Positions 1-64,000 of a stretch of 64,000 nucleotides of DNA are shown piece after piece. Position numbers and translations under genes: made by a program. This DNA is from Spirosoma sp. KCTC 42546 (lineage in GTDB: Bacteria; Bacteroidota; Bacteroidia; Cytophagales; Spirosomataceae), in NCBI RefSeq assembly GCF_006965485.1, contig NZ_CP041360.1:5374501-5438500 (forward strand), read 5' to 3'. The notes under the pieces are model-generated. The model did not search any database. It saw only the letters and a list, made by a program, of their open reading frames with translations, and was not told the DNA's origin. Position 1 is the stretch's first letter. The number at the start of each line of letters is the position of its first letter.

Positions 1-100
1 CTAATTGGTGTAGCTAACACCTAAGCTCAGCCTGGAAGGATTCGGCATCTCGTTATACACGGCAACTTCATACCTGATCATCATTTACTGCTACCTGGTA

Positions 101-457
101 CAAGTCAGGCATGCGGATTACATGAATTTTGGCTTCTACCGTGGCCACCTCTGCCCATCAGATGATAGAGATAGTACCGCTGAAGAAAACAAAACGACTT
201 TCATTCTGACCAACATAGTACCGCAGGCACCTCAACTTAACAGGCAATCTTGATTGAGGCTAGAAGGCTACTGCCGTAATCTCGTGACTCAGTGTAACGA
301 GCTGTACATCATTGCTGGAACAGCGGGCAAAGGTGGTGAGGGGGACAACGGCAAGGCTACAACTATTGCCAGTGGCAAGCTAACCGTTCCTGCTGCGCTC
401 TGGAAGGCGATTGTAGTATTGCCGGTAGGATCTGACGTGAACCGAATAAGCGCTTAG
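101..457 (+). pseudogene. Decayed DNA/RNA non-specific endonuclease (NUC1 type)
   Basis: Reading the frame through 131 gives a stretch that resembles the C-terminal half of secreted NUC1 nucleases: FYRGHLCPS, then TNIVPQAP, then, after one in-frame TGA at 251-253, GYCRNLV, NELYIIAG and LTVPAALWK, ending at a TAG at 455-457. The family motif is DRGH; here the Asp is a Tyr (codon 134-136), which would remove a catalytic-site residue. The TGA sits where relatives would be expected to have a Trp codon. The frame upstream of about 100 no longer resembles the family, so the 5' end is lost or lies outside the window. An intact NUC1 protein is encoded at 12483-13544. Identification is from motif memory only. 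Confidence 0.6.
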
Positions 458-850
458 ACGCGAGTTATTGCCGTCTAGATGCCAAACACGAATGCAACCT
501 GCAAAGGGGCTTGGGGAAGTTACCGAGTTAGCGTCGATGTGGAGAAGCAACCGACCTGCTGAACAGGGATGAGTAGGGTAACCAACTGTAGAGTCAGCTG
601 CCAGCAGGTAAGCTAAGCCGAAAGCTTGCACTTCCCAAAAATACCCTAGTAAGCGGATCAACATTTGAGTAATGTGTCTCTAGCTCGTAAAGGTAGTTGA
701 CGAGGGATAAACGTATCAGGCTTGAGCCCTGAGTAGGTGTTCGCTCGTCAACTCCTAGTAAGGGTTAATAACAATCCCACCTTAACCTTGCGATGCATAG
801 TAATAATATTCCGCCTGTTACTTTGGTATTTTAAACGCAACCTATTTTAT
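458..850. other. Intergenic gap, no gene seen
   Basis: I see no supported gene, RNA or repeat here. Short open frames on both strands lack recognisable motifs. The promoter of the kelch-repeat gene should lie in its right part. Confidence 0.5.
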
Positions 851-2563
851 ATGAGCACAGTTAAGACTTCTTGTTGGGTACTGTTGATATTAACTTATCT
901 AGTTGGTTTACCCTCACAGGCGCAATGGACTACGGCTAAACTTTCAGGCCCAAGAAACTACCTAGCAGCTACCAGTGTAGGAAGTAAAGCACTTTTTGGG
1001 GGAGGCCTGGTAAACAATTATACGTCAACTGACAAAGTAGAGATTTTTGATGTGGCTACTCAAGCATGGTCTAAGGCTAGTCTCTCACAAGCTCGATGGA
1101 ATTTACTTGCCACTAGTGCAGGATCTAAAGCATTTTTTGCTGGTGGAATGACGGGAAGCCTCCAAAATCCATTAACACCTTCAGATAGAGTAGATATCTA
1201 TGATGATGCCACTGGTTTGTGGAGCACGGCAAGCCTTTCAATAGCTAGAGCTAATTTTGCCGCTACCAGTGCAGGTTCTAAAGTTTTTTTTGGTGGAGGA
1301 CTTGGCCTTTCTAATGTAGTAGATATTTATGATACGGCTACAGGTCTTTGGACCACTACGACTCTTTCGCAGGGACGATATAATCTGGCTGCTACTAGTG
1401 CAGGCTCTAAAGTGTTTTTTGTCGGAGGCAAGTTAGCCAATGACGTTATGTCCAATGTTGTCGACATCTACGACACCACCACAGAACTTTGGACGACAAG
1501 GACGCTACCAAACCTAGTTGGATTTCCCATTGCAACTAGTGTAGGGACGAAAGTTTTCTTTTCGGGCGATCAAACAAACATAGTTGATATCTATGATGTC
1601 GCGACTAACGTATGGTCTACGGCTACCCTCTCTAAAATACGATTTAGCTTATCAGCAACCCGTGCAGGAACTAAAGCTTTTTTTGCGGGTGGAGGCTTTT
1701 TACCCCCAGGCGAATATGCTGCATCGTTTAGCGATGTAGTAGACATATACGATTATGCTACTGACCAATGGACTACAGACAAATTACCACGCGCCTGTCT
1801 TCGTTTAGCTTCTACTAGTATAGGGAAGCAGGCTTTTTTTGCCGGTGGAGAACCTGCTCTTTATACTACATCGGATGAGGTATATATCTATACAATCCGA
1901 CCACCGCTTAATATAACTCCTTCTAAGGCAACCCTAACCAGTACCAGCCCCTCAGTCAGCCTATCAGCGGTAGGCGAGGGCACTCTCAAATGGTCAACTG
2001 GAGCTACTACTCCGGTTATTTCGGCTACTACCGCAGGAATCTATTCGGTTACCTTGACAAACGCTGAGGGCGATACAGCCAGTGCCAGCGCAACAGTAAT
2101 TGGTCAGGATTTAAGCCCCACACTGCTGCTACCACAAGCTAACTTCCCCGCTGCTGGTAGCGAAGTGAATCTAGTCGTGGCAGTCGCGGAAGTAGGTGGC
2201 TTTCCGACGTCTTTAGGAAACGTTTCTATTACCATCACCGTCCCTACAGGCTTCACCGTTTCCTATGACCCATCGCTGACTGCTATCAATGTTACAGGCG
2301 GGGAAAACAATCCGGTCATGGTGAATAATTCTGAATGGCGTATAACAAGCAATACTAGCAATCAGCAGATTCGCTTAACAATTAATGAAGGGCTATTTAT
2401 TGCTGCAAATGCCACTACCAATTTAGGCTTTACGGTCACCCGTACGAGTGCTAACTCTGGAAGCACATCCAATATCACAGTCAATGTTGCCAATGATAAG
2501 ACTAAAACGTTTGACGGAAATTCAGCGAATAACATCTATGCCAGAATAATCAGCGGCTTATAA
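851..2563 (+). CDS. Secreted kelch-repeat protein with Ig-like C-terminal part
   Basis: A 570-residue secreted protein. The ATG at 851 is preferred over the in-frame ATG at 737 because it places a clean signal peptide (hydrophobic run ending near PSQAQ) at the N-terminus. Residues of about 25 to 345 hold six to seven kelch-like units of some 45-55 residues, each with a TSxGSKxFFxGG segment followed by VxIYDxATxxWxTxxLS. This pattern predicts a beta-propeller. Residues from about 350 on form one Ig-like segment (SVSLSAVGEG to SATVIG) and a DUF11-like beta domain. There is no catalytic motif, so a binding or surface role is inferred. It stands alone between the nuclease remnant and the tRNA cluster. 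Confidence 0.8.
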   Translation: MSTVKTSCWVLLILTYLVGLPSQAQWTTAKLSGPRNYLAATSVGSKALFGGGLVNNYTSTDKVEIFDVATQAWSKASLSQARWNLLATSAGSKAFFAGGMTGSLQNPLTPSDRVDIYDDATGLWSTASLSIARANFAATSAGSKVFFGGGLGLSNVVDIYDTATGLWTTTTLSQGRYNLAATSAGSKVFFVGGKLANDVMSNVVDIYDTTTELWTTRTLPNLVGFPIATSVGTKVFFSGDQTNIVDIYDVATNVWSTATLSKIRFSLSATRAGTKAFFAGGGFLPPGEYAASFSDVVDIYDYATDQWTTDKLPRACLRLASTSIGKQAFFAGGEPALYTTSDEVYIYTIRPPLNITPSKATLTSTSPSVSLSAVGEGTLKWSTGATTPVISATTAGIYSVTLTNAEGDTASASATVIGQDLSPTLLLPQANFPAAGSEVNLVVAVAEVGGFPTSLGNVSITITVPTGFTVSYDPSLTAINVTGGENNPVMVNNSEWRITSNTSNQQIRLTINEGLFIAANATTNLGFTVTRTSANSGSTSNITVNVANDKTKTFDGNSANNIYARIISGL

Positions 2564-2677
2564 GTTTTTCTAATTTCGTTAATTGACCAGCAGAAGTAAT
2601 CTCCCTAGAGATAGCCGAATCAAGGTCATCCGAGTCAGAGTCGGGGGTAATAACCGCTATACTATCCGGCAATGTTG

Positions 2678-2750
2678 ATGTCCTGCCAGGGCTCGAACCT
2701 GGAACCTTCTGAACCAAAATCAGACGTTCTACCAATTGAGCTACAAGACA
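2678..2750 (-). tRNA. tRNA-Gln (anticodon UUG)
   Basis: On the minus strand the acceptor arms TGTCTTG and CAGGACA pair. The anticodon stem TCTGA/TCAGA encloses loop TTTTGGT, giving UUG. The T-arm contains GGTTCGAGCCC. It is the last gene of a six-tRNA cluster read leftwards. Confidence 0.95.
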
Positions 2751-2752
2751 AT

Positions 2753-2776
2753 AAAGACCTCCATGCTGAGGTCTTT
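2753..2776. terminator. 9-bp hairpin between tRNA-Ser and tRNA-Gln
   Basis: Arms AAAGACCTC (2753-2761) and GAGGTCTTT (2768-2776) are perfectly complementary around a 6-nt loop. It lies directly 3' of tRNA-Ser on the minus strand. It could be a weak terminator or an RNA-processing hairpin in the cluster transcript; there is no long U run. Confidence 0.5.
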
Positions 2777-2777
2777 G

Positions 2778-2877
2778 CAGAGAGCCTGGGGCTCGAATCG
2801 ACCGGCGACCCGGCCAGAAGTCAGTTTTCCGACTACAGCTTAGCAGGCTGTTCCATTAACCATTCTGGCAACTCTCT
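2778..2877 (-). tRNA. tRNA-Ser (anticodon GCU) interrupted in the T-arm by a 16-nt insert
   Basis: Acceptor arms AGAGAGT/GCTCTCT pair, with discriminator G. The anticodon stem ACAGC/GCTGT encloses CTGCTAA (GCU), and the long variable arm is a perfect AGTCGG-AAAA-CTGACT hairpin, as expected for tRNA-Ser. The T-arm is broken: CTGG (5' strand) and TTCGAGC-CCCAG (loop plus 3' strand) are separated by 16 nt at 2798-2813, in place of the single G expected. The gene is 100 nt long; about 85 is expected without the insert. Every other part of the cloverleaf is sound. Unless the insert is removed from the RNA or tolerated, this gene should not give a normal tRNA. I cannot tell whether another GCU gene exists outside the window. 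Confidence 0.75.
2798..2813 (+). repeat. 16-nt hairpin insert in tRNA-Ser (TCGACCGGCGACCCGG)
   Basis: The last 12 nt, CCGGCGACCCGG (arm CCGG, loop CGAC, arm CCGG), are identical to the insert at 7826-7841 in the IS3 element. The first four bases are TCGA rather than CGCN. It sits between the 5' T-stem strand and the T-loop of the tRNA. Confidence 0.7.
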
Positions 2878-2884
2878 ATTCCGG

Positions 2885-2957
2885 CACACCGGGTAGGGCT
2901 CGAACCTACGACTTTCGGTTTTGGAGACCGACGCTCTACCAACTGAGCTACCGATGT
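2885..2957 (-). tRNA. tRNA-Trp (anticodon CCA)
   Basis: Acceptor ACATCGG/CCGGTGT pairs with one wobble; discriminator G. The stem TCGGT/ACCGA encloses CTCCAAA, giving anticodon CCA. D- and T-arms are regular. Confidence 0.95.
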
Positions 2958-2962
2958 AGTTG

Positions 2963-3033
2963 AGGTCCGTCCCGGATTCGAACCGGGGGTGTTGCTTTTG
3001 CAGAGCAATGCCTTACCACTTGGCCAACGGACC
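2963..3033 (-). tRNA. tRNA-Cys (anticodon GCA)
   Basis: Acceptor GGTCCGT/ACGGACC; discriminator U, as usual for Cys. The stem TTGCT/AGCAA encloses CTGCAAA (GCA). The D-arm GGCCAAGTGGTAAGGC is typical of tRNA-Cys. Confidence 0.95.
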
Positions 3034-3042
3034 ATACTTTAG

Positions 3043-3124
3043 TTGGAGCTGAGGGATTCGAACCCACTCACCCGAAGGAACAGATTTACAGTCTGCTGCA
3101 ACTCTCCCACGTTGCCGAGCCCCA
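3043..3124 (-). tRNA. tRNA-Tyr (anticodon GUA)
   Basis: Acceptor TGGGGCT/AGCTCCA; discriminator A. The stem GCAGA/TCTGT encloses CTGTAAA (GUA). A long variable arm is present, as in bacterial tRNA-Tyr (82 nt in all). Confidence 0.95.
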
Positions 3125-3129
3125 ATGTG

Positions 3130-3201
3130 TAGGGATAGTGAGAGTCGAACTCACCGCTTCTTGGTCCCAAACCAAGCGTCTCACCCCGAGACTATATCCC
3201 T
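3130..3201 (-). tRNA. tRNA-Pro (anticodon UGG)
   Basis: Acceptor AGGGATA/TATCCCT; discriminator A. The stem CTTGG/CCAAG encloses TTTGGGA (UGG). It is the first gene of the leftward cluster, so the cluster promoter should lie just right of 3201. Confidence 0.95.
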
Positions 3202-3213
3202 GAAAACGAAAAT

Positions 3214-3243
3214 AGCCCCTACCGTTTGAATCCGATAGGGGCT
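3214..3243. terminator. Hairpin upstream of the tRNA cluster
   Basis: Arms AGCCCCTA (3214-3221) and TAGGGGCT (3236-3243) flank a 14-nt loop. It is terminator-like on the minus strand, where ATTTTCGTTTTC follows. It may end leftward transcription arriving from the ISAs1 side; no other role is evident. Confidence 0.45.
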
Positions 3244-3390
3244 TTCTATAGAAAAAGTCTTTTGAACCTTAGACAATAGTCATACCCCTAGCGTGCCAAT
3301 ACTGACAGCTACTTGGTTGGGGTTGATATTGACGGCGATTGTTCATGGCACAAAGGTAAAACAAAAGAAATCACACTTGCAATACCTACC

Positions 3391-3399
3391 GTTAAGTAA
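3391..3399. repeat. Left 9-bp target duplication of the ISAs1 element
   Basis: GTTAAGTAA occurs here and again at 4556-4564, directly outside the two terminal inverted repeats. Confidence 0.85.
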
Positions 3400-4555
3400 T
3401 AGGGTGATTGCATCAAACGTTAAGTTGGCTCAGTAGGGTCATTAGGTAGGCATCGTCACGGGCGGCTTTCTTACGTTTGCGCTTCAGACTCATCTTGACT
3501 GGATCGCGACTAATCAAGCCTAAAGCTAACTTACGCACTGTGGTCAGATTACGTGGAGCATGGTCTTTCCGAACCTGACAGGCATCCTCATCAAAGGTAA
3601 CGTCCAAGTGCCAGTGTTGCTCATTCTCAATACTCCAGTGCCGACGAATATAACGGCTCATCTGAGTCGCCGAAAAACCTGTTAATGAACTGATATAGAA
3701 ATGTTTACCATACTCTTCCTTGTCGTTCAACCAACGACTTGACTCTACGCAGATGATACTTCTGAGTCCGATCCATTCCGTGGCAGCATCCACCAGGGTT
3801 AGATTTTCACTCACCCAAACGGTTCGCTTTTCTGCTCGCCCATGGCCTAAATCCCGGCTTACGTGGGCTTGTAAAGTAGGCTTTACCCGCTCAAACCAAC
3901 CTACCACCTGCTCATAAAGTCCATCTTGGTTCGCTTTTAGGCCAATCACATAGTCTGCCTGCTTGTCAACAATCAGTTCAGTAATCGTTTTCTGGCATCC
4001 AATGGCATCAATACTCACCACACTGCTCGTGATGTCAAGCGGTTTGAGCAGGTCAGGGATGGCTTTTATCTCATTGGTTTTATCGGCTATCTGACTCTGA
4101 GCCAGGCACAACCGCTCTTTTTCCGCCCAAACACTGACAATTTGAACCCTAGCTTGCTTATGCCCAGCCTCAACAGTTCCTCGCAGTTGCTTGCCGTCAA
4201 CGATGAGTTGTTTTTGGGCCAGTAAGCCCACAATATCCTTCCCCCACTTCGTCAACAAAGCTTCTAACTGCGTAGGCTCTAATCGGCGAAAGACTCGGTT
4301 CAAGGTATCATGAGAAGGGATGCCGCAGGGCAATTCAAGAAACTCACGCAGGATATCCTGTTTATCACAAGCGTAATCATACACCTCTTCAAATCCTTCA
4401 CAATCAGCTAAATAACCGCACAATACAATCATCAATATATCGGTTAGCTGATGAAAACACTTCCCCTCCTGGCGGGGATCGTCAATCTCAAAAAATAATT
4501 CGGCTACATCCATCTATCAAAGATGGCTAACTTAGCCTTTCATGCAATCACCCTA
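3400..4555 (-). mobile_element. Complete ISAs1-family insertion sequence
   Basis: 13-bp terminal inverted repeats TAGGGTGATTGCA (3400-3412 and, inverted, 4543-4555) bound a 1156-bp element with a single transposase gene on the minus strand. A 9-bp direct repeat GTTAAGTAA flanks it on both sides, so the boundaries are firm and insertion looks recent. It lies 74 bp upstream of the ATG of the PD-(D/E)XK gene at 4630 and may have separated that gene from its native promoter. Confidence 0.93.
3413..4513 (-). CDS. ISAs1-family DDE transposase
   Basis: 366 residues, full length for the family. N-terminal part with FxxIxDPRxEGKxxHxLxDIL, then PSHDTLNRVF. The DDE core shows IVDGKQLRG (first Asp) and VSIDAIGCQ (second Asp), and the C-terminal part has the family signature HWSIENxxHWxLDVTFxED (catalytic Glu). 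No frameshift or stop is seen and none of the 16-nt inserts is present. It moves the host element by cut or copy and paste. The ORF starts 42 bp inside the right inverted repeat. Confidence 0.93.
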   Translation of the reverse strand: MDVAELFFEIDDPRQEGKCFHQLTDILMIVLCGYLADCEGFEEVYDYACDKQDILREFLELPCGIPSHDTLNRVFRRLEPTQLEALLTKWGKDIVGLLAQKQLIVDGKQLRGTVEAGHKQARVQIVSVWAEKERLCLAQSQIADKTNEIKAIPDLLKPLDITSSVVSIDAIGCQKTITELIVDKQADYVIGLKANQDGLYEQVVGWFERVKPTLQAHVSRDLGHGRAEKRTVWVSENLTLVDAATEWIGLRSIICVESSRWLNDKEEYGKHFYISSLTGFSATQMSRYIRRHWSIENEQHWHLDVTFDEDACQVRKDHAPRNLTTVRKLALGLISRDPVKMSLKRKRKKAARDDAYLMTLLSQLNV

Positions 4556-4564
4556 GTTAAGTAA
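4556..4564. repeat. Right 9-bp target duplication of the ISAs1 element
   Basis: GTTAAGTAA, identical to 3391-3399, directly outside the right inverted repeat. Confidence 0.85.
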
Positions 4565-4629
4565 TGTGGTGGCCAAGAGTCTGGATTTCTTTTATTCTTT
4601 GTCAGATAAATCCTAAATCTCCCTTTTTC

Positions 4630-5709
4630 ATGGACTTTAAAGATCAAATTAAACAATTGGCGGAGCGTGTCTCCCGCCTGAAAGACTCTATCCAAACCGA
4701 AGAGGCTACCAAGAATGCCTTCATCATGCCTTTTCTGAATGCACTTGGCTATGACGTATTCAACCCATTCGAAGTAGTACCCGAATTCATATCTGACATT
4801 GGCACCAAGAAGGGAGAGAAAGTAGATTATGCCATCATGCGTGAGGTAAATGGACAACCTGAGCCCTGTATGCTCATCGAGTGTAAGCACTGGAAGCAAG
4901 CCTTGACGCTACATGATAACCAGCTCTTGAGGTACTTTCACGTAACCAAGGCTAGGTTTGGGGTCTTAACCAATGGTGTCATCTATCAATTCTTTACCGA
5001 CTTGGAAGCGCCCAACCGAATGGATGAAAAACCATTCCTTGAGATTAATATGCTCGATTTGCGAGATAATCAAATTGAAGAGCTTAAGAAATTCCATAAG
5101 TCCTACTTCGATGTAGATAGTATTCTGTCGACAGCTAGCGAGTTGAAATACACCAATCAGCTTAAGGTATTGATTCAAAATGAGCTAGCCTCACCTTCGG
5201 AGTTCTTTGTGCGTCATTTCGCCAAACAGGTCTTTACCGGCCAGATGAATGCGCAGCGATTGGAATATTTTACCGGCCTAGTCAAGAAATCATTTCAACA
5301 GTCTTTCTCCGATCAAATTAAAGATCGGCTTACTACTGCACTCACCAAAGAGCAGGAAACACCCGCAGCAATAAGCGTTGAGGTGGCAACCTCCATTGAA
5401 AAGCGTGAGCCTGCTGTTATTACTACTGCTGAAGAGCTAGAGGGGTTTTACATCGTCAGGGCCATACTCAGACCAGTTATATCTCCTGAGCGCATAGTAC
5501 ACCGAGATGCACAGTCTTACTTTGCTATCCTGCTTGATGACAACAACAGGAAACCACTCTGCCGTCTGAATTTTAACGGGCAAAAGAAGTTCATTACTCT
5601 CTTTGACGAAGCTAAAAAGGAAGTCAGGCAAGAAATAAACTCATTAAATGACATATTTGATCATAGTGAAGCACTATTAAGCACTTTAGCAACGTACGGT
5701 ATAAATTAA
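4630..5709 (+). CDS. Restriction-type PD-(D/E)XK nuclease (HSDR_N-like) protein
   Basis: 359 residues from the ATG at 4630; the in-frame upstream ATG at 4564 lies in the ISAs1 target duplication and is unlikely. Residues of about 1-160 resemble the N-terminal nuclease domain of type I restriction R subunits: TEEATKNAFIMPFLNALGYD, then EKVDYAIM with Asp66 and MLIECKHW with Glu84-x-Lys86, the D...ExK signature. Residues 160-290 are helical and charged. There is no helicase or methyltransferase partner, so this is not a classic type I system. Stand-alone proteins of this kind are widespread, often near defence genes. The gene downstream (5781) may be a partner; 71 bp separate them. Confidence 0.75.
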   Translation: MDFKDQIKQLAERVSRLKDSIQTEEATKNAFIMPFLNALGYDVFNPFEVVPEFISDIGTKKGEKVDYAIMREVNGQPEPCMLIECKHWKQALTLHDNQLLRYFHVTKARFGVLTNGVIYQFFTDLEAPNRMDEKPFLEINMLDLRDNQIEELKKFHKSYFDVDSILSTASELKYTNQLKVLIQNELASPSEFFVRHFAKQVFTGQMNAQRLEYFTGLVKKSFQQSFSDQIKDRLTTALTKEQETPAAISVEVATSIEKREPAVITTAEELEGFYIVRAILRPVISPERIVHRDAQSYFAILLDDNNRKPLCRLNFNGQKKFITLFDEAKKEVRQEINSLNDIFDHSEALLSTLATYGIN

Positions 5710-5780
5710 TGCAATTGCTAGATATACTTCATATAGAACCTGATGGCCAGTAGTAATTTAACTACATAGAACATTTTTCA

Positions 5781-6821
5781 ATGGGCAAGCCAAGTAATAA
5801 AATAGTTGAGTTTTTTAAGCTTCAGGCTAGCATGAAAAAAGCTGGTCACATATCAGAATGCTTCTACCATAAGAAAGAAGAATGTAGAGGCCCAATAAAG
5901 CAGGCCCATAGCCTACAGAAAAATGGTAGGTTATCATTAATAGAGGGGGAGGTTAATGGGCAAAATAAAATATACACTTTCTCAAATACTCAGCCAAATG
6001 AGAAATCTTATTTTGGCGATCTAAAACCAATTGGAAAAGGTGAAGCGTCAACCTTTTTTGGTTTTTGTGACAAGCATGATGCAGAGCTATTCTCTGACAT
6101 TGAAAATCACGAGTATGACGATAGCGATAAGCATAATTTTTTACATTCTTATCGTTCTTTTGCTCACAGTTATCATATTAGTAAACAGGGTATTAAAGCA
6201 GGAAATTCAGATAAAAAGCCAAGAACTCCAATCGATGAACCTTTATTACAAGGATTTAAAATGAGTCTGGTGGATTTTGATATCTCAAAGGCAAAGTTGG
6301 ATAGAATGATTGAGCATAAAATCTATGAAAAGTTATGTTATTTATCAGTTGTGTTACCCGATCAAACCATCCCGATAGCTTGTGCAACTGTCATTACTCC
6401 CCCTTATTATTATAGTGGTAAACCCTTTAATAATCACCTTGATATTGACATACCTTATTCTGATATAATGTTAACCGTATTGCCAGATTACAATCAAACT
6501 ATAATAATATTTGCTTGCTTTTCAGATGATGGTGCCTCTATAAAGTTTTTAGACGAGTTTAGTACGCTGTCAGATTTATTATTTTTCAAGGCAGTATCTT
6601 CTTCACTTATCTCCCAAGTAGAAAACACTTTTTTTGCACCTGCCTTTTGGAATGCCTTAGGGCTAGAAAAGCAAAAACAACTACTAAAGGAAATAGAATA
6701 TAATGTTGCCGAAGGGCTAGTAATGCCACCTCATAAGGGTTTTTACCGTAGTAAAATTAATCTTTTTGACACAAGGCTATCAGCCCAAAAGTTGGGTATT
6801 GATTGTGTTTGGCTAAAATAG
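5781..6821 (+). CDS. Uncharacterised AT-rich zinc-binding (HNH-like?) protein
   Basis: 346 residues, family not named with confidence. The N-terminus holds a likely zinc site: C27 (ISECFYH), C35 (KEECRGP), H43 in IKQAHSLQKNG, then GFCDKHD with C96 and H99. The spacing of ICs and H with the HSLQ and FCxxHDxxLF motifs suggests a treble-clef or HNH-related fold; this is inference. No membrane segment or signal peptide. The gene is clearly more AT-rich than its neighbours, which suggests recent transfer. It follows the PD-(D/E)XK gene on the same strand and precedes the IS3 element. A two-gene defence module is possible but unproven. Confidence 0.6.
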   Translation: MGKPSNKIVEFFKLQASMKKAGHISECFYHKKEECRGPIKQAHSLQKNGRLSLIEGEVNGQNKIYTFSNTQPNEKSYFGDLKPIGKGEASTFFGFCDKHDAELFSDIENHEYDDSDKHNFLHSYRSFAHSYHISKQGIKAGNSDKKPRTPIDEPLLQGFKMSLVDFDISKAKLDRMIEHKIYEKLCYLSVVLPDQTIPIACATVITPPYYYSGKPFNNHLDIDIPYSDIMLTVLPDYNQTIIIFACFSDDGASIKFLDEFSTLSDLLFFKAVSSSLISQVENTFFAPAFWNALGLEKQKQLLKEIEYNVAEGLVMPPHKGFYRSKINLFDTRLSAQKLGIDCVWLK

Positions 6822-6951
6822 CAATTATATACATTCTCATCCTTAAGCCGAGAGTCCAGTAAGATGCATAGTGGAGCTGCTACATTTGACTGGACATTAA
6901 GTTAAGTGTGATCTAACTTAGTGAACCATGAAAACCAGGAGACAGTACGAC

Positions 6952-6967
6952 CGCACGGGCGGCCCCG
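6952..6967 (+). repeat. 16-nt hairpin insert A (CGCACGGGCGGCCCCG)
   Basis: Inserted in orfA between codons for Y-D and E-E-F. Form: CGCA, arm CGGG, loop CGGC, arm CCCG. It is the exact reverse complement of the insert at 8073-8088. Confidence 0.85.
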
Positions 6968-7182
6968 GAAGAATTCAAAAAGATGGCCGTGGAGCTATCA
7001 GTGGCAAAAGGATCGCTAAAAGCGACTGCTGAAGAGTTAGGAATAACCCCACAAATTCTGACCCGGTGGCGTAGTGAACGAGTAGTTGCTCAAGGCTCCC
7101 CAGCCGTCAGCCGAACTCAGGTGAGCCAGGAACAACAAGAAATAATACGACTGAAAAAGGAACTCAAACAGGCTGAATTAGA

Positions 7183-7198
7183 TCGGATCGCCGAAGCG
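7183..7198 (-). repeat. 16-nt hairpin insert B (minus-strand CGCTTCGGCGATCCGA)
   Basis: Inserted inside the Glu codon of QAELERD in orfA. On the minus strand it reads CGCT, arm TCGG, loop CGAT, arm CCGA. It is the exact reverse complement of the insert at 7965-7980. Confidence 0.85.
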
Positions 7199-7825
7199 AC
7201 GCGATATTCTAAAAAAGGCGGTCGGCATCTTCTCCAGGGGCGACGGGAAATATTCGGATTTATAAAGGCTTACCAAACCGAATTCCCCGTTGAGATGATG
7301 TGTAGAGTACTGAATGTAAGCCGCAGTGGGTATTATTATTGGCTAACCCAACGACCCACCAAAAGAGGCACTGAAAATCAAGCTATTACGCAGTTAATCA
7401 GCAACTTGTTCACTGCCAGTAAAGGCCGGTATGGTAGTCCAAAAATTACTCAGGATTTAAACGCTCAGGGCGTAAAGGTATCACGCCCCCGCGTAGCCAG
7501 ACTGATGAAGCAGGCTAATCTTAAAAGCGTCATTCAGAAGAAGTATGTAGTTGCTACTACGGATTCAAAACACACCTACCCAGTGGCCGAAAACCATTTG
7601 AATCGCCAATTTAATCCCATAAAACCGGGCCAGGCCTGGGTGTCTGATCTGACCTACATCCAGACCGGTGAAGGCTGGCTGTACCTGACAATGATTATGG
7701 ATTTGTATGATCGGAAAGTGATTGGCTGGGCCTTGAGTAAATCGATGAAAGCCGCTGAAACAACCATTCCAGCTTGGCAGATGGCGATTAAAAACCGGCC
7801 AATCGAACGCCAGTTGATCTTTCAT

Positions 7826-7841
7826 CGCTCCGGCGACCCGG
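7826..7841 (+). repeat. 16-nt hairpin insert C (CGCTCCGGCGACCCGG)
   Basis: Inserted between the His and Ser codons just before the second catalytic Asp of orfB. CGCT, arm CCGG, loop CGAC, arm CCGG. Its last 12 nt equal those of the tRNA-Ser insert at 2798-2813. No reverse-complement partner is seen within the IS. Confidence 0.85.
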
Positions 7842-7964
7842 TCGGATCGAGGGGTTCAGTATGCCTGTCATAGCTTTACTAGACTGCTGAAAAAACACCC
7901 GCTGGTTGTGCAAAGTATGAGCGGGAAAGGGAACTGCTGGGATAATGCTGTGGCGGAGAGCTTT

Positions 7965-7980
7965 CGCTTCGGCGATCCGA
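7965..7980 (+). repeat. 16-nt hairpin insert B' (CGCTTCGGCGATCCGA)
   Basis: Inserted between the two Phe codons of AESF-FKSL in orfB. Exact reverse complement of the insert at 7183-7198. Compared with insert C, the outer stem pair is T-A in place of C-G, so pairing is kept. Confidence 0.85.
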
Positions 7981-8072
7981 TTCAAAAGCCTCAAGTCGGA
8001 GTTGGTCTATCAGCACGATTTTCAAACGCAAGCCACGGCTAAACAGGCAGTCTTTGAGTACATAGAGATTTG

Positions 8073-8088
8073 CGGGGCCGCCCGTGCG
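8073..8088 (-). repeat. 16-nt hairpin insert A' (minus-strand CGCACGGGCGGCCCCG)
   Basis: Inserted inside the Trp codon of EIWYNRQ near the end of orfB; the exact edge is ambiguous by one base. Exact reverse complement of the insert at 6952-6967. Confidence 0.85.
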
Positions 8089-8188
8089 GTACAATCGCCA
8101 ACGAAGGCACTCAGCATTAGGCTATCTTTCCCCTTTCGACTATTATAACAGGCAATATCAAAATGTGGCTTAGAGATTTGTCCAGTGT

Positions 8189-8472
8189 TCTGTTGCAAGT
8201 CCACTTTGCATGTACTCAAAGAAATTGACCTTTTGCTTTAAGGCAGGTGCTACACCATTATGTTCAGCCCCGGCCTGTAATTCCCTTTTGGCCCTGATAT
8301 TCTCAGCAGTTTGGGTAACAGCCTTGTTGTGTTGCTTCTCTAAATCGTCTTTTGGCCGCTTGTAGAGATAGAGTTTTAAAAATTCATACGTACTCTGCTC
8401 CCCATTATAGAGGTCTAAATAGAGGCTAATTTTCCCGCTAGCCAGCGCCTTTTTTCGAAGTTTAACTGCCAT
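8189..8472 (-). pseudogene. Tyrosine recombinase, N-terminal fragment cut by IS3
   Basis: The frame starts at the ATG at 8470-8472 and reads MAVKLRKKALASGKISLYLD, LKLYLYKRPKDDLEKQHNK and ENIRAKRELQ. This matches the N-terminal arm-binding part of Bacteroidota phage-type integrases. It ends where the IS3 right end begins; the last residues before the stop are IS sequence. The core-binding and catalytic domains (R..HxxR..Y) are absent from the window. It begins 180 bp from tRNA-Leu and reads away from it, a usual layout for an element integrated in a tRNA gene. Likely the relic of a genomic island that spans part of the region to the left. Confidence 0.7.
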
Positions 8473-8591
8473 GTTTTGCTGCTTTATATTCCTAAGCTAG
8501 CAAGTAACAGACAAATAAACGAGTAACAAATAGGTAACAAGAAAGCGATAAGTAACAGAAAAGAAGAGAAAACAGAAAGCCTTAAAAACAC

Positions 8592-8618
8592 AAAAGCCAC
8601 TGATAATCAGTGGCTTTT
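8592..8618 (-). terminator. Terminator of tRNA-Leu
   Basis: Perfect 12-bp arms AAAAGCCACTGA and TCAGTGGCTTTT around a TAA loop. On the minus strand it follows tRNA-Leu by 34 bp and ends in a U run. Confidence 0.8.
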
Positions 8619-8652
8619 ACTTTCTCTTGTTTGCCCTTGTTAGAGCCTTTTG

Positions 8653-8736
8653 TACCGGGAGCCGGACTCGAACCGGCATGTCCTTGCAGACAATGGTGTT
8701 TGAGACCATCGCGTCTACCGATTCCGCCATCCCGGC
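8653..8736 (-). tRNA. tRNA-Leu (anticodon CAA)
   Basis: Acceptor GCCGGGA/TCCCGGT; discriminator A. The stem ATGGT/ACCAT encloses CTCAAAC (CAA). Class II variable arm TGTCTGCAAGGACA. Its 3' end faces the integrase stump, so it is the probable attachment site of the relic island. Confidence 0.95.
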
Positions 8737-8790
8737 GACAGAATCGTCTCTGTTTCCAGAGATGCGTTTGTCAAACGTGGGTGCAAAAGT

Positions 8791-8863
8791 AAGGAGAAAG
8801 AAGGAAAGGAGAAAGGAGAAAGAAAAGAAATCTTCATTATTTCTCCTTTCCTGACTTTCTACT
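8791..8863. repeat. Purine/pyrimidine long inverted repeat
   Basis: A purine-only stretch (AAGGAGAAAGAAGGAAAGG and on) faces a pyrimidine stretch; AGGAAAGGAGAA (8802-8813) pairs with TTCTCCTTTCCT (8841-8852). The arms are themselves near-tandem repeats of GGAGAAA. It lies at the 3' end of the ABC permease and may act as its terminator. Confidence 0.7.
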
Positions 8864-10097
8864 CATACCGTAATGCATCGATTGGGTCTAATTTGGAGGC
8901 TCGCACAGCCGGGTAAATTCCGGCAAACAGCCCAACCGTTATACAGACCACAAGCCCCAGTCCCATCCAGGCCCAGGGCACAACAAAGCCGCCTTTTCCC
9001 TGGCTGATCACACCCGAAATCAGGTTACCTACCCCCAGGCCCAATAGAACACCGCCTACTCCACCAAGAATGCAAATAACAATGGCTTCAATCAGGAACT
9101 GCTCCCGAATACGTTGGGGGGTAGCCCCGAGCGATTTCCGAATGCCTATTTCGCGGGTCCGTTCGGTAACGGATACCAGCATGATGTTCAGCAACGCAAT
9201 AGAAGCACCGAGTAAGGTAATGAAACCAATACCAAACCCGCCAATCCGCAAATAACCGGTTATGTTCTCCGTTTCCTTCGCCAGATCATCGGCTCGCTCA
9301 ATCTCGAAGGAATCAGGTTGGCCAAGTTGATCACGCCGAACTAACCGCATTGTGCCCCGTGCTTCGTCAACAGCTTCATCCTGATCTGACACGGTGGGTA
9401 CTGATGCGGTAATATCGAATGTCAGTTGCTGACTCCCTGCCAAGGCCCGGGCATTATCGAGCGGAATTAGGATGATCCGATCATCGCCCCCACCCGAAAA
9501 ACCTCCTTTTTTGGCCAACACACCCACAATTTTATACTGGTTTCCAGCCACCCGTATGACCTGATTAATCGGGTTCAACTTCCTCTCGAATAAGGTATTC
9601 GCCACTTCACTGCCAATTATGGCCACGTTGCGAGCGGCAGTCAGATCATTCGGCGTTAGGTTACGACCAGTTTCCATCGTGAATCCTTTCACATTCAGGT
9701 AGGCATCGTCGCCCCCGGTAAGCTGAATGTTCGGGTTTGTTTTCTTTGATCCGAATTTAGCCTGAGCGGCCCCGGCCACCACAGACGAAACAGAAATAGT
9801 AGCCCCATACGGAAATCGGCGTTTGAACTGAACGGCATCAAAATAATCGATTGGTGCATCCTGCCGCTGTACCCGCCCCCCCCGTCGGAATGCATCCTGT
9901 CGGGCTACAATGCTAAATGTATTGGCTCCTAGTCCTTCAAAACTACTATTCACTGAACTCTGAATACCCTCAATAGCCGTCAGAATACCCACCAACGAGG
10001 TAATACCAATGGCAATAATGAGTGAAGTCAGAATAGTCCGAAGTCGGTTACCAGCAATCGACCGCAACCCTTCGCGTATGTTTTCGAGTAGATTCAT
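8859..10097 (-). CDS. MacB/FtsX-type ABC transporter permease
   Basis: 412 residues from the ATG at 10097 (MNLLENIREGLRSI); the longer frame to 10151 would run into a purine-rich repeat. N-terminal TM followed by a periplasmic MacB_PCD-like domain (residues of about 45-260), then three TM segments in the FtsX domain with the conserved TERTREIGIRKSLGA motif and a final VRASKLDPIDALRYE, both typical of MacB-type permeases. Such proteins work with an ATPase and often a membrane-fusion protein to move lipoproteins, peptides or drugs across the envelope. No ATPase gene is adjacent, so its partner must be elsewhere. Confidence 0.88.
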   Translation of the reverse strand: MNLLENIREGLRSIAGNRLRTILTSLIIAIGITSLVGILTAIEGIQSSVNSSFEGLGANTFSIVARQDAFRRGGRVQRQDAPIDYFDAVQFKRRFPYGATISVSSVVAGAAQAKFGSKKTNPNIQLTGGDDAYLNVKGFTMETGRNLTPNDLTAARNVAIIGSEVANTLFERKLNPINQVIRVAGNQYKIVGVLAKKGGFSGGGDDRIILIPLDNARALAGSQQLTFDITASVPTVSDQDEAVDEARGTMRLVRRDQLGQPDSFEIERADDLAKETENITGYLRIGGFGIGFITLLGASIALLNIMLVSVTERTREIGIRKSLGATPQRIREQFLIEAIVICILGGVGGVLLGLGVGNLISGVISQGKGGFVVPWAWMGLGLVVCITVGLFAGIYPAVRASKLDPIDALRYE

Positions 10098-10100
10098 GAA

Positions 10101-10185
10101 AAAGGAGAAGGGAGGAAAGGGAGGCAGGAGGAAAGGAAGTTGGCCATACATTCTCCCTTTATTCCCTTTCCTCCCCTTCCTCCTA
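10101..10185. repeat. Purine/pyrimidine long inverted repeat in a divergent gap
   Basis: GGAG/GGAAAGG words (10103-10140) face CTTTCCTCC words (10152-10185). It lies between divergent genes, upstream of both, so it is not simply a terminator. Same word type as 8791-8863 and 50834-50938. Confidence 0.65.
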
Positions 10186-10255
10186 TTTTTTGCACAATAT
10201 TTGCTTATCTTTCGTTATTACAAAACTACCACGAGCATTCTTAATAGGGAAACCA

Positions 10256-11518
10256 ATGAAACGGCTGCTGTTACCGCTTATCCTAATTCTGACCCTGGTG
10301 GGCCGGACATGGGCCTCTAAAATCCTGATTCCTATGGATGATGCCCAGAAAAATCATCTCAAAGCCTATGGGATTGCCTATTGGGTACTGAAAGTTCATG
10401 ATACCGAAATTGACTGGTTACTCAACTATCGGGGTGGTTCGTTTATGCTCCCCCAAAGTCAGTCGTTTATCAACGAAATGGTCATTCGTGGGGTTAGTTA
10501 CGAGGTAATTTCAGATGCCCAATCAGCACAGATCTTAAGCGAGATTGCTGCTGCTGATGCCAATATGGATGCCGTGAAATTGCAGAAACCACCCAAGGTT
10601 GCTGTTTATTCGCCCAAAACAAAGCAACCCTGGGACGATGCCGTAACCATGGTAATGTCCTACGCCGAAATTCCTTATGATGTTGTTTTCGATGAAGAAG
10701 TGATGAACGGCAAGTTGCCCGAATATGACTGGATACACTTGCACCATGAGGATTTTACGGGACAATATGGCAAGTTTTTCCACTTCAAAGATCAGCCCTG
10801 GTACATTGCTCAGAAACGCGAAGCCGAAACAATTGCGCATAAGTTTGGCTTCACGAAAGTGCCCCAGTTAAAATTGGCGGTAGCCCAGAAAATTCGTGAT
10901 TTCGTGCTGGGTGGAGGCTACCTGTTTGCCATGTGTAACGCTACGGATACCTACGACATCGCACTGGCCTCTCACAACACCGATATTGTCGATTCGTTTT
11001 ACGATGGTGATCCTGCCGACCCCAACGCCAATAGCAAATTGGATTACAGCCAGACGTTTGCGTTTCGTAACTTCCAGGTCTATACGAATCCTTACCTGAT
11101 CGAGTTCTCCAACATCGACAACCAACCCGAAGAGCGCGGCCTGAGCGAACACAATGACTACTTTACGCTCTTTCAGTTCTCGGCCAAGTATGATCCTATT
11201 CCAACCATGCTAACCCAAAACCACCTGAACGTGATTAAGGGATTTATGGGTCAGACAACCGCGTTCAAGAAAAACCTGATTAAGCCCGAAGTGGTCATCA
11301 TGGCCGAAAATCGCTCGGCGGGCGAGGCTCGTTATGTTCACTCGCCTTATGGCCGTGGCTTCTTTACATTCTATGGTGGCCACGATCCTGAAGACTATCG
11401 GCACGAAATCGGCGAAGAACCTACAGATCTGAATCTGCATCCTAATTCAGCTGGCTATCGCCTGATCCTGAATAATATTCTGTTCCCAGCGGCTAAGAAG
11501 AAGAAGCAGAAAACGTAG
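10256..11518 (+). CDS. Secreted protein of the family often labelled 'asparagine synthetase B'
   Basis: 420 residues; the ATG at 10256 gives a signal peptide (MKRLLLPLILILTLVG, cleavage near TWAS). The mature part starts KILIPMDDAQKNHLKAYGIAYWVL and contains LLNYRGGSFMLP, WIHLHHEDFTGQ and YVHSPYGRGFFTFYGGHDPEDY. As I recall, relatives in Bacteroidota carry the name asparagine synthetase B, but I see no N-terminal Cys glutaminase nor an ATP-pyrophosphatase SGGxDS motif, so that name is doubtful. The VAVYSP, YGRG and GGHDPED parts recall a ThuA or glutaminase-like fold. Role unknown, periplasmic. The C-terminus is lysine rich. Confidence 0.6.
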   Translation: MKRLLLPLILILTLVGRTWASKILIPMDDAQKNHLKAYGIAYWVLKVHDTEIDWLLNYRGGSFMLPQSQSFINEMVIRGVSYEVISDAQSAQILSEIAAADANMDAVKLQKPPKVAVYSPKTKQPWDDAVTMVMSYAEIPYDVVFDEEVMNGKLPEYDWIHLHHEDFTGQYGKFFHFKDQPWYIAQKREAETIAHKFGFTKVPQLKLAVAQKIRDFVLGGGYLFAMCNATDTYDIALASHNTDIVDSFYDGDPADPNANSKLDYSQTFAFRNFQVYTNPYLIEFSNIDNQPEERGLSEHNDYFTLFQFSAKYDPIPTMLTQNHLNVIKGFMGQTTAFKKNLIKPEVVIMAENRSAGEARYVHSPYGRGFFTFYGGHDPEDYRHEIGEEPTDLNLHPNSAGYRLILNNILFPAAKKKKQKT

Positions 11519-11624
11519 GAGGACTGAGTCATATCAACTTTAACAACAACTTAACTTATTTTTACTCAGGCTTTAATGATCAGTCGGGTAGTTAGCGAAT
11601 CAATTCATTTTTTCGTTATCTACT

Positions 11625-12404
11625 ATGAAAAAGCTTATAGCATACATTCTGACTGCCCTGTTACTAAGCAGTTGTACAACCATTCGTCAGGGTGAAGTTG
11701 GCGTTAAACGCAAGCTGGGGAAATTAGATCCAGTTGTCCGCGGATCGGGCGTACATACCTACAATCCCTTTACAACAACCATCATTAAGGTGCCAACCCG
11801 CACCATCAATCTGCCGCTTGCCCTCGAAAACATTCCGTCAAAAGAAGGGCTGAACATAACAGCCGAAATGGCTGTCCTCTACCGCGTTCTACCCGAAAAA
11901 GCTCCCGAAGTACTTTCTACCATTGGTGACCGCTACGAAAATGTAGTCATTGTCAGTGTATTCCGATCAGCAGCTGCGGACGTTTGCGCCCGATATTTTG
12001 CCAAAGATATGTACACCGGTCAGCGGGAAGAGATCGAAAAAGAAATTGCGTCCGAAATGCACACCGTGCTGGAGAAACGGGGTATTGTGGTGGAGAGTGT
12101 TCTGATGAAAAGCATTCAGCTACCCAAAGGACTTGCACAATCCATTGAACAAAAGCTCGAAGCGGAGCAACAGGCCCAGCAAATGGAGTTTGTCCTGATG
12201 AAAGAGCGTAAAGAAGCCGATCGAAAAGTAATTGAAGCAAAAGGGATTGCCGACTCACAAAAGATTATTTCAGAAGGGCTTAACAAGCAGCTCATCGAGT
12301 ATAAAACCATCGAAGCCTTCAGGCAGTTGGCGGCTTCCCCTAATGCGAAAATTATAGTCACAGACGGAAAAACGCCAATGTTAATTAGTCCAAACGGACA
12401 ATAG
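11625..12404 (+). CDS. SPFH/band 7 (prohibitin-like) lipoprotein
   Basis: 259 residues. Lipoprotein signal with LLLSSC (Cys about residue 17), followed directly by an SPFH domain: GEVGVKRKLGKLDP, YNPFTTTIIKVPTRT and GLNITAEMAVLYRV. The C-terminal half is a charged coiled coil (KLEAEQQAQQMEFVLMKERK, AKGIADSQKI). Prohibitin-like proteins form large membrane-bound rings that scaffold or guard membrane proteases. It follows the 10256 gene by 106 bp on the same strand but no operon is clear. A convergent hairpin ends it. Confidence 0.85.
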   Translation: MKKLIAYILTALLLSSCTTIRQGEVGVKRKLGKLDPVVRGSGVHTYNPFTTTIIKVPTRTINLPLALENIPSKEGLNITAEMAVLYRVLPEKAPEVLSTIGDRYENVVIVSVFRSAAADVCARYFAKDMYTGQREEIEKEIASEMHTVLEKRGIVVESVLMKSIQLPKGLAQSIEQKLEAEQQAQQMEFVLMKERKEADRKVIEAKGIADSQKIISEGLNKQLIEYKTIEAFRQLAASPNAKIIVTDGKTPMLISPNGQ

Positions 12405-12419
12405 ACTCATTCAACGTTC

Positions 12420-12466
12420 AGGTTTCGTGTTCCAGCTAAGGTTGCTAACCCTTGAACACGAAACCT
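12420..12466. terminator. Bidirectional hairpin between convergent genes
   Basis: 13-bp perfect arms AGGTTTCGTGTTC (12420-12432) and GAACACGAAACCT (12454-12466). It lies between the band-7 gene (+) and the nuclease gene (-). No long U run on either side. Confidence 0.65.
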
Positions 12467-12482
12467 GTAGCCTAATTAAGGG

Positions 12483-13544
12483 TCAATTATCAAACCATTC
12501 ATCAACAACTTCTTCACGGCCTTTGCTTTCAAGTTTCCGTTCCAGATCGTCAGGGATTTTCGGAAAGAAGTCGAGTCCCGTTAGTTGTTCTATAAGATCC
12601 ACAGGCACAACAAAGTCTTTTATCGAGTTGGTGGACCCTTCATTATTGAGCAAAAAGCCAATCATCCGAATTTCGGGCTTATTGCAATACAGAATAACTT
12701 TATAAAACTTAGCAGGTACGCTTACTTCATTACTTTTCCCAATAGTGGGCAAACCGGGCTTCAACACCGGTCCTGTCACGACATAAAGTCCATTATCGCG
12801 CCGGGCCCACAACCGCACCTGGTTTTCGAGATCACTCCAAATACCCCGATTAAACTGAGGCTCCTGCGGTGTGATATTGCTCATAAAGAACGTCTCCCGC
12901 ATCATTCGCTGCGAAAACTTAAAGTCGGCAGCCGGGGCCAGATGCCCTCGATCATAGCCAGAACGGGTATAGTCGGCAGGGAGCGCAGTCCCGTTTTCAA
13001 CGGATGGGTCGGGTTTGAACTGTTCGTATTTTCGGTCGGCGTCGCCCGTAGTTTCGTAGGCAAGTAGCGGGTAAGCCACCCATTCCGCATCTTTATATTG
13101 ATCCCGATAGCTAAGCGTATAACCTTCATGACGAATCAACTCACCATTGGCCCTGGATATCGGTAACAGGAAATCAACCTGTTTTTCAAAATCAAACCGC
13201 TGGTTACCCGACGATGCCTCCGAGGGCTTGTTCGAATTTACATCGCTGGCTTCACTTTCATCGGAGGACGATGACTTCCCTCCTCCCCGCTTGTCGGTAG
13301 TCTCATCTGAGTTGGGCTCAGGCGCTTTGTAGGGGTTAGAATCCTCCCGGTCTGATCGGGATCGACCCAAACCAATCATCTGCCGAAAGTCATTCCAGAA
13401 CGCCACAACGGGCTGGGTCCGGCCACCGTAGTGAAGAAAAAGCCCGATCAGGAAAAACACGAATAGAATAACCAGCGTGTTGCCCCGTAGGCGGAAGCCC
13501 TTACGAGCGTATTTTTGGGTCGAAAATCGAGGTTTGACGAACAT
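12483..13544 (-). CDS. DNA/RNA non-specific endonuclease (NUC1), membrane anchored
   Basis: 353 residues. A single TM helix at about residues 22-38 is followed by a low-complexity Ser/Asp/Glu-rich linker (60-115) and the NUC1 domain. Catalytic motif DRGH at 198-201 and the metal-site stretch QFNRGIWSDLE with N232 and W236 are intact. The orientation of the TM predicts a periplasmic catalytic domain. Enzymes of this family cleave DNA and RNA without sequence preference and serve in nutrient scavenging or competition. It is the intact counterpart of the remnant at 101-457. Monocistronic, between a convergent and a divergent neighbour. Confidence 0.88.
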   Translation of the reverse strand: MFVKPRFSTQKYARKGFRLRGNTLVILFVFFLIGLFLHYGGRTQPVVAFWNDFRQMIGLGRSRSDREDSNPYKAPEPNSDETTDKRGGGKSSSSDESEASDVNSNKPSEASSGNQRFDFEKQVDFLLPISRANGELIRHEGYTLSYRDQYKDAEWVAYPLLAYETTGDADRKYEQFKPDPSVENGTALPADYTRSGYDRGHLAPAADFKFSQRMMRETFFMSNITPQEPQFNRGIWSDLENQVRLWARRDNGLYVVTGPVLKPGLPTIGKSNEVSVPAKFYKVILYCNKPEIRMIGFLLNNEGSTNSIKDFVVPVDLIEQLTGLDFFPKIPDDLERKLESKGREEVVDEWFDN

Positions 13545-13554
13545 AAGTGTAAAT

Positions 13555-13640
13555 CTACAAACGGTTTACGGTTTTGGATTTATGGCCCTCGTCAATTCAC
13601 ATACCACCTATACGTAAACCTTGAACTGTAAACCTCAAAG
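13555..13640. repeat. Imperfect word-like inverted repeat in a divergent gap
   Basis: GGTTTAC words (from 13563) face GTAAACC words (to 13634). It lies between divergent genes and so is not a simple terminator; same style as other intergenic hairpins here. Confidence 0.5.
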
Positions 13641-13655
13641 TGCTGTTTTTCTCCC

Positions 13656-14915
13656 ATGTCATCTCTGAATATTATTGTTATCGGTGGCGGGGCCGCTGGC
13701 TTTTTCGGGGCAATTACGGCTGCCGAAACCTTTCCCAACGCTACCGTTACCATTCTCGAAAAAAACCGTACTGTACTGAATAAAGTCCGCATCTCGGGCG
13801 GGGGCCGTTGCAATGTTACCCATGCCTGCTTTGATAACCGGAAGCTGGTAAAATACTACCCACGTGGCGAGAAACCCTTACGCTCACTGCTCAGCCAGTT
13901 CGATGCTGCTTCTACCGTTGACTGGTTCGAGCGTAGGGGCGTTAAGCTGAAAACCGAAGCCGACGGACGTATGTTTCCGGCCACCAATACCTCCGAAACA
14001 ATTGTCGATTGTTTGCTCAACACCGCCCGCCAGTTAGGTATTCAGGTTCGTACCAGTTGCGGAGTTGCTGCTCTTCGGCGGAATGGCTCCTCACGATGGT
14101 CTGTCGAGTTGCTCACGAACGAAACCCTCATCGCCGACCGGGTGCTTATTGCCACAGGTGGCTACCCGCAACTAATGTCCTACAGCTGGCTTCCAGAACA
14201 AACAGAGCCGCTTCTTTCGCCAGTTCCTTCTTTGTTCACGTTCAATACGCCGGATAGTTATTTGTTGCCGCTGGCCGGCGTGTCGGTGCCCGACGCTAAG
14301 GTGTATGTGCTGGAAACCAAGCAAGAGCAACGCGGCCCGGTTCTAATCACCCACTGGGGATTCAGTGGTCCGGCTATATTGCGATTATCCGCCTGGGCAG
14401 CCCGCGAGCTAGCCGATGCTCATTACCGTTTCACACTCCGTATCAACTGGACGCCCGATCTGAACGATAATTCGCTTCGCAGCAAGTTGCAGGATTTTCG
14501 CCAGCAAAATGGCCGAAAACAAGTTGTTTCCCAGAATCCCTTCGGCTTACCATCCCGATTATGGCAGGCATTTGCCGTAGAAGCAGGCATTTCAGATCTG
14601 CAACGCTGGGCCGACCTGCCCGCCAAGCTCCTGAATCGATTAGCAGAACGCATCATTAACAGTCAGTTTCAGGTATCAGGAAAAACGACGTTCAAAGATG
14701 AGTTTGTGACCTGTGGTGGCATTTCACTCGATGGACTGAACCAGCAAACCCTGGAAAGCAAAGCCCAGCCGGGACTGTTTTTTGCGGGAGAAGTGCTGGA
14801 CGTTGATGGCATCACAGGCGGCTTCAATTTCCAGAATGCCTGGACCACAGGCTTTATTGCCGGGTTAGCTATCGGCAATAAAGCGTCTTCATTACAGCCG
14901 AGTTCAGCTAGTTAG
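13656..14915 (+). CDS. HI0933/YhiN-family FAD-dependent oxidoreductase
   Basis: 419 residues. Rossmann start IIVIGGGAAGFFGAI, then RISGGGRCNVTHAC (family signature), the central LPLAGVSVPDAKV region and a C-terminal GITGGFNFQNAWTTGFIAG dinucleotide motif. Members are often annotated as aminoacetone oxidase family or NAD(P)/FAD-dependent oxidoreductase; the substrate is not established. Full length, no break. The stop overlaps the stop of the convergent gene at 14912 by 4 bp. Confidence 0.88.
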   Translation: MSSLNIIVIGGGAAGFFGAITAAETFPNATVTILEKNRTVLNKVRISGGGRCNVTHACFDNRKLVKYYPRGEKPLRSLLSQFDAASTVDWFERRGVKLKTEADGRMFPATNTSETIVDCLLNTARQLGIQVRTSCGVAALRRNGSSRWSVELLTNETLIADRVLIATGGYPQLMSYSWLPEQTEPLLSPVPSLFTFNTPDSYLLPLAGVSVPDAKVYVLETKQEQRGPVLITHWGFSGPAILRLSAWAARELADAHYRFTLRINWTPDLNDNSLRSKLQDFRQQNGRKQVVSQNPFGLPSRLWQAFAVEAGISDLQRWADLPAKLLNRLAERIINSQFQVSGKTTFKDEFVTCGGISLDGLNQQTLESKAQPGLFFAGEVLDVDGITGGFNFQNAWTTGFIAGLAIGNKASSLQPSSAS

Positions 14916-16228
14916 GCGGCAGACGATAGATCCAGATTCGCATCCGATTGATCTACCAGATCCCAACTCGGATCATTGGTATCCAGTTGGGTCGATTGTC
15001 GGGCAGATAATGTAGACTGATAGGCGCGCTGAAGTTCGATCAAGGCTTCCTGCCCTGTTTGCCATCTTCGTATAACGTTTACCTGGCGCACGAGCTCCGG
15101 CGATTTGGGTACGTTTATCTGGGCAAAGTATTCCGGCATGCGTTCCGTCATCCGACTTACCAGTTCTTCGATCGAGCCACTAATGAGCTCGGGCGATAGT
15201 TTGGTAATCTGGATAAGTGCACGGGCCATGGAGGCTGTATAAAAAGCGCAGTCGATATCCTGATGCCGTATGGGTACACCATCGTGCAGGCGCTGGAGAT
15301 TGAGTCCACCATCTTCCAATCGCTCCGAAGCAGCGGGACTACCAACTGGTTGGGGAAATACAGTATCTACGTATCGCTTAAACTTGTCCCACCAGGGTGG
15401 TTTTCCGTTTGGCTTCAAGGTATCACAGAAGAGAACACGCTGGGGCAGATCAGGCTGTTGCGTGTTCATCAGTAATAATGCGGCTCCCAAATGGCGATCA
15501 TCGGCAGCATGACGGCGTTGTACAACAAAACAATGAAGTTGCTGATGGCTTTCCGCCTGAAGTCGCTCGGTCATTGTTTTAATGGCCCGCAGTGAATCTT
15601 CCATATACCCTTCTGTTACTACATGAATGGGTAGCAGGGTTGAGAATAAGGCTTCGTGTCGAAGCTGACGGGCAATCAGATTCAAGGCCGTTGTATCCGA
15701 CCGTCGGGTGCCAAAATAGTAGCCAATATCTTCCCGGGCTTCACCAGCGGGCATATCGGCAAAACTCACCGAGTCGCCATAAGCCCCCTGCCGACTGGTT
15801 GGGCTGTACCGAAATGGCACTTCCAGATGTTCGCGATGGGCAGCTAGATTATAGATGCGTTTTTCAAATTTTGCCAGTAACGGCTCGTAGGCGTCTGGCT
15901 CAAAATAAACCTGATTACTGGAGCGCAACAGGTGCTGGGCAATAGCATCCTGCTGGAGCAAGCGCTCCAGGGCATCATCATGATGCTTAAAATAACTGCG
16001 TAAGGCTCCTTGTTGAATAAATTCTTCGGTGTCGTGTTCAACCTCTACACTCCGGTCTGCACCTGCTACCGTACCCTGCTCGATCCACTGGCGCAGGTAT
16101 TGGGTTACGGATTCATCGAAGGCAAGATTGGCTTGCTCCGCCTGTTCTTTGGTATACTCAGTTTGGTAAATTTGTAGGCGATTTATTGGCTCGGGTTCAC
16201 TAAAGCCGAGTGCCATCAATGCATTCAT
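14912..16228 (-). CDS. Uncharacterised protein with Ulp1/C48-like cysteine protease signature
   Basis: 438 residues, no signal peptide or TM. Residues of about 1-190 are charged and helical (FDESVTQYLRQWIE, FEKRIYNLAA). Residues 230-345 show a pattern reminiscent of C48/C55 clan CE proteases: H246 in RHLGAALLLM, D269 in VLFCDTLKP, Q323 and C327 in RHQDIDCAFYTASMARAL. The order His-Asp-Gln-Cys and the following helix match the Ulp1/YopJ active site layout. This is my reading of motifs, not a search result. Bacterial clan CE proteins are often effectors acting on host proteins, but some act within bacteria. No secretion signal or partner is visible. It is monocistronic. Confidence 0.5.
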   Translation of the reverse strand: MNALMALGFSEPEPINRLQIYQTEYTKEQAEQANLAFDESVTQYLRQWIEQGTVAGADRSVEVEHDTEEFIQQGALRSYFKHHDDALERLLQQDAIAQHLLRSSNQVYFEPDAYEPLLAKFEKRIYNLAAHREHLEVPFRYSPTSRQGAYGDSVSFADMPAGEAREDIGYYFGTRRSDTTALNLIARQLRHEALFSTLLPIHVVTEGYMEDSLRAIKTMTERLQAESHQQLHCFVVQRRHAADDRHLGAALLLMNTQQPDLPQRVLFCDTLKPNGKPPWWDKFKRYVDTVFPQPVGSPAASERLEDGGLNLQRLHDGVPIRHQDIDCAFYTASMARALIQITKLSPELISGSIEELVSRMTERMPEYFAQINVPKSPELVRQVNVIRRWQTGQEALIELQRAYQSTLSARQSTQLDTNDPSWDLVDQSDANLDLSSAA

Positions 16229-16342
16229 GCAGGTTGTTAGGGCTTTCTAAAGTTTTCTCTAAAATACGACTTTTCAGTGGATTATTTTGTCGTATAAATA
16301 ACCTGCTATCAATATATTTTTAACTTAGTATGAATAAACAAA

Positions 16343-16400
16343 TCAGGCAGGCTTGCGCGGATAAACTACCGTTCATCCCCAGCAAACCTGCCTGACTATT
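16343..16400 (-). terminator. Terminator of the ftsX-ribF run
   Basis: Arms TCAGGCAGG (16343-16351) and CCTGCCTGA (16387-16395). On the minus strand it follows ribF by about 30 bp and ends with TTTGTTTATT. Confidence 0.65.
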
Positions 16401-16426
16401 TTCAGTAAATTAGCTCTAATCCTGAC

Positions 16427-17365
16427 TTACGACGGCTTGTTTCTCAGCACTGCCCGAGCGTTTTCCTCATCCCGCTTTAATTGGGCAACCAGTGCTGGTA
16501 ATCCATCAAATTTCTGTTCTGGTCGAAGAAACTCCCGAAACCTTAACGTTAAATGTTCACCGTAGATATCTTTGTCAAAATCGAAGATATACGTTTCAAT
16601 GGTTTGATTCGTACCGGCAACCGTTGGGCGGAATCCAATATTGAGCATGCCGCCAAGCGTCTGTCCACCGTATTCTACATCAACAGCGTAGACACCATTT
16701 GCCGGAACAAGCTTAGCTGGGTCGTCTACCTGCATATTGGCGGTTGGGAAGCCAATCGTGCGGCCCAATTGCCGCCCTTTTACAATCGTTCCCGTCAGAT
16801 TGTATTCCCTGCCCAGAAATAGATGGGCGGTATGAACATGGCCCTCGTTGAGAGCCGCCCGAATTTTAGAGGAGCTCACACCTACAGCGTCTATATCCTG
16901 ACGGGGTATTTCTTCGACTTCAAACCCGTATTCACTCTGATGCGCCCGGATGTACTCAAATCCGCCTTCACGGTCGCGGCCAAACCGGTGGTCGTAACCA
17001 ATGACCAGTTTTTTAGTGCCGATTTTTTCAAGTAGAATCTGGCGGATGTACTCCTCCGAGGTCAGTTGCGAGAACGAACGGGTAAACGGAATAATCACTA
17101 AGTGATCAACCCCCGCCTGATCGAGTAAGTCAATTTTTTCATCGAGGGTTGTCAGCAGTTTTAGATTCTGGCTATCATTGGAGACAACGGTGCGTGGATG
17201 TGGCCAATACGTAATCAACACCGACTCTCCCCCACTCGTTTTGGCAACCTCGGTTAGCCGGGCTAAAATAGTCTGGTGCCCGCGGTGTACACCATCAAAA
17301 GTCCCACTTGTTACAATGGCGTTTGCTAGCGGTTGTATATCATTGAGCCCTCTATAAATAATCAT
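16427..17365 (-). CDS. ribF: Bifunctional riboflavin kinase / FAD synthetase
   Basis: 312 residues, the usual size. N-terminal nucleotidyltransferase with GTFDGVHRGHQTIL and the S-S-x-x-IR motif (VSSSKIRAAL), and C-terminal flavokinase with GRQLGRTIGFPTANM and NGVYAV. It phosphorylates riboflavin to FMN and adenylates FMN to FAD in the cytoplasm. Last gene of a leftward run ftsX - DUF3098 - uppP - truB - ribF. truB ends 54 bp upstream. Confidence 0.95.
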   Translation of the reverse strand: MIIYRGLNDIQPLANAIVTSGTFDGVHRGHQTILARLTEVAKTSGGESVLITYWPHPRTVVSNDSQNLKLLTTLDEKIDLLDQAGVDHLVIIPFTRSFSQLTSEEYIRQILLEKIGTKKLVIGYDHRFGRDREGGFEYIRAHQSEYGFEVEEIPRQDIDAVGVSSSKIRAALNEGHVHTAHLFLGREYNLTGTIVKGRQLGRTIGFPTANMQVDDPAKLVPANGVYAVDVEYGGQTLGGMLNIGFRPTVAGTNQTIETYIFDFDKDIYGEHLTLRFREFLRPEQKFDGLPALVAQLKRDEENARAVLRNKPS

Positions 17366-17419
17366 TCGATGGTATATAGAAGCCAGGGATTGACCATTCC
17401 TGACAAATTCCTGACAAAA

Positions 17420-18109
17420 TTAATTTTCCCGGCACGTTTCAATAAATTTTTCGATGGTGTGCGCATCCTCTACCCGGAAATCGCCGATACGTGTCCGGCG
17501 TAAGCTACTCATATACGCTCCATTATTGAGCAGTAGTCCAATATCGCGTACCAGGCTGCGAATATAGGTGCCTTTAGAACACACGATACGAAAATCTACT
17601 TCGGGGAAACGATTGACCTCCACCTCAAATACCGAAACGGTTACCTGTCGGGCTTTAATTCCCCCTTCAACCCGGTCAGCAGTTTCACCCCGACGGGCCT
17701 TTTCATACAATCGCTCCCCATTGACCCGGATAGCCGAATAAATAGGGGGAACTTGCAGAATATCGCCCGTAAGCTGTTGGGCGGCTACCTGAATTTGTTC
17801 GGGTGTAATACCAGACGTATCAAATTCGGCATCGAAGGTGGTTTCAAGATCGACGGATGGTGTGGTCTTGCCAAGCACAAGTGTTCCGGTATATTCTTTT
17901 TCCTGCGCCTGATACTGGTCAATTTGTTTGGTCATTTTACCAGTGCAAAGAATGAGTAAGCCGGTAGCTAATGGATCAAGCGTACCCGCATGACCAATTT
18001 TCTTGAACTTACAGGCATATTTTAGCTTGTTGGCCACATCGAACGATGTCCAGGTAAGCGGTTTATCAATCAGAATAATCTGACCGGGATCGGGAGTTTG
18101 TTGTAACAC
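17420..18109 (-). CDS. truB: tRNA pseudouridine(55) synthase
   Basis: 229 residues from a GTG at 18109 (reading V/M-LQQTPDPGQIILIDKP); the frame stays open to a GTG at 18139, but those ten extra codons lie wholly inside a CACAGAG-type inverted repeat arm. Catalytic motif HAGTLDPLATGLLILC with the Asp nucleophile, plus KRxGHAGTLD-type and YxGxxxLG elements (EYTGTLVLGKTT), are intact. It converts U55 in the T-loop of tRNAs. No ATG is available near the expected start, suggesting the repeat replaced the native start region. Second last of the ftsX-ribF run. Confidence 0.93.
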   Translation of the reverse strand: MLQQTPDPGQIILIDKPLTWTSFDVANKLKYACKFKKIGHAGTLDPLATGLLILCTGKMTKQIDQYQAQEKEYTGTLVLGKTTPSVDLETTFDAEFDTSGITPEQIQVAAQQLTGDILQVPPIYSAIRVNGERLYEKARRGETADRVEGGIKARQVTVSVFEVEVNRFPEVDFRIVCSKGTYIRSLVRDIGLLLNNGAYMSSLRRTRIGDFRVEDAHTIEKFIETCREN

Positions 18110-18186
18110 AGAGATACACAGAGAAGCACAAAGATACACGGCGGAAAGCCTCTTGATATCGTTGTGCTTCTCTGTGTATCTCTGTG
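18107..18186. repeat. CACAGAG-type long inverted repeat, copy 1
   Basis: Arms of 25 bp (18107-18131 and 18162-18186) are perfect complements. Each arm is built of near-tandem words CACAGAG-ATA-CACAGAG-AAG-CACAA. It sits between uppP and truB, tandem genes on the minus strand, and overlaps the 5' end of the truB frame. Confidence 0.9.
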
Positions 18187-18194
18187 AACTATTT

Positions 18195-19040
18195 TTATAA
18201 AACGTCTAACTTCACACCGGCTGCCACCAGGCCCAATAACAAAAGACCCAGCGCAATACGGTAATAACCAAATACTTTAAACCCGTAGCGCGTTAGAAAG
18301 CCAACAAAGCCCCGAATGGCCAGCAGGCCCACTATAAAGGCAATCGCGTTGCCGATGAGCAACATCTGGTAATCATCGGGTTGGAGAAGTTTATAGGTTT
18401 TGAGGAGCTTATAGCCAGAGGCAGCCGCCATTGTGGGTACCGCCAAAAAGAACGAAAACTCGGCCGCCTGCGTCCGGGTCAGCCCCTGGAACATACCCCC
18501 AATAATGGTTGCGGCCGACCGTGAAACACCAGGAATCATGGCGATGCACTGAAAAAAGCCAATCTTCAGTGCATCTGGTACGCTTACATCCCCATCTTTA
18601 GGCTGTACGTTCACGATTCGGTCAATAAATACCAAAACGATTCCACCCAGCAACAGTGTAATTGCTACGACCACCACATTTTCGAGCAGCGAATCAATGA
18701 AATCGTTCAGTAAAAAACCAATGACAGCGGCAGGTAGAAACGCAATCAGAATTTTGCTGTAAAAATCCAGCATAGGTTGCCAGCGAACAGGAAAGGATTT
18801 CAGATAGCCCGGCACTACAAACGATTCCGTACGGGGATCCGTTAGGAACCGGCGATGATACAGTACCAGTACAGACAGAATACAGCCGAACTGGATATCA
18901 ACAGTATATAGTTTAGTGAATTCGTTACCGGCAATACCAGCCAGAGAAGAGTAGATAATCATGTGACCCGTTGAGGAAACCGGAAGAAACTCGGTAAGCC
19001 CCTCAATAATGGCCAACGCAATTGCGTGAATAAGCTCCAT
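18195..19040 (-). CDS. uppP: Undecaprenyl-diphosphatase
   Basis: 281 residues with about eight TM segments. Both BacA/UppP signatures are present: EGLTEFLPVSSTGHMII near the N-terminus and MIPGVSRSAATIIGG in the middle. It removes a phosphate from undecaprenyl diphosphate, recycling the lipid carrier for peptidoglycan and O-antigen. Part of the leftward run after ftsX and the DUF3098 gene. Confidence 0.95.
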   Translation of the reverse strand: MELIHAIALAIIEGLTEFLPVSSTGHMIIYSSLAGIAGNEFTKLYTVDIQFGCILSVLVLYHRRFLTDPRTESFVVPGYLKSFPVRWQPMLDFYSKILIAFLPAAVIGFLLNDFIDSLLENVVVVAITLLLGGIVLVFIDRIVNVQPKDGDVSVPDALKIGFFQCIAMIPGVSRSAATIIGGMFQGLTRTQAAEFSFFLAVPTMAAASGYKLLKTYKLLQPDDYQMLLIGNAIAFIVGLLAIRGFVGFLTRYGFKVFGYYRIALGLLLLGLVAAGVKLDVL

Positions 19041-19053
19041 TAAAAGTAGTTAT

Positions 19054-19147
19054 AAAGTTAGAGAGCCATAAAGTTATTGAGTTGAAAAGAGACCGCCACT
19101 AAAGGGAATCACTTTTCAACTCAATAACTTTATGGCTCTCTAACTTT
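19054..19147. repeat. 36-bp-arm perfect inverted repeat between tandem genes
   Basis: Arms 19054-19089 and 19112-19147 pair without mismatch. Each arm contains ATAAAGTTA twice in direct order (word-like structure). It lies between the DUF3098 gene and uppP, inside a run that otherwise looks like an operon, and would strongly attenuate or process the transcript. Confidence 0.92.
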
Positions 19148-19149
19148 CC

Positions 19150-19485
19150 TTACGCCTTTGGGCGAGCAAGGATAGCGAAAAATTCAAGAACAAAACCGCC
19201 CATAACAACAATAGGCCCAAGCGTAAGTCCCAGGAAGCCAAAGCCGAACTCTTCTTTATCCAGGCTCATAATAAAAAAACCGGCCAGAATGATACCGATG
19301 CCCGCTAACATCAGTGTATAGTTTTGCCGACCAAACGGAAGGGCAGCTGCCGACGTCCGGGAAGCCTCGCTGCTCACCGTGCGGGTCGAAGCCGTTTTGG
19401 GAGCTACGCTAGTCGCAACTACTGTTTTCTTAGCTGGTTCGTCGCGGATTAGTGTTGCCGGGCCAGCCTGTTTATCTTTTGCCAT
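19150..19485 (-). CDS. DUF3098 small membrane protein
   Basis: 111 residues. A basic, Ser/Thr/Ala-rich N-terminal third is followed by two TM helices (ALPFGRQNYTLMLAGIGIIL and LGLTLGPIVVMGGFVLEFFA). DUF3098 proteins lie between ftsX and uppP in many Bacteroidota. Function unknown; the context suggests cell envelope or division. 15 bp after ftsX. Confidence 0.85.
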   Translation of the reverse strand: MAKDKQAGPATLIRDEPAKKTVVATSVAPKTASTRTVSSEASRTSAAALPFGRQNYTLMLAGIGIILAGFFIMSLDKEEFGFGFLGLTLGPIVVMGGFVLEFFAILARPKA

Positions 19486-19500
19486 AGTCTTTTTGTGTTA

Positions 19501-20382
19501 TCAATATAACTCATCCAATGTCAGTCCCAGATACCGGTGAACGGCCTGGAACGTACTTACAAAACCGATCAGCACACCTAGCCCAACAATGCCCGCCATC
19601 AAAAAGGTTATCTTTTCTGGGTCCTGGAAAGTCGATAACTCAGGCAGGTTATGGATGGCAAGTTGCAAACTTGCCAGCAACAAGCCAACGGCAATAACGC
19701 CCGCCAACAACCCCTGCCACATACCACGTCCCAGAAACGGCCGAGTAATGAACGCATTGGTAGCACCAACCAGTTGCATACTCCGAATCAACATCCGTTG
19801 CGAGTGAAGCGCTAGTCGGATCGTATTATTCATCAGTACCACAATAATGATCAGTAAGATCACTGCAAAGGCCGACATGATGGCGTAAATCTTAGTGATA
19901 TTCCTATTGATGTTATCCACCAGATTTTCCTGATAAACAACTTCGAACACACCGTCGATTTGCTCTAAATCCTGTTTAACCTCCTGCAGCTTGGCTTCCT
20001 CAAAATACCCTTCATTCAGTTTGATCCGATAGCTGTCATGCAGCGGATTCTCCCCCAGAAACTTCGAAAAATCCTCTTTTGTTTCAGCGATAAACTCTTT
20101 GGCGGCTTCATCTTTCGTAACCAGACTAACCTGCGCTTTACCGTTAGCCTTCAGAACATAAGGTCGCCCAGCAATCGTTTGAAATAAGGCTTCCGCCTTT
20201 TTCTCACCGAGGTCTTTATCTAAAAACGCCCGGATTTCATAGTTTTCGCGGATATAGGTAACCAGCTTTTTTGACTGTATAGCCAGCAATCCACAAAAAC
20301 CAATTAAAAACAATGCCAGCGTCAGGCTAAACAAAATCATGCCGCTGGGATACGCACCTACTTTTTTCTTCGTACGAGCCAT
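19501..20382 (-). CDS. ftsX: Cell division protein FtsX (ABC permease)
   Basis: 293 residues. One TM near residues 15-37, a periplasmic domain with NPLHDSYRIKL and VFEVVYQENLVDNIN, then three TM segments in the FtsX fold (VLMNNTIRLALHSQRMLIRSMQLVGATNAFI). With the ATPase FtsE it controls peptidoglycan hydrolases at the division site. ftsE is not in the window, as is usual in Bacteroidota. First gene of the leftward run. Confidence 0.93.
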   Translation of the reverse strand: MARTKKKVGAYPSGMILFSLTLALFLIGFCGLLAIQSKKLVTYIRENYEIRAFLDKDLGEKKAEALFQTIAGRPYVLKANGKAQVSLVTKDEAAKEFIAETKEDFSKFLGENPLHDSYRIKLNEGYFEEAKLQEVKQDLEQIDGVFEVVYQENLVDNINRNITKIYAIMSAFAVILLIIIVVLMNNTIRLALHSQRMLIRSMQLVGATNAFITRPFLGRGMWQGLLAGVIAVGLLLASLQLAIHNLPELSTFQDPEKITFLMAGIVGLGVLIGFVSTFQAVHRYLGLTLDELY

Positions 20383-20610
20383 TCAGGGGTTCGTGTTATG
20401 GGACAAAAATAACGGATTAAACCGCTAAGCGGTCCAATTTAACAAAATTTAGCATTCTGCACCTGAGAAACCAACGTAATGGGCTCTATTCCCCGTATAG
20501 TTACGTCCAATATTTCAGCTAACCGAATATTTCAGTTTATATGAGCTCGGTTAGGCTTCATTTCCAGGATTTCTACCAGGTTTACAACGCGATATATCAA
20601 CTCAGTAGAA

Positions 20611-20835
20611 TCAAGAGAATAGTTGATAAAACTTGCGTTTACAAACCTTGCACTGATAGATTTTAACTGGAAGGGACTTAGCCCATTCGGGGCGATGCAT
20701 TCGTTTGAGAGTAACGCTGCCACAGTTGGGACATCGCTTTTTAAACGTAACCTTTCTATACAGGTAGATGGCCATTAAGGCAAACAGGATACCCAAAAGG
20801 GTAATCAAACCATACTCTTCCAAAAACTTTATCAT
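20611..20835 (-). CDS. Small membrane protein with C-terminal zinc ribbon
   Basis: 74 residues: one TM helix (LITLLGILFALMAIYLY) followed by RKVTFKKRCPNCGSV and IYQCKVCKRKFY, two CxxC knuckles of a zinc ribbon. The protein at 21242-21484 has the same build. Function unknown; possibly a membrane-tethered metal or protein-binding module. The 33-codon frame at 20837-20938 ends one base before this ATG, which suggests coupled translation. Confidence 0.7.
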   Translation of the reverse strand: MIKFLEEYGLITLLGILFALMAIYLYRKVTFKKRCPNCGSVTLKRMHRPEWAKSLPVKIYQCKVCKRKFYQLFS

Positions 20836-20836
20836 G

Positions 20837-20938
20837 TTAAAAAATCCACCGAATCACTCCATAAACCAACACAAACGTAACCAGCCAGATGGCTATCCAG
20901 GTCAGGGTACGGATTGTTCCATGGTTTTTTTGGCTCAT
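20837..20938 (-). CDS. Candidate 33-residue membrane microprotein
   Basis: ATG at 20938, stop TAA at 20837-20839, one base before the ATG of the zinc-ribbon gene (TAACATG). The peptide starts MSQKNHGTIRTL and has one hydrophobic helix WIAIWLVTFVLVYGVI. No clear ribosome binding site. The tight junction is the main support. Confidence 0.45.
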   Translation of the reverse strand: MSQKNHGTIRTLTWIAIWLVTFVLVYGVIRWIF

Positions 20939-21241
20939 GACAAAGCAGAGGCTAGGGGCTGAGTTTACGTATCCCTACATACGTACAATGTAGCTTAACG
21001 GTTGCTCAACTGCAACAAAAGTTCAATCTATTATTCAATAAATGCCATGAATATACTAAAAAGAATCTTTGTGCAAAAATGATGACTTAACCAGTGAGCA
21101 CGACGGGCAAAACATACCGCCTAAAATCTGTAAAAATAATCGGCCGAAGAAGGCATAATGAAGCGTACTTATCCTAAATGGAATAAACTGTACAAGGAAA
21201 ATCAGCAATACGAAAGCAGCCTAAGTGGGCGAAATTATTTT
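20939..21241. other. Intergenic gap, nothing recognised
   Basis: 303 bp between the two zinc-ribbon genes. AT-rich; no gene, RNA or strong hairpin seen. Confidence 0.4.
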
Positions 21242-21484
21242 TCAAATCGACAATGAAGTTCGCTTAGCGATTAGCCCTACCTGATAATATTTCTTCCCGC
21301 AGGCCGCACAGTGATAGGCTTTACTCGGAACAAGTTTCATCAATTTAGGGCGGGCTATCCGGTCGGGGTAGGGATTTCCGCAGGTCGGGCAGCTCTTTTT
21401 AAAACGAATTGTTCGGAAGAGGTACAGTAGCAATGAGGCCATGACAACTGAGCCAACAGCCAGGAGGATAAGATGGAGCGGCAT
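21242..21484 (-). CDS. Small membrane protein with zinc ribbon (paralogue of 20611)
   Basis: 80 residues: TM helix (LILLAVGSVVMASLLLYLF), then RTIRFKKSCPTCGNP and AYHCAACGKKYYQ, the same spacing of two CxxC pairs and the same RFKK basic linker as at 20611-20835. The two are clearly related and 406 bp apart, so a local duplication is likely. Function unknown. Confidence 0.7.
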   Translation of the reverse strand: MPLHLILLAVGSVVMASLLLYLFRTIRFKKSCPTCGNPYPDRIARPKLMKLVPSKAYHCAACGKKYYQVGLIAKRTSLSI

Positions 21485-21684
21485 GGGAGGAATTAGAGTG
21501 GGTTACTTACTAGATGATTAAACCCTAAAATAGTCACCCCAACAGACTCTAAAAACCGCAATGCATTGATCGAATTTATTAAACGGCTAAATCAATCCCT
21601 ACCCCCCCGAAAATTTAGTTGGAATCCGGCATTGTGATAGAGCGAAGAGATTATAAAGCCCGCATAATCCTGACTTATAAAAAA

Positions 21685-21712
21685 GCCCCTACTAGCAAAA
21701 TCTAGCAGGGGC
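21685..21712 (-). terminator. Terminator of truA
   Basis: GCCCCTACTAG (21685-21695) pairs with CTAGCAGGGGC (21702-21712) with one bulge; on the minus strand it ends in TTTTTTATAAG. It is 146 bp downstream of truA. Confidence 0.75.
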
Positions 21713-21857
21713 CTGGCCTATTAAGTATGAATTCTAGTATACTAGTAACGGTATGGTAACAGTATTTGATGGATTGAAGTAAATTATTAGTTACCAAATA
21801 TTCAAATCATCTAACAAAAGATACAATTAAAGCCAATCATTATCCAATTATCAGCAC

Positions 21858-22661
21858 TTAACTCAGTGACTGATTGCTATTCGTTCCATTAATTTTGTTT
21901 CTCGAATCAGGAGCACTACACACCCCTTGCGGATACCCTACCTCAACTAAATACAACCCATTTGCTGGGGCGGCTCTACCTGCTTTGTTTCGGTCTCTGG
22001 ACAGAATAATCTGTTCAAACTGATCAAGGTTCATTCGTTCCTGTCCGATCTCAATCATAGTCCCAACAATGGTACGAACCATACCCCACAGGAACCGGTT
22101 CGCCCGAATATGGAACGTTAGGGTATTCTCGTCAATACGTTCCCAATAGGCAAAATCGAGCCGACAGTTAAAGTGCGTTACGTTTGCGCGGGCTTTGCTG
22201 AAACTTTGAAAATTAGTATGTTGTAACATCAACTGACAGGCATCATTCATTATGGCTTCGTTGAGCACTGGCCGAAAATGATATGTCAGGCCACTTTGAA
22301 ACGCACTTTTCTGGCGGCAGATTCGATACTGATAGTACCGAAAGATGGCCGAAAAGCGAGCGTGGTGGTTTTCCTGAACCGGAAAAATCCGGTGAATAAC
22401 AATGTCTTCAGGTAGAATACAATTAATGGAATATAGAAAAGCTTCGGTCAGTGGAAGTGGCTCATTTACATCGAAATGAGCAAACTGCTGGCTGGCATGA
22501 ACGCCCGCATCTGTTCGGCCACTGGCAACCACATACATAGGTTTACCAAGTCGTTTGGTCAATGCGGCTTCGAGCGTGGTTTGTACACTGCATCCATTTG
22601 CCTGTGTTTGCCAGCCATGATAGGCCGTACCCCGGTACGATAATTCAATAAAATAACGCAT
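21858..22661 (-). CDS. truA: tRNA pseudouridine(38-40) synthase
   Basis: 267 residues from the ATG at 22661 (MRYFIELSYRGTAYHGWQ); the upstream ATG at 22670 adds three residues. Catalytic ASGRTDAGVHASQQ with the Asp nucleophile is intact, as are FRYYQYRI and FLWGMVRTIVGT. It modifies U38-40 in the anticodon arm of tRNAs. The last 25 residues are a non-conserved extension. Monocistronic with its own terminator. Confidence 0.95.
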   Translation of the reverse strand: MRYFIELSYRGTAYHGWQTQANGCSVQTTLEAALTKRLGKPMYVVASGRTDAGVHASQQFAHFDVNEPLPLTEAFLYSINCILPEDIVIHRIFPVQENHHARFSAIFRYYQYRICRQKSAFQSGLTYHFRPVLNEAIMNDACQLMLQHTNFQSFSKARANVTHFNCRLDFAYWERIDENTLTFHIRANRFLWGMVRTIVGTMIEIGQERMNLDQFEQIILSRDRNKAGRAAPANGLYLVEVGYPQGVCSAPDSRNKINGTNSNQSLS

Positions 22662-22699
22662 CGCGGGCAAAAGTACCGCTTAATCGCTTGTCCCGCTAG

Positions 22700-22952
22700 T
22701 TACTCTTCCCTAATCATCTTTCGATGCTCCTTACCCCAGTCGATCATCGCCTGTATAATGTTCGCAAAAGTTTTGCAATAGGGCGTTGTTTCATATTCTA
22801 CCAGCACCGGCGAATCGGGATACACCTTACGTACAATTATCTTGTTCATTTCCATCTCTTTCAATTCCTTCGAAAGCATCCAATTCCGAACCCTGGTAGG
22901 TGATACGGGAAAAGGGCTAATGACCCTCAGAAATTCGGCTCCTATTGAAGAC
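22700..22952 (-). pseudogene. HxlR-family regulator, C-terminal remnant
   Basis: Read from about 22930 on the minus strand: FLRVISPFPVSPTRVRN, SKELKEMEMNKIIVRKVY, VLVEYETTPYCKTF and AMIDWGKEHRKM, then TAA at 22700-22702. This matches the second half of the HxlR winged helix (recognition helix, wing and dimer helix). The frame is closed upstream by a TAG and the N-terminal half with the Cys sensor is missing; no start codon fits. Too short to appear as an ATG-started frame of note. HxlR proteins are redox or aldehyde-responsive repressors. Confidence 0.65.
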
Positions 22953-23061
22953 TATTTAGAAAAAATAGCTGCTAATTTCCAGTAATTGATTTGGTCTTGA
23001 GCTATAAAAGCAAAAAGCACGTATCCAGCCAGACACGCGCTTTTTGCTAAAGCTGTATTTA

Positions 23062-24450
23062 TTAACGTGGACCACGCCCACGATGTTCTCCTCCAGTTGA
23101 GCCACCACTAGGTTGTTGGGGTTGGATTTGTGGCTGTTGCGGTTGCATACTACGTCCACCACCCTGTGGGATCTGATGAATTTCTCCACCGCTTCGTCCA
23201 CCGGGCATCGGCTGCGGACTCATCTGGGGTTGCCGATCAACGCGTTCGAATGACCGGTTAGGCTGTTGCATTCCCCCTGGAGAAGCATTTCCCTGTTGAA
23301 CTCCTCCAGGCGCGTAACTTCCCCGATTCGACTCAAAGCGATTCGACTGAGGTTGAGGATTACCAGGAACAGGCGTTGTACCGTAACTCCCCCCTCGATC
23401 AACTGGTGCATTCCCCCCATAACTACCACGATTAGGCATAGTAGCTCCACCATCGTTAGGTCGATTAGGCGTAGCGTTGTTGTTATAATCCCGGTTTGGT
23501 GTTCCATTGCTATTGTTTCCGTTATAACCTCCTCGGTTTGGAGCACCATTGCCGTTGTAGTCTCGGTTCGGCGTATTATTGCCATTGGTATAATCCCGAT
23601 TGGGCGCATTACCAGGACCATTATAATACCCTCTGTTCGATGGCATGTTACCGCCATAATTAGGTCGGGGCGAATTATCGAACCGGTCATTACGACCATA
23701 ATCCCGCCGGTTATCATAGCCCCCACCAGGGCGATAAAAGCCTACCGACCCATTCCCAATGACCGAACGTCCCGGCCGATCCATATGATCGATTCGATAG
23801 ATAGGAACACTCCGACGCGTAATCCGCTCAATATCGCCACGAGGTGGGCCATACACATAAGCCCGGTTGTTTGAGCGATAGATATTATTAAAGATTATCG
23901 TGTTCTGATAGATATTTACGACCTGAGGGCGGGGCACATAATAACTATACAAGTTCGGGCTGGTAATGTAAATCTGCGGCACGAAGGTCCAGTAGAAAGC
24001 CGGAATGTTAATATTCACGTTAATATCCCAGCCAGGAGCCAGTGGAGCCCAGCCATAATATCCACCACCCGACCGCCACGATACCCAGGCTGGTCCCCAG
24101 TCGGAACCCGGAATCCATAGCCAGCCACCAAAAGCCTGATCGAAAATCCAGCGGCCATAGTGAAAGGGAGCCCATCCCCAGGGATAATCCGATACCCAAG
24201 TGTTACCATATTCCGTTACAACCCAATGACCAGCACTTGCATACGGCTGAAAATCAGGCCCGGCATTGGGCAACCACACATTACCGTAACCAGGATGCTG
24301 TATCCACTGCCCATAGGGAGCCAACTCATTATAGAACGACTCAACAGGTACACTAACGCCTGGCTGAGCAGCCACTTTGCCAGAATAGACAAAGCCACTC
24401 ATTACCAGCGCAATCAGGGCAATATATTTTAGTATTCTCTGGGTTTTCAT
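23062..24450 (-). CDS. Secreted DUF6600-type protein with Asn/Gly/Arg-rich tail
   Basis: 462 residues with a signal peptide (IALIALVMSGFVYSGKVAAQ). The first half carries aromatic YGxW repeats: YGQWIQHPGYGNVWLP, GHWVVTEYGNTWVSDYPWGWAPFHYGRW and GPAWVSWRSGGGYYGWAPL, the DUF6600 pattern. The second half is low complexity: repeated NRDYNGN/PNRG units then Q/P/G-rich sequence ending EHRGRGPR. Likely a cell-surface or matrix protein; the repetitive half produces long antisense open frames that are not genes. Function unknown. Confidence 0.8.
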   Translation of the reverse strand: MKTQRILKYIALIALVMSGFVYSGKVAAQPGVSVPVESFYNELAPYGQWIQHPGYGNVWLPNAGPDFQPYASAGHWVVTEYGNTWVSDYPWGWAPFHYGRWIFDQAFGGWLWIPGSDWGPAWVSWRSGGGYYGWAPLAPGWDINVNINIPAFYWTFVPQIYITSPNLYSYYVPRPQVVNIYQNTIIFNNIYRSNNRAYVYGPPRGDIERITRRSVPIYRIDHMDRPGRSVIGNGSVGFYRPGGGYDNRRDYGRNDRFDNSPRPNYGGNMPSNRGYYNGPGNAPNRDYTNGNNTPNRDYNGNGAPNRGGYNGNNSNGTPNRDYNNNATPNRPNDGGATMPNRGSYGGNAPVDRGGSYGTTPVPGNPQPQSNRFESNRGSYAPGGVQQGNASPGGMQQPNRSFERVDRQPQMSPQPMPGGRSGGEIHQIPQGGGRSMQPQQPQIQPQQPSGGSTGGEHRGRGPR

Positions 24451-24563
24451 GGCGAGATGTTGTTTATCAGGAAGAGCTATTCAAACTCTTCGAGAGTTAG
24501 ATAGTCTGAATAGGTAAACGTTTAACGAACTACTAAAAAAAACGCTTATTTCTGGCATAAAAA

Positions 24564-24597
24564 AACATCCCGAAAGGGTAAACCTTTTCGGGATGTT
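24564..24597 (-). terminator. Rho-independent terminator of mscS
   Basis: AACATCCCGAAAGG pairs with CCTTTTCGGGATGTT (one bulge) and on the minus strand is followed by a run of seven U. Confidence 0.85.
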
Positions 24598-24623
24598 GAT
24601 TCGAAATAGAAGCTACTAATGCC

Positions 24624-25448
24624 TTACTCTTCGTTGGTAATAAACATTTTCGGTTTGGGTGCTTCAATACCATCTTTACCAAACTGCCGGGCAATATTCT
24701 CAAGCATGTAATAATAGGTCTCCCAATAGGTCTCGCTCTTGGTCCAGACCCGCACATCGTAATCGCGAGAGTTAGGATTCAGTTTGGCAATCAACACATC
24801 ATGTTCACGATCTTTAAGCGCATACGGGCAGGCTTCGATCACACGCATAATAGAGGCTTTTGTAGCATCAATATCGTTCTGACTACCCACACCGTACACC
24901 TGATCAACCCGAATAACCCCTTTCGTGCTAATATTCACAATTGCCGAGGTTGACAGAGGACCGTTGGGCAGAATAATCGTTTTGTTATCTAACGTTACCA
25001 GCGTGGTATCGAAGATGCGGATGGCTTCCACATTGCCCGTGAATCCCTGAGCTGTCACCAAATCACCAACACGAAATGGCTTGAAAATTAAAATCAAGAC
25101 ACCACCTGCAAAATTAGCTAAGCTCCCCTGAAGAGCCAGCCCAACGGCCAACCCAGCCGCACCGATAATGGCGACAAAGGAGGTGGTTTGAACACCAAGC
25201 GTACTGGCAATACTCAACAGCAGCAATACCCGCAGAATTCCGTTCACAAGGGAGATTAGAAACGGTTGCACGTCGCGGTCAACGTGCCGTTTTGTCATCG
25301 CGGATGATAATAGTCTGGTAATCCAGCCAATTACCCAAAGACCAACAATAAGGGTTATGATGGCCAGTAGCACACGGCCACCATAGAGCGTAACAAACGT
25401 TACTAGCTGGGTGTAAAAAAGTTCGATTCTGGTTTGCGCCTGTTCCAT
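24624..25448 (-). CDS. mscS: Small-conductance mechanosensitive channel
   Basis: 274 residues, the compact MscS size. Three TM segments; TM3 carries the Gly/Ala-rich pore GAAGLAVGLALQGSLANFAGGVLIL. The beta domain follows with FRVGDLVTAQGFTGNVEAIRIFDT and IILPNGPLST. It opens under hypo-osmotic stress to release solutes. Transcribed alone, with a strong terminator. Confidence 0.93.
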   Translation of the reverse strand: MEQAQTRIELFYTQLVTFVTLYGGRVLLAIITLIVGLWVIGWITRLLSSAMTKRHVDRDVQPFLISLVNGILRVLLLLSIASTLGVQTTSFVAIIGAAGLAVGLALQGSLANFAGGVLILIFKPFRVGDLVTAQGFTGNVEAIRIFDTTLVTLDNKTIILPNGPLSTSAIVNISTKGVIRVDQVYGVGSQNDIDATKASIMRVIEACPYALKDREHDVLIAKLNPNSRDYDVRVWTKSETYWETYYYMLENIARQFGKDGIEAPKPKMFITNEE

Positions 25449-25553
25449 AAGTTACTAGGATGGAAAGTTAGTTTGGAACTAAGACGCGGGTAAACAGAAA
25501 AGTAACTCACTGGAAGCTACTCATATATAGTAAGTTTTATGCAAATTTTGACT

Positions 25554-26504
25554 CTATAGCCAGTTTTTACGCCGGAATATCCAAACGGTCAACGCAGATG
25601 ATAGAACCATCATGGCTAATGCAAAAACGTATCCGTATTTCCAATGTACCTCTGGCATCTCATCGAAGTTCATACCCCAGATACTGGCTAGTAAGGTAGG
25701 TGGTAGAAAAACCAGCGAAACAACCGTAAATATTTTGACAACCCGGTTTTGTTCCAGATCAATTAAACCGAGGTAGGTATTCTGTAAAAACTCCAGTCGT
25801 TCAAAAATAAAATTCGTGTGATCGATCAGGGAATTGATGTCTTTGATCAGTGTTCGGAGTCGTTGCTGTTCGAGTTCGTTAAACCACCCATCGGAGCGAA
25901 TCATCGACGATATAACACGCTGTTTATCAACCACATTTTCCCGAATTGACATGGTTAATTCCTGGTAATCGTTGATATTGAGCAGCATTTCCTTGTCGAG
26001 GTTCGCATCCAAATCAAGTATTCGATTGATTGCCTTGATTTCACCCGACACCAATTCAATCAAATCAGCATCGTAATCTATCCGCGACTCGAAAATGGAG
26101 ATCAATATCTGCGCCCCATCGCTAAACAACGCCCGGCGCGACTTGATGCGCTTGACCGTGTCGGCAAAGGACTTTATATCGGCATTGCGATAGGTGAATA
26201 GGGTGTCGTCTTTAAGGATAAAACTGACGGGGACGGTTACGTAGCGCTGTTCCTGATCAGGCACCAGGAAATTGGAATTAGCGATCATAAAGTCGTCCTC
26301 TTCAATATAGCGCGAACTGCTTTCAATTTCCAGCTGCTCCTGCTGACTCAGAAAATCCACATCGAATTTTTCTTCAACACTCTTAATTTCGGCGGCTGTC
26401 GGGTTTTGCAGATCCACCCAAAGGGTTCGCTCAGTGTCGGAAAAGGAGTCAATATCACGGATTTTTCGAACGGCGGTTTCGTCCTGCTGAAAGATGCGAA
26501 TCAT
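25554..26504 (-). CDS. corA: CorA-family divalent metal transporter
   Basis: 316 residues. A cytoplasmic domain is followed by two C-terminal TM helices with the signature GMNF (SIWGMNFDEMPEVHWKYGY) at the loop and a basic tail (FRRKNWL). It moves Mg2+ or Co2+ across the inner membrane as a pentamer. 105 bp upstream of mscS on the same strand; an operon is possible but a gap of this size is not decisive. Confidence 0.92.
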   Translation of the reverse strand: MIRIFQQDETAVRKIRDIDSFSDTERTLWVDLQNPTAAEIKSVEEKFDVDFLSQQEQLEIESSSRYIEEDDFMIANSNFLVPDQEQRYVTVPVSFILKDDTLFTYRNADIKSFADTVKRIKSRRALFSDGAQILISIFESRIDYDADLIELVSGEIKAINRILDLDANLDKEMLLNINDYQELTMSIRENVVDKQRVISSMIRSDGWFNELEQQRLRTLIKDINSLIDHTNFIFERLEFLQNTYLGLIDLEQNRVVKIFTVVSLVFLPPTLLASIWGMNFDEMPEVHWKYGYVFALAMMVLSSALTVWIFRRKNWL

Positions 26505-26801
26505 GGTAGCTGAGTGGCAAGTATTGGGCCGCTAAGTTCGCAGAAAAGAATGGTACTGGCGCATGCCGGTTTGTTATTCCGAGCCTACCGCCCATTAGCT
26601 ACTTTATGAAACTGGTAAAACAGAGTTTCAAGCAATCGGTCATCTTAGTCACCTCACTTTATGGCAGCGTTTGATACAACATTCATTATACGCAATATCT
26701 ATAGATCCTTTCTGATGACGAATGAAGAGTTTCGGCCCCACTACGCACAAATTCCCGGCAAATAGTGTTATCTATCTAACCAGCCCTAACCCGGTCGGTT
26801 A
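26505..26801. other. Divergent gap between corA and menF
   Basis: 297 bp upstream of both genes. No gene or hairpin recognised; both promoters should be here. Confidence 0.4.
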
Positions 26802-28145
26802 ATGATTATGCAACCGGAGTATAAAGTCGATTCTTCATCAACTAGTCAACTCGCTGAAACGCAACGGACTGCCCAGCCCAATGCCAGTGATATTTGGGAA
26901 ACAGCGCTTACCCTGGGACTTCCAGCCGCCCTTTGGCGATTACCCAATAATCAGGATAAACACCTGATTGTATCATTTGACGAGATACTGCCTCGCGTTT
27001 CGGCTGATCTGGATGAATTGCCTGCTGGTTTTCTCGTGAGCCCTTTCGATAATCTCGCAAAGGATGCACCCGTAGAAGCGCTGTTAGCTGAGCATTTGGA
27101 TACAACGGGTAGCGTACCGCAAACCCTTTTTTTGCGGGCTGATATCCAGGCAATTTTTCCCGAGAGTGGACCTTCTTCAGTAAAGCAAAACGAGCATACA
27201 ACCGCGTCGGTAGAAACCACTGACCAGTTCTGGCATGAATTATCGGTTCGGTCTACACATAAAACGAGCCGTAAAACGACGTCAGAATCGCCTACGCCTG
27301 TCCTTGACCCTACTATAGGGGTCGTTTACGAGCGAAATGTAAAGGAAGCGGTAGAATCCATTAAACGGGGTGAATTGCGAAAGGTTGTTTTAGCGCGAAC
27401 AAAGCAAGTTTTGTTTACTGATGCACCAAATGCCATTGAGCTGTTTGATAAGCTTTGTCAAAAGTACCCTACTGCGTTCGTATCGGCGGTTTCGATTCCG
27501 GAACGGGGACAAATCTGGATGAGTGCCACCCCAGAGCGCTTAGTCAGCATGAGCGCCGATGGCATTTTTCAGACGGCATCGCTGGCGGGTACGCAATCGG
27601 CCTTTCATCCGGATGGTACGGCTAAACAACCGTCCAAAGCCATGTGGTCGCAGAAGGAAATTGAAGAGCAGGCAATCGTGAGCCGATATATTATTGAATG
27701 TTTCAAGAAAATCCGATTACGGGAGTACATTGAGGAAGGGCCCAAAACCATTATTGCGGGTAATCTGATGCACCTTGGCACTTCGTACACCGTAGATACA
27801 CAGGCTGTTCGCTACCCACAACTGGGTACGGTTATGTTGCGGTTATTACATCCAACATCAGCCGTTTGCGGAACGCCCCGGAATGCAGCCTTTACTTTTA
27901 TTCGGCAACACGAGCCCCACGATCGCGAATTATACAGCGGTTTTCTGGGGCCGGTGAACATAAATGCGAATAATGAAGGACCTACAAGTAGTATTTTCGT
28001 ACACATTCGGTGTATGAAACTCGAAGGCAAACTGGCTACCCTATATGCGGGTGCAGGGATAACCGAAGATTCGGAACCTGAACAGGAGTGGCAGGAAACC
28101 GAAATGAAATGTCAAACCTTACTTAAGGTAATGTATAATGAATAA
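26802..28145 (+). CDS. menF: Isochorismate synthase
   Basis: 447 residues (or 445 from the ATG at 26808). The chorismate-binding domain fills the second half: RNVKEAVESIKRGELRKVVLARTK, ERGQIWMSATPERLVS, TASLAGTQ, and near the end SAVCGTPRNAAF, ELYSGFLGP and YAGAGITEDSEPEQEWQETE. It converts chorismate to isochorismate, the first step to menaquinone, the usual respiratory quinone of Bacteroidota; an EntC siderophore role is less likely as no NRPS genes are near. The stop codon lies inside an inverted repeat arm. Confidence 0.9.
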   Translation: MIMQPEYKVDSSSTSQLAETQRTAQPNASDIWETALTLGLPAALWRLPNNQDKHLIVSFDEILPRVSADLDELPAGFLVSPFDNLAKDAPVEALLAEHLDTTGSVPQTLFLRADIQAIFPESGPSSVKQNEHTTASVETTDQFWHELSVRSTHKTSRKTTSESPTPVLDPTIGVVYERNVKEAVESIKRGELRKVVLARTKQVLFTDAPNAIELFDKLCQKYPTAFVSAVSIPERGQIWMSATPERLVSMSADGIFQTASLAGTQSAFHPDGTAKQPSKAMWSQKEIEEQAIVSRYIIECFKKIRLREYIEEGPKTIIAGNLMHLGTSYTVDTQAVRYPQLGTVMLRLLHPTSAVCGTPRNAAFTFIRQHEPHDRELYSGFLGPVNINANNEGPTSSIFVHIRCMKLEGKLATLYAGAGITEDSEPEQEWQETEMKCQTLLKVMYNE

Positions 28146-28205
28146 TGTAAAATGGATAATGAAACGGGATTGTTGCCCTTTATTCATTATCCATTTTACA
28201 TTATT
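28141..28205. repeat. Word-like inverted repeat (AATGGATAATG type)
   Basis: Perfect 23-bp arms (28141-28163 and 28183-28205) made of near-tandem ATAATG words. It overlaps the menF stop codon and lies between convergent genes; similar words occur at 36819-36894. Confidence 0.88.
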
Positions 28206-28211
28206 CATTAC

Positions 28212-28379
28212 TTAGGCCCCTTCGGCTGGGTCATTCGGGGCCCGGGAGCCATCTTCTGCGGTTCGATCACCCGCTTCGCTAGCAGCCGATGATTGGGTGT
28301 CAGCGTCAGGCGCGGTGCCCTCATTGTCGGCGTTTTTCGTCGTAATCAGGGGTTCTTCACCCGGTTGTGTATGTGCCAT
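28212..28379 (-). CDS. Small hydrophilic hypothetical protein
   Basis: A 55-codon frame from the ATG at 28379 (MAHTQPGEEPLITTKN) to TAA at 28212. Rich in Ala, Asp, Glu, Ser; no TM or signal peptide, predicted disordered. It follows the acidic gene 28459-28719 by 79 bp on the same strand. Coding is supported by an unbroken frame with low-complexity acidic content like its neighbour's. Function unknown. Confidence 0.45.
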   Translation of the reverse strand: MAHTQPGEEPLITTKNADNEGTAPDADTQSSAASEAGDRTAEDGSRAPNDPAEGA

Positions 28380-28458
28380 AGGTCGTGAGTGATATTGTTG
28401 AGAATTAGACTGGCTTACGTTGCCATCTACAACAAAACCGCTTCCGGTCAGGCATTGT

Positions 28459-28719
28459 TTACTCCATACTATCGTCGTCCAGATCGTCGTCGATACTATC
28501 GTCGTCTAAATCTTCATCCAGATCTTCCGGATTAAAGTCGTCTTCAATGTCGTCCAGATCATCGGCTCCATAGCCGCTACCGGCTCCTGAACCCAGTTCA
28601 TCGAAGTCGGCTCCGTCTTCATCGAAGTCATCATCATCGTCGTCAAATGCAGCTGATTCTGGATCAGGGTTCAACATCAGCACGTCTTCATCCTGATCAA
28701 ACGTTGGCTGGTAAATCAT
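28459..28719 (-). CDS. Extremely acidic small protein
   Basis: 86 residues, more than half of the last 60 being Asp or Glu (FDDDDDDFDEDGADFDE, DDLDDIEDDFNPEDLDEDL). No TM or signal peptide. It may be a nucleic-acid mimic, a Ca2+-buffering tail or a disordered chaperone-like protein; nothing decides between these. Divergent from the GH130 gene across a 305-bp gap that holds a 13-bp inverted repeat. Confidence 0.65.
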   Translation of the reverse strand: MIYQPTFDQDEDVLMLNPDPESAAFDDDDDDFDEDGADFDELGSGAGSGYGADDLDDIEDDFNPEDLDEDLDDDSIDDDLDDDSME

Positions 28720-28793
28720 GGTTAATAAAGGATAAAAGTTAGTTCACTTCGTTTAACGCGGCTCTTTCCCGGAAGGTTTAAACAGCTCCCAAA

Positions 28794-28848
28794 CTTATTG
28801 AATAAATGATTCAAAACTACAAGGGCTGTATAAAGTTTATTCAATAAG
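28794..28848. promoter_or_regulatory. 13-bp inverted repeat in a divergent promoter region
   Basis: CTTATTGAATAAA (28794-28806) and TTTATTCAATAAG (28836-28848) are perfect complements 29 nt apart. It sits between divergent genes (28459-28719 on minus, 29025 on plus), where an operator would be expected. The remaining gap shows nothing else. Confidence 0.4.
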
Positions 28849-29024
28849 CTACCTGAATTAGTTCGTTACCAAGTCATTGTAGTGCTTGGCCAAAATAGAT
28901 TCTTTGGAGCCCGTTGATTCAAGTAGCACAGAAACCAGTATCTACAAAAATTCATTTTGAACAAGTACAAGTCATCTTATGTCACTAGCCTAGCCACTTT
29001 ACAACACGACCAAATCCGTATCTA

Positions 29025-30098
29025 ATGAAAAATTATCAGCTCCGACGCCTGTCAGACCAACCTATTCTGCAAACGAGTGATGTAACCCCCAGTATTGATG
29101 GTTTTGAAGTCCTGGGGGCATTCAACCCCGCAGCCTGCCTGTTCAACGATGAAGTTCTACTTCTATTACGTGTGGCGGAGGCTCCAAAAGCCGAAGTAGG
29201 TTCCATCGTTATACCCTTAATTGAGGAGCAGGATGGCATTCCATCGTTGGTAATCAAGCGTTTTTCAGAGCCTACTGCCCCCTATGACCCTCGTGTAATT
29301 ACGTTAAATGGGAAGGTTTATCTAACCTCACTGAGTCACCTGCGCCTTGCCCGAAGCAAAGATGGCATTCATTTCACAATTGATGAAAAGCCATTTTTAT
29401 TCCCTGCCCGCATGGACGAATCCTATGGTATCGAAGACGCCCGGATTACATTTTTAGACGGTAAATACTGGATTACATATACCGCTGTATCCGAACACGG
29501 CCCCGGCGTTGGCCTGGCTGTTACAACCGATTTCGTGACTGTTGAGCGGGTAGGCATGATTTTACCGCCACCTAACAAAGATGTGGCGCTGTTCCCCCAA
29601 AAAATCAACGGTAACTATATGCTTCTGCACCGGCCCATGGTGTCGGATATTGGCAAACCGTCGATCTGGCTGGCCGAATCGGAAGATGGTGTCCACTGGG
29701 GTAATCATCGTTTTTTGTTCGGAGGTCGGGGTCATGCCAGTCTGGATCCACTCGCGAATCCATTTGGTTGGGAAGGCGCAAAAATAGGTGCTGGCCCTGA
29801 ACCTATACTCACCGACGAAGGCTGGCTAGTTTGCTACCATGGAGCTGATCCTACTCATTCGTACTCGCTGGCGCTGGCTTTACTGGACAAAGACGACCCT
29901 GCGCATGTACTAGATCGGTCTAGTCTGCCCTTATTATCGCCTGAACTTACGTGGGAGCGGGAAGGCTTCTTTCCCAATGTAGTGTTTTCAAACGGCTGGG
30001 TTCAGTGGCCAGAACATAGTGATAAAGCAGGCCAAATCTGGGTGTATTATGGCGCAGCCGATTCGGGGGTTGGACTAGCCGAGCTGGTGCGGAGTTAG
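29025..30098 (+). CDS. Glycoside hydrolase family 130 protein (mannoside phosphorylase-like)
   Basis: 357 residues. Five-bladed propeller family motifs are visible: AFNPAACLFNDEVLLLLRV, YGIEDARITFLDGKYWITYTAVS (with the conserved Glu-Asp), NKDVALFPQKINGNYMLLHRP and GPEPILTDEGWLVCYHGA. GH130 enzymes phosphorolyse or hydrolyse beta-mannosides. The absence of a signal peptide fits a cytoplasmic phosphorylase. No other glycan genes flank it. Confidence 0.85.
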   Translation: MKNYQLRRLSDQPILQTSDVTPSIDGFEVLGAFNPAACLFNDEVLLLLRVAEAPKAEVGSIVIPLIEEQDGIPSLVIKRFSEPTAPYDPRVITLNGKVYLTSLSHLRLARSKDGIHFTIDEKPFLFPARMDESYGIEDARITFLDGKYWITYTAVSEHGPGVGLAVTTDFVTVERVGMILPPPNKDVALFPQKINGNYMLLHRPMVSDIGKPSIWLAESEDGVHWGNHRFLFGGRGHASLDPLANPFGWEGAKIGAGPEPILTDEGWLVCYHGADPTHSYSLALALLDKDDPAHVLDRSSLPLLSPELTWEREGFFPNVVFSNGWVQWPEHSDKAGQIWVYYGAADSGVGLAELVRS

Positions 30099-30103
30099 TT
30101 AAT

Positions 30104-30153
30104 GGTTAGTGAGTTAGTAGTTATTCGTAAGAGTCATTACTAACTCACTAACC
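30104..30153. repeat. Word-like inverted repeat (TTAGTGAG type)
   Basis: 16-bp perfect arms GGTTAGTGAGTTAGTA (30104-30119) and the complement (30138-30153). It lies between tandem plus-strand genes. Confidence 0.8.
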
Positions 30154-30173
30154 ACTCGTATATTGGGTTCACT

Positions 30174-32978
30174 ATGAGCCCTATCCTGACAATTGCCCGT
30201 TTTGAATTCGCTTATCAGTTGCGACAGCCAGCATTTTACTTATTTGCTGTTCTTATAGTGGGGCAAGGAGTCTGGTACTCCTCCCAATTATCAACGCTTT
30301 ATGCCTATAGTGATCCCGCTGTTACTGCGTATTTGACGTTAGCCTCGCTGGGGGTAATTCTGTCAATAGCCACCGTTTTACTGGCTGGCCAATCACTGAC
30401 GAAAGATCTGGAATATCGTACCAACGCATATCTGTACACCTTACCAATTACCAGTCGGATGCACGTTGCCGGGCGCTTCATTGGCACATACTGCGCGGCA
30501 CTACTGCTCGCGTTATTTTATCCACTTGGCATTACACTTTTTACATCTATTTATACAACCAGTTCAGAAACGGCATGGCTAGCGCTCACGGACGGATTTA
30601 TCCGGTTGCTTGCCCAAAACATCTTTATTGTTATTAGCCTGACGTTTTCGCTGACCATTTTTCTACGAAGTATACGAGGGGCTTATGTAGCACTCTTTCT
30701 GACTGTTCTTTATTTTCTGCTCACCGAATCAAGCCTGAACCTTGTTTCGGATTCGGACCTGTGGCAACTGCTGGATCCATTTGGAGTAGGAATGGCGAGA
30801 GAATCTGTCGAGAATTTGCCGTTCAGCGATGATCCGCAGGGGTTTCTCGTTTATTCTGATCTATTTTTTATCAACCGTCTACTTTGGATGGGTCTGGCTT
30901 TTGGGCTATTAGCCTATGCAGAACAGCGCTTTTCATTCGCTTATTTTGCCAGTAAAGAGCCGAGCAAATTACCAGAAAAAGCCAGTTCAACCAATGCTTC
31001 ATTTCCGCTTAAAAACCTTACTATCCAGCCACGATTTGGCGGTTGGCTATCGTGGCAAACTACCTGGCGGCTGGCTAAACTGGAATTTTCAAATCTGATT
31101 CGACAGCCAGTTTTCCTGATTACGGTTGGCTTGCTCATACTTATAGGTCTCCTATTAACAACGGTGTTAGGGATGAACCCTGATTTCCCGGAATTGCCGA
31201 TCACAGCACGCATGACAGCCTTACGCCTACCCCTTGGGCTGTTTATTGGTTTGTTTCTATTGGTGATGACTGGTGAGTTGGTTTTTCTCGAACGTACAGT
31301 AGGCTTTTGGCTTATTTATGATGCCCTGCCCCAATCCAATTTCGTTCTATTAGTCGCCAAATTAATGGCCCTGGTGGGCGTGGCTGCTGTACTGACTGTA
31401 GTACTTTTTGTTACCGGAGTTGGTGTGCAGCTAGGCAGTGGTTTCAGTGATATTGGTTGGTGGCGCTATAGTTCCGATTTGCTGACCGACGGCTTTCTAC
31501 GGTATTGCCAACTCATAGCCCTTGCCGCATTGGTAGCTTCCCTAACGAATAACCGGCTGGTGAGCCATGTCATTAATCTGATCATTTTTGCCATTTTAGC
31601 CTTCACGTATCAGTTTACAGTAGACGGGCAGCCGCTTTACTTATACAGTTTCCTGCCGGGCTCTAAAACCTACTCCGACTTAATCGGTTTCGGGCCAACT
31701 ACATCGCTTCGCCCTATTGTTCATTTTATGTGGTGGGGCGTAGCGGGCGTTTTATTGGCTTCATTTTTTCTCACCTGGAACCGGGGTGTAGTCAGTAGCT
31801 TGCCCGAACGTATTGGTCAGTGGAGGGATCGGTTTACCTGGCCTTATCAGTTGGCGTTCGTACTTTTTGGTGCCCTAATAGGTTTATCAATGTGGCAAAC
31901 CCAGCAACGCCTTGTTGCCTTGCCCGCTACGCAAACCAACCAGTACAAAACCAGCACAATAGCGGTTCCATTGTTATCCGGCCAGTCGATACGTGTTCAA
32001 ATTCTACACCATCACCCCTATCAGATTCAGCATATGCAGCGCGTCGTTGCGGTGGCGTTACACAGGGGCGAACAACTCTTTGGCAACTACCCTTATGCCG
32101 ATTTACGCATCAAAGAAATACCCGCTGGCGTAGCTAACGTAGCCTCTGAACCCGGCCAAATTCTAATCTCAGAAAAAGAAGGCTGGACTGCCGACAACGC
32201 GCAACCCGACAAGCTTGATTACATAGATTACCTGATTAGCCGTGAGGTATTTAAGCAATGGCTGGTGCATAAGCTGAACCCTGTAAAAAAAGCAGGCGAT
32301 GGTTTTATCAGACAGAGTCTGGCGGAATATCTGGCCTTGCAGGGTGTTGCGAAACAATACGGTACCGAACGACTGACCCAACGCCTTACGCAACGAGCGA
32401 ACTGGTATGCCCAAAGCCGACTGCGTAGTCATAAACCCGAACATCCCCTGCTTCAGTCAAGTGATAACGATGCGCTGGAGCGCGGACGAGCGGCCCTTGC
32501 CTTAAGCAGTATTGAACAAGTGTGGGGAGATAAGCCGCTCAGTTTTACAATCAGCCAGTTTTACCAAAACGCAGTTCAGCACCCATCACAAGCTACGGCT
32601 ACTGCTTTTTCTAATGAGTTAGCCCATCAGTTACCGGATTCATTACGCTATCTGGAAACTTATTTAAGCGATCAGTTCTGGTTCGATTTTAAAGTAGGTC
32701 GGGTTGCTAATTTGCCCAACGGCCTGACGGTTGAAATTATCTCAACGAAGTGGCGGGAAAATAAAATCGGCCAGCGACAACCAGTTCCAATCAATGACTA
32801 TATACCGCTGGTCGTTCTTGACCAACATGATCACCCGATTTATCGGCAGTTGGCCCATCCCAATCCAGACGAACGGTACGTATCACTTCCTGCGCTTCCA
32901 AATGCCCGAAAAGTAATCATCGACCCGCTAGGTGCCTGGCCCGAGCCGAATAAACGTGATAATTACAAGATTTTCTGA
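30174..32978 (+). CDS. ABC-2 type permease fused to a degenerate M1 peptidase-like domain
   Basis: 934 residues. Residues 1-560 contain two ABC-2 permease units, about 12 TM segments (FEFAYQLRQPAFYLFAVLI and LEFSNLIRQPVFLITVGLL begin them). Residues 600-934 are extracytoplasmic and resemble the M1 aminopeptidase part found in permease-M1 fusions of this phylum, but the zinc motif HExxH reads REVFK (690-694), followed by a weak AEYL with E718. Catalysis is therefore not expected. No ATPase gene is adjacent. It may be a transporter with a sensing or binding domain; substrate unknown. Confidence 0.75.
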   Translation: MSPILTIARFEFAYQLRQPAFYLFAVLIVGQGVWYSSQLSTLYAYSDPAVTAYLTLASLGVILSIATVLLAGQSLTKDLEYRTNAYLYTLPITSRMHVAGRFIGTYCAALLLALFYPLGITLFTSIYTTSSETAWLALTDGFIRLLAQNIFIVISLTFSLTIFLRSIRGAYVALFLTVLYFLLTESSLNLVSDSDLWQLLDPFGVGMARESVENLPFSDDPQGFLVYSDLFFINRLLWMGLAFGLLAYAEQRFSFAYFASKEPSKLPEKASSTNASFPLKNLTIQPRFGGWLSWQTTWRLAKLEFSNLIRQPVFLITVGLLILIGLLLTTVLGMNPDFPELPITARMTALRLPLGLFIGLFLLVMTGELVFLERTVGFWLIYDALPQSNFVLLVAKLMALVGVAAVLTVVLFVTGVGVQLGSGFSDIGWWRYSSDLLTDGFLRYCQLIALAALVASLTNNRLVSHVINLIIFAILAFTYQFTVDGQPLYLYSFLPGSKTYSDLIGFGPTTSLRPIVHFMWWGVAGVLLASFFLTWNRGVVSSLPERIGQWRDRFTWPYQLAFVLFGALIGLSMWQTQQRLVALPATQTNQYKTSTIAVPLLSGQSIRVQILHHHPYQIQHMQRVVAVALHRGEQLFGNYPYADLRIKEIPAGVANVASEPGQILISEKEGWTADNAQPDKLDYIDYLISREVFKQWLVHKLNPVKKAGDGFIRQSLAEYLALQGVAKQYGTERLTQRLTQRANWYAQSRLRSHKPEHPLLQSSDNDALERGRAALALSSIEQVWGDKPLSFTISQFYQNAVQHPSQATATAFSNELAHQLPDSLRYLETYLSDQFWFDFKVGRVANLPNGLTVEIISTKWRENKIGQRQPVPINDYIPLVVLDQHDHPIYRQLAHPNPDERYVSLPALPNARKVIIDPLGAWPEPNKRDNYKIF

Positions 32979-33033
32979 TTCTTCGACAGGATTTTTAACG
33001 CTAGAATTTATCCTGTTAATGCTGTCGAAAACG

Positions 33034-33708
33034 TTACAAATCCAGCACATAGAGTTGCCGGGCTATTTCCATGGTCAGGCTGGGATCGTAGGCCGCATTT
33101 AGTCGAACGGCGTTCTCGGCAACCGTTAGCGGCAAACCAGCTTGTTTACGCCGTTGGTTAACGTTCCGATAATCCTCAATGGGCCACACAAAGCAACGAG
33201 AGGCCGACGACGCACGAACTTTCCGACAGGCGATTTGTGTGCCATACAGTTGTGGTTTCTGCGCGTACATCAACGAACGGTCGAGCATCAACGCGTATTG
33301 ATGAAAGGGCAGCTCCCCCGATTCAGCGGCTTTCTTTACAGCAGGCAGGTAAGTGTCTACTTTGTGCGAGTGCTGAATGATGTAAAAGATGGCTTCATTA
33401 GTCGGCACACCCACCATTGTTTTTCCCGGATAACCCTGTTGTTGCAGAATTACCTCCGCACGCTTCAGATTACTCGAATCAATCTGAATCTGTTCGGTCC
33501 AAAGGGCACCAGCCAGTTTAGTTCGACTCACCTTATACAGGGTTGTTAAACTATCCGTTAGCGGCTGATTATTACCCAGTTTAGTCAACCACACCCGATT
33601 GCGCTGATCCAGTACATACATACTGTCTAACTCATGTTTGAGTATGTTTTTCGATTGCGAAAATGCGCAAACGGGTAGTAAACTGAGGGCGAATAGTAGG
33701 AATCTCAT
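33034..33708 (-). CDS. Secreted DUF6624-type protein
   Basis: 224 residues with a signal peptide (MRFLLFALSLLPVCAFSQ). The mature part has FYIIQHSHKVDTYLPAVKKAAESGEL, LMLDRSLMYAQKPQLYGTQI and IEDYRNVNQRRKQAGLPL, the pattern I associate with DUF6624. Function unknown, periplasmic or secreted. Convergent with the ABC permease gene and divergent from the S9 peptidase gene. Confidence 0.7.
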   Translation of the reverse strand: MRFLLFALSLLPVCAFSQSKNILKHELDSMYVLDQRNRVWLTKLGNNQPLTDSLTTLYKVSRTKLAGALWTEQIQIDSSNLKRAEVILQQQGYPGKTMVGVPTNEAIFYIIQHSHKVDTYLPAVKKAAESGELPFHQYALMLDRSLMYAQKPQLYGTQIACRKVRASSASRCFVWPIEDYRNVNQRRKQAGLPLTVAENAVRLNAAYDPSLTMEIARQLYVLDL

Positions 33709-33799
33709 GATTAATTGTAAGTAATGGGCAAATTAGCAAAGATGAAGATACCAATGGCGGATTTTGAGTAATTTAGTAAGTCTTAATTTACCCTTTTTT

Positions 33800-36700
33800 A
33801 TGAATCGCTTCACTCAACTTCTACTCTGTTTTCTACTGACAACTCCCCTGCTGGCCCAGATTCAGAAACGTGCGCTCACCGGTGCCGATTACGACCGCTG
33901 GCAGAGTGTTCGCTCCGAAAAAATTTCGAATGATGGCCGCTGGATTGCCTATCAGATTGACCCGCAGGATGGCGACGGACGGCTGGAGGTCGTAGCTGGT
34001 GGCTCGAACACCTCTACGACACGCTATGTATTCCCCCGTGGGTACATGGCCCAGTTTACACCTGATAGCAAATTCCTGGTCATGCGCCTGAAAGTCCCGG
34101 TTGCTGATGTTCGTAAGGCGAAACTCAAAAAGCGAAAGCCCGATGAGATGCCTAAGGACAGTCTTCTCGCTCTGAATCTGTCGACCGGAAAGCCAACCAA
34201 ATTGCCGAATGTCAAATCGTTTTCCTTTGGCAAAGAAGCCGGTTCCTGGCTGGCGGTCGTTCAGGAACGGAAAGATGATAAAGAAAAAACGACGCCTAGA
34301 GGCAGTGCCCAAAGCTTAAAAGACACGCTTAATCCAGCCCCTGCTGTTTCTACAACAACTGTAGCTACCCGCAAAGGCCCGGCAAAAAAACCAAAGGGTG
34401 ATGATCTGACACTCTTCAACATGGCCGATGGTTCGCGAAAAACAGTTCGGTATGTTTCAAACGCGGTTGTATCTGATAATGGCCAGGCTGTATTTTACAG
34501 TAAAGAATCTGCCAATGACTCGCTGAAAACGGGCGAAAACGCGGTACCAGGTGTGTTTTTGTTCAATACGGCCAACGGGAAAACGATGCTTGTGGACACC
34601 AGTTCAAAGCGGAAGATTTATAAAGGGTTGGCAATAAACAAAACCGGTGAGCAACTTGCCTGGATGGCCTCTGCCGATAGCGCGGGCGCTGATGTCAAAG
34701 TGTTTTCGCTCTATTATAAAAATCTGGCCCCGGCAACCGTAGCTAAAGGAAAGAAGCCGAAAACGCCCGTAATCGAAGCCCCATTTACGGTGATAGCCGA
34801 CACGGCTGCCAAAGTTTTGCCCAAAGGCTGGTCGGTGAATGAGTTTCGTGAGCCGAAATTTGCGGATGATGGTAAGCGGCTGTATTTCTCAACCTCACCC
34901 ATTGCGCCCAAGCCTACCAAAGACACGCTGACACCCGATGATGAAAAGGTTCGCATGGACATCTGGACCTGGACAGACACGCGTTTGCAACCCATGCAGC
35001 AACGACGGCTCAAGGAAGAAAAAGAACGCGGTTTCCTGACGGTTTATGATCTGGCAACCGGTAAAGTTATTCCATTAGCGAATCGGGAAGTGCCAACAGT
35101 AGCCTTCGACCCTAAAGTCAATACACGTTACGTATTAGGCTTGAGCGATCTGCCTTATCAGGTTCAGGCGTCCTGGGACCCCGGCCATACAGACTTATAC
35201 CTGATTGATGTTCAAACAGGTGAGAAAAAGCGAATCGCTAATGATATTATGGCGTCGCAACCGAAACTATCACCCGAAGGAAAGTATGCTTATTGGTTCG
35301 ATGAGCGCGATTCACTCTGGCGGGCCTGGTCAATACAGGATGGCAAACGTATTGATCTGACGCGTGGCCTGCCCAGCAAATTTTTCGACGAAGAGCACGA
35401 TACACCAAACCTACCCGGTGCCTATGGGGCAGCAGGCTGGACAACCGGCGACCGTTATGTTTGGCTGTATGATCGTTATGACATCTGGCAGGTTGACCCT
35501 ACCGGCCGCGAGAAGCCGCTGAATTTGACTGCGAGCTGGGGTCGCAAAAATAAGGTTCGTCTCCGTCGTGCCGAGCTGGACAATGAAGAGGATGATGCTC
35601 CCGGTCGGCGGGGCGGCTCTATCGAAAAAGGTATAGACCCTAAAACCGAATTATTCCTGACCGGCATCTGGGAAAGCGATAAATCGACCGGGATTCTGAA
35701 AAGTAAGAATGGACTTGCGGCAACAGACCCAACAACCCTGAGCCGCAGCAATCACCGTTATTTCGGGTTGAACAAAGCGAAAAATGCGTCGACCATGACG
35801 TTTTATAAAGGTAACTATCAAGAACCGATCAACATTTTTGTGACCGATACAACGCTGGCTACGCCGAAACAACTAACCCATGCGAATCCGCAACAGGACA
35901 GCATCCGATGGGGCAGCGTAGAAATTGTGAAGTGGATCGGCACCAACGGCATCAAACTCGAAGGACTGCTCTTCAAGCCAGAAGGGTTCGATCCGAAGAA
36001 AAAATACCCAATGCTGACGTATTTCTATGAGCGAAATGCCGAAACCCTGAACGATTACCGGGCTCCTTCGCCAAGCCGGTCGACTATTAACGTTCCCTAC
36101 TGCGTGTCCAATGGCTATCTGGTCTTCATTCCGGATATAGTTTACACAACTGGCCAACCAGGGCCTAATGCCTATGACTGTATCGTGCCGGGTGTGCTGA
36201 GTTTGTTGGATAAGGGCTTTGTTGACCGCGACCGACTGGGTATTCAGGGGCAAAGCTGGGGTGGTTACCAAACTGCGTACATCATTACCCGTACAAATCT
36301 GTTCCGGGCTGCCGAAGCCGGGGCTCCTGTTGCCAACATGACGTCGGCTTATGGCGGTATTCGTTGGGAAACGGGTATCAGCCGGGCATTCCAGTATGAA
36401 AAAACCCAGAGCCGCATTGGCGGTACACTCTGGGATAAGCCGATGAATTACATCGAGAACTCTCCGCTGTTCTTTGCTAATCGGATAGAAACGCCCCTCA
36501 TGATGACGCATAATGACGCCGATGGGGCCGTCCCCTGGTATCAGGGAATCGAGATGTTCTCGGCGCTACGTCGCTTGAACAAGCCAGTCTGGATGCTGGT
36601 CTATAATGGCGAAGGCCATAACCTGACGCAACGGCACAATGCCAAAGATCTAAGCGTTCGGCTGTATCAGTTCTTCGATTATTACTTGAAAGACGCACCC

Positions 36701-36811
36701 ATGCCAATCTGGATGAAAGAAGGTCGCTCCGCCGTTGAGAAAGATCGGGGCGAAATGAAGTATGGTCTATCAGTAGGATCGACTCAAACCCAAAGCAGCG
36801 GGACAAACTAA
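33800..36811 (+). CDS. Secreted S9-family serine peptidase
   Basis: 1003 residues from the ATG at 33800, which gives a signal peptide (FTQLLLCFLLTTPLLAQ); the ATG at 33764 would spoil it. A long N-terminal beta-propeller (to about residue 690) precedes an alpha/beta hydrolase domain with GQSWGGY (Ser819), the Asp of NDADGAVPW (906-908) and the His of GEGHNL (940). Prolyl-oligopeptidase-like enzymes of this size degrade peptides in the periplasm. A Lys/Pro-rich insert (KKPKGDD region) interrupts the propeller. Complete. Confidence 0.92.
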   Translation: MNRFTQLLLCFLLTTPLLAQIQKRALTGADYDRWQSVRSEKISNDGRWIAYQIDPQDGDGRLEVVAGGSNTSTTRYVFPRGYMAQFTPDSKFLVMRLKVPVADVRKAKLKKRKPDEMPKDSLLALNLSTGKPTKLPNVKSFSFGKEAGSWLAVVQERKDDKEKTTPRGSAQSLKDTLNPAPAVSTTTVATRKGPAKKPKGDDLTLFNMADGSRKTVRYVSNAVVSDNGQAVFYSKESANDSLKTGENAVPGVFLFNTANGKTMLVDTSSKRKIYKGLAINKTGEQLAWMASADSAGADVKVFSLYYKNLAPATVAKGKKPKTPVIEAPFTVIADTAAKVLPKGWSVNEFREPKFADDGKRLYFSTSPIAPKPTKDTLTPDDEKVRMDIWTWTDTRLQPMQQRRLKEEKERGFLTVYDLATGKVIPLANREVPTVAFDPKVNTRYVLGLSDLPYQVQASWDPGHTDLYLIDVQTGEKKRIANDIMASQPKLSPEGKYAYWFDERDSLWRAWSIQDGKRIDLTRGLPSKFFDEEHDTPNLPGAYGAAGWTTGDRYVWLYDRYDIWQVDPTGREKPLNLTASWGRKNKVRLRRAELDNEEDDAPGRRGGSIEKGIDPKTELFLTGIWESDKSTGILKSKNGLAATDPTTLSRSNHRYFGLNKAKNASTMTFYKGNYQEPINIFVTDTTLATPKQLTHANPQQDSIRWGSVEIVKWIGTNGIKLEGLLFKPEGFDPKKKYPMLTYFYERNAETLNDYRAPSPSRSTINVPYCVSNGYLVFIPDIVYTTGQPGPNAYDCIVPGVLSLLDKGFVDRDRLGIQGQSWGGYQTAYIITRTNLFRAAEAGAPVANMTSAYGGIRWETGISRAFQYEKTQSRIGGTLWDKPMNYIENSPLFFANRIETPLMMTHNDADGAVPWYQGIEMFSALRRLNKPVWMLVYNGEGHNLTQRHNAKDLSVRLYQFFDYYLKDAPMPIWMKEGRSAVEKDRGEMKYGLSVGSTQTQSSGTN

Positions 36812-36818
36812 ATTGGAT

Positions 36819-36894
36819 ATGTATAATGGACAATGAATAATGAAATGACCAACACGTCTGTAAAATTGTACATTACTCATTGTCCATTATACAT
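36819..36894. repeat. Word-like inverted repeat (ATAATGGACAATG type)
   Basis: 18-bp perfect arms (36819-36836 and 36877-36894), made of ATAATG/CAATGA words. It lies between tandem plus-strand genes. Confidence 0.85.
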
Positions 36895-36935
36895 TGCCAT
36901 TAGTTTATGTAACTTTACAGAAACAACCCGCCGAC

Positions 36936-37283
36936 ATGTCCATTAGTAAACAACCCTTACTGTTCGTAGGCTCTCAGGGAGAAAAACATTTGTACATGCT
37001 ATTCGATAGTGGCGCAAACCTATCATGTATAAACCCGGAGCATGTTCCAGAGGTAGCCCATTTAGAAAGTCTGGGACGGATAAGGCGTGTAGCCACAGCT
37101 GCGATAGGGCATTACATCGAGATAAAGCATGTTGTTCGACTGGATTTCTATTTGCAAGACGTGCTTCTCTCTGATGAATTCCTGGTCGTTCCTGATTTAA
37201 GCGAAGAAGCAATCATTGGCGCGGCCACTATGCAGAAGTGGCGAATAAAGCTTGAACGGTCCGCCGTCGCGGTTCGAACATGA
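36936..37283 (+). CDS. Retropepsin-like aspartic protease domain protein
   Basis: 115 residues from the ATG at 36936 (MSISKQPLLFVGSQGEK); the upstream start at 36894 lies by the repeat. A single retropepsin fold is suggested by LFDSGANLSCINPE (D-S-G-A active site), VRLDFYLQDVLLSDEFLVVPDLS and AIIGAATMQKWRIKLE. Such proteins act as dimers. No signal peptide, so cytoplasmic. Substrate unknown. Alone between two inverted repeats. Confidence 0.75.
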   Translation: MSISKQPLLFVGSQGEKHLYMLFDSGANLSCINPEHVPEVAHLESLGRIRRVATAAIGHYIEIKHVVRLDFYLQDVLLSDEFLVVPDLSEEAIIGAATMQKWRIKLERSAVAVRT

Positions 37284-37340
37284 CACGGTACATGTAGATC
37301 CTAAAGTGGCCAAAATGCAGTTGATTTAGAAATTAGGTTT

Positions 37341-37418
37341 ATTAACCACAGAGGCACAGAGAACACAGAGTTATAAATAAGCTAAAAATTCTATGTTCTC
37401 TGTGCCTCTGTGGTTAAT
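37341..37418. repeat. CACAGAG-type long inverted repeat, copy 2
   Basis: Perfect 24-bp arms ATTAACCACAGAGGCACAG... (37341-37364) and its complement (37395-37418). Same CACAGAG-GCACAGAG-AACACAGAG words as 42900-42994 and related to 18107-18186. It lies between convergent genes. Confidence 0.92.
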
Positions 37419-37455
37419 AATTTCACATAATTACTCAGTCGTTAAATTGAGTTTG

Positions 37456-40083
37456 TCATCGGCTTGAGGCCTGTTCATTTACGGTAAAATTCACCGTTTT
37501 CCCTTCCTGTACTTCCTGCCGTTTCGGGAAGGAGTAGCTCCCACTTCCCTGAACAGAAAACGTACGAAGTCCAATCTTGCCATTTAGCACGGTCAGCGAA
37601 ACGCCTGTGTTCGTACCAGTCCGTTTTATAGAGCAGGTTCCCCAGGCCGAGCCGTTCGACCAGAAATACGTCCCTGGTTTTGAGGTGATCGTCATGGATT
37701 CCGTTACGCCCGAATACTGAAACTGACTCCAGGCTAACACCGTGTTCCAACTGGTCATGGATCGGGCATAATGATAGCCGCACTCGGGTTCGTTAAATGG
37801 ATTCCGCTTGCGACCGTCGAACCGATTCCGAATAGCCGAAATGCATTTGAGTGCATTGTCGGTTTGGCCTTCATACAACATGCCAACGGCGGCACAGTAT
37901 TCAAAGCCCGTCATCGACTCCGCAAAATACGGGAATGGTACTTTCAAACGTCCTTTGGGCCAGCTCGCCATTAATAAACCGGCTTCATCGCCCATCACAT
38001 ACGACCGCATATTATTAAAATGATCGGCGAAGTTGTCCAGATAATTGTACTTCATAATGCTTTTCAACGTAGTCAGGATGTGCTCCCGATTGGCCAGATA
38101 ACCCAGCCCTACCATGTGCGCCATCATCTGACCAACTAACTGATCGACCAGGCAACCTTTTCCTAATTGATAGTCGGGCACACTAACGGTTGAGTCGCGT
38201 TCCCAGTTGAGAAAATCAAACGTTTTGGGATCTGTGATTTTATGCTCGTAGTATTCGCCATTGAACAGATTTTGATCCATCCAGGTACTCCCCTTTTTAG
38301 CTAAGTCATCGCATTTTTTGGCCAGTTCGGTATCGTTCATAGCCATAGCCATGTCGCGACCGGCTTTCAACGCGCCCAGATACCAGAAACCCATTTGTGG
38401 ATTGGGGCCGTAATAATCGACATCCATCGTATTATGCTGCCGCCCTTCCATCACACCGTCCTGATTGCCATCCCAGCCGCCTTTGATCCAGGCATAGCTC
38501 AGCACTTTTTTCACCTGTGGCCAGTTCTTTTTCAGAAACTCCTGGTTGCCCGATAACTGCCAGTCCCGGTAGAATTTCATAATCGTTCCCAGTTGCCCGT
38601 CGGCTGCGGCATTCTGCCATTCCTGGGCCTTTTCCAGCGGAAGCATAACCCGGAAGCTCATCTTGCCAATGTCGTTGGTCGCATAATTGAACTCGATGTC
38701 GCGCATCGACTGCGATAAGTCGGCAAAGAGAAAAGCGGTTGCCTGTTCATAATTCCAGACATGTGTGCAGGAGCCGAAACAGGAACCAAATTCATCAAAA
38801 ACACCCTCCCAGCCCATCAGGTGCCCACTCGGAATTCGAAAAACCGTTTGTGATCGTAATGTAGCCAGATTAAATAAAGCGGCCTCTTTGATCACCTCCG
38901 GGTAATCGCTTTGCAGAAAGGCATTGACAAATTGACGGGTCTTCGTTTCCAAAGCGGGTAAGCGAGGCAGCGTTTTTACAATAACATCCCAGGCATCGGC
39001 ATACTGCGCTGAATAGTAATTCCCCACGGCTGGCTGATCTGGTTTTGTTGAAAACGACGCCCAGGCCGCCCGATTCGGGAAATTCCAGGTAATGAAAAAC
39101 GTGAATGTCTGGGTTTGTCCGGGCGCAATTGACTTCTGTACCGCCAGCGATGCCAGCGGGTCATCATCAACAAGCTTACTCTTTTCGGTCAGGACACCAT
39201 CGGCGCTGAAATCGTCCCAGAAATCGAGCATGGCATTCTCCCAATCATTGGAGCGCGAACTGGTTCGGTAGCTTACTCCCATAGTACTATTCGTTGTTAG
39301 GGCGATTGTTCCCCAGGCAGCATCCTGTCGGCTCACACTATCCGAATGCATAAAAATGCCTTGTACCTCGCCTTCGCGTTTGTAGGAATTGATGTTCTTT
39401 TTGGCACCGATAGGAACGTAGTCGCCTTTCCAGTCTTTGATGGATTTACCCCCGTCCTTCCCAATAAAATTTCGCATCGACCCACACACCGATACGACCA
39501 GGGGCGTCTGGCCCGTATTGGTTACTTCATAAGCCAGCACGGCAATGGGAATCCCGCTATTATCAGCATCACCGGGAATGAATGGGTTAAAGCCTTTTAC
39601 TTTCACTGTCACAGGCATTCGTTTGTCCGATAAATTGACCTGCCCAAACGGGTAAGCCGCATCGAACGAAGCATCGGTGAAGCGGGGAAAGCCATGCTGA
39701 TTTACGGGACGACCTTCGTAATGCTGAAATTCGGATGGGTCCAGCGGGCCAAGTAGCGCTTTCGTCATGGATTTTCCCTGCGTCGGGCGCACATTGATCG
39801 CAAAAAACGGGGCATTATTCCCAACAGTCACCGTGCTGAATCCTTTGGCCGGTTTGTTCATGATTTCCCAATCGCGCAGTTCCCCCCGACCGCCCAGCGA
39901 AACCGTTCCAGTACCGATACCACCCAACGGGAGTGCAATGTTCACCAGATGATCTTTGTCGTAATGCTTCAGGGTTGGCCAGGTAGTGGGTTTCCATTGG
40001 GCAACGCAGGTTTGCGCTATGAGCAACAGGAAACCAAGTAGATAGCTAGTTGATCGGTTTATCTGGTTAGGGATACGGTTCAT
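37456..40083 (-). CDS. GH116 beta-glucosidase / glucosylceramidase-like protein
   Basis: 875 residues with an N-terminal signal (STSYLLGFLLLIAQTCVAQ). N-terminal GBA2-like domain with ALPLGGIGTGTVSLGGRGELRDWEIMN; the catalytic alpha/alpha barrel follows with WNYEQATAFLFADLSQSMRDIEF, GGWDGNQDGVMEGRQHNTMDVDYYGPN and ECGYHYARSMTSW. These match the DUF608/GH116 signatures of bacterial relatives of human GBA2. Likely a periplasmic retaining glycosidase on plant- or sphingolipid-derived beta-glucosides. A 21-bp inverted repeat lies 27 bp upstream of its start. Confidence 0.9.
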   Translation of the reverse strand: MNRIPNQINRSTSYLLGFLLLIAQTCVAQWKPTTWPTLKHYDKDHLVNIALPLGGIGTGTVSLGGRGELRDWEIMNKPAKGFSTVTVGNNAPFFAINVRPTQGKSMTKALLGPLDPSEFQHYEGRPVNQHGFPRFTDASFDAAYPFGQVNLSDKRMPVTVKVKGFNPFIPGDADNSGIPIAVLAYEVTNTGQTPLVVSVCGSMRNFIGKDGGKSIKDWKGDYVPIGAKKNINSYKREGEVQGIFMHSDSVSRQDAAWGTIALTTNSTMGVSYRTSSRSNDWENAMLDFWDDFSADGVLTEKSKLVDDDPLASLAVQKSIAPGQTQTFTFFITWNFPNRAAWASFSTKPDQPAVGNYYSAQYADAWDVIVKTLPRLPALETKTRQFVNAFLQSDYPEVIKEAALFNLATLRSQTVFRIPSGHLMGWEGVFDEFGSCFGSCTHVWNYEQATAFLFADLSQSMRDIEFNYATNDIGKMSFRVMLPLEKAQEWQNAAADGQLGTIMKFYRDWQLSGNQEFLKKNWPQVKKVLSYAWIKGGWDGNQDGVMEGRQHNTMDVDYYGPNPQMGFWYLGALKAGRDMAMAMNDTELAKKCDDLAKKGSTWMDQNLFNGEYYEHKITDPKTFDFLNWERDSTVSVPDYQLGKGCLVDQLVGQMMAHMVGLGYLANREHILTTLKSIMKYNYLDNFADHFNNMRSYVMGDEAGLLMASWPKGRLKVPFPYFAESMTGFEYCAAVGMLYEGQTDNALKCISAIRNRFDGRKRNPFNEPECGYHYARSMTSWNTVLAWSQFQYSGVTESMTITSKPGTYFWSNGSAWGTCSIKRTGTNTGVSLTVLNGKIGLRTFSVQGSGSYSFPKRQEVQEGKTVNFTVNEQASSR

Positions 40084-40109
40084 ACATGACCTCGCTTTTG
40101 TACGTACAA

Positions 40110-40154
40110 CTGATAGATGGGTATGACCCCGATGGGGTCATACCCATCTATCAG
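40110..40154. repeat. 21-bp-arm inverted repeat upstream of the GH116 gene
   Basis: Arms CTGATAGATGGGTATGACCCC (40110-40130, 21 nt, first 20 shown as CTGATAGATGGGTATGACCC) and the complement (40134-40154) with loop GAT. Between tandem minus-strand genes; may end DUF1573 transcription. Confidence 0.85.
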
Positions 40155-40255
40155 TTCAACTCAATGATACTAAAAGCGTGGCCTTAGACAATTATTACTC
40201 TTTCATAAAAGAGGTTGATTCGAGCAAAAAAGAGCGATTAGGGATGTTCTCTTCT

Positions 40256-40648
40256 CTATTGAGCTACTGTACCTTCTTTCACCACTTCTCCTTTGAAATA
40301 CAGCATCTGAGTGCCGCCTTCCGCGTTCGACTCAACTGTTACCGATTTGTTGAAAGCACCCAGGGCAGCCGCATTAAAGGTGGCTTTGATAACGCCCGAC
40401 TGGCCAGGCATAACAGGTGCCTTGGGGTACTCAACTCCCGTGCAGCCGCAGGAACCTTTGGCTTGATTGATCACAAGCGGCAACTCCCCTTTATTGGTAA
40501 AGGAAAACTCTGCCGTAACGGGCTTGCTTTGGGGAATACGTCCGAAATCATGAGTAGCACTACGCCAGTTGAATAAAGCAGCCGGAATGGTCATAGCCAT
40601 GCAGACTGTCATCAATACAAATGCGCCGAAAAACAGAAGACGTTTCAT
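40256..40648 (-). CDS. Secreted DUF1573 protein
   Basis: 130 residues from the ATG at 40648, which gives a signal peptide (MKRLLFFGAFVLMTVCMAM). The mature part is one DUF1573 Ig-like domain: ATHDFGRIPQSKPVTAEFSF, INQAKGSCGCTGVEYPKAPV with the CxC motif, and FNAAALGAFNKSVTVESN. The family is abundant in Bacteroidota and lacks a defined role. The longer frame to 40738 is unlikely. Confidence 0.88.
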   Translation of the reverse strand: MKRLLFFGAFVLMTVCMAMTIPAALFNWRSATHDFGRIPQSKPVTAEFSFTNKGELPLVINQAKGSCGCTGVEYPKAPVMPGQSGVIKATFNAAALGAFNKSVTVESNAEGGTQMLYFKGEVVKEGTVAQ

Positions 40649-40776
40649 AGAAAAAATGGTTTTAGAAGATGTTTCGTATTGCCCACTCAGGCAACGATAC
40701 AAACCTACCCCCTCCCCCCCTAAACCCTTGTTAAGCACTTCCTAACGTTTGTTAATGAGTTGTTAATGATGGAAAA

Positions 40777-40860
40777 ATGAGCGATTGAGTGAATGAGTGA
40801 TTGAGCGAATAACACGTACTTTACAGTCACTCTTTCGCTCATTTACTAATTCGCTCATTA
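40777..40860. repeat. Imperfect word-like inverted repeat (GAGTGATT type)
   Basis: GAGCGATTGAGTGAATGAGTGATTGAGCGAAT words face CTTTCGCTCATTTACTAATTCGCTCATT. It lies in a divergent gap and ends four bases before the histidine kinase ATG. Related words recur in the 3' end of that kinase gene (42096-42176). Confidence 0.7.
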
Positions 40861-40863
40861 AAA

Positions 40864-42189
40864 ATGTCCCGTTTGCGCCTGCTGGTTATTCTATCGGTGC
40901 TATCCATTATTGGTATCCTGGCCGTGCAGGCCGTTTGGGTGCGCAATGCCTATGCCCTGCGCGAACGGCAGTTCCGGCAGTCGGCGTTTATTGCCTTGCA
41001 GGATGTGGCCGACGACGTAGCGAAGCTGAATAACTTCACACTGAATCGGTATGCCGTTACACAACTCTCCGCCGATTATTTCATTGTCAATACCGACGCA
41101 CCCATTGACCCCGCCACCCTCGAACTATTCATTCAGCGGTCGTTGCAACAGCATAATCTTATCACCGATTACGAATACGGTATCTACAACTGCGAATCAG
41201 ATCGCATGGTCTATGGAGCCTACGTTAGCACAAGCAGTTCGGCCTTAACAAAAACCAAGCTTCAGGGCGGAAAAAACCTGCCTAAATTTCCGCGCTATAC
41301 GTACTATTTCGGTATTCGATTCCCTAATCAAGGGGCATTCGTAGCGGGCCAGTTAGATGGCTGGGTCTGGTCTACCATAGCCGTGTTACTGGTAGTCAGC
41401 TTCTTCGGGTATACGCTCATCGTGGTGCTAAAGCAGCGCCGACTGACCGAAGTGCAGCGCGACTTTATCAATAACATTACGCACGAATTACAAACGCCCG
41501 TCTCTACCATTCGTATTGCTGCCGATGTGCTCCAGTCGGACACCATTACGCAACAACCCGACCGGCTGAACCAATATGCCCGCGTGTTAGGTGAGGAAAG
41601 TAGGCGATTGCAAAAGCAGGTTAATAGTATCCTGCAATTAGCCCGCTCTGAACGTACTGGCTTCATTCTGGAGCTGGCCGATGTCGATTTGCACGAGGTT
41701 ATGCGTGCGGCTGCCGACACCTTTGCCCCAGTTATAACGCTTGATCTCACGGCCAATAAGGCCCACATCCGGGCAGACCGTTACCAACTCGAAACAGCGC
41801 TAAACAACCTGATTGACAACGCGATCAAGTATTGTATCCAATCGCCTTGTGTACTACTGCATACACGAACAGAAGACAATCAGTTAATCTGGTCGGTTAG
41901 CGACAACGGTATCGGCATTGCTCAAAAAGACCAAAAAGCCATTTTTCGGCAGTTTTTTCGGGTCTCTTCGGGCCATACCCATAATGTAAAAGGCTTTGGA
42001 CTTGGGTTGTATTATGTTCGGCAGGTTATTCGGGCACATGGCTGGCAGATGAAGCTTACCAGTGAGCTGGGAAAAGGCAGTCAATTCGAAATAAAGAGTG
42101 AATGCGTGAACGAGCGAAAGGTCGAATCTCATTCACTCCAGTCTATTTCCTGGTTACGCTCATTCACTCATTCTCTATTGCACCTTTAA
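40864..42189 (+). CDS. Sensor histidine kinase
   Basis: 441 residues. TM1 at residues 4-24, a periplasmic sensor of about 130 residues, TM2 (WVWSTIAVLLVVSFFGYTLIV), then HisKA with NNITHELQTPVSTIRIAADVL (phospho-His) and HATPase with NNLIDNAIKY (N box), VSDNGIGIAQKD (G1) and GFGLGLYYVRQV (G2). It phosphorylates the receiver protein encoded next; the stop TAA and the next ATG share one base (TAATG), so translation is coupled. The last 35 or so residues (from KSECVNERK) are encoded by word-like repeat sequence and are probably not part of the enzyme. Confidence 0.93.
   Translation: MSRLRLLVILSVLSIIGILAVQAVWVRNAYALRERQFRQSAFIALQDVADDVAKLNNFTLNRYAVTQLSADYFIVNTDAPIDPATLELFIQRSLQQHNLITDYEYGIYNCESDRMVYGAYVSTSSSALTKTKLQGGKNLPKFPRYTYYFGIRFPNQGAFVAGQLDGWVWSTIAVLLVVSFFGYTLIVVLKQRRLTEVQRDFINNITHELQTPVSTIRIAADVLQSDTITQQPDRLNQYARVLGEESRRLQKQVNSILQLARSERTGFILELADVDLHEVMRAAADTFAPVITLDLTANKAHIRADRYQLETALNNLIDNAIKYCIQSPCVLLHTRTEDNQLIWSVSDNGIGIAQKDQKAIFRQFFRVSSGHTHNVKGFGLGLYYVRQVIRAHGWQMKLTSELGKGSQFEIKSECVNERKVESHSLQSISWLRSFTHSLLHL
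42096..42176. repeat. Word-like repeat inside the kinase gene's 3' end
   Basis: GAGTGAATGCGTGAACGAGCGAAAGG words face CGCTCATTCACTCATTC. It is translated as the C-terminal tail of the kinase and directly precedes the response-regulator ATG. Confidence 0.6.
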
Positions 42190-42857
42190 TGTCTGCTCAC
42201 ATTCTATTCGTTGAGGACGATGTTAACCTCGGGTTTGTGATTCGGGATACACTCGAAAACGTCCCTTTTCAGGTCACGCATTGTACCAATGGCGTCGATG
42301 CCTGGGCCACGTTTCAGGCAGGTTCGTTTGATGTTTGTTTATTGGATGTAATGCTTCCGCAAAGTGATGGGTTTACCCTGGCGCGGCAAATTCGGGCCGT
42401 CAATACGCAGGTACCCATTTTATTTCTAAGTGCCCTAGCCGACAAAGATGACCGTTTGCAGGGTTTGCGACTGGGAGCAGACGATTACCTGACCAAGCCC
42501 TTCAGCATTGAAGAACTAATCTTAAAAATCAACGTCTTTTTACGCCGAACGATAACGCCTGCTGACCATCAGTCACTCAGGCACACCATGCTCAATCGCC
42601 ATAATCTAACGCTCACCGTAAACGGACAAACGCAGACGCTTACGCATCGTGAAGCCGACGTCATCGCTTATCTGCTCGATCGCCCAAACACACTTGTTCG
42701 ACGCGATGAATTGCTGCGAGCCGTTTGGGGCGACGATGATTACTTTATGGGCCGTAGTCTCGATGTATTCATTTCCCGAATCCGCAAACGAATTGCCCAG
42801 GACCCAACCATCCGAATCGACAATGTACATGGTGTAGGCTTCGTTTTGCGGCAGTAG
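42189..42857 (+). CDS. OmpR-family response regulator
   Basis: 222 residues from the ATG at 42189, overlapping the kinase stop by one base. Receiver with ILFVEDD (acidic pocket), CLLDVMLP (phospho-Asp), FLSAL and TKPF (Lys), then a winged helix with LTHREADVIAYLLDRPN, LVRRDELLRAVWG, SLDVFISRIRKRI and VHGVGFVLRQ. DNA-binding output of the kinase encoded just upstream. Target genes are not evident. Confidence 0.95.
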   Translation: MSAHILFVEDDVNLGFVIRDTLENVPFQVTHCTNGVDAWATFQAGSFDVCLLDVMLPQSDGFTLARQIRAVNTQVPILFLSALADKDDRLQGLRLGADDYLTKPFSIEELILKINVFLRRTITPADHQSLRHTMLNRHNLTLTVNGQTQTLTHREADVIAYLLDRPNTLVRRDELLRAVWGDDDYFMGRSLDVFISRIRKRIAQDPTIRIDNVHGVGFVLRQ

Positions 42858-42899
42858 CCTACGAAGTTTAAAGAGCTCAAAAGCGCAGGATTATATAAA

Positions 42900-42994
42900 G
42901 GATTTGTCCACAGAGGCACAGAGAACACAGAGATATAACTGATTGAAATATTTTTTTATAACTCTGTGTTCTCTGTGCCTCTGTGGACAAATCC
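42900..42994. repeat. CACAGAG-type long inverted repeat, copy 3
   Basis: Perfect 33-bp arms (42900-42932 and 42962-42994). The central words CACAGAGGCACAGAGAACAC match copy 2. Between tandem plus-strand genes. Confidence 0.93.
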
Positions 42995-43045
42995 TTTACT
43001 TATTATCGATATCATTTATCTTGCGCCTAACTTCGATAAGCTACT

Positions 43046-44188
43046 ATGATTTTCAGATACTGTACCATTGCACTAACTGCGCTATTCCTTATTTCTGGCT
43101 GCAAAACGGCTAAACTTCCTGCCAATACTACCAATATACCGACCGCGACAATTACTGAAGAAGGCTTTCTAAACTGTTTTGCTGCTGGCACCTCGCTGAA
43201 TGGGCAGACGGTTTGGTGCGAAGCCTCGGCAGTAGCATTCGATGGCAAAAATCTGCTTTTCGCTAATGATAAGGATATGCCTGCCGGTCAGAGCCCGGTA
43301 TTTATGAAAACACCAGCAACCCTAGCTGACTCGACCCAATCGCCTACCTACCTGACACAGCCTGCGTATTCGGCTGCCCGGAAATACGAAGATTTTGCCC
43401 AAACGCCAGACCGGAAATTCATCCTGCTAACCACGGCCTTCGATCGCCTGAAGCCCGGTAGTCACGACTGGGACAGCTATAATACCATTCTTTACTGGCG
43501 AACTGGCGATGAGCAACACCCGCATGTGCTAGCTCCTGATGATACCAGCCGAAATTCCATGGCCTACCGCCAGCGAATTGCACAGGTACTGGCCACGACG
43601 GAATTTCCCGGCGAAATGCCTTATTTCAAGATCGAGGGGCTGGCCGCTACTGACAGCCAGCTCCTGTTCGGCATTCGGGAAGCGGGTAAATCATACGAGA
43701 GTTTTACCTACCAGGCCAAAGTTATTGGCGTATCCTATCGACTGGAAAAGAACGGAGATACGGAACGAATTCGCTTAGCGGATGACTGGAAAATTGTCAA
43801 CGATTTCGACATAGCCAAAGCGGATTCCACCCTGCCGAAACCACTCGCTTTATCGAGCCTGGAATATGACCCGTTTCAGAAACGATTCTGGATGCTCACC
43901 TCTCAGGAAGCCAATGGAAAGTTGGACGCTTATCTGTGGACGGCTACATCGGATGAATTATATACCAATAGGCCATTCACGCTGGTACGCGACGCTCAGG
44001 GGCAACCTGTACACACAGCCGGTCATAAAGCCGAAGACCTGACTCCGCTGGATGCCAGCCATCTGCTACTCATTTGCGACGACGACCGGGGCCGCACAAT
44101 GGTTGGTGCCCGAACCCGACAACCTAATCAGGCAGCCTACACGATCCTTACTGTATCGAGCCAAAAAAGTCGTATGTCCCTAAAATAA
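43046..44188 (+). CDS. Lipoprotein, predicted beta-propeller, unknown role
   Basis: 380 residues. Lipoprotein signal with FLISGC (Cys19). The mature part has WCEASAVAFDGKNLLFANDKD, YEDFAQTPDRKFILLTTAF, YFKIEGLAATDSQLLFGIREAG and HKAEDLTPLDASHLLLICDDD, an arrangement like phytase-type or DUF3616-like propellers. No catalytic motif identified. Its last 41 bp overlap the 3' end of the convergent esterase gene. Confidence 0.7.
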   Translation: MIFRYCTIALTALFLISGCKTAKLPANTTNIPTATITEEGFLNCFAAGTSLNGQTVWCEASAVAFDGKNLLFANDKDMPAGQSPVFMKTPATLADSTQSPTYLTQPAYSAARKYEDFAQTPDRKFILLTTAFDRLKPGSHDWDSYNTILYWRTGDEQHPHVLAPDDTSRNSMAYRQRIAQVLATTEFPGEMPYFKIEGLAATDSQLLFGIREAGKSYESFTYQAKVIGVSYRLEKNGDTERIRLADDWKIVNDFDIAKADSTLPKPLALSSLEYDPFQKRFWMLTSQEANGKLDAYLWTATSDELYTNRPFTLVRDAQGQPVHTAGHKAEDLTPLDASHLLLICDDDRGRTMVGARTRQPNQAAYTILTVSSQKSRMSLK

Positions 44189-45347
44189 ACGTAACGATCC
44201 CGGTTCCGTGCGTTGCTCCTTTTATTGGAATCAATTCTACATTGGTAGCCCCTCGCTTCTTCATGGCATCATACGCATTCTGCGAGTTCAAAAAAGACAC
44301 GATCTCGTCGGCATCTCCATGATACAGTCGGGTTGGCGTACGGGGTTTCCAGTCGTGAATATCATTGTCCTGTACAGCAGCCAGAAAAGCTTTATCGGTA
44401 CCATCGTTGATGCCCTGTTTAAACGCATCCGTAAATGTCTGGTTGAGACTCACATTAATTGACGCATTTATACCCTGATTCGTGATCTGCGTAGCATAGG
44501 GCTCTTTAAAGTAGGTCGACATGGGACGGTTAAGCCCGTAAATCCGATCATAGGTTTGTAATACCCAGACATAGAGTCGATTGATGTAATCAACACCAGC
44601 CGATTTATCATTGATAATCTGCTTCATAAAGGCAGGTTTATCGTAAGCACCAGCCCCACAACTCGACGCCACCAGGTTGAATTCATTCGTGGTTTCTTCC
44701 TCTAGTTTCTTTTGCAGCGACATCGTTGCATAGCCTCCTTCCGAATAACCCGCAATAAACAGTCGCTTGTCCCAGTTTATAGCCTGATCGGCCAGAAAAT
44801 CGCGGGTGGCCCGTAGCATATCGAGCGATGCCGTAGCCAGACCATTTCGTTGCTCATAGGTATGCGGAAGGTCTTTAGAAGCCCCATAGCCAATGTAATC
44901 CGGCGCGGCAATGATGTATCCCTGAGAAGCAAACACGGACCCGAACGAATAGGCTTCGCTACTCGTACCGAAGTTCGATGGCGCATCATTCTCACTGGTT
45001 ATCGTACCATGTTGCATACTCAACAATGGTATAGCTGTTGGCACCGTGGGAATAATAAGCGCTCCGGATGCTTTAATGGGTTTACCGTCCGTATTTGTGG
45101 TTGTATAATCTAACCGATATGCTTTAATACCATAGCGGATAAAAAACTGAAGTGCGGCATTTGCTCCTGTAAAGCGACTACGAAGTTGGTCGGTTGAATA
45201 CTCCCCAATCAATGTACTACTGACTAATGTACGGGGCAAAACGGGAACAACAGAATCGGTATTCCCAGAGGTCTTACAGCCGACCGGTGCAATAAGCAAC
45301 ATACTCCCAACAAGGAGCAATGTAACGAATGATTTGATTGTCAACAT
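44148..45347 (-). CDS. Secretory lipase/esterase-like alpha/beta hydrolase lipoprotein
   Basis: 399 residues. Lipoprotein signal (LLLVGSMLLIAPVGC, Cys24). Alpha/beta hydrolase core with YIIAAPDYIGYGASKD, nucleophile elbow FIAGYSEGGYATM (G-Y-S-E-G) and, near the C-terminus, LYHGDADEIV (Asp) and IKGATHGTG (His). Likely an outer-membrane-anchored esterase acting on acyl esters. Overlaps the convergent gene by 41 bp. Confidence 0.85.
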   Translation of the reverse strand: MLTIKSFVTLLLVGSMLLIAPVGCKTSGNTDSVVPVLPRTLVSSTLIGEYSTDQLRSRFTGANAALQFFIRYGIKAYRLDYTTTNTDGKPIKASGALIIPTVPTAIPLLSMQHGTITSENDAPSNFGTSSEAYSFGSVFASQGYIIAAPDYIGYGASKDLPHTYEQRNGLATASLDMLRATRDFLADQAINWDKRLFIAGYSEGGYATMSLQKKLEEETTNEFNLVASSCGAGAYDKPAFMKQIINDKSAGVDYINRLYVWVLQTYDRIYGLNRPMSTYFKEPYATQITNQGINASINVSLNQTFTDAFKQGINDGTDKAFLAAVQDNDIHDWKPRTPTRLYHGDADEIVSFLNSQNAYDAMKKRGATNVELIPIKGATHGTGIVTFILGTYDFFGSIQ

Positions 45348-45784
45348 GCAGTATGATAAAATGATAGACAGGCTATTTATCTAACGTTTAGAAAGCCCTT
45401 TTCGTTTGAATACTCTGGCGAATAGCAACTAAAAATACATCAAATAATATGCTGTATACCAGACACTTACAAAAATAGCTATCTATTCAGACAACTGGAA
45501 TGTGAACACCGAAAAGGTTTTACTACTGCCAAATCTATTTTACGCAGGCGTAGTTTCCCAGTTGTGTAGAGAGCGTTCCACAACAATAGGCATAGTACTT
45601 CCCGCTTACTCTATCAAATTAGTTGTCTTAAATCAGAATACGATCAATTTTAGACAAACCAGCTACTACACAATCACCTAAAAATCAGCAATTTACCAAA
45701 AAGGTTATCCAACAACGATTCCCATTGGATTAAACTGGTACAGCGTTTGGGTATCTATAGGCAATACCAAATATTCACAACGCT
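45348..45784. other. Divergent gap, AT-rich
   Basis: 437 bp between the esterase start and the OmpA gene. No gene found. A sigma-54-like motif lies at 45736-45751. Confidence 0.4.
45736..45751 (+). promoter_or_regulatory. Candidate sigma-54-like promoter of the OmpA gene
   Basis: TGGTACAGCGTTTGGG, compared with the known TGGCACG-N4-TTGCA form, matches the -24 part well and the -12 part partly. It ends 33 bp before the ATG at 45785. Similar motifs stand before four other genes of this cluster. Confidence 0.35.
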
Positions 45785-46495
45785 ATGAACTATCAATGGA
45801 AATCAGTTGGAACGAAGTCGCTTGCGCTTCTACTGACTGCTAGCTTTCTGTCAGGGAATTTATCAATTGCCCAGAGTCAGAAAAAGAATTTGAATAAAAC
45901 TCAAAAGGGAGCAATAGTTGGTGCCAGTGGTGGAGCTGTAGTTGGTGCCGTACTTGGCAAGACGAAAGGTAACACTGCTCTGGGTGCTATTTTGGGAGCA
46001 ACAGTTGGTGGAGCAGCCGGTGCCGTGATTGGTCATCGAATGGATAAACGAGCTGAAGAAATTAAACGCCAGATGCCGGATGCTCAGGTCGAACGAGTTG
46101 GTGAAGGCATCAAAGTGAGCCTCGGTTCCGATATTCTGTTCGATACGGACTCCTATGCGTTAAAATCTGCTACCAGACAGCAATTGATCAATTTCGCTCA
46201 AACGCTAAATAAGGAAGAAGATACCGATATTCTGGTTGAAGGTCATGCTGATGCTACTGGTTCGGCAGAACATAATCTGGCCTTATCTAAAAAACGTGCC
46301 GATGCTGTAGCGGGTTTCCTGGAAGGGCAAGGCGTGAAAACATCCCGGGTTGACGAAAAAGGATACGGTGAAGCGCAGCCAATTGCCGACAACGCTACAT
46401 CAGCAGGCCGTCAGAAAAACCGTCGAGTCGATATTGCCGTATTTGCGAATAAACAAATGCAGCGTGATGCCAAAAACGGCAAGCTCAGCGAATAA
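45785..46495 (+). CDS. OmpA-family outer membrane protein with glycine zipper
   Basis: 236 residues. Signal peptide (LALLLTASFLSGNLSIAQ), then a Gly/Ala-rich glycine zipper (GAIVGASGGAVVGAVLGKTK, GAILGATVGGAAGAVIGH) and an OmpA domain: LFDTDSYALKS, ILVEGHADATGSAEHNLALSKKRADAV and NRRVDIAVF. It should tie the outer membrane to peptidoglycan. First gene of a run of stress-type genes on the plus strand. Confidence 0.9.
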   Translation: MNYQWKSVGTKSLALLLTASFLSGNLSIAQSQKKNLNKTQKGAIVGASGGAVVGAVLGKTKGNTALGAILGATVGGAAGAVIGHRMDKRAEEIKRQMPDAQVERVGEGIKVSLGSDILFDTDSYALKSATRQQLINFAQTLNKEEDTDILVEGHADATGSAEHNLALSKKRADAVAGFLEGQGVKTSRVDEKGYGEAQPIADNATSAGRQKNRRVDIAVFANKQMQRDAKNGKLSE

Positions 46496-46499
46496 AATA

Positions 46500-46540
46500 G
46501 ATTCAGGCGATCAGGAATACTATTCCCGATCGCCTGAATC
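46500..46540. terminator. Hairpin after the OmpA gene
   Basis: GATTCAGGCGATC and GATCGCCTGAATC pair perfectly (13 bp). No U run; possibly a terminator or mRNA-protecting hairpin. Confidence 0.6.
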
Positions 46541-46581
46541 ATCTAATTACCCAGTGTAATACCATTACCTCATTATTTCCT

Positions 46582-46794
46582 ATGAATAATCCGAAAAAAG
46601 GCGATGCAGTGAGTTGGAACTATGGGAAAGGCAAAGCCAAAGGGAAAATTTCCGAAGTCCATGAGGAAAATATAGAGCGTACTGTGCAGGGTACTCCTGT
46701 TAAGCGCAAAGGCTCTGCTGCAGAGCCAGCTCTTGTGATTGAACAAGGCTCTAAACGGATTATCAAGTCGGCCAGCGAGGTTACCAAAAAATAA
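46582..46794 (+). CDS. DUF2945 (HVA1/TUDOR-like) protein
   Basis: 70 residues: KKGDAVSWNYGKGKAKGKISEV and a second half with KGSAAEPALVIEQGSKRIIKSASEV, the complete DUF2945 pattern. These small SH3-like proteins are found with stress genes; the molecular role is not known. 8 bp before the DUF3140 gene, so the two are likely co-transcribed. Confidence 0.85.
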   Translation: MNNPKKGDAVSWNYGKGKAKGKISEVHEENIERTVQGTPVKRKGSAAEPALVIEQGSKRIIKSASEVTKK

Positions 46795-46802
46795 ACGTCA
46801 CT

Positions 46803-47156
46803 ATGGCAACAGCAATCCTTACAGATTCAGACAAAAAAGAAATTCGACAAACGTTTGATGAGGTTGTCAATATGTCGGCTTCTGAGATTGAAAGCTGGCT
46901 CCAAACTGATGAGTCCAAGTCTGTTGGGCAAACAAAAGAGGGAGAAAGCGAATCGATTGGCCATAAATCGGGTAAACGCATCATTGAAATTCTGGGTACA
47001 AAAGCGAGCGAGTTAACGGATAACGATTATGCTCATATGGAGAAGGTTATCAGTTATGTAAAGCGCCATAGTGCACAGCAACCAAAGCATGTAGCCGATT
47101 CGAATTGGGCCTATTCGCTAAAAAACTGGGGGCATGACCCTACAACCAAAAAATAA
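46803..47156 (+). CDS. DUF3140 protein
   Basis: 117 residues: FDEVVNMSASEIESWLQTDESKSVG, SIGHKSGKRIIEIL and DYAHMEKVISYVKRH, followed by NWAYSLKNWGHDP, typical of DUF3140. It often accompanies DUF2945, as here. Cytoplasmic, function unknown, stress-linked by context. Confidence 0.85.
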   Translation: MATAILTDSDKKEIRQTFDEVVNMSASEIESWLQTDESKSVGQTKEGESESIGHKSGKRIIEILGTKASELTDNDYAHMEKVISYVKRHSAQQPKHVADSNWAYSLKNWGHDPTTKK

Positions 47157-47262
47157 CAACAAATTAACATATACATTACTTTTTACGTTACCTTTCTGAT
47201 TTGCTCAACACGAAACGTTATGACTTTTCAACCTAATTAACTCAACAAAACCAATCAACGCT

Positions 47263-47718
47263 ATGAATGTAAAAGAAACCCGAACAGAAATCCTCGAACA
47301 ACTAAGCCAATTACTTACGCTTAGCCATGATGCAGAAAAAGGGTATCAGGAAGCCTCCGAGAATGTAGACGATAACGAACTTAAAACGTTGCTTCTGGCT
47401 CAGTCACGCCAGCGCGCAGAGTTTGCTCAGGAATTAGATCGTGAAATACGGGCCTTAGGCGGAGAAGCCGACAACGGTACCAGCTTAACCGCTGACTTAC
47501 ATCGGGCCTGGATCAATATCAAATCGACATTTTCTACAAATGACGATAAAGCCGTAGTACAGGAGTGTCACCGGGGTGATCAGGAAGCTCTGAATACCTA
47601 TAACGCTGTATTACAGGAAACAGACTTAGTTGCCAGTACTCGCGAATTGCTGCTTCGCCAGAAACAGAGTATCGACTCGGCCAATTCAACAATGGCCCGT
47701 CTGGCCTTGGTAGTGTAG
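47263..47718 (+). CDS. DUF2383 ferritin-like four-helix protein
   Basis: 151 residues, all helical. EKGYQEASENVDDNELKTLLL, SRQRAEFAQELDREIRALGG and GDQEALNTYNAVLQE fit the PA2169/DUF2383 family, a ferritin-like fold whose metal binding is not settled. Probably stress induced, by context. Confidence 0.85.
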   Translation: MNVKETRTEILEQLSQLLTLSHDAEKGYQEASENVDDNELKTLLLAQSRQRAEFAQELDREIRALGGEADNGTSLTADLHRAWINIKSTFSTNDDKAVVQECHRGDQEALNTYNAVLQETDLVASTRELLLRQKQSIDSANSTMARLALVV

Positions 47719-47850
47719 TGAATGGTGGGATTGGAAAGCCTGCTCCCTTTGGGGGTAGGCTTTTTTGTGCCTTTTACTTACCAAAACATTCGTACTATAC
47801 AGGGAGTTTATCTCCCAAATTATACCTACTTATTCCTACGCAGACACGTT

Positions 47851-49980
47851 ATGAGTAAACAATCTAACACAAATTCATTTTCAGAATCAATTCAATCCAA
47901 ACCCGGTAAGCCCTATCCACTGGGTGCTACGTATGATGGCGAAGGTGTTAATTTCACCCTATTTAGCGAAAATGCTACCGCCGTCTATCTATGTCTTTAC
48001 GACGCTGCTGACCCCAGTCATGAAACGGCTCGAATTCCACTTGCCGAACGCACCGATCTTGTCTGGCATATTTATCTTGATGGACTACAACCGGGTCAAC
48101 TCTATGGGTTCCGGGTTGATGGTCCTTACGAACCACAGGCAGGTCATTTTTTCAATCCAAATAAGCTCCTGCTTGATCCTTACGCCCGTGCCATAAATGC
48201 ACCCGTGAACCATAATGATGCCTGGCTGGCTTATGATTATACCAAACCAACATCGAGCGAAGAAGGTACGGACGAGTACCTGGTGATGAGTCAGGAGGAT
48301 AGCGGTCCCACAATGCCCAAAAGTGTGGTAGTAGATACAGCGTTTGATTGGGAAGATGATGCCGCTCCGGCCACTCCGCTGCACCGTTCCGTTATTTACG
48401 AAATGCACGTAAAAGGATTCACTCACCTGCATCCTACCATCGAGGAGTCGATTCGGGGTACGTATGCAGGCTTAGGCACCCCAGAAGTAACAGATTATCT
48501 AAAAAAACTGGGTATCACAGCGGTGGAGCTTTTGCCTGTACATCAGTTCACCGACGAAAGCTATTGGGGCTATAACAGCATTGGCTTCTTCGCTCCCCAG
48601 AACACGTACTCATCATCTGGTATGGCCGGACAGCAGGTTGCTGAGTTCAAACAGATGGTAAAGAACCTGCACAAAGCGGGTATTGAGGTGATTCTGGATG
48701 TTGTTTACAACCACACTGCCGAAGGCAACCAATTAGGACCACTGCTCTCGTTCAAAGGCATTGACAACCGGATTTACTATCACCAGGTTGGCGACACGCC
48801 AGAATACTACATGGACTACACCGGCACGGGTAATACGTTTAACCTGAGCCATCCTCGCGTATTGCAGTTAGTAATGGATAGCCTCCGCTATTGGGTAACG
48901 GACATGCACATTGATGGATTCCGGTTCGATTTAGCCTCAGCGCTGATTCGTACCGACGAAGAATTCGGTAGTGTTTCTTCGTTCCTGGATACCGTAGCCC
49001 AGGACCCTATACTGGCCCAGGTTAAACTCATTGCTGAACCCTGGGACATTCAGTCGTACCATGTTGGCGGATTCCCGGTTCGCTGGTCGGAGTGGAATGG
49101 CAAGTATCGGGATACGCTCCGGGCATTCTGGAAAGGGGACGATGGTAAGGCTGCGGAAACAGCTACTCGCTTATTAGGTAGCCCTGACCTATACGCCGAT
49201 GATGGTCGTTCGCCAGCCAATAGCATCAATCTGATTACAGCACACGATGGGTTTACACTCAACGATCTGGTTAGTTATAACGACAAGCACAACGAGGCCA
49301 ATGGCGAAGATAACCGCGATGGTTCCAACGATAACATGAGCTGGAACTGCGGTGTTGAAGGGCCTACCGATGATCCAGCGATTAACGATCTCCGTGAACG
49401 CCAGAAGCGTAATTTTCTGACCACGATGCTACTCAGCCAGGGTACACCCATGATTGTAATGGGTGATGAGTGTGGCCGAACCCAGCACGGTAACAACAAT
49501 GGCTACAATCAGGACAGCGAAATTAGCTGGATGGATTGGCACTGGAACGAGAACCAACAAGCACTGTTTGAGTTCACCAGTCAACTTACCGCCCTGCGTC
49601 AGGCTGTTCCTCTGTTGAGTCGGCGCCGTTTCTTTGGTAGTGAGCAAGTAGCCTATCTACGTCCGGATGGCGACGAAATGACCAGTGACGATCTACACAA
49701 TCCCAATACGCACTGTTTGGCTCTTTTTATTGATGGGCTTCGCGTATCGGAACAAACCGAAGATGGTCAGGACATTGGGGATGAGCAGTTAATCTGGATC
49801 TTGAACGCTTATTGGGAAGATATTCCATTTATGCTTCCGAAAATTGGCCGTAAAAGTTCGTCCTGGGAAGTGATTGTTGATACGTTTACGGGACAAGTCA
49901 ACCCAACGATTGAGCCAACTAAAGGTGGCAAATCCATTAATGTGCCGGCACGTTCTTCGATCTTGTTACGGCTAAAATAA
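47851..49980 (+). CDS. glgX: Glycogen debranching enzyme
   Basis: 709 residues from the ATG at 47851; the 43 codons upstream in frame lack family similarity. N-terminal CBM48 (YPLGATYDGEGVNFTLFSENA), then the GH13 core: VILDVVYNHTAEGN, DGFRFDLASAL (nucleophile Asp), LIAEPWD (acid Glu) and NLITAHDGFTLNDLVSYN. It hydrolyses alpha-1,6 branches of glycogen trimmed by phosphorylase. Other glg genes are not adjacent; its place among stress genes suggests glycogen or trehalose use under stress. Confidence 0.94.
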   Translation: MSKQSNTNSFSESIQSKPGKPYPLGATYDGEGVNFTLFSENATAVYLCLYDAADPSHETARIPLAERTDLVWHIYLDGLQPGQLYGFRVDGPYEPQAGHFFNPNKLLLDPYARAINAPVNHNDAWLAYDYTKPTSSEEGTDEYLVMSQEDSGPTMPKSVVVDTAFDWEDDAAPATPLHRSVIYEMHVKGFTHLHPTIEESIRGTYAGLGTPEVTDYLKKLGITAVELLPVHQFTDESYWGYNSIGFFAPQNTYSSSGMAGQQVAEFKQMVKNLHKAGIEVILDVVYNHTAEGNQLGPLLSFKGIDNRIYYHQVGDTPEYYMDYTGTGNTFNLSHPRVLQLVMDSLRYWVTDMHIDGFRFDLASALIRTDEEFGSVSSFLDTVAQDPILAQVKLIAEPWDIQSYHVGGFPVRWSEWNGKYRDTLRAFWKGDDGKAAETATRLLGSPDLYADDGRSPANSINLITAHDGFTLNDLVSYNDKHNEANGEDNRDGSNDNMSWNCGVEGPTDDPAINDLRERQKRNFLTTMLLSQGTPMIVMGDECGRTQHGNNNGYNQDSEISWMDWHWNENQQALFEFTSQLTALRQAVPLLSRRRFFGSEQVAYLRPDGDEMTSDDLHNPNTHCLALFIDGLRVSEQTEDGQDIGDEQLIWILNAYWEDIPFMLPKIGRKSSSWEVIVDTFTGQVNPTIEPTKGGKSINVPARSSILLRLK

Positions 49981-49997
49981 TGTAGACCTTTATTAGT

Positions 49998-50030
49998 AAA
50001 AATGCCATAGCAGATCGCTATGGCATTTTT
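49998..50030 (+). terminator. Rho-independent terminator of glgX
   Basis: AAAATGCCATAG and CTATGGCATTTTT form a stem followed by a U run, 18 bp after the glgX stop. Confidence 0.9.
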
Positions 50031-50051
50031 ACTTTTGACACTTTCGCATTA

Positions 50052-50085
50052 CTGTGGTGTCAGCTACTTATAGCTGACACCACAG
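50052..50085 (-). terminator. Hairpin after the DUF3891 gene
   Basis: 15-bp perfect arms CTGTGGTGTCAGCTA and TAGCTGACACCACAG; 10 bp downstream of the DUF3891 stop on the minus strand. No U run. Confidence 0.65.
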
Positions 50086-50094
50086 AATCCATAA

Positions 50095-50826
50095 CTAATC
50101 ATGTTCTTTAAACGTCCACTCTTTTACACTAACAGGAGAGTCCTGTAGCGCATTATAGAGCTGTTTGTCATTTTTAAAAACTACCTGATCCAGGCAAAAC
50201 GTTTCAACATGAACAGTAACCTGAGGCCCCTCAAATGGCCAGGGGTCCAGGCTCAATGTTCCATCAGCGCGTTGATGAATGTAATACGATAAGTCATCTG
50301 GTCCTTTGCTGACTTCTAAACGTCGCTCTTCATGAGGTACCTGATTCAGGCAGAGCACAAGGGATAGCGCATCACACCATTGAAGAAACGCATAGGCATA
50401 ATCGGTTTCTGCTTTTGTGGCTTTCGATTCCTTCCGCCACTTGGTCTGGTTCGTCATCTGCTGGTCAAGAAATACATCCAATGCCTTATCGGTACCGCGT
50501 TTCGATTCGTACAGAAAAGACGTGTGCATAGACATGAGCAGCGCATTCCAGCGGCTTTTTTGCAGACCGATCTGAATCATTTGCTGACATTGCTCTACCG
50601 AATACTCTAGTAGTTCAAAATGAAGTGGTGTACCTGCCGCTGTCAGATGGTTACGGCCTTCCCAGGGATTCTGGCCATCATCGTGCTCTGTTAGCGCCGT
50701 TACTGTTTCAATCCAGCGGCTGGGTCGTTTATCTACTCGCCAATGCAGGGCCAGTTGTACGGCCAGTAAACCATGTGCCTGCTGGTTAATAATTTGCCAG
50801 CCCGTATCTGTTTGGGAAACAATCAT
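50095..50826 (-). CDS. DUF3891 protein
   Basis: 243 residues: QQAHGLLAVQLALHW, TALTEHDDGQNPWEG (conserved HDDG), MSMHTSFLYESKRG and YAYAFLQWCDALSLVLCLNQVP fit DUF3891, whose His/Asp pattern recalls HD-like metal sites. Function unknown. Its ATG is followed upstream by a purine-rich inverted repeat. Confidence 0.8.
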   Translation of the reverse strand: MIVSQTDTGWQIINQQAHGLLAVQLALHWRVDKRPSRWIETVTALTEHDDGQNPWEGRNHLTAAGTPLHFELLEYSVEQCQQMIQIGLQKSRWNALLMSMHTSFLYESKRGTDKALDVFLDQQMTNQTKWRKESKATKAETDYAYAFLQWCDALSLVLCLNQVPHEERRLEVSKGPDDLSYYIHQRADGTLSLDPWPFEGPQVTVHVETFCLDQVVFKNDKQLYNALQDSPVSVKEWTFKEHD

Positions 50827-50833
50827 AGAAGAA

Positions 50834-50938
50834 GGAGAAAAGGGAGAAAGGAGGAGGGGGAAGAAAGGGAAAAGAGTGAAGTACTTGATTAAGTAATACC
50901 CTCTTTTCTCTCTTTCTTCCCCCTCCTCCTTTCTCCCT
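50834..50938. repeat. Purine/pyrimidine long inverted repeat
   Basis: GGAGAAAAGGGAGAAAGGAGG words face CTCTTTTCTCTCTTTCTTCCC and CCTCCTTTCTCCC. It lies between tandem minus-strand genes and reaches the stop of the PNPOx-like gene at 50938. Confidence 0.8.
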
Positions 50939-51441
50939 CAATTGTAAATCTTTTCGTTCTCTCCCATCTTGGGCGGGTTGCCAGTTATGGCTGCATTGGC
51001 CTGCTGAATGAACCGAATCATTCGGCTATCGCTGGCACTCCAGTATTCAGCCATGTCGATGTGCACTTTCAGCAGCGTTAATTCCGGGTCGTCTTTCCCC
51101 TCAGGAAACCAGGCTTTTGCCTGTGGATTCCAGAGTTCATCCACTTTAGCCTGATCGTTAAACTCTTGCGCTTTACCTGATACAGATACATAATCAGCAT
51201 CGCTAACGGATGCAAACGACAGATTTACCCGTTGATCGTTGTTATCAATCTGATCGACCTTAGGCGAAGATCGCTTGGTAAAAAACCAGATGGTCCCATC
51301 TTCATCTACCTGTAAAGCAGCCATGGGTCTGCTTACTAAATTACCCTGTTCATCAACGGTTGTCATCATGGCGATACGAATGTCTTCGATCATATCGCGC
51401 ACCTTTTCCAGGGGTTTGTTAATGTGTTCTGTAGTTTCCAT
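50938..51441 (-). CDS. General stress protein 26-like PNPOx-fold protein
   Basis: 167 residues from the ATG at 51441 (METTEHINKPLEKVRDMIED). FMN-binding split-barrel motifs: IRIAMMTTVDEQGNLVSRPMAAL, IWFFTKRSSPKVDQIDNN and VNLSFASVSDADYVSVSGKA. The family binds flavin; GS26-type members are general stress proteins. The longer frame to 51483 starts in a word-like repeat. Confidence 0.85.
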   Translation of the reverse strand: METTEHINKPLEKVRDMIEDIRIAMMTTVDEQGNLVSRPMAALQVDEDGTIWFFTKRSSPKVDQIDNNDQRVNLSFASVSDADYVSVSGKAQEFNDQAKVDELWNPQAKAWFPEGKDDPELTLLKVHIDMAEYWSASDSRMIRFIQQANAAITGNPPKMGENEKIYN

Positions 51442-51459
51442 AACGTTGAAAAGAAAAGT

Positions 51460-51550
51460 CGCCAGTCGAAAGTCATTAGTCAATAGTATAGTTTTTGAAC
51501 CTACTTACTTTGACTGTTAACTATCGACTGACGACTAGTGACTATTAGCT
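51460..51550. repeat. Imperfect word-like inverted repeat (AGTCATTAGTC type)
   Basis: AGTCGCCAGTCGAAAGTCATTAGTCAATAG words face TAACTATCGACTGACGACTAGTGACTATTAG. Between tandem minus-strand genes. Confidence 0.65.
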
Positions 51551-51551
51551 A

Positions 51552-51968
51552 TTAATTATAAAGTGTTTCGCGCAGATCAATACCATAGAACAGAGAAGCT
51601 GGCGTAACGGCTGGGTTTTGCGCTTCAATATCTGTCTGATAGCCCATATCAATAATATTCACACAGCTACAAATCGTTTGCTGACACATAGCAAACACCT
51701 GTTGGCTACGCTCTGTATTAAACTGACTTACCTCCTGAGCACATTTTTCACATACTTCAATACAAGCTTTTGCCAGTAGCCGTGCATTTTCAGAACCACG
51801 AACATATAGCATGGCCAGGTTACGGCACATATCGGCACAATCCAGGTTTAGAAAAATACTCCGATACCGGCTCTCTATGTCTTCTGCATTGGAACATTCT
51901 GTAGCAAACTCATTACACAAAGTTGCACAGCTTGTTAACGAATCGTAAATGTTTTTCTTCCAGATCAT
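51552..51968 (-). CDS. DUF326 Cys-rich four-helix bundle (copper-binding Csp-like)
   Basis: 138 residues with Cys pairs along four helices: LTSCATLCNEFATEC, LDCADMCRNLAML, ACIEVCEKCAQEV and MCQQTICSCVNI. This is the spacing of the DUF326/copper storage protein family, which binds many Cu(I) ions inside the bundle. No signal peptide, so a cytoplasmic form. A stress or metal buffer role is inferred. Confidence 0.82.
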   Translation of the reverse strand: MIWKKNIYDSLTSCATLCNEFATECSNAEDIESRYRSIFLNLDCADMCRNLAMLYVRGSENARLLAKACIEVCEKCAQEVSQFNTERSQQVFAMCQQTICSCVNIIDMGYQTDIEAQNPAVTPASLFYGIDLRETLYN

Positions 51969-52007
51969 AGCTAATGGCAGGTTTAAGTTAGATATCGAAT
52001 AGTTGGG

Positions 52008-52220
52008 TTAGGCGTATTGCTGTATGTTTCTGACTGCCCACTCCCGGTTGGAACTCTCACAACGAGCCCACCGACGGGCCTCCTCAACACTCATCAGGAT
52101 GACATGTTGCTTATCTAACTGCCCTTGTTCCAGCAGTTGATTTGCAATCTCAATTGCCTTTGCCCGAGTAGTGGGATTTAATGACCGCATGGCCGCCGGA
52201 AAGTGAGTGATAGACCACAT
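52008..52220 (-). CDS. Small stress-cluster protein, unknown
   Basis: 70 residues: MWSITHFPAAMRSLNPTTRA, AIEIANQLLEQGQLDKQHV and SVEEARRWARCESS. It resembles small proteins recurrent in Bacteroidota stress clusters, but I cannot name the family. Cytoplasmic, helical. A TGGCAC motif lies 31 bp upstream of its start. Confidence 0.65.
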   Translation of the reverse strand: MWSITHFPAAMRSLNPTTRAKAIEIANQLLEQGQLDKQHVILMSVEEARRWARCESSNREWAVRNIQQYA

Positions 52221-52250
52221 AGAGATAGTTAGTAGGTTATCTATTGACTA

Positions 52251-52266
52251 AACTAATATTGTGCCA
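52251..52266 (-). promoter_or_regulatory. Candidate sigma-54-like promoter of the 52008 gene
   Basis: Minus-strand TGGCACAATATTAGTT; good -24 part, poor -12 part. 31 bp before the ATG at 52220. The rest of the gap 52221-52519 shows nothing else. Confidence 0.3.
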
Positions 52267-52519
52267 CCTCTAAAATAATCAACCACCACACTTCACACCA
52301 ACCAAGCCAACAACTCATTATCAACAACTTATAAGATAATTATTTGATCTATGGATTGATATTCTCCGTCGATCCTGTAGACTATCTGTAGAATTTACCA
52401 GCGGGATTGTGTATGTTTTTACCCAGTCAATTCCACAAAAAAACCAGCTTTGGGTAAAAGCTGGTTAATGAGTGATCTATGCTACGAAAAAGCCAGGAAA
52501 CTACTTAGGGCGCATCTGC

Positions 52520-53992
52520 TTATTTTGGAAAAAACAGTCGAAATGTAGTTCCAGTAGCCACCTTACTTTCCACTTCAATTGATCCCTTGTGGCTATTGAT
52601 GATATTTTGTGTAGCGGTTAATCCCAATCCCATCCCCCCCGATTTCCCGGTAAAGAACGGATCGAAAAGGCGTTGTCTATCTGCTTCACTAATCCCTCCT
52701 CCATTATCGCTCACCTCTACACATACCCGATTGTTATCCGTACAGGTCGTTCGTACCGAAAGCACACCCTTTCCTTCTTCCATAGCTTCTACTGCGTTGA
52801 CTAAAATATTCAGCAACGCCGTTTTTACCTGATCGCGGTCTAGTAATGCCTGGCCGTCGTCGGTCGTGAAATTCGTTTCGAGTCGCATCCGTTTCAGTTT
52901 GATCCGGTCGCTAACGAGCTGTAACGTTTCTTTAACAACGCCATTAAAATCCTGCTTTTTCCGATCCAGATCGCGGGGTTTCGATGAATTGAGCATTTCT
53001 GTAATGAGTTGCCCAATACGGTCCACATTGCGCCCAATGATATCCGTAAACATGGTTACATACTCATTGTCTGTATCCAGTTCATCTTTAAGCTGTTCAA
53101 GAGCCAGGCTAAGGTTAGTAAGTGGATTACGCACCTCATGGGCAATACTGCGGGCAATTTTGCCGGTCATAGTCAGTTTTTCGGCCAGGATCAGATCCTG
53201 TTGAGCCCGTTTCTGATCTGTAATGTCACGCACAATTCCCTGGTACCACTCTGGATGCCCAATCATATCCTCGACCGCCCAAACGGAGATCAGGCAAACC
53301 CGTTTACGGCCGTTTCGGTGAATTAGTGTGGTTTCGAAATCTTTGATTTGACCATGCTCGCGGACGTTAAACCGCAGATTACGCAGGTGATTCAGATCAG
53401 CAAAAAGGCGAGCGGGATTCAGGTGTCGGAGTTCGTCACGACTGTACCCTAATAACTGTTCAACGGAGGAGTTGGCGTCCTGAAATCGAAGTTCATCATT
53501 AGCCACAAAAATGGCATCGATTGACCGTTCAAACAGGGTTCGGTATTTATTTTCTTTCTGAGCAACTTCGGCAAGTACACTCGCCTGTCGGAGCGCATAT
53601 CGGATACTACGCCCAAGGAGTTGGGCATCAATTCGCCCTTTCACTAAATAGTCGGCGGCTCCCAATTCAAGTGCCGACTGGTCTACGGTCAGATCATCCT
53701 GGCCGGTAAGCAGAATCATTGGGGCCCGGCAACCCATCCGAAATGCTTCCTGAATCAAATCAATACCTGTATACGGGCCCAGTCGGTAATCGACTAGATA
53801 CACATCGTATTGTCCCGTATCAATAGCTGCCAGACCCCGATCATAGCTATCTACCCAGTCGAGTTTAATGGACGAATTTTCTCTGACAGAAACTAAGGCT
53901 TTGGTAAGCAAGTAATCATCTTCGTCATCTTCAATGAGAAGAATACGAATCGTTTCCTTTTTTTCGGCAACATCGAGTGGGGCAGGTATCAT
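52520..53992 (-). CDS. Hybrid receiver-PAS-histidine kinase
   Basis: 490 residues, no TM. Receiver domain first (ILLIEDDEDDYLLTKAL, YLVDYRLGPYTGID with phospho-Asp), then a PAS domain (FERSIDAIFVANDELRFQDAN), HisKA with RSIAHEVRNPLTNLSLAL and HATPase with NILVNAVEAM, VSDNGGGIS and GGMGLGLTATQNII. A soluble sensor that can both receive and give phosphate. Neighbour of a single-domain receiver (54073), a plausible partner. Confidence 0.93.
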   Translation of the reverse strand: MIPAPLDVAEKKETIRILLIEDDEDDYLLTKALVSVRENSSIKLDWVDSYDRGLAAIDTGQYDVYLVDYRLGPYTGIDLIQEAFRMGCRAPMILLTGQDDLTVDQSALELGAADYLVKGRIDAQLLGRSIRYALRQASVLAEVAQKENKYRTLFERSIDAIFVANDELRFQDANSSVEQLLGYSRDELRHLNPARLFADLNHLRNLRFNVREHGQIKDFETTLIHRNGRKRVCLISVWAVEDMIGHPEWYQGIVRDITDQKRAQQDLILAEKLTMTGKIARSIAHEVRNPLTNLSLALEQLKDELDTDNEYVTMFTDIIGRNVDRIGQLITEMLNSSKPRDLDRKKQDFNGVVKETLQLVSDRIKLKRMRLETNFTTDDGQALLDRDQVKTALLNILVNAVEAMEEGKGVLSVRTTCTDNNRVCVEVSDNGGGISEADRQRLFDPFFTGKSGGMGLGLTATQNIINSHKGSIEVESKVATGTTFRLFFPK

Positions 53993-54072
53993 AAACCGTG
54001 AGTAGTTGGCAATGAACGGTACCGTGTGTACCCATCAGCAAGACCATTTACTGATAAGTACTCACTAGCTGG

Positions 54073-54492
54073 TTATGGCAATTTAACGGTATCTATCCAG
54101 TATGTTTTTAAAGCCCCAACCATTTCGACCAAGCGGTTAAAATTGAATGGCTTTGTTACAAATGAATTAACGCCGAGATTATAGGTTTTCAGTACGTCTT
54201 CGTCGGCTGAGGATGTAGTCATCACGACCACGGGTAAACGCCGTAGTTTAGGATCATCCTTTATCTCATTAAGGGCCTGAAAGCCATTCTTACGAGGCAT
54301 GTTCAGATCTAAAATCAATAAATTAGGCCAAGGAGCATTGTCTTCGTTATAACGACCCTCCCGACGTAGATATTCCATTAACTCTTCACCATCTTCAACA
54401 AACTGAACATTTTGCGTATAACCACTCTGACGAAGTGCCTTATCCATAAACAGGCGGTCATCTGTATCATCGTCTGCAATTAGAATGGTCAT
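54073..54492 (-). CDS. Single-domain response regulator (Rcp1/CheY-like)
   Basis: 139 residues from the ATG at 54492 (MTILIADDDTDDRLFMDKAL). ADDD pocket, LLILDLNMPRKNG with phospho-Asp, VMTTSSADED and SFVTKPFN. The insertion before the phospho-Asp (YLRREGRYNEDNAPW) is typical of receivers that serve phytochrome or bacteriophytochrome kinases. No output domain. 81 bp upstream of the hybrid kinase gene on the same strand. Confidence 0.92.
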   Translation of the reverse strand: MTILIADDDTDDRLFMDKALRQSGYTQNVQFVEDGEELMEYLRREGRYNEDNAPWPNLLILDLNMPRKNGFQALNEIKDDPKLRRLPVVVMTTSSADEDVLKTYNLGVNSFVTKPFNFNRLVEMVGALKTYWIDTVKLP

Positions 54493-55129
54493 GGATGTAA
54501 GTCTACGGTGCATACAAATCAGTAAAAAGTTACGGCTGGAGAGTGCTAATCAATTTCCTGCGTTTTGATATACTCAGGTTTCCAGTACGTACGCGGCTGA
54601 TTAGCTATTCCTTATCTGTCTTTAGCTTTTTCAGAAGTTACCCTCCCCTCCAAAATTACTCAAAAACATCAATTTATTAACGTATTATTTACCAGTATAA
54701 AATCCAGAACACCTATCTTGATTTAAGGTGTTTGCATAAGCTTATAAATTGCACTTTTCATATATTTCTATTTTAAGTGTTTATAAACTAACCTATTACT
54801 ACCCGCTCAATCCTTTTTCAAACTGTTGTTTGCCAATTTCAGGCTTTAGAAAATATTTTCTACATAATTAAAGCAAACAGGGCTTCTGATAATAAATTCT
54901 TATTCAGAGGTTTCAAAAACTGAATGTTGTATTCTACAAGTTGGGGAATTTCTTACTCGCCTAAGCTTAAAAATTTATGCAGTGCCTATACGTTCAACAT
55001 ATCTATAAACCCAAGTAAACCAGGCTACCACAGAGATTTACCCTAAAAATGGCGGTTTTGGCACGAATTTACCACCTCTATACACAGAGCAGAAGTAACT
55101 TAGGTACTGCTTTTAAATCGAAAATCGTT
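54493..55129. other. AT-rich divergent gap
   Basis: 637 bp. No gene, RNA or strong hairpin recognised. A TGGCACG motif lies at 55059-55073. In-frame codons from 55049 precede the chosen start of the next gene but show no family similarity. Confidence 0.4.
55059..55073 (+). promoter_or_regulatory. Candidate sigma-54-like promoter of the porin-type gene
   Basis: TGGCACGAATTTACC has a perfect -24 TGGCACG; the -12 part is weak. 57 bp before the ATG at 55130. Confidence 0.35.
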
Positions 55130-55774
55130 ATGAAACATTCAGTAAAAACCTTGCTTGTAGCCGCTATTCTTACAACAGGTGCCTTAATGATCAACTCGTC
55201 TACTGCGTTAGCACAAGGAAAAACGCGGGTTGGCGTAAAAGGGGGATTAAATGCCAGTTCGCTATTCTACGACAGTCAGGGAGCCAGCAATAAAAATGAG
55301 CGCATTGGCTTTCATCTAGGAATATTTTCCCAGATACCTGTTGGTGAGTTTTTTGCCGTCCAACCAGAATTGCTCTATATGACCAAAGGCGCATCAGCTA
55401 CCTATGACGTCATTGGCTTTACGGGAAAAAATACGTTTAAACTTAATTATGCCGAGCTACCCGTTTTAGCTACGTTTAAGCTGGGTCAGGCAGTTGAGTT
55501 ACAGGCAGGCCCCTACGTATCCTACCTACTGAATTCAAACATCAATTCGAACGGCGATTTTGGCACAGGAACAAGTGCAATCAATCGGGATAATTTCAAC
55601 AAAGTTGATTACGGAATTGCAGGCGGCTTGAACCTTTACTTCGGTAAAGCCTTTATTGGCGCGCGTTATGAACAGGGTCTGCAAACCATTGCTAACAGTG
55701 GAGCCGCTAAAACGGTATTGGGCAATGCTAAGAATGGAGTTGGCTTGCTATCCGTTGGCTTCAGCCTGAATTAG
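55130..55774 (+). CDS. PorT-like outer membrane beta-barrel protein
   Basis: 214 residues from the ATG at 55130, giving a signal peptide (TLLVAAILTTGALMINSSTALAQ). The mature part alternates in beta-barrel style: VGVKGGLNASSLFYD, IGFHLGIFSQIPVGEFFAVQPELLYMTKG, LNYAELPVLATFKLG, LQAGPYVSYLL and FIGARYEQGLQTI, ending in a C-terminal aromatic-hydrophobic strand. It matches the outer membrane beta-barrel family common in Bacteroidota. Role unknown. Confidence 0.85.
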   Translation: MKHSVKTLLVAAILTTGALMINSSTALAQGKTRVGVKGGLNASSLFYDSQGASNKNERIGFHLGIFSQIPVGEFFAVQPELLYMTKGASATYDVIGFTGKNTFKLNYAELPVLATFKLGQAVELQAGPYVSYLLNSNINSNGDFGTGTSAINRDNFNKVDYGIAGGLNLYFGKAFIGARYEQGLQTIANSGAAKTVLGNAKNGVGLLSVGFSLN

Positions 55775-55778
55775 TTGA

Positions 55779-55849
55779 GTAGGTAAAGTAAGTGCAGTGG
55801 GTGAAGAGGGTTAGGAACCTACTTCACCCACTGCACTTACTTTACCTAC
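55779..55849. terminator. 28-bp-arm perfect hairpin between convergent genes
   Basis: Arms 55779-55806 and 55822-55849 are perfect complements; the arms hold near-tandem words GTAGGTAAAGTAAGTGCAG. It lies between the porin-type gene (+) and the sigma-54 regulator (-) and can end both. Confidence 0.85.
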
Positions 55850-55853
55850 TAAC

Positions 55854-57329
55854 TCACAAATGGATATCGTACGCTTTCAATTTATTATAGAGCGTTTTAC
55901 GATCAATATTAAGGACTTCAGCCGCTTTGGTTTTGTTATAGCCTGTTTTTTCCAGTACCTTCAGAATAGCAGCCCGTTCAGCGTTCTCAGATACCGACTT
56001 CAAATTAGCCGCCGATTGAGTAAAGACTGGAACACCGGGTCGAGCGGGGTCGTAATTAATCTGAATATTAGTAGTACCGGTATCTTCAGGCGTGAAATAC
56101 TGGGGCGAGATGATCTCATGCGGTAGTACATCGGCTTCAATATAATCGCCTTGAGTTAGCAACACGGCCCGTTTCACCACATTTTGCAATTCGCGGAGAT
56201 TGCCATGCCAGTAATACTCTTTTAACTTTTCTTTTGCTTCCTCTTCAAACCCCTGAATATCTTTCTCTAGTTGCACATTAGCCAACTCCAGAAAATGATC
56301 AGCGAAAATCATAATATCGGACTTGCGCTCACGCAGGGGCGATAAATGCATTTCGAATTCAGCAATGCGGTGATAGATATCTTCCCGAAACTTGCCTTGC
56401 CGAACGGCCTCGCGCAGATCTTCATTTGTAGCTACTATAATCCGAACATCGACCGGAATATCCTGATTACTGCCAATACGCCGAATCTTACGCTCCTGTA
56501 ATACACGAAGCAACTTGATTTGATTGTCGTACGACAAGTTTCCGATCTCATCCAGGAAGATGGTGCCACCATTGGCAAATTCAAAGCTACCGGCCTTGTC
56601 CGACATAGCGCCGGTGAAGGAGCCTTTCACATGCCCGAATAATTCGCTACCGGCTAATTCTTTCCCAAGAGCGCCACAGTCAATGGCCACAAATGGTTTA
56701 TCGGCTCGTTTGCTTTTGAGGTGAATTGCATTGGCAACAAACTCCTTACCCGTACCTGTTTCGCCGGTAATGATAACCGACATATCGGTGGGAGCAATCA
56801 AGTCAATGTGTTTCTGAAGTTGTTCGGCAGCCCGACTTCTACCAAAAATGAAGCGTTTTCCATCCGGGGTTAACTGCGTTTTGGCAGGAGCTACTTTTAC
56901 AGCAGGTGCTTTTGGTATGCCAGTAGCAGTAGTGGCCGATGAACCCTTCGACTGATTTAACGATTGGGCGCGCCGTTCGAGGGCTGCTTTTATCGTATAT
57001 AAGATTTCGTCGGGATAGAGTGGTTTTGTTACGTAATCATAAGCCCCATGCTTAACCGTCTGCACCGCCATTCGAACATCAGAATAGCCGGTGATGATAA
57101 TTACAGCGGTGGTGGGGTGCATAACCTTGATGCGACGAAGCATCTCCAGGCCATCAATATCAGGAAGTTTAAAATCGCAGATGACTAACTCAAAAGCTTC
57201 TTTCCGTAACAGAACCAGCCCATCATCGCCCCGCTGTACCGACGCTGTTTTATAGCCCTGCTTGCTCAGAAAACGCTCAAGAAGCAGGCATATATCATTA
57301 TTATCGTCAATAATCAGAATTTTTTCCAT
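55854..57329 (-). CDS. Sigma-54-dependent response regulator (NtrC type)
   Basis: 491 residues from the ATG at 57329 (MEKILIIDDNNDICLLLE). Receiver with phospho-Asp in VICDFKLPDIDGL; linker rich in Ala/Thr/Pro; AAA+ domain with GETGTGKEF (Walker A), GSFTGAMSDKAGSFE (GAFTGA loop, Ala to Ser) and GGTIFLDEIG (Walker B); C-terminal Fis helix-turn-helix (AAILKVLEKTGYNKTKAAEVLNIDRKTLYNKL). It drives sigma-54 RNA polymerase when phosphorylated. A likely regulator of the nearby genes carrying TGGYAC motifs. Confidence 0.95.
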   Translation of the reverse strand: MEKILIIDDNNDICLLLERFLSKQGYKTASVQRGDDGLVLLRKEAFELVICDFKLPDIDGLEMLRRIKVMHPTTAVIIITGYSDVRMAVQTVKHGAYDYVTKPLYPDEILYTIKAALERRAQSLNQSKGSSATTATGIPKAPAVKVAPAKTQLTPDGKRFIFGRSRAAEQLQKHIDLIAPTDMSVIITGETGTGKEFVANAIHLKSKRADKPFVAIDCGALGKELAGSELFGHVKGSFTGAMSDKAGSFEFANGGTIFLDEIGNLSYDNQIKLLRVLQERKIRRIGSNQDIPVDVRIIVATNEDLREAVRQGKFREDIYHRIAEFEMHLSPLRERKSDIMIFADHFLELANVQLEKDIQGFEEEAKEKLKEYYWHGNLRELQNVVKRAVLLTQGDYIEADVLPHEIISPQYFTPEDTGTTNIQINYDPARPGVPVFTQSAANLKSVSENAERAAILKVLEKTGYNKTKAAEVLNIDRKTLYNKLKAYDIHL

Positions 57330-57424
57330 GAAGCGGCATTGAACTTGTTCAGACAGACCATGTCCAGTAATGAACAACGAATGAATCTACCTTAGCTGTA
57401 TGAAAGCTGTATGAACAAAGTTAC

Positions 57425-57826
57425 TCAAACCTGAATGGTTTGCAAAGCCATCTCTACCGAACGGCGAGTAAAGGGTTTACCAATAAAATAATCAGCTCCT
57501 TGCTCAGTAGCCCGCCGACGTTCAGCCTGTCCATCAAAGGCACTGATCATAATAACCTTAGCTTCGGTTTGATCTTCTTTGATGAATGGCAATAAATCAA
57601 ACCCAAGTCCATCGGGCAAATTTAAATCTAGAAAAATAGCGTCGAATTTCTGTGTATGGAGGCACTGACGTCCTTCTTCAATAAAATGGGCGCAGGTAGG
57701 CTGATAGCCCAGGCGACGTAACAACCCTGATAGCAACAGACAGATATCGGCTTCATCATCAACAATCAATACGCGTTTTGCAAGAGGTGCTGTATTGATG
57801 GCGACCGGCCTGTATTGTTGTCCCAT
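57425..57826 (-). CDS. Single-domain response regulator
   Basis: 133 residues from the ATG at 57826 (MGQQYRPVAINTAPL) or 142 from 57853. Receiver only: VLIVDDEADICLLLSGLL, AIFLDLNLPDGLGF (phospho-Asp), VIMISAFDGQ and FIGKPFTRRS. It lies 95 bp upstream of the sigma-54 activator on the same strand, suggesting one phosphorelay. Confidence 0.92.
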   Translation of the reverse strand: MGQQYRPVAINTAPLAKRVLIVDDEADICLLLSGLLRRLGYQPTCAHFIEEGRQCLHTQKFDAIFLDLNLPDGLGFDLLPFIKEDQTEAKVIMISAFDGQAERRRATEQGADYFIGKPFTRRSVEMALQTIQV

Positions 57827-57853
57827 GCTAACCCCTGTTATTGTATTTACCAC

Positions 57854-58281
57854 GGCTCATTTCGTTTTCATTTGTGTTCTTCTTACACACTCTATTATAA
57901 AATATGTGCCGAAAGTGTAAGCCTGAGTCAAAAATCAAGTAGCAACATACATTAATGTCCATTAGATTAACAGTTTGCGCTTATAATTTCATTAATTTAT
58001 ATCGGCTATAAACTAATTCGCCCGCTAAAGAACTGTTGGGGATTGAGCTATTTTTCTACGTTTATTCTACAAGTGTAGAAATTAATCCACAGTTTTTGTT
58101 TTGCAGCAGGTTTTCTCGCTTCGATAATAAGTGAAGAATATGACCTAATTAAATGCTCATTTACAAGCGTATAAGGGTATATATAGGAAACGATTGGATG
58201 TATTTACCATTATTGGCACAACTTTTTCTAATAAGATTGTCAATTGCGAGATAGTTAATTCTGATTTACTCAATAAACGTC
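57854..58281. other. AT-rich divergent gap
   Basis: 428 bp; no gene found. A TGGCAC motif lies at 58214-58229, upstream of the small membrane protein. Confidence 0.4.
58214..58229 (+). promoter_or_regulatory. Candidate shared promoter motif, copy 1
   Basis: TGGCACAACTTTTTCT, 52 bp before the ATG at 58282. The motif at 58852-58867 (TGGTACAGTATTTTCT) matches it at 12 of 16 positions and both are followed by A-TA-GATTG-like sequence. Confidence 0.4.
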
Positions 58282-58449
58282 ATGGGAAACCTTCTTTACA
58301 CTATAGCCGTGATTTTGATCATTATCTGGCTCCTGGGCTTTCTAGGCGTGTTAGGAACAGGTATTGCTAGTGGTAATTTAATTCATATTCTACTAGTGAT
58401 TGCGGTGATTGCGATTATTCTACGCTTAATACAGGGGCGCGGGGTGTGA
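58282..58449 (+). CDS. lmo0937-like (DUF5670) small membrane protein
   Basis: A 55-residue protein too short to be listed by common cut-offs: MGNLLYTIAVILIIIWLLGF, then GIASGNLIHILLVIAVIAII and LRLIQGRGV. Two TM helices joined by a short loop with the family's LG-(F/V)-x-G-...-IHxLLVIAVI pattern. Such proteins occur in stress clusters; role unknown. It has its own motif upstream and a terminator-like hairpin downstream. Confidence 0.85.
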   Translation: MGNLLYTIAVILIIIWLLGFLGVLGTGIASGNLIHILLVIAVIAIILRLIQGRGV

Positions 58450-58589
58450 AGAAGGGAGTACATGTAGTCAACAAGTCATAGAGATATCACCTGTGATACA
58501 TATCATTTTCTAACCAAGCAATTGTGTTAGACTCGGGTTAGCCCGAAGCAATTCATTTTAGGTTAAGTACAAGTTACGGTGGGTACGGA

Positions 58590-58625
58590 ATCCCTGCGCC
58601 AAGTTGAGCGCGGGGATTTTTTTTG
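58590..58625 (+). terminator. Rho-independent terminator
   Basis: ATCCCTGCGC (58590-58599) and GCGCGGGGAT (58608-58617) pair with one mismatch and are followed by eight U. 140 bp after the small membrane gene. Confidence 0.85.
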
Positions 58626-58851
58626 TGCCTGTAGAATTCAGATGATGTGGGTTATACCGTATCTGCGTATCAATAGTTATCATCAGCATCTAAAGAATCA
58701 ACAGAATCTCTCGTAGTTCGAGACTCGGCAACCAGTTGGGGTCATTGCGTAAAACGTGGACGCCCTTGTAGAAAAAAATCCTCAACATCCCAAACCAGCA
58801 CTATATTGTACCGTACTCATATACAACGACTTACCCTCTTTTCTAATCAGT

Positions 58852-58867
58852 GGTACAGTATTTTCTA
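58852..58867 (+). promoter_or_regulatory. Candidate shared promoter motif, copy 2
   Basis: TGGTACAGTATTTTCT, 50 bp before the ATG at 58917 of the first YtxH gene. Closely similar to 58214-58229. Confidence 0.4.
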
Positions 58868-58916
58868 GTAGATTGACGATATTGGAACCATAAGTCATTC
58901 ACCAAAGTTAGAAATC

Positions 58917-59168
58917 ATGAAATCACTACCAGGAGTTTTAGTGGGATTAGCAGTTGGCGCAGTTATTGGTATTCTGCTTGCTCCAGAGAGCGGCCAAAAG
59001 ACGCGTAAACGTATCTCGTCTGAGTCAGATTCGTTCTTTAAAGACTTACAGGACCAACTACAGTCTGGCCTGGATAGCATAAAAAGTCAATATAACGAAT
59101 ATGTTGATTCGGCTGCCGGAAAAACACAGGATCTGGTTAGTCAGGCCAAGAAGAAAGCAAAGCAATAG
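58917..59168 (+). CDS. YtxH-domain protein 1
   Basis: 83 residues. N-terminal TM-like Gly/Ala segment LVGLAVGAVIGILLAPESGQKTRKRI (the YtxH signature LLAPxSGxxTR), then an amphipathic helix (DLQDQLQSGLDSIKSQYNEY) and a basic tail. A stress-induced membrane-associated family of unknown role. 50 bp before a second YtxH gene. Confidence 0.9.
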   Translation: MKSLPGVLVGLAVGAVIGILLAPESGQKTRKRISSESDSFFKDLQDQLQSGLDSIKSQYNEYVDSAAGKTQDLVSQAKKKAKQ

Positions 59169-59218
59169 GCTTCCTGCTAATCACCTAAAATAAACACTCA
59201 CCTAAAACACATAAAACG

Positions 59219-59587
59219 ATGAGAAGCACACGAGATTTTCTGACCGGCATTATTACCGGTGTTGTTATTGGTCTTCTAACAGCTCCCCGAAGCGGTAAAG
59301 AAACACGCGAAAAACTGACTGAAGAAGCCAGCAAACGCACAGGCGATTTGAAGGACCAATGGGAAAAAGGAGTATCTCAGGTGAAAGAGGGGTACGAGCA
59401 GGCGGTAAGTCAGGTAAATCAGTATACCGACAAAGCTAAAGAACAGTTCAACCAGTATAAAGACCAAGCACAGGCGACTTTTAGTAAAGATCAGCTCAAG
59501 AGTGATTATAACGATAAAGTTGACGAATTAGCCGACGATGCCAAATCAGGTATTGATAATGCAAAATCTTCAGTAAAAGCAAGCTAA
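59219..59587 (+). CDS. YtxH-domain protein 2
   Basis: 122 residues: FLTGIITGVVIGLLTAPRSGKETREKL, the YtxH signature, then a long LEA-like amphipathic helix with repeated KDQ/KEQ segments (VSQVKEGYEQAVSQVNQYTD, AKEQFNQYKDQAQATF, DDAKSGIDNAKSSVK). The tail resembles LEA/apolipophorin-like stress proteins. Likely co-transcribed with the first YtxH gene. Confidence 0.9.
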   Translation: MRSTRDFLTGIITGVVIGLLTAPRSGKETREKLTEEASKRTGDLKDQWEKGVSQVKEGYEQAVSQVNQYTDKAKEQFNQYKDQAQATFSKDQLKSDYNDKVDELADDAKSGIDNAKSSVKAS

Positions 59588-59626
59588 GTACTAGCATCCT
59601 ATTTACTCAACGTTCTTGAAATATAC

Positions 59627-59657
59627 AGCGCCTGCCGGACCATACCCGGCAGGCGCT
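59627..59657 (+). terminator. GC-rich hairpin after the YtxH pair
   Basis: 12-bp perfect arms AGCGCCTGCCGG and CCGGCAGGCGCT; no U run. Confidence 0.7.
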
Positions 59658-59921
59658 GCTGCGTTATACGCATGATGGGTTTAATAGCCTTTTAATATGG
59701 GTTTAAGAAGCCTTTAATTGGCAAAGGAGACTTTTGTGACGGCTCCTTTTTACTTATCAGTCAGGTAATACTTATACCAATTCAGGCGTCATAATACTAT
59801 GAAAAAATACCCATTTGCCTTTGCTTCCTCACTGCTCCGTAATTGGCAGAGGCTTATAGACGATAATAAAAACGTACGAGCGTATCCAACTGGGTTAGTT
59901 GTTTGCCCAGCCTCTATTTAT

Positions 59922-61028
59922 ATGGCTAAGTCAGTACGAGCCTGGGCAATGATCGTTACAATGGGCTTTATAGCTGTAAACGGACTAAGTAGCTGTAGTA
60001 GTACCGCGCAAAAATCCGAAGCAAGTGAACCAACCAAAGAGCGTCAGGAAACGAATTTACTTGCCACAGCCGCCTTCGATACAGCTAAGTATGAGAATGC
60101 CCGCAATGAATTGAATTTGACAGGTAAAATTACCTTCAATCAGGATCAGGTTGTAAAGGTATTTCCTCTGGTAGGTGGGCATATAGAAACTCTCAAGGCT
60201 GATTTAGGCGACTATGTTAAAAAGGGACAGACCCTGGCTGTAATTCGGTCGGGCGATTTGGCCGATTTAGAACAACAGAGTGTAGAAGCAAAGGGGCAAT
60301 TATCGGTAGCTCAGAAAAACCTGCAGGTTGCGGAAGACATGACTAAAGCGGGTCTGAGCTCCCAGCGCGAATTGGTGGCCAGTCAGGAACAACTGCTGGC
60401 GGCTAAAGGCGAAGTAAACCGTGTGAGTGAACGACGCCGGATTGTAGGCGGTAATGGTGCCGTTTATGTAGTAAAGGCCCCAGTGAGCGGTTTTATCGTC
60501 GAAAAATCTGCATCTCAAGGTATGGAACTTCGCTCCGACGATCCCGAGAACCTGTTCACGATCTCAAATCTAGACCACGTCTGGGTATTGGCGAATGTGT
60601 ACGAGTCCGACCTTGCGAATGTCAAAGAAGGAGATCAGGCAACCATAACAACCCTCTCCTACCCGGATAAAATCTTTCATGGCCGAATCGATAAAATCTT
60701 CAATGTTCTCGACCCCGACAGTAAAACCCTGAAAGTCCGTGTAACGCTGGATAATGCAGACTACCGACTTAAGCCGGAGATGTTTGCGAATGTAAGCGTT
60801 ACCTACGCGGGGCACGACAAACGGATAGCGATTCCGGCAAAGGCTGTCGTATTTGATAAAAACCGCAACTTCGTGGTCATGGTTAACAACAAAAACCAGC
60901 CTCTGGTACGCGAAGTAGACATCTATAAATCCATTGGGCCGAAAACATATTTATCCGGTGGGTTAACACCCGGTGATCGGGTTGTAACGAACAATCAGCT
61001 GCTGATTTACAACGCACTCGGGAATTAA
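59922..61028 (+). CDS. RND efflux periplasmic adaptor (HlyD/CusB-like) lipoprotein
   Basis: 368 residues from the ATG at 59922, chosen because it gives a lipoprotein signal (MIVTMGFIAVNGLSSC); the ATG at 59799 would add 41 residues ahead of it. Adaptor layout: biotinyl-lipoyl halves (GGHIETLKADLGDYVKKGQTLAVI and VKAPVSGFIVEKSASQGMEL), a helical hairpin between them (QQSVEAKGQLSVAQKNLQVA), a beta-barrel (HVWVLANVYESDLANVKEGD) and membrane-proximal domain (PAKAVVFDKNRNFVVMV). Normally paired with an RND pump and TolC; neither follows, the next gene is an MFS transporter after a strong terminator. Confidence 0.88.
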   Translation: MAKSVRAWAMIVTMGFIAVNGLSSCSSTAQKSEASEPTKERQETNLLATAAFDTAKYENARNELNLTGKITFNQDQVVKVFPLVGGHIETLKADLGDYVKKGQTLAVIRSGDLADLEQQSVEAKGQLSVAQKNLQVAEDMTKAGLSSQRELVASQEQLLAAKGEVNRVSERRRIVGGNGAVYVVKAPVSGFIVEKSASQGMELRSDDPENLFTISNLDHVWVLANVYESDLANVKEGDQATITTLSYPDKIFHGRIDKIFNVLDPDSKTLKVRVTLDNADYRLKPEMFANVSVTYAGHDKRIAIPAKAVVFDKNRNFVVMVNNKNQPLVREVDIYKSIGPKTYLSGGLTPGDRVVTNNQLLIYNALGN

Positions 61029-61041
61029 CTTCTCAAACGGT

Positions 61042-61094
61042 CATTAAAGGCCATCGGAAAGCTGCTCAACGTAGCTTTCCGATGGCCTTTAATG
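61042..61094 (+). terminator. Terminator of the adaptor gene
   Basis: Perfect 22-bp arms CATTAAAGGCCATCGGAAAG... and complement around a 9-nt loop, 13 bp after the stop. Confidence 0.88.
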
Positions 61095-61246
61095 ATTATT
61101 GGTAAACCTGATTGGCCAACTGTGAGTCAAGTCATAACTTATAGAAATAAGCACGAAATAATTGTAACATTTACCCGATTTATCGGAATATTATTTCGCT
61201 ACTTTGTATTATTGGCAACTATTCGTCAACAATACACTATTTCGAC

Positions 61247-62545
61247 ATGATTACTTCCACTGCTTCATCTGAGTCACTTGGCGGTTCGGCACAACCGAAT
61301 CACAGGTCCGGGGCTACGGCTAGCCTATTTGGTTTGCCAGTCATTGTGGCAGCGCTGGGGTACTTCGTTGATATTTATGATTTACTCCTGTTTGGTATTG
61401 TTCGCGTACCAAGTCTGAAAGATCTGGGGCTTACTACGGACCAGATCTCAACGGTAGGAGGACGCATTATCAACTGGCAAATGGCTGGTTTACTACTGGG
61501 CGGAATTTTGTGGGGCATCCTTGGCGATAAGCGCGGACGCCTATCGGTGCTGTTTGGTAGCATAGTCACCTATTCCATTGCCAATATTGCCTGCGGATTT
61601 GTTAAGCACATTACGTTTATGGACCCTGTCACCTACTATGCGCTGATGCGATTTGTGGCGGGTATTGGGCTGGCCGGTGAATTAGGCGCTGGTATTACAC
61701 TCGTGAGTGAGATTCTCCCTAAAGAAAAACGAGCAATAGGCACTTCACTTGTGGCTGCAGTTGGTGTATTAGGGGCCATAGTCGCTTATTTTACCGTTAA
61801 GCTCTTCGATTGGGAAACGGCATTTTTCGTAGGTGGTGGTTTAGGGTTCTGTTTATTACTATTACGCATTGGGGTGGTTGAATCCGGGATGTTTACCCAG
61901 ATAACTGAGCAAAAACACGTTAGCCGGGGTAACTTTTTATCCTTCTTTACAAATATGGATCGGCTCAAGCGTTACCTGAAATGCATTGGTATTGGGATCC
62001 CGACCTGGTTCATTACCGGCATTCTAGCTTCGTTCAGTAACGAATTTGGTAAAGCATTAGGCATAGCCGACGAAATTCAACCGGGTTTGGCCATTACGTG
62101 GTTATACTTTGGGATGGCCATAGGCGATCTATCCAACGGTTTTATCAGTCAGGCACTGAAATCGCGTAAAAAAGCAATTGCCCTTTTTATGGGGATTGCC
62201 TTTGTATTCAGCTTCATTTATTTATACCTCAGTATCACCAGCGCTCCGCTGTTCTATGCCCTTTGTTTGTGTCTGGGTTTCGGAAATGGCTACTGGGCCA
62301 TGTTCGTAACGATCAGTGCCGAGCAGTTTGGCACTAATCTCCGCGCTACGGCTGCTACCACCGTACCAAACATGGTGCGTGCCTTCCTGATTCCAATGAC
62401 CCTGAGTTATCAGGCCTTAAAACCATCACTGGATGTCATTAATGCCGGTGCCATTGTTGGTCTAGTCAGCTTCCTCCTTGGTTTTTACGCCATCCTGACG
62501 ATACCGGAAACACATGACAAGGAGTTGAATTATCTGGAAGAGTGA
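61247..62545 (+). CDS. MFS transporter (metabolite:H+ symporter type)
   Basis: 432 residues, twelve TM segments. After a Ser/Gly-rich N-terminal tail: GYFVDIYDLLLFGIVRVPSL in TM1, the loop motif GILGDKRGRLSVLFG, RFVAGIGLAGELGAGITLVSE and, in the second half, GDLSNGFISQALKSRKKAI and FGTNLRATAATTVPNMVRAF. These fit the SHS/aromatic-acid or sugar-phosphate-like MFS families; the substrate cannot be read from sequence. Monocistronic. Confidence 0.88.
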   Translation: MITSTASSESLGGSAQPNHRSGATASLFGLPVIVAALGYFVDIYDLLLFGIVRVPSLKDLGLTTDQISTVGGRIINWQMAGLLLGGILWGILGDKRGRLSVLFGSIVTYSIANIACGFVKHITFMDPVTYYALMRFVAGIGLAGELGAGITLVSEILPKEKRAIGTSLVAAVGVLGAIVAYFTVKLFDWETAFFVGGGLGFCLLLLRIGVVESGMFTQITEQKHVSRGNFLSFFTNMDRLKRYLKCIGIGIPTWFITGILASFSNEFGKALGIADEIQPGLAITWLYFGMAIGDLSNGFISQALKSRKKAIALFMGIAFVFSFIYLYLSITSAPLFYALCLCLGFGNGYWAMFVTISAEQFGTNLRATAATTVPNMVRAFLIPMTLSYQALKPSLDVINAGAIVGLVSFLLGFYAILTIPETHDKELNYLEE

Positions 62546-62583
62546 ATCTGACTGCGCTGATAGGTGCGATGCATCCAGTTACC

Positions 62584-62640
62584 CCCCTGAAGGGGGCTTA
62601 AGTTGAGAATCGTCAAGCAAAGCCCTCCTTCAGGGAGTAA
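62584..62640. repeat. CCCCTGAAGGGGG hairpin pair
   Basis: CCCCCTGAAGGGGG (62584-62597) is a self-complementary hairpin, and AGCCCTCCTTCAGGGAG lies 40 bp on. Together they form nested inverted words between convergent genes. Confidence 0.5.
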
Positions 62641-62689
62641 TACGAAAAGGCTATCGTAAAGCAGTATTAGTAAACCAGTAACAATTGAA

Positions 62690-62717
62690 AAGGCCGGCTT
62701 TATATAAAACCGGCCTT
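62690..62717 (-). terminator. Terminator of the pyrophosphatase gene
   Basis: AAGGCCGG and CCGGCCTT arms around an AT-rich loop; on the minus strand it is followed by TTTTC, 29 bp after the stop. Confidence 0.75.
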
Positions 62718-62745
62718 CTTCGTAAATCTATATCCTATAAACCAG

Positions 62746-64000
62746 TTACTTCTTCGTCACTCGGACCGAAATCCGGCGATTTTGTGCCCGGCCTTCTTCG
62801 GTGTCGTTTGAAGCAACGGGGTGCTCCTGCCCGTACCCTTCTGCTTCCAGACGATCTTTACCAATGCCCATTTTCTCTAGCTCAACCCGTACCGAGTTGG
62901 CACGATCCTGAGAGAGTTTGAGGTTACTGGCGGCATTGCCGGTGTTATCCGTGTAGCCACCCAGCTTGATGTTTACGGCTGGATGCGCCTTCAGGATTTC
63001 GGCAATGTTTTTCAACTGCTCCTGCGACTGAGGCTCCAGCGTGGCACTCCCCGTTTGGAATAATAACCGGTCAAAATCAAACCAGGTCGTTTTGTCAACA
63101 GGCTTGTCGCCTTTGATAAAGGCCAGCAGTTTACTTTCGATTCCAAATTCAGGAATGTTTAACTCAACACCGCTCGTCAATTTTTCAGGGCGAAATTCGC
63201 CGAGTCCCGTATTTGGAGTGTTCACTTTGTCATTATCGGCAGCAGTTGATTCTTCTAGTGGAAGTTCTGTACCAGCAGCCTCTTTGCCTTCTTTGTTATA
63301 GCCCGGTGTTTCGGCTGAGGGAACAGCGATGTAGGGCGCAATAACGAGCGAAACGATCGACATCAGTTTGATCAGAATGTTCATCGACGGACCCGAGGTA
63401 TCTTTAAATGGATCACCCACGGTATCACCCGTAACCGATGCTTTGTGTGGCTCCGATTTTTTGTAGAACATTTCACCATTGATCAGGACGCCTTTCTCAA
63501 ATGACTTTTTCGCGTTGTCCCAGGCACCACCAGCGTTGTTCATGAAAATTCCCATCAACACACCCGATACCGTAACACCGGCCAGTAAACCACCGAGCAC
63601 TTCAGGACCAAAAATGAACCCAACAATAACGGGAACCGTCAGGGCAATTGCACCCGGCAACACCATTTCGCGAATAGAAGCCTGTGTCGAGATAGCTACG
63701 CACTTTTCGTATTCAGGCTTACCGGTTCCTTCCATAATACCCGGAATTTCCCGGAACTGGCGACGTACTTCTTCAACCATCGCCATAGCTGCCCGACCCA
63801 CAGCCGCAATGGCCAGAGACGAGAAAATGTACGGAATCATACCACCCACAAACAAACCAGCCAGCACGTCGGCCTTGTAAATATCGATGGCAGAAATGCC
63901 CGATAGGCCCACAAAAGCTGCAAATAACGCAAGCGCGGTCAAAGCCGCAGAAGCAATGGCAAACCCTTTACCACTGGCAGCAGTCGTGTTACCTACCGCA
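62746..64000 (-). CDS. hppA: Membrane-bound pyrophosphatase with C-terminal OmpA domain (5' part outside window)
   Basis: The last 418 codons of a longer gene; the frame is open to the right edge. [18 protein letters not shown] and [23 protein letters not shown], then [20 protein letters not shown], are signatures of ion-pumping pyrophosphatases. The Ala after GNTT (rather than Lys) points to the K+-dependent group. After the last TM ([13 protein letters not shown]) a linker rich in Glu/Pro/Thr leads to an OmpA-like domain: [43 protein letters not shown] and NRRISVRV. The enzyme couples PPi hydrolysis to Na+ or H+ export; the fused domain may tie it to peptidoglycan. Confidence 0.93.

Follow-up and report, generated by a model that had tools for sequence, protein, structure and literature searches.

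Hairpins of 15-16 nt that interrupt transposase genes in Spirosoma: candidates for very small mobile DNA elements

Background

An IS3-family element of Spirosoma sp. KCTC 42546 is broken at five places by hairpins of only 16 nt, and the question raised by this locus is what these hairpins are and how they came to lie within a transposase gene. The window, by which is meant the whole stretch of 64,000 nt that was analyzed (positions 5,374,501 to 5,438,500 of the forward strand of contig NZ_CP041360.1, assembly GCF_006965485.1), belongs to a genome assembled as one contig of 8,664,091 bp. A first-pass annotation, made from the letters alone, had noted the inserts and had offered three readings: a minimal mobile hairpin, an insert that is removed from RNA, or the trace of a host mechanism for silencing transposons.

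The IS3-family element and its inserts

The IS3-family element (orfA/orfB type) was placed at 6872..8203 on the + strand from its sequence, Pfam matches, and alignment to other copies. Its ends were set by eye and are imperfect inverted ends (TGGAGCTGCTACATTTGACTGGACA and ...TCCAGTGTTCTGTTGCAAGTCCA), and its longest open frame matches the Pfam profiles HTH_Tnp_1, HTH_21, and rve. The orfA-orfB coding region extends from ATG to TAG at 6928..8173 (+), with the frame broken at every insert; compared with the insert-free copy G014a, the window copy has 0 in-frame stops and 0 partial codons.

All five interruptions reported by the first-pass annotation were confirmed from the sequence, and all fit the form CGCN-arm-CGRY-arm'. 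Insert 1 (CGCACGGGCGGCCCCG, site 1) occupies 6952..6967 on the + strand, between the codons D|E (GAC|GAA), and insert 2 (CGCTTCGGCGATCCGA on the - strand, site 2) occupies 7183..7198, within an E codon of orfA. Insert 3 (CGCTCCGGCGACCCGG, + strand, site 4) lies at 7826..7841, at H|S of the motif FHSDRG; insert 4 (CGCTTCGGCGATCCGA, + strand, site 5) lies at 7965..7980, at F|F of AESFF; and insert 5 (CGCACGGGCGGCCCCG on the - strand, site 6) lies at 8073..8088, within the W codon of W-Y-N-R. A length of exactly 16 nt, as originally described, holds for these five but not for the family, in which 15-nt forms with one base fewer between the stems exist. A cmscan of the window against Rfam at the gathering threshold returned five tRNAs only and no match for the inserts. 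Just upstream of the IS3 element, a gene at window positions 4564-5709 encodes an HsdR N-terminal domain.

Filled and empty sites in related copies

Other IS3 copies of the same genome were compared, as had been proposed, and were found to share most of the window sites and to carry further inserts elsewhere. There are two further long copies, 84% and 82% identical (the latter cut at its 5' end), with inserts at five and four of the window's five sites, respectively, in addition to those at further sites. The alignment was extended to 16 copies from ten genomes, some of them partial, and contains at least 12 insert positions, one of them degenerate; at every position, filled copies stand beside empty ones. 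Each of the five window positions is empty in some of the 16 copies, which bears out the view that the inserts are extra letters; the possibility that the 16 nt are ancestral parts of the transposase was tested and does not hold, insert-free homologues being available. Zero inserts are present in G013a and G014a, and G040b has a single insert, which is 15 nt long and in frame; genome G014 has three IS copies of equal score at 74% identity.

Site 1 (D|E) is empty in G021a, G013a, G014a, G021b, G022a, G040a, and G040b, is filled by CGCACGGGCGGCCCCG in two copies, and holds a different hairpin, CGCAACGGCGGACCGT, in G005b. At site 2, a letter-identical insert is found in six copies and others are empty, and at site 6 (the W codon) the window copy has the 16-nt form and G021a and G021b have a 15-nt hairpin. 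No duplicated target bases are seen at the precise filled and empty sites. The junctions are sometimes unclean: at site 2b the net gain is 15 nt, yet a 16-nt hairpin is visible, and G009 and G005_C38 have a base -1 (the first base to the left of the insert) unlike that of their empty relatives. A 20-nt variant in which CGAT is doubled is present in L003. A tree was built from the non-insert alignment columns, with some branches modestly supported and missing data set by hand, and the Fitch count on this tree assigns 2, 2, 3, 3, 3, 3, 4, 4, and 5 changes to the nine sites that were scored. If insertions are never lost, each of these sites requires 2-7 gains.

Some further features of these IS3 copies were recorded. 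A separate 14-nt hairpin (GGCAC-GCG-GTGCC) is present in G021a and G021b (L083, L105; alignment column ~382) and was excluded from the family. In G023 (L085/L106), a copy of this IS3 is interrupted close to the orfA/orfB overlap (TATTTTAAAA) by an element encoding a 455-aa transposase, presumably of the IS110 type. At that orfA/orfB place the IS3 halves are ~1.65 kb apart in G044 (L205/L211) and G039 (L188/L198), and the sequence departs from IS3 in G042 (L189).

Abundance across the genome, genus, and order

A search of the genome and its relatives for the hairpin pattern, which the first-pass annotation had suggested, yielded many matches above the backward control as well as homologues with empty sites. 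The pattern CGCWNSGGCGNNCCS, which was derived from the window inserts themselves, has 101 matches in the 8.66-Mb genome vs 10 for the backward pattern. The narrower pattern CGCWNCGGCGNNCCG has matches in 36/36 Spirosoma genomes, with 12-247 in each and 0-8 for the controls; across 14 genomes that belong to the same order but to other families, the counts are 0-5, with 0-9 for the controls. The exact pattern at one insert site was found in 15 stretches, nine from Spirosoma, five from Dyadobacter, and one from Emticicia. The H|SDxG pattern was found in 0 stretches of the IMG/VR viral contigs, and 29 plasmid records had distant matches to the IS, 0 of them covering 80% of it.

Intergenic hairpins at L039, L040, L051, and L061 (G000) recur inside the phrase ctctgtgttctctgtg|...|ctctgtgg, and at L039 and L051 that phrase holds two inverted hairpin copies ~65-70 nt apart.

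Stems, covariation, and flanks

Covariation was scored over 186 of 300 distinct 16-nt places, these being left after removal of similar flanks. Stem A, in which positions 5-8 pair with 13-16 and the outer pair lies at the right junction, is the hairpin that the first-pass annotation had drawn. Its pair 6-15, for which the pattern admits no letters other than C and G, is Watson-Crick in 180/186 places, G-C accounting for 25, and its pair 5-16, which is unconstrained by the pattern, is Watson-Crick in 134/186. The arms covary as had been claimed, but the drawing was incomplete, in that a second stem makes use of the host base to the left of the insert. In this stem B, host base -1 and element bases 1-3 pair with bases 8-11, and the outer pair lies across the left junction.

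The strongest pair that involves a flank is -1/11, both positions of which are free in the pattern. It is Watson-Crick in 151 of the 186 places (118 C-G, 26 T-A), where 98.1 were expected and the maximum in 2000 shuffles was 113, and in 136 of 161 (90.9 expected) when places in long open frames are set aside. By location, the pair is Watson-Crick at 26/28 matches in IS copies, 5/9 in long frames, and 50/61 elsewhere. Pair 1-10 is C-G at 281 distinct places and G-C at 23, with 1 C-C and 3 G-G; when the letters were loosened, 208 C-G, 14 G-C, and 1 T-A were counted, together with mismatches of C-A (3), T-T (2), and T-G (1). Pair 2-9 is nearly invariant (G-C in 208/212), and the element start reads CGCW. 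From the joint change at 1-10 and the pairing of -1 with 11, it therefore follows that a second stem, B, overlaps A and spans the left junction. Stems A and B share base 8 and would exclude each other there; a pseudoknot of the two was set aside from the pairing pattern, since it would leave no more than a single base in each linking loop, apparently too little. A G1-C10 subfamily (GGC...GCC) is represented at L058, L105, L097, L099, L203, L254, L265, L011, L204, L241, and L088, and keeps the -1/11 rule in 10 of these 11 places.

At sites 1, 2, 4, and 5, the empty copies have at -1 the same base or the other pyrimidine, and base -1 is therefore attributed to the host. At the H|SDRG site, where -1 is the third letter of the His codon, A11 accompanies CAT in several copies and G11 accompanies CAC in G005a and D. 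soli. At site 4, however, five of the eight copies of the window's IS family have a T-C mismatch at -1/11 (CAT with C11), so the pairing rule is not strict. The flanks of 129 deduplicated places have A at -2 in 79, C or T at -1 in 86 and 31, T or C at +1 in 59 and 46, and C at +2 in 58. The corresponding target preference, A-Y|Y-C, is loose and weak, and alone it fails to explain the recurrence of one codon boundary across families.

Folding energies of the five inserts are unremarkable relative to shuffled sequences (z -0.15 to -1.75) and were dropped as structural evidence; because they are ordinary, the evidence for structure is covariation and not stability.

Genes and sites interrupted

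Of the 101 genomic matches, 98 could be placed on loci. There are 28 in nine IS copies, which total ~10.4 kb or 0.12% of the genome (the ends of four of the nine were set by hand, and these rates rest on one genome), nine in long open frames, which are probably native coding sequence, and 61 elsewhere. Among 297 distinct hairpins, 45 have both sides open for at least 45 codons across the insert. These 45 interruptions are mostly in transposases, called mostly by eye and not by profile scan; the set over-represents IS3, its loci having been fetched by IS3 match, and some may be chance open frames. Further frames with three or four inserts each also appear by eye to be transposases.

The motifs H|SDxG, W|VSDLT, and AESF|F are recurrently broken, and the SDLT, HSDRG, and E codons are presumed to be catalytic sites of transposases. 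The H|SD pattern was found at 15 places in 7/36 Spirosoma genomes, 14 of them at H|SD[RQ]G of IS3-type frames of several families and the fifteenth on the opposite strand of an IS3-type gene. In two transposases the DDE_Tnp_1 match runs up to the insert, ending at profile positions 164 and 165, respectively. Transposases of the DDE_3, DDE_Tnp_1_3, and IS110 types are likewise split, although the N-terminal match in the IS110 case falls under its cut-off. The split transposases are taken to be of IS4-, ISAs1-, IS630-, and IS982-like kinds, names that were given from motifs, as were the presumptive family names IS256, IS200, IS1182, and IS5.

In G022, an XisH gene is split into pieces that match positions 3-58 and 59-134 of the profile, end to end, and another split gene has a WYL domain in its right piece and no match in its left piece. 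The probable WYL-domain regulator and the XisH gene (L134 and L121) are the two non-transposase cases with Pfam matches that were seen.

Discussion

Among the readings offered at the outset, that of a minimal mobile hairpin is supported by matching filled and empty sites, by dispersed copies in both orientations, and by covarying stems; removal from RNA is disfavored, and a silencing mark fits the concentration in transposase genes, although host machinery for it was not found. The hairpins of 15-16 nt probably, with a fair measure of doubt, insert as DNA by a single-strand, structure-guided reaction that leaves no target duplication. Insertion at the DNA level is favored because the hairpins occur in both orientations and all phases and because many copies are outside genes. 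They are likely to rank with the smallest mobile DNA elements, and a gene that receives one would usually be broken by it. The inserts common to the window copy and L002 differ in 1/80 letters vs 127/366 third codon positions, as is expected if the insertions are recent and repeated. Over all pairs, which are non-independent, 94/1464 insert letters (a count inflated by one mis-registered G021a insert) differ vs 7290/18288 third positions. The simplest reading is that divergence came first, while the genes still functioned, and that parallel hits at identical sites followed; the near-identity of shared inserts could instead reflect constraint.

It is distinctly unlikely that the inserts are excised after transcription or bypassed by the ribosome, in the manner of tiny introns, so that the transposase still works. 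The coding sequence would agree with such removal: the window copy has no other lesion, and it differs from L002 at 24/15/126 first, second, and third codon positions (~364 each) despite five common inserts, a third-position bias that exceeds that of the insert-free pair G013a/G014a (28/18/90). The bias may, however, predate the insertions, and purifying selection was rejected as proof of RNA removal since it is equally expected if the insertions postdate the divergence. Six insert-bearing copies (L002, L003, G021a, G021b, G022a, and G005b) have extra stops or indels, although the insert-free G013a has a lesion as well; five to seven inserts in series would demand very efficient removal; inserts lie in both orientations within one gene and in reading phases 0, 1, and 2; 61 of 98 placed matches fall neither in the nine IS copies nor in long frames; and no essential gene was interrupted among the loci read. 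On the other side, some insert-bearing IS copies have multiplied. Two 977-bp copies, presumably IS982-like (L012:764-1740 and L050:1283-2259), are 977/977 identical at different places, and each has a frame-breaking insert; their flanks differ, with no clear long target duplication. In this search 13/19 first-look candidates were scored, no further match to the 977-bp copies was found in the one-contig genome at E 0.001, and an insert-free relative is present in G005. S. luteum has two copies with an insert at H|SDRG that are 614/617 identical with different right flanks (the contig with the 5' half of an insert-bearing copy is also split by another element), and in D. soli two contigs share this insert, start 6 nt before it on its left side, and match each other until roughly the IS end. 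Multiplied copies of this kind count against a killed transposase as the sole account. They could reflect post-transcriptional removal, but IS copies can also be moved in trans, may have had a helper that was later lost, or may be moved by a protein with an internal start in the presumed IS982-like gene.

A host system that silences transposons by writing hairpins into their transposase genes would also suit the observed concentration, in which transposases from several unrelated families are hit, often close to codons for presumed catalytic residues. Consistent with this, the insert-bearing DDE_Tnp_1 genes are single-copy, one pair excepted, and 16/20 DDE_Tnp_1 matches in the genome, including a six-copy and a three-copy family, have no listed hairpin match within 1 kb. 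Such a system is nevertheless unlikely: no silencing machinery or guide was found, many hairpins are intergenic, the XisH gene and the probable WYL regulator are split too, and the purging of insertions from useful genes yields the same bias without any defense. It is very improbable that the 16-mers are what a larger transposon left behind on excision, their two halves being its terminal repeats. The halves of stem A are inverted repeats and the length does vary (15 nt, and 20 nt with CGAT doubled in L003), but the length is nearly uniform, base 11 pairs with host base -1, and the aligned copies contain no larger insertion at the hairpin sites. An assembly or sequencing artifact, to which G+C-rich hairpins are prone in principle, can practically be disregarded, given matches above control in 36/36 genomes that include drafts and one-contig assemblies, shared sites, and covarying letters.

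If the hairpins do move as DNA, stems A and B may be alternative forms that are recognized in turn at the left and right ends, stem B setting the position of cleavage on the left and stem A on the right, in both cases at the stem base. The element would then consist of overlapping left and right ends with nothing between them. Through base 11 the element would read a single target base, -1 (G11 for C, A11 for T), atop the A-Y|Y-C preference. A 16-nt insert would shift the frame and usually kill the transposase, and copies may persist where transposase genes are dispensable and share conserved targets around their catalytic residues. The resident Y1/RAYT transposases were considered as the mover and found no support. 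None of the five Y1_Tnp genes of the genome is flanked by hairpins, one match being ~1.3 kb away. Y1 matches are present in 29/36 Spirosoma genomes, but by eye the hairpin counts do not follow them, and of the 7/36 that have none, two contain 141 and 136 hairpin matches.

Should this explanation be right, two overlapping 4-bp stems, in which one base reads the target, are enough for a mobile DNA unit; transposons are themselves parasitized or silenced where their codons are most conserved, and the broken transposase genes of this bacterial group could be explained. It is rather unlikely, but conceivable, that Spirosoma and Dyadobacter have a system that writes 15-16-nt hairpins into catalytic-motif codons of unrelated IS transposases, with the sites chosen by hairpin-target pairing; no smaller mobile DNA would then be known, and the hairpins would in practice serve their hosts as an internal means of silencing transposons.

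Comparison with known systems

The first-pass annotation had known of no described element of this form, and no description of these inserts was recognized in the open literature searched, subscription papers being mostly outside that coverage. Translational bypassing elements (T4 gene 60 and the mitochondrial byps) are short hairpins that interrupt otherwise open genes on one strand. They act on that strand only, whereas the hairpins here are found in both orientations and all phases, with many copies outside genes.

The nearest known kinds are the cyanobacterial SDR5 and the REPs. SDR5 belongs to the small dispersed repeats of cyanobacteria, reportedly described by Elhai et al. in 2008, is about 21-27 nt long, and has HIP1 as its target. 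According to the accessible part of PMC4390886, it is inserted precisely between nucleotides 3 and 4 of HIP1. The likeness is the precise insertion of a tiny mobile module into a repeated target, and the hairpins, like the small dispersed repeats, are tiny repeats with precise filled and empty sites in relatives. Compared by description only, they differ from SDR5 in being 15-16 nt long, in having a loosely defined target (A-Y|Y-C) and a stem that takes in a host base, and in riddling transposase genes.

With the REP/REPIN and RAYT systems, the hairpins share dispersed short palindromes and a single-strand logic, and inverted intergenic pairs occur here too. They are without the GTAG tag and measure 15-16 nt vs 20-40 nt for REPs in the available text of PMC3733652; the REPINs (PMC3116915, as far as accessible) and the GTAG and CGTC REPs (PMC3733652) are longer or differently tagged. 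Neither a GTAG or CGTC tetranucleotide at the palindrome end nor a Y1 transposase gene flanked by the repeats was found here. The same part of PMC3733652 describes CGTC-tagged REPs, including the Rickettsia RPE, as short palindromes with no known transposase that lie within and between genes, and lists Bacteroidetes among five phyla with CGTC repeats. Those repeats differ in their CGTC tag and CCA tail and in occurring in genes of known proteins, with no transposase bias described in that part of the source. Nothing alike is described in the accessible portion of PMC4853749.

For TnpA-REP and IS200/IS605, the cleavage site is chosen by guide pairing (PMC8266576, available part). As in IS200/IS605-like elements, there is no target duplication here and the element pairs with its left flank. 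The resemblance to IS200/IS605 is a working one, in which the left and right ends would here be folded into one 16-mer.
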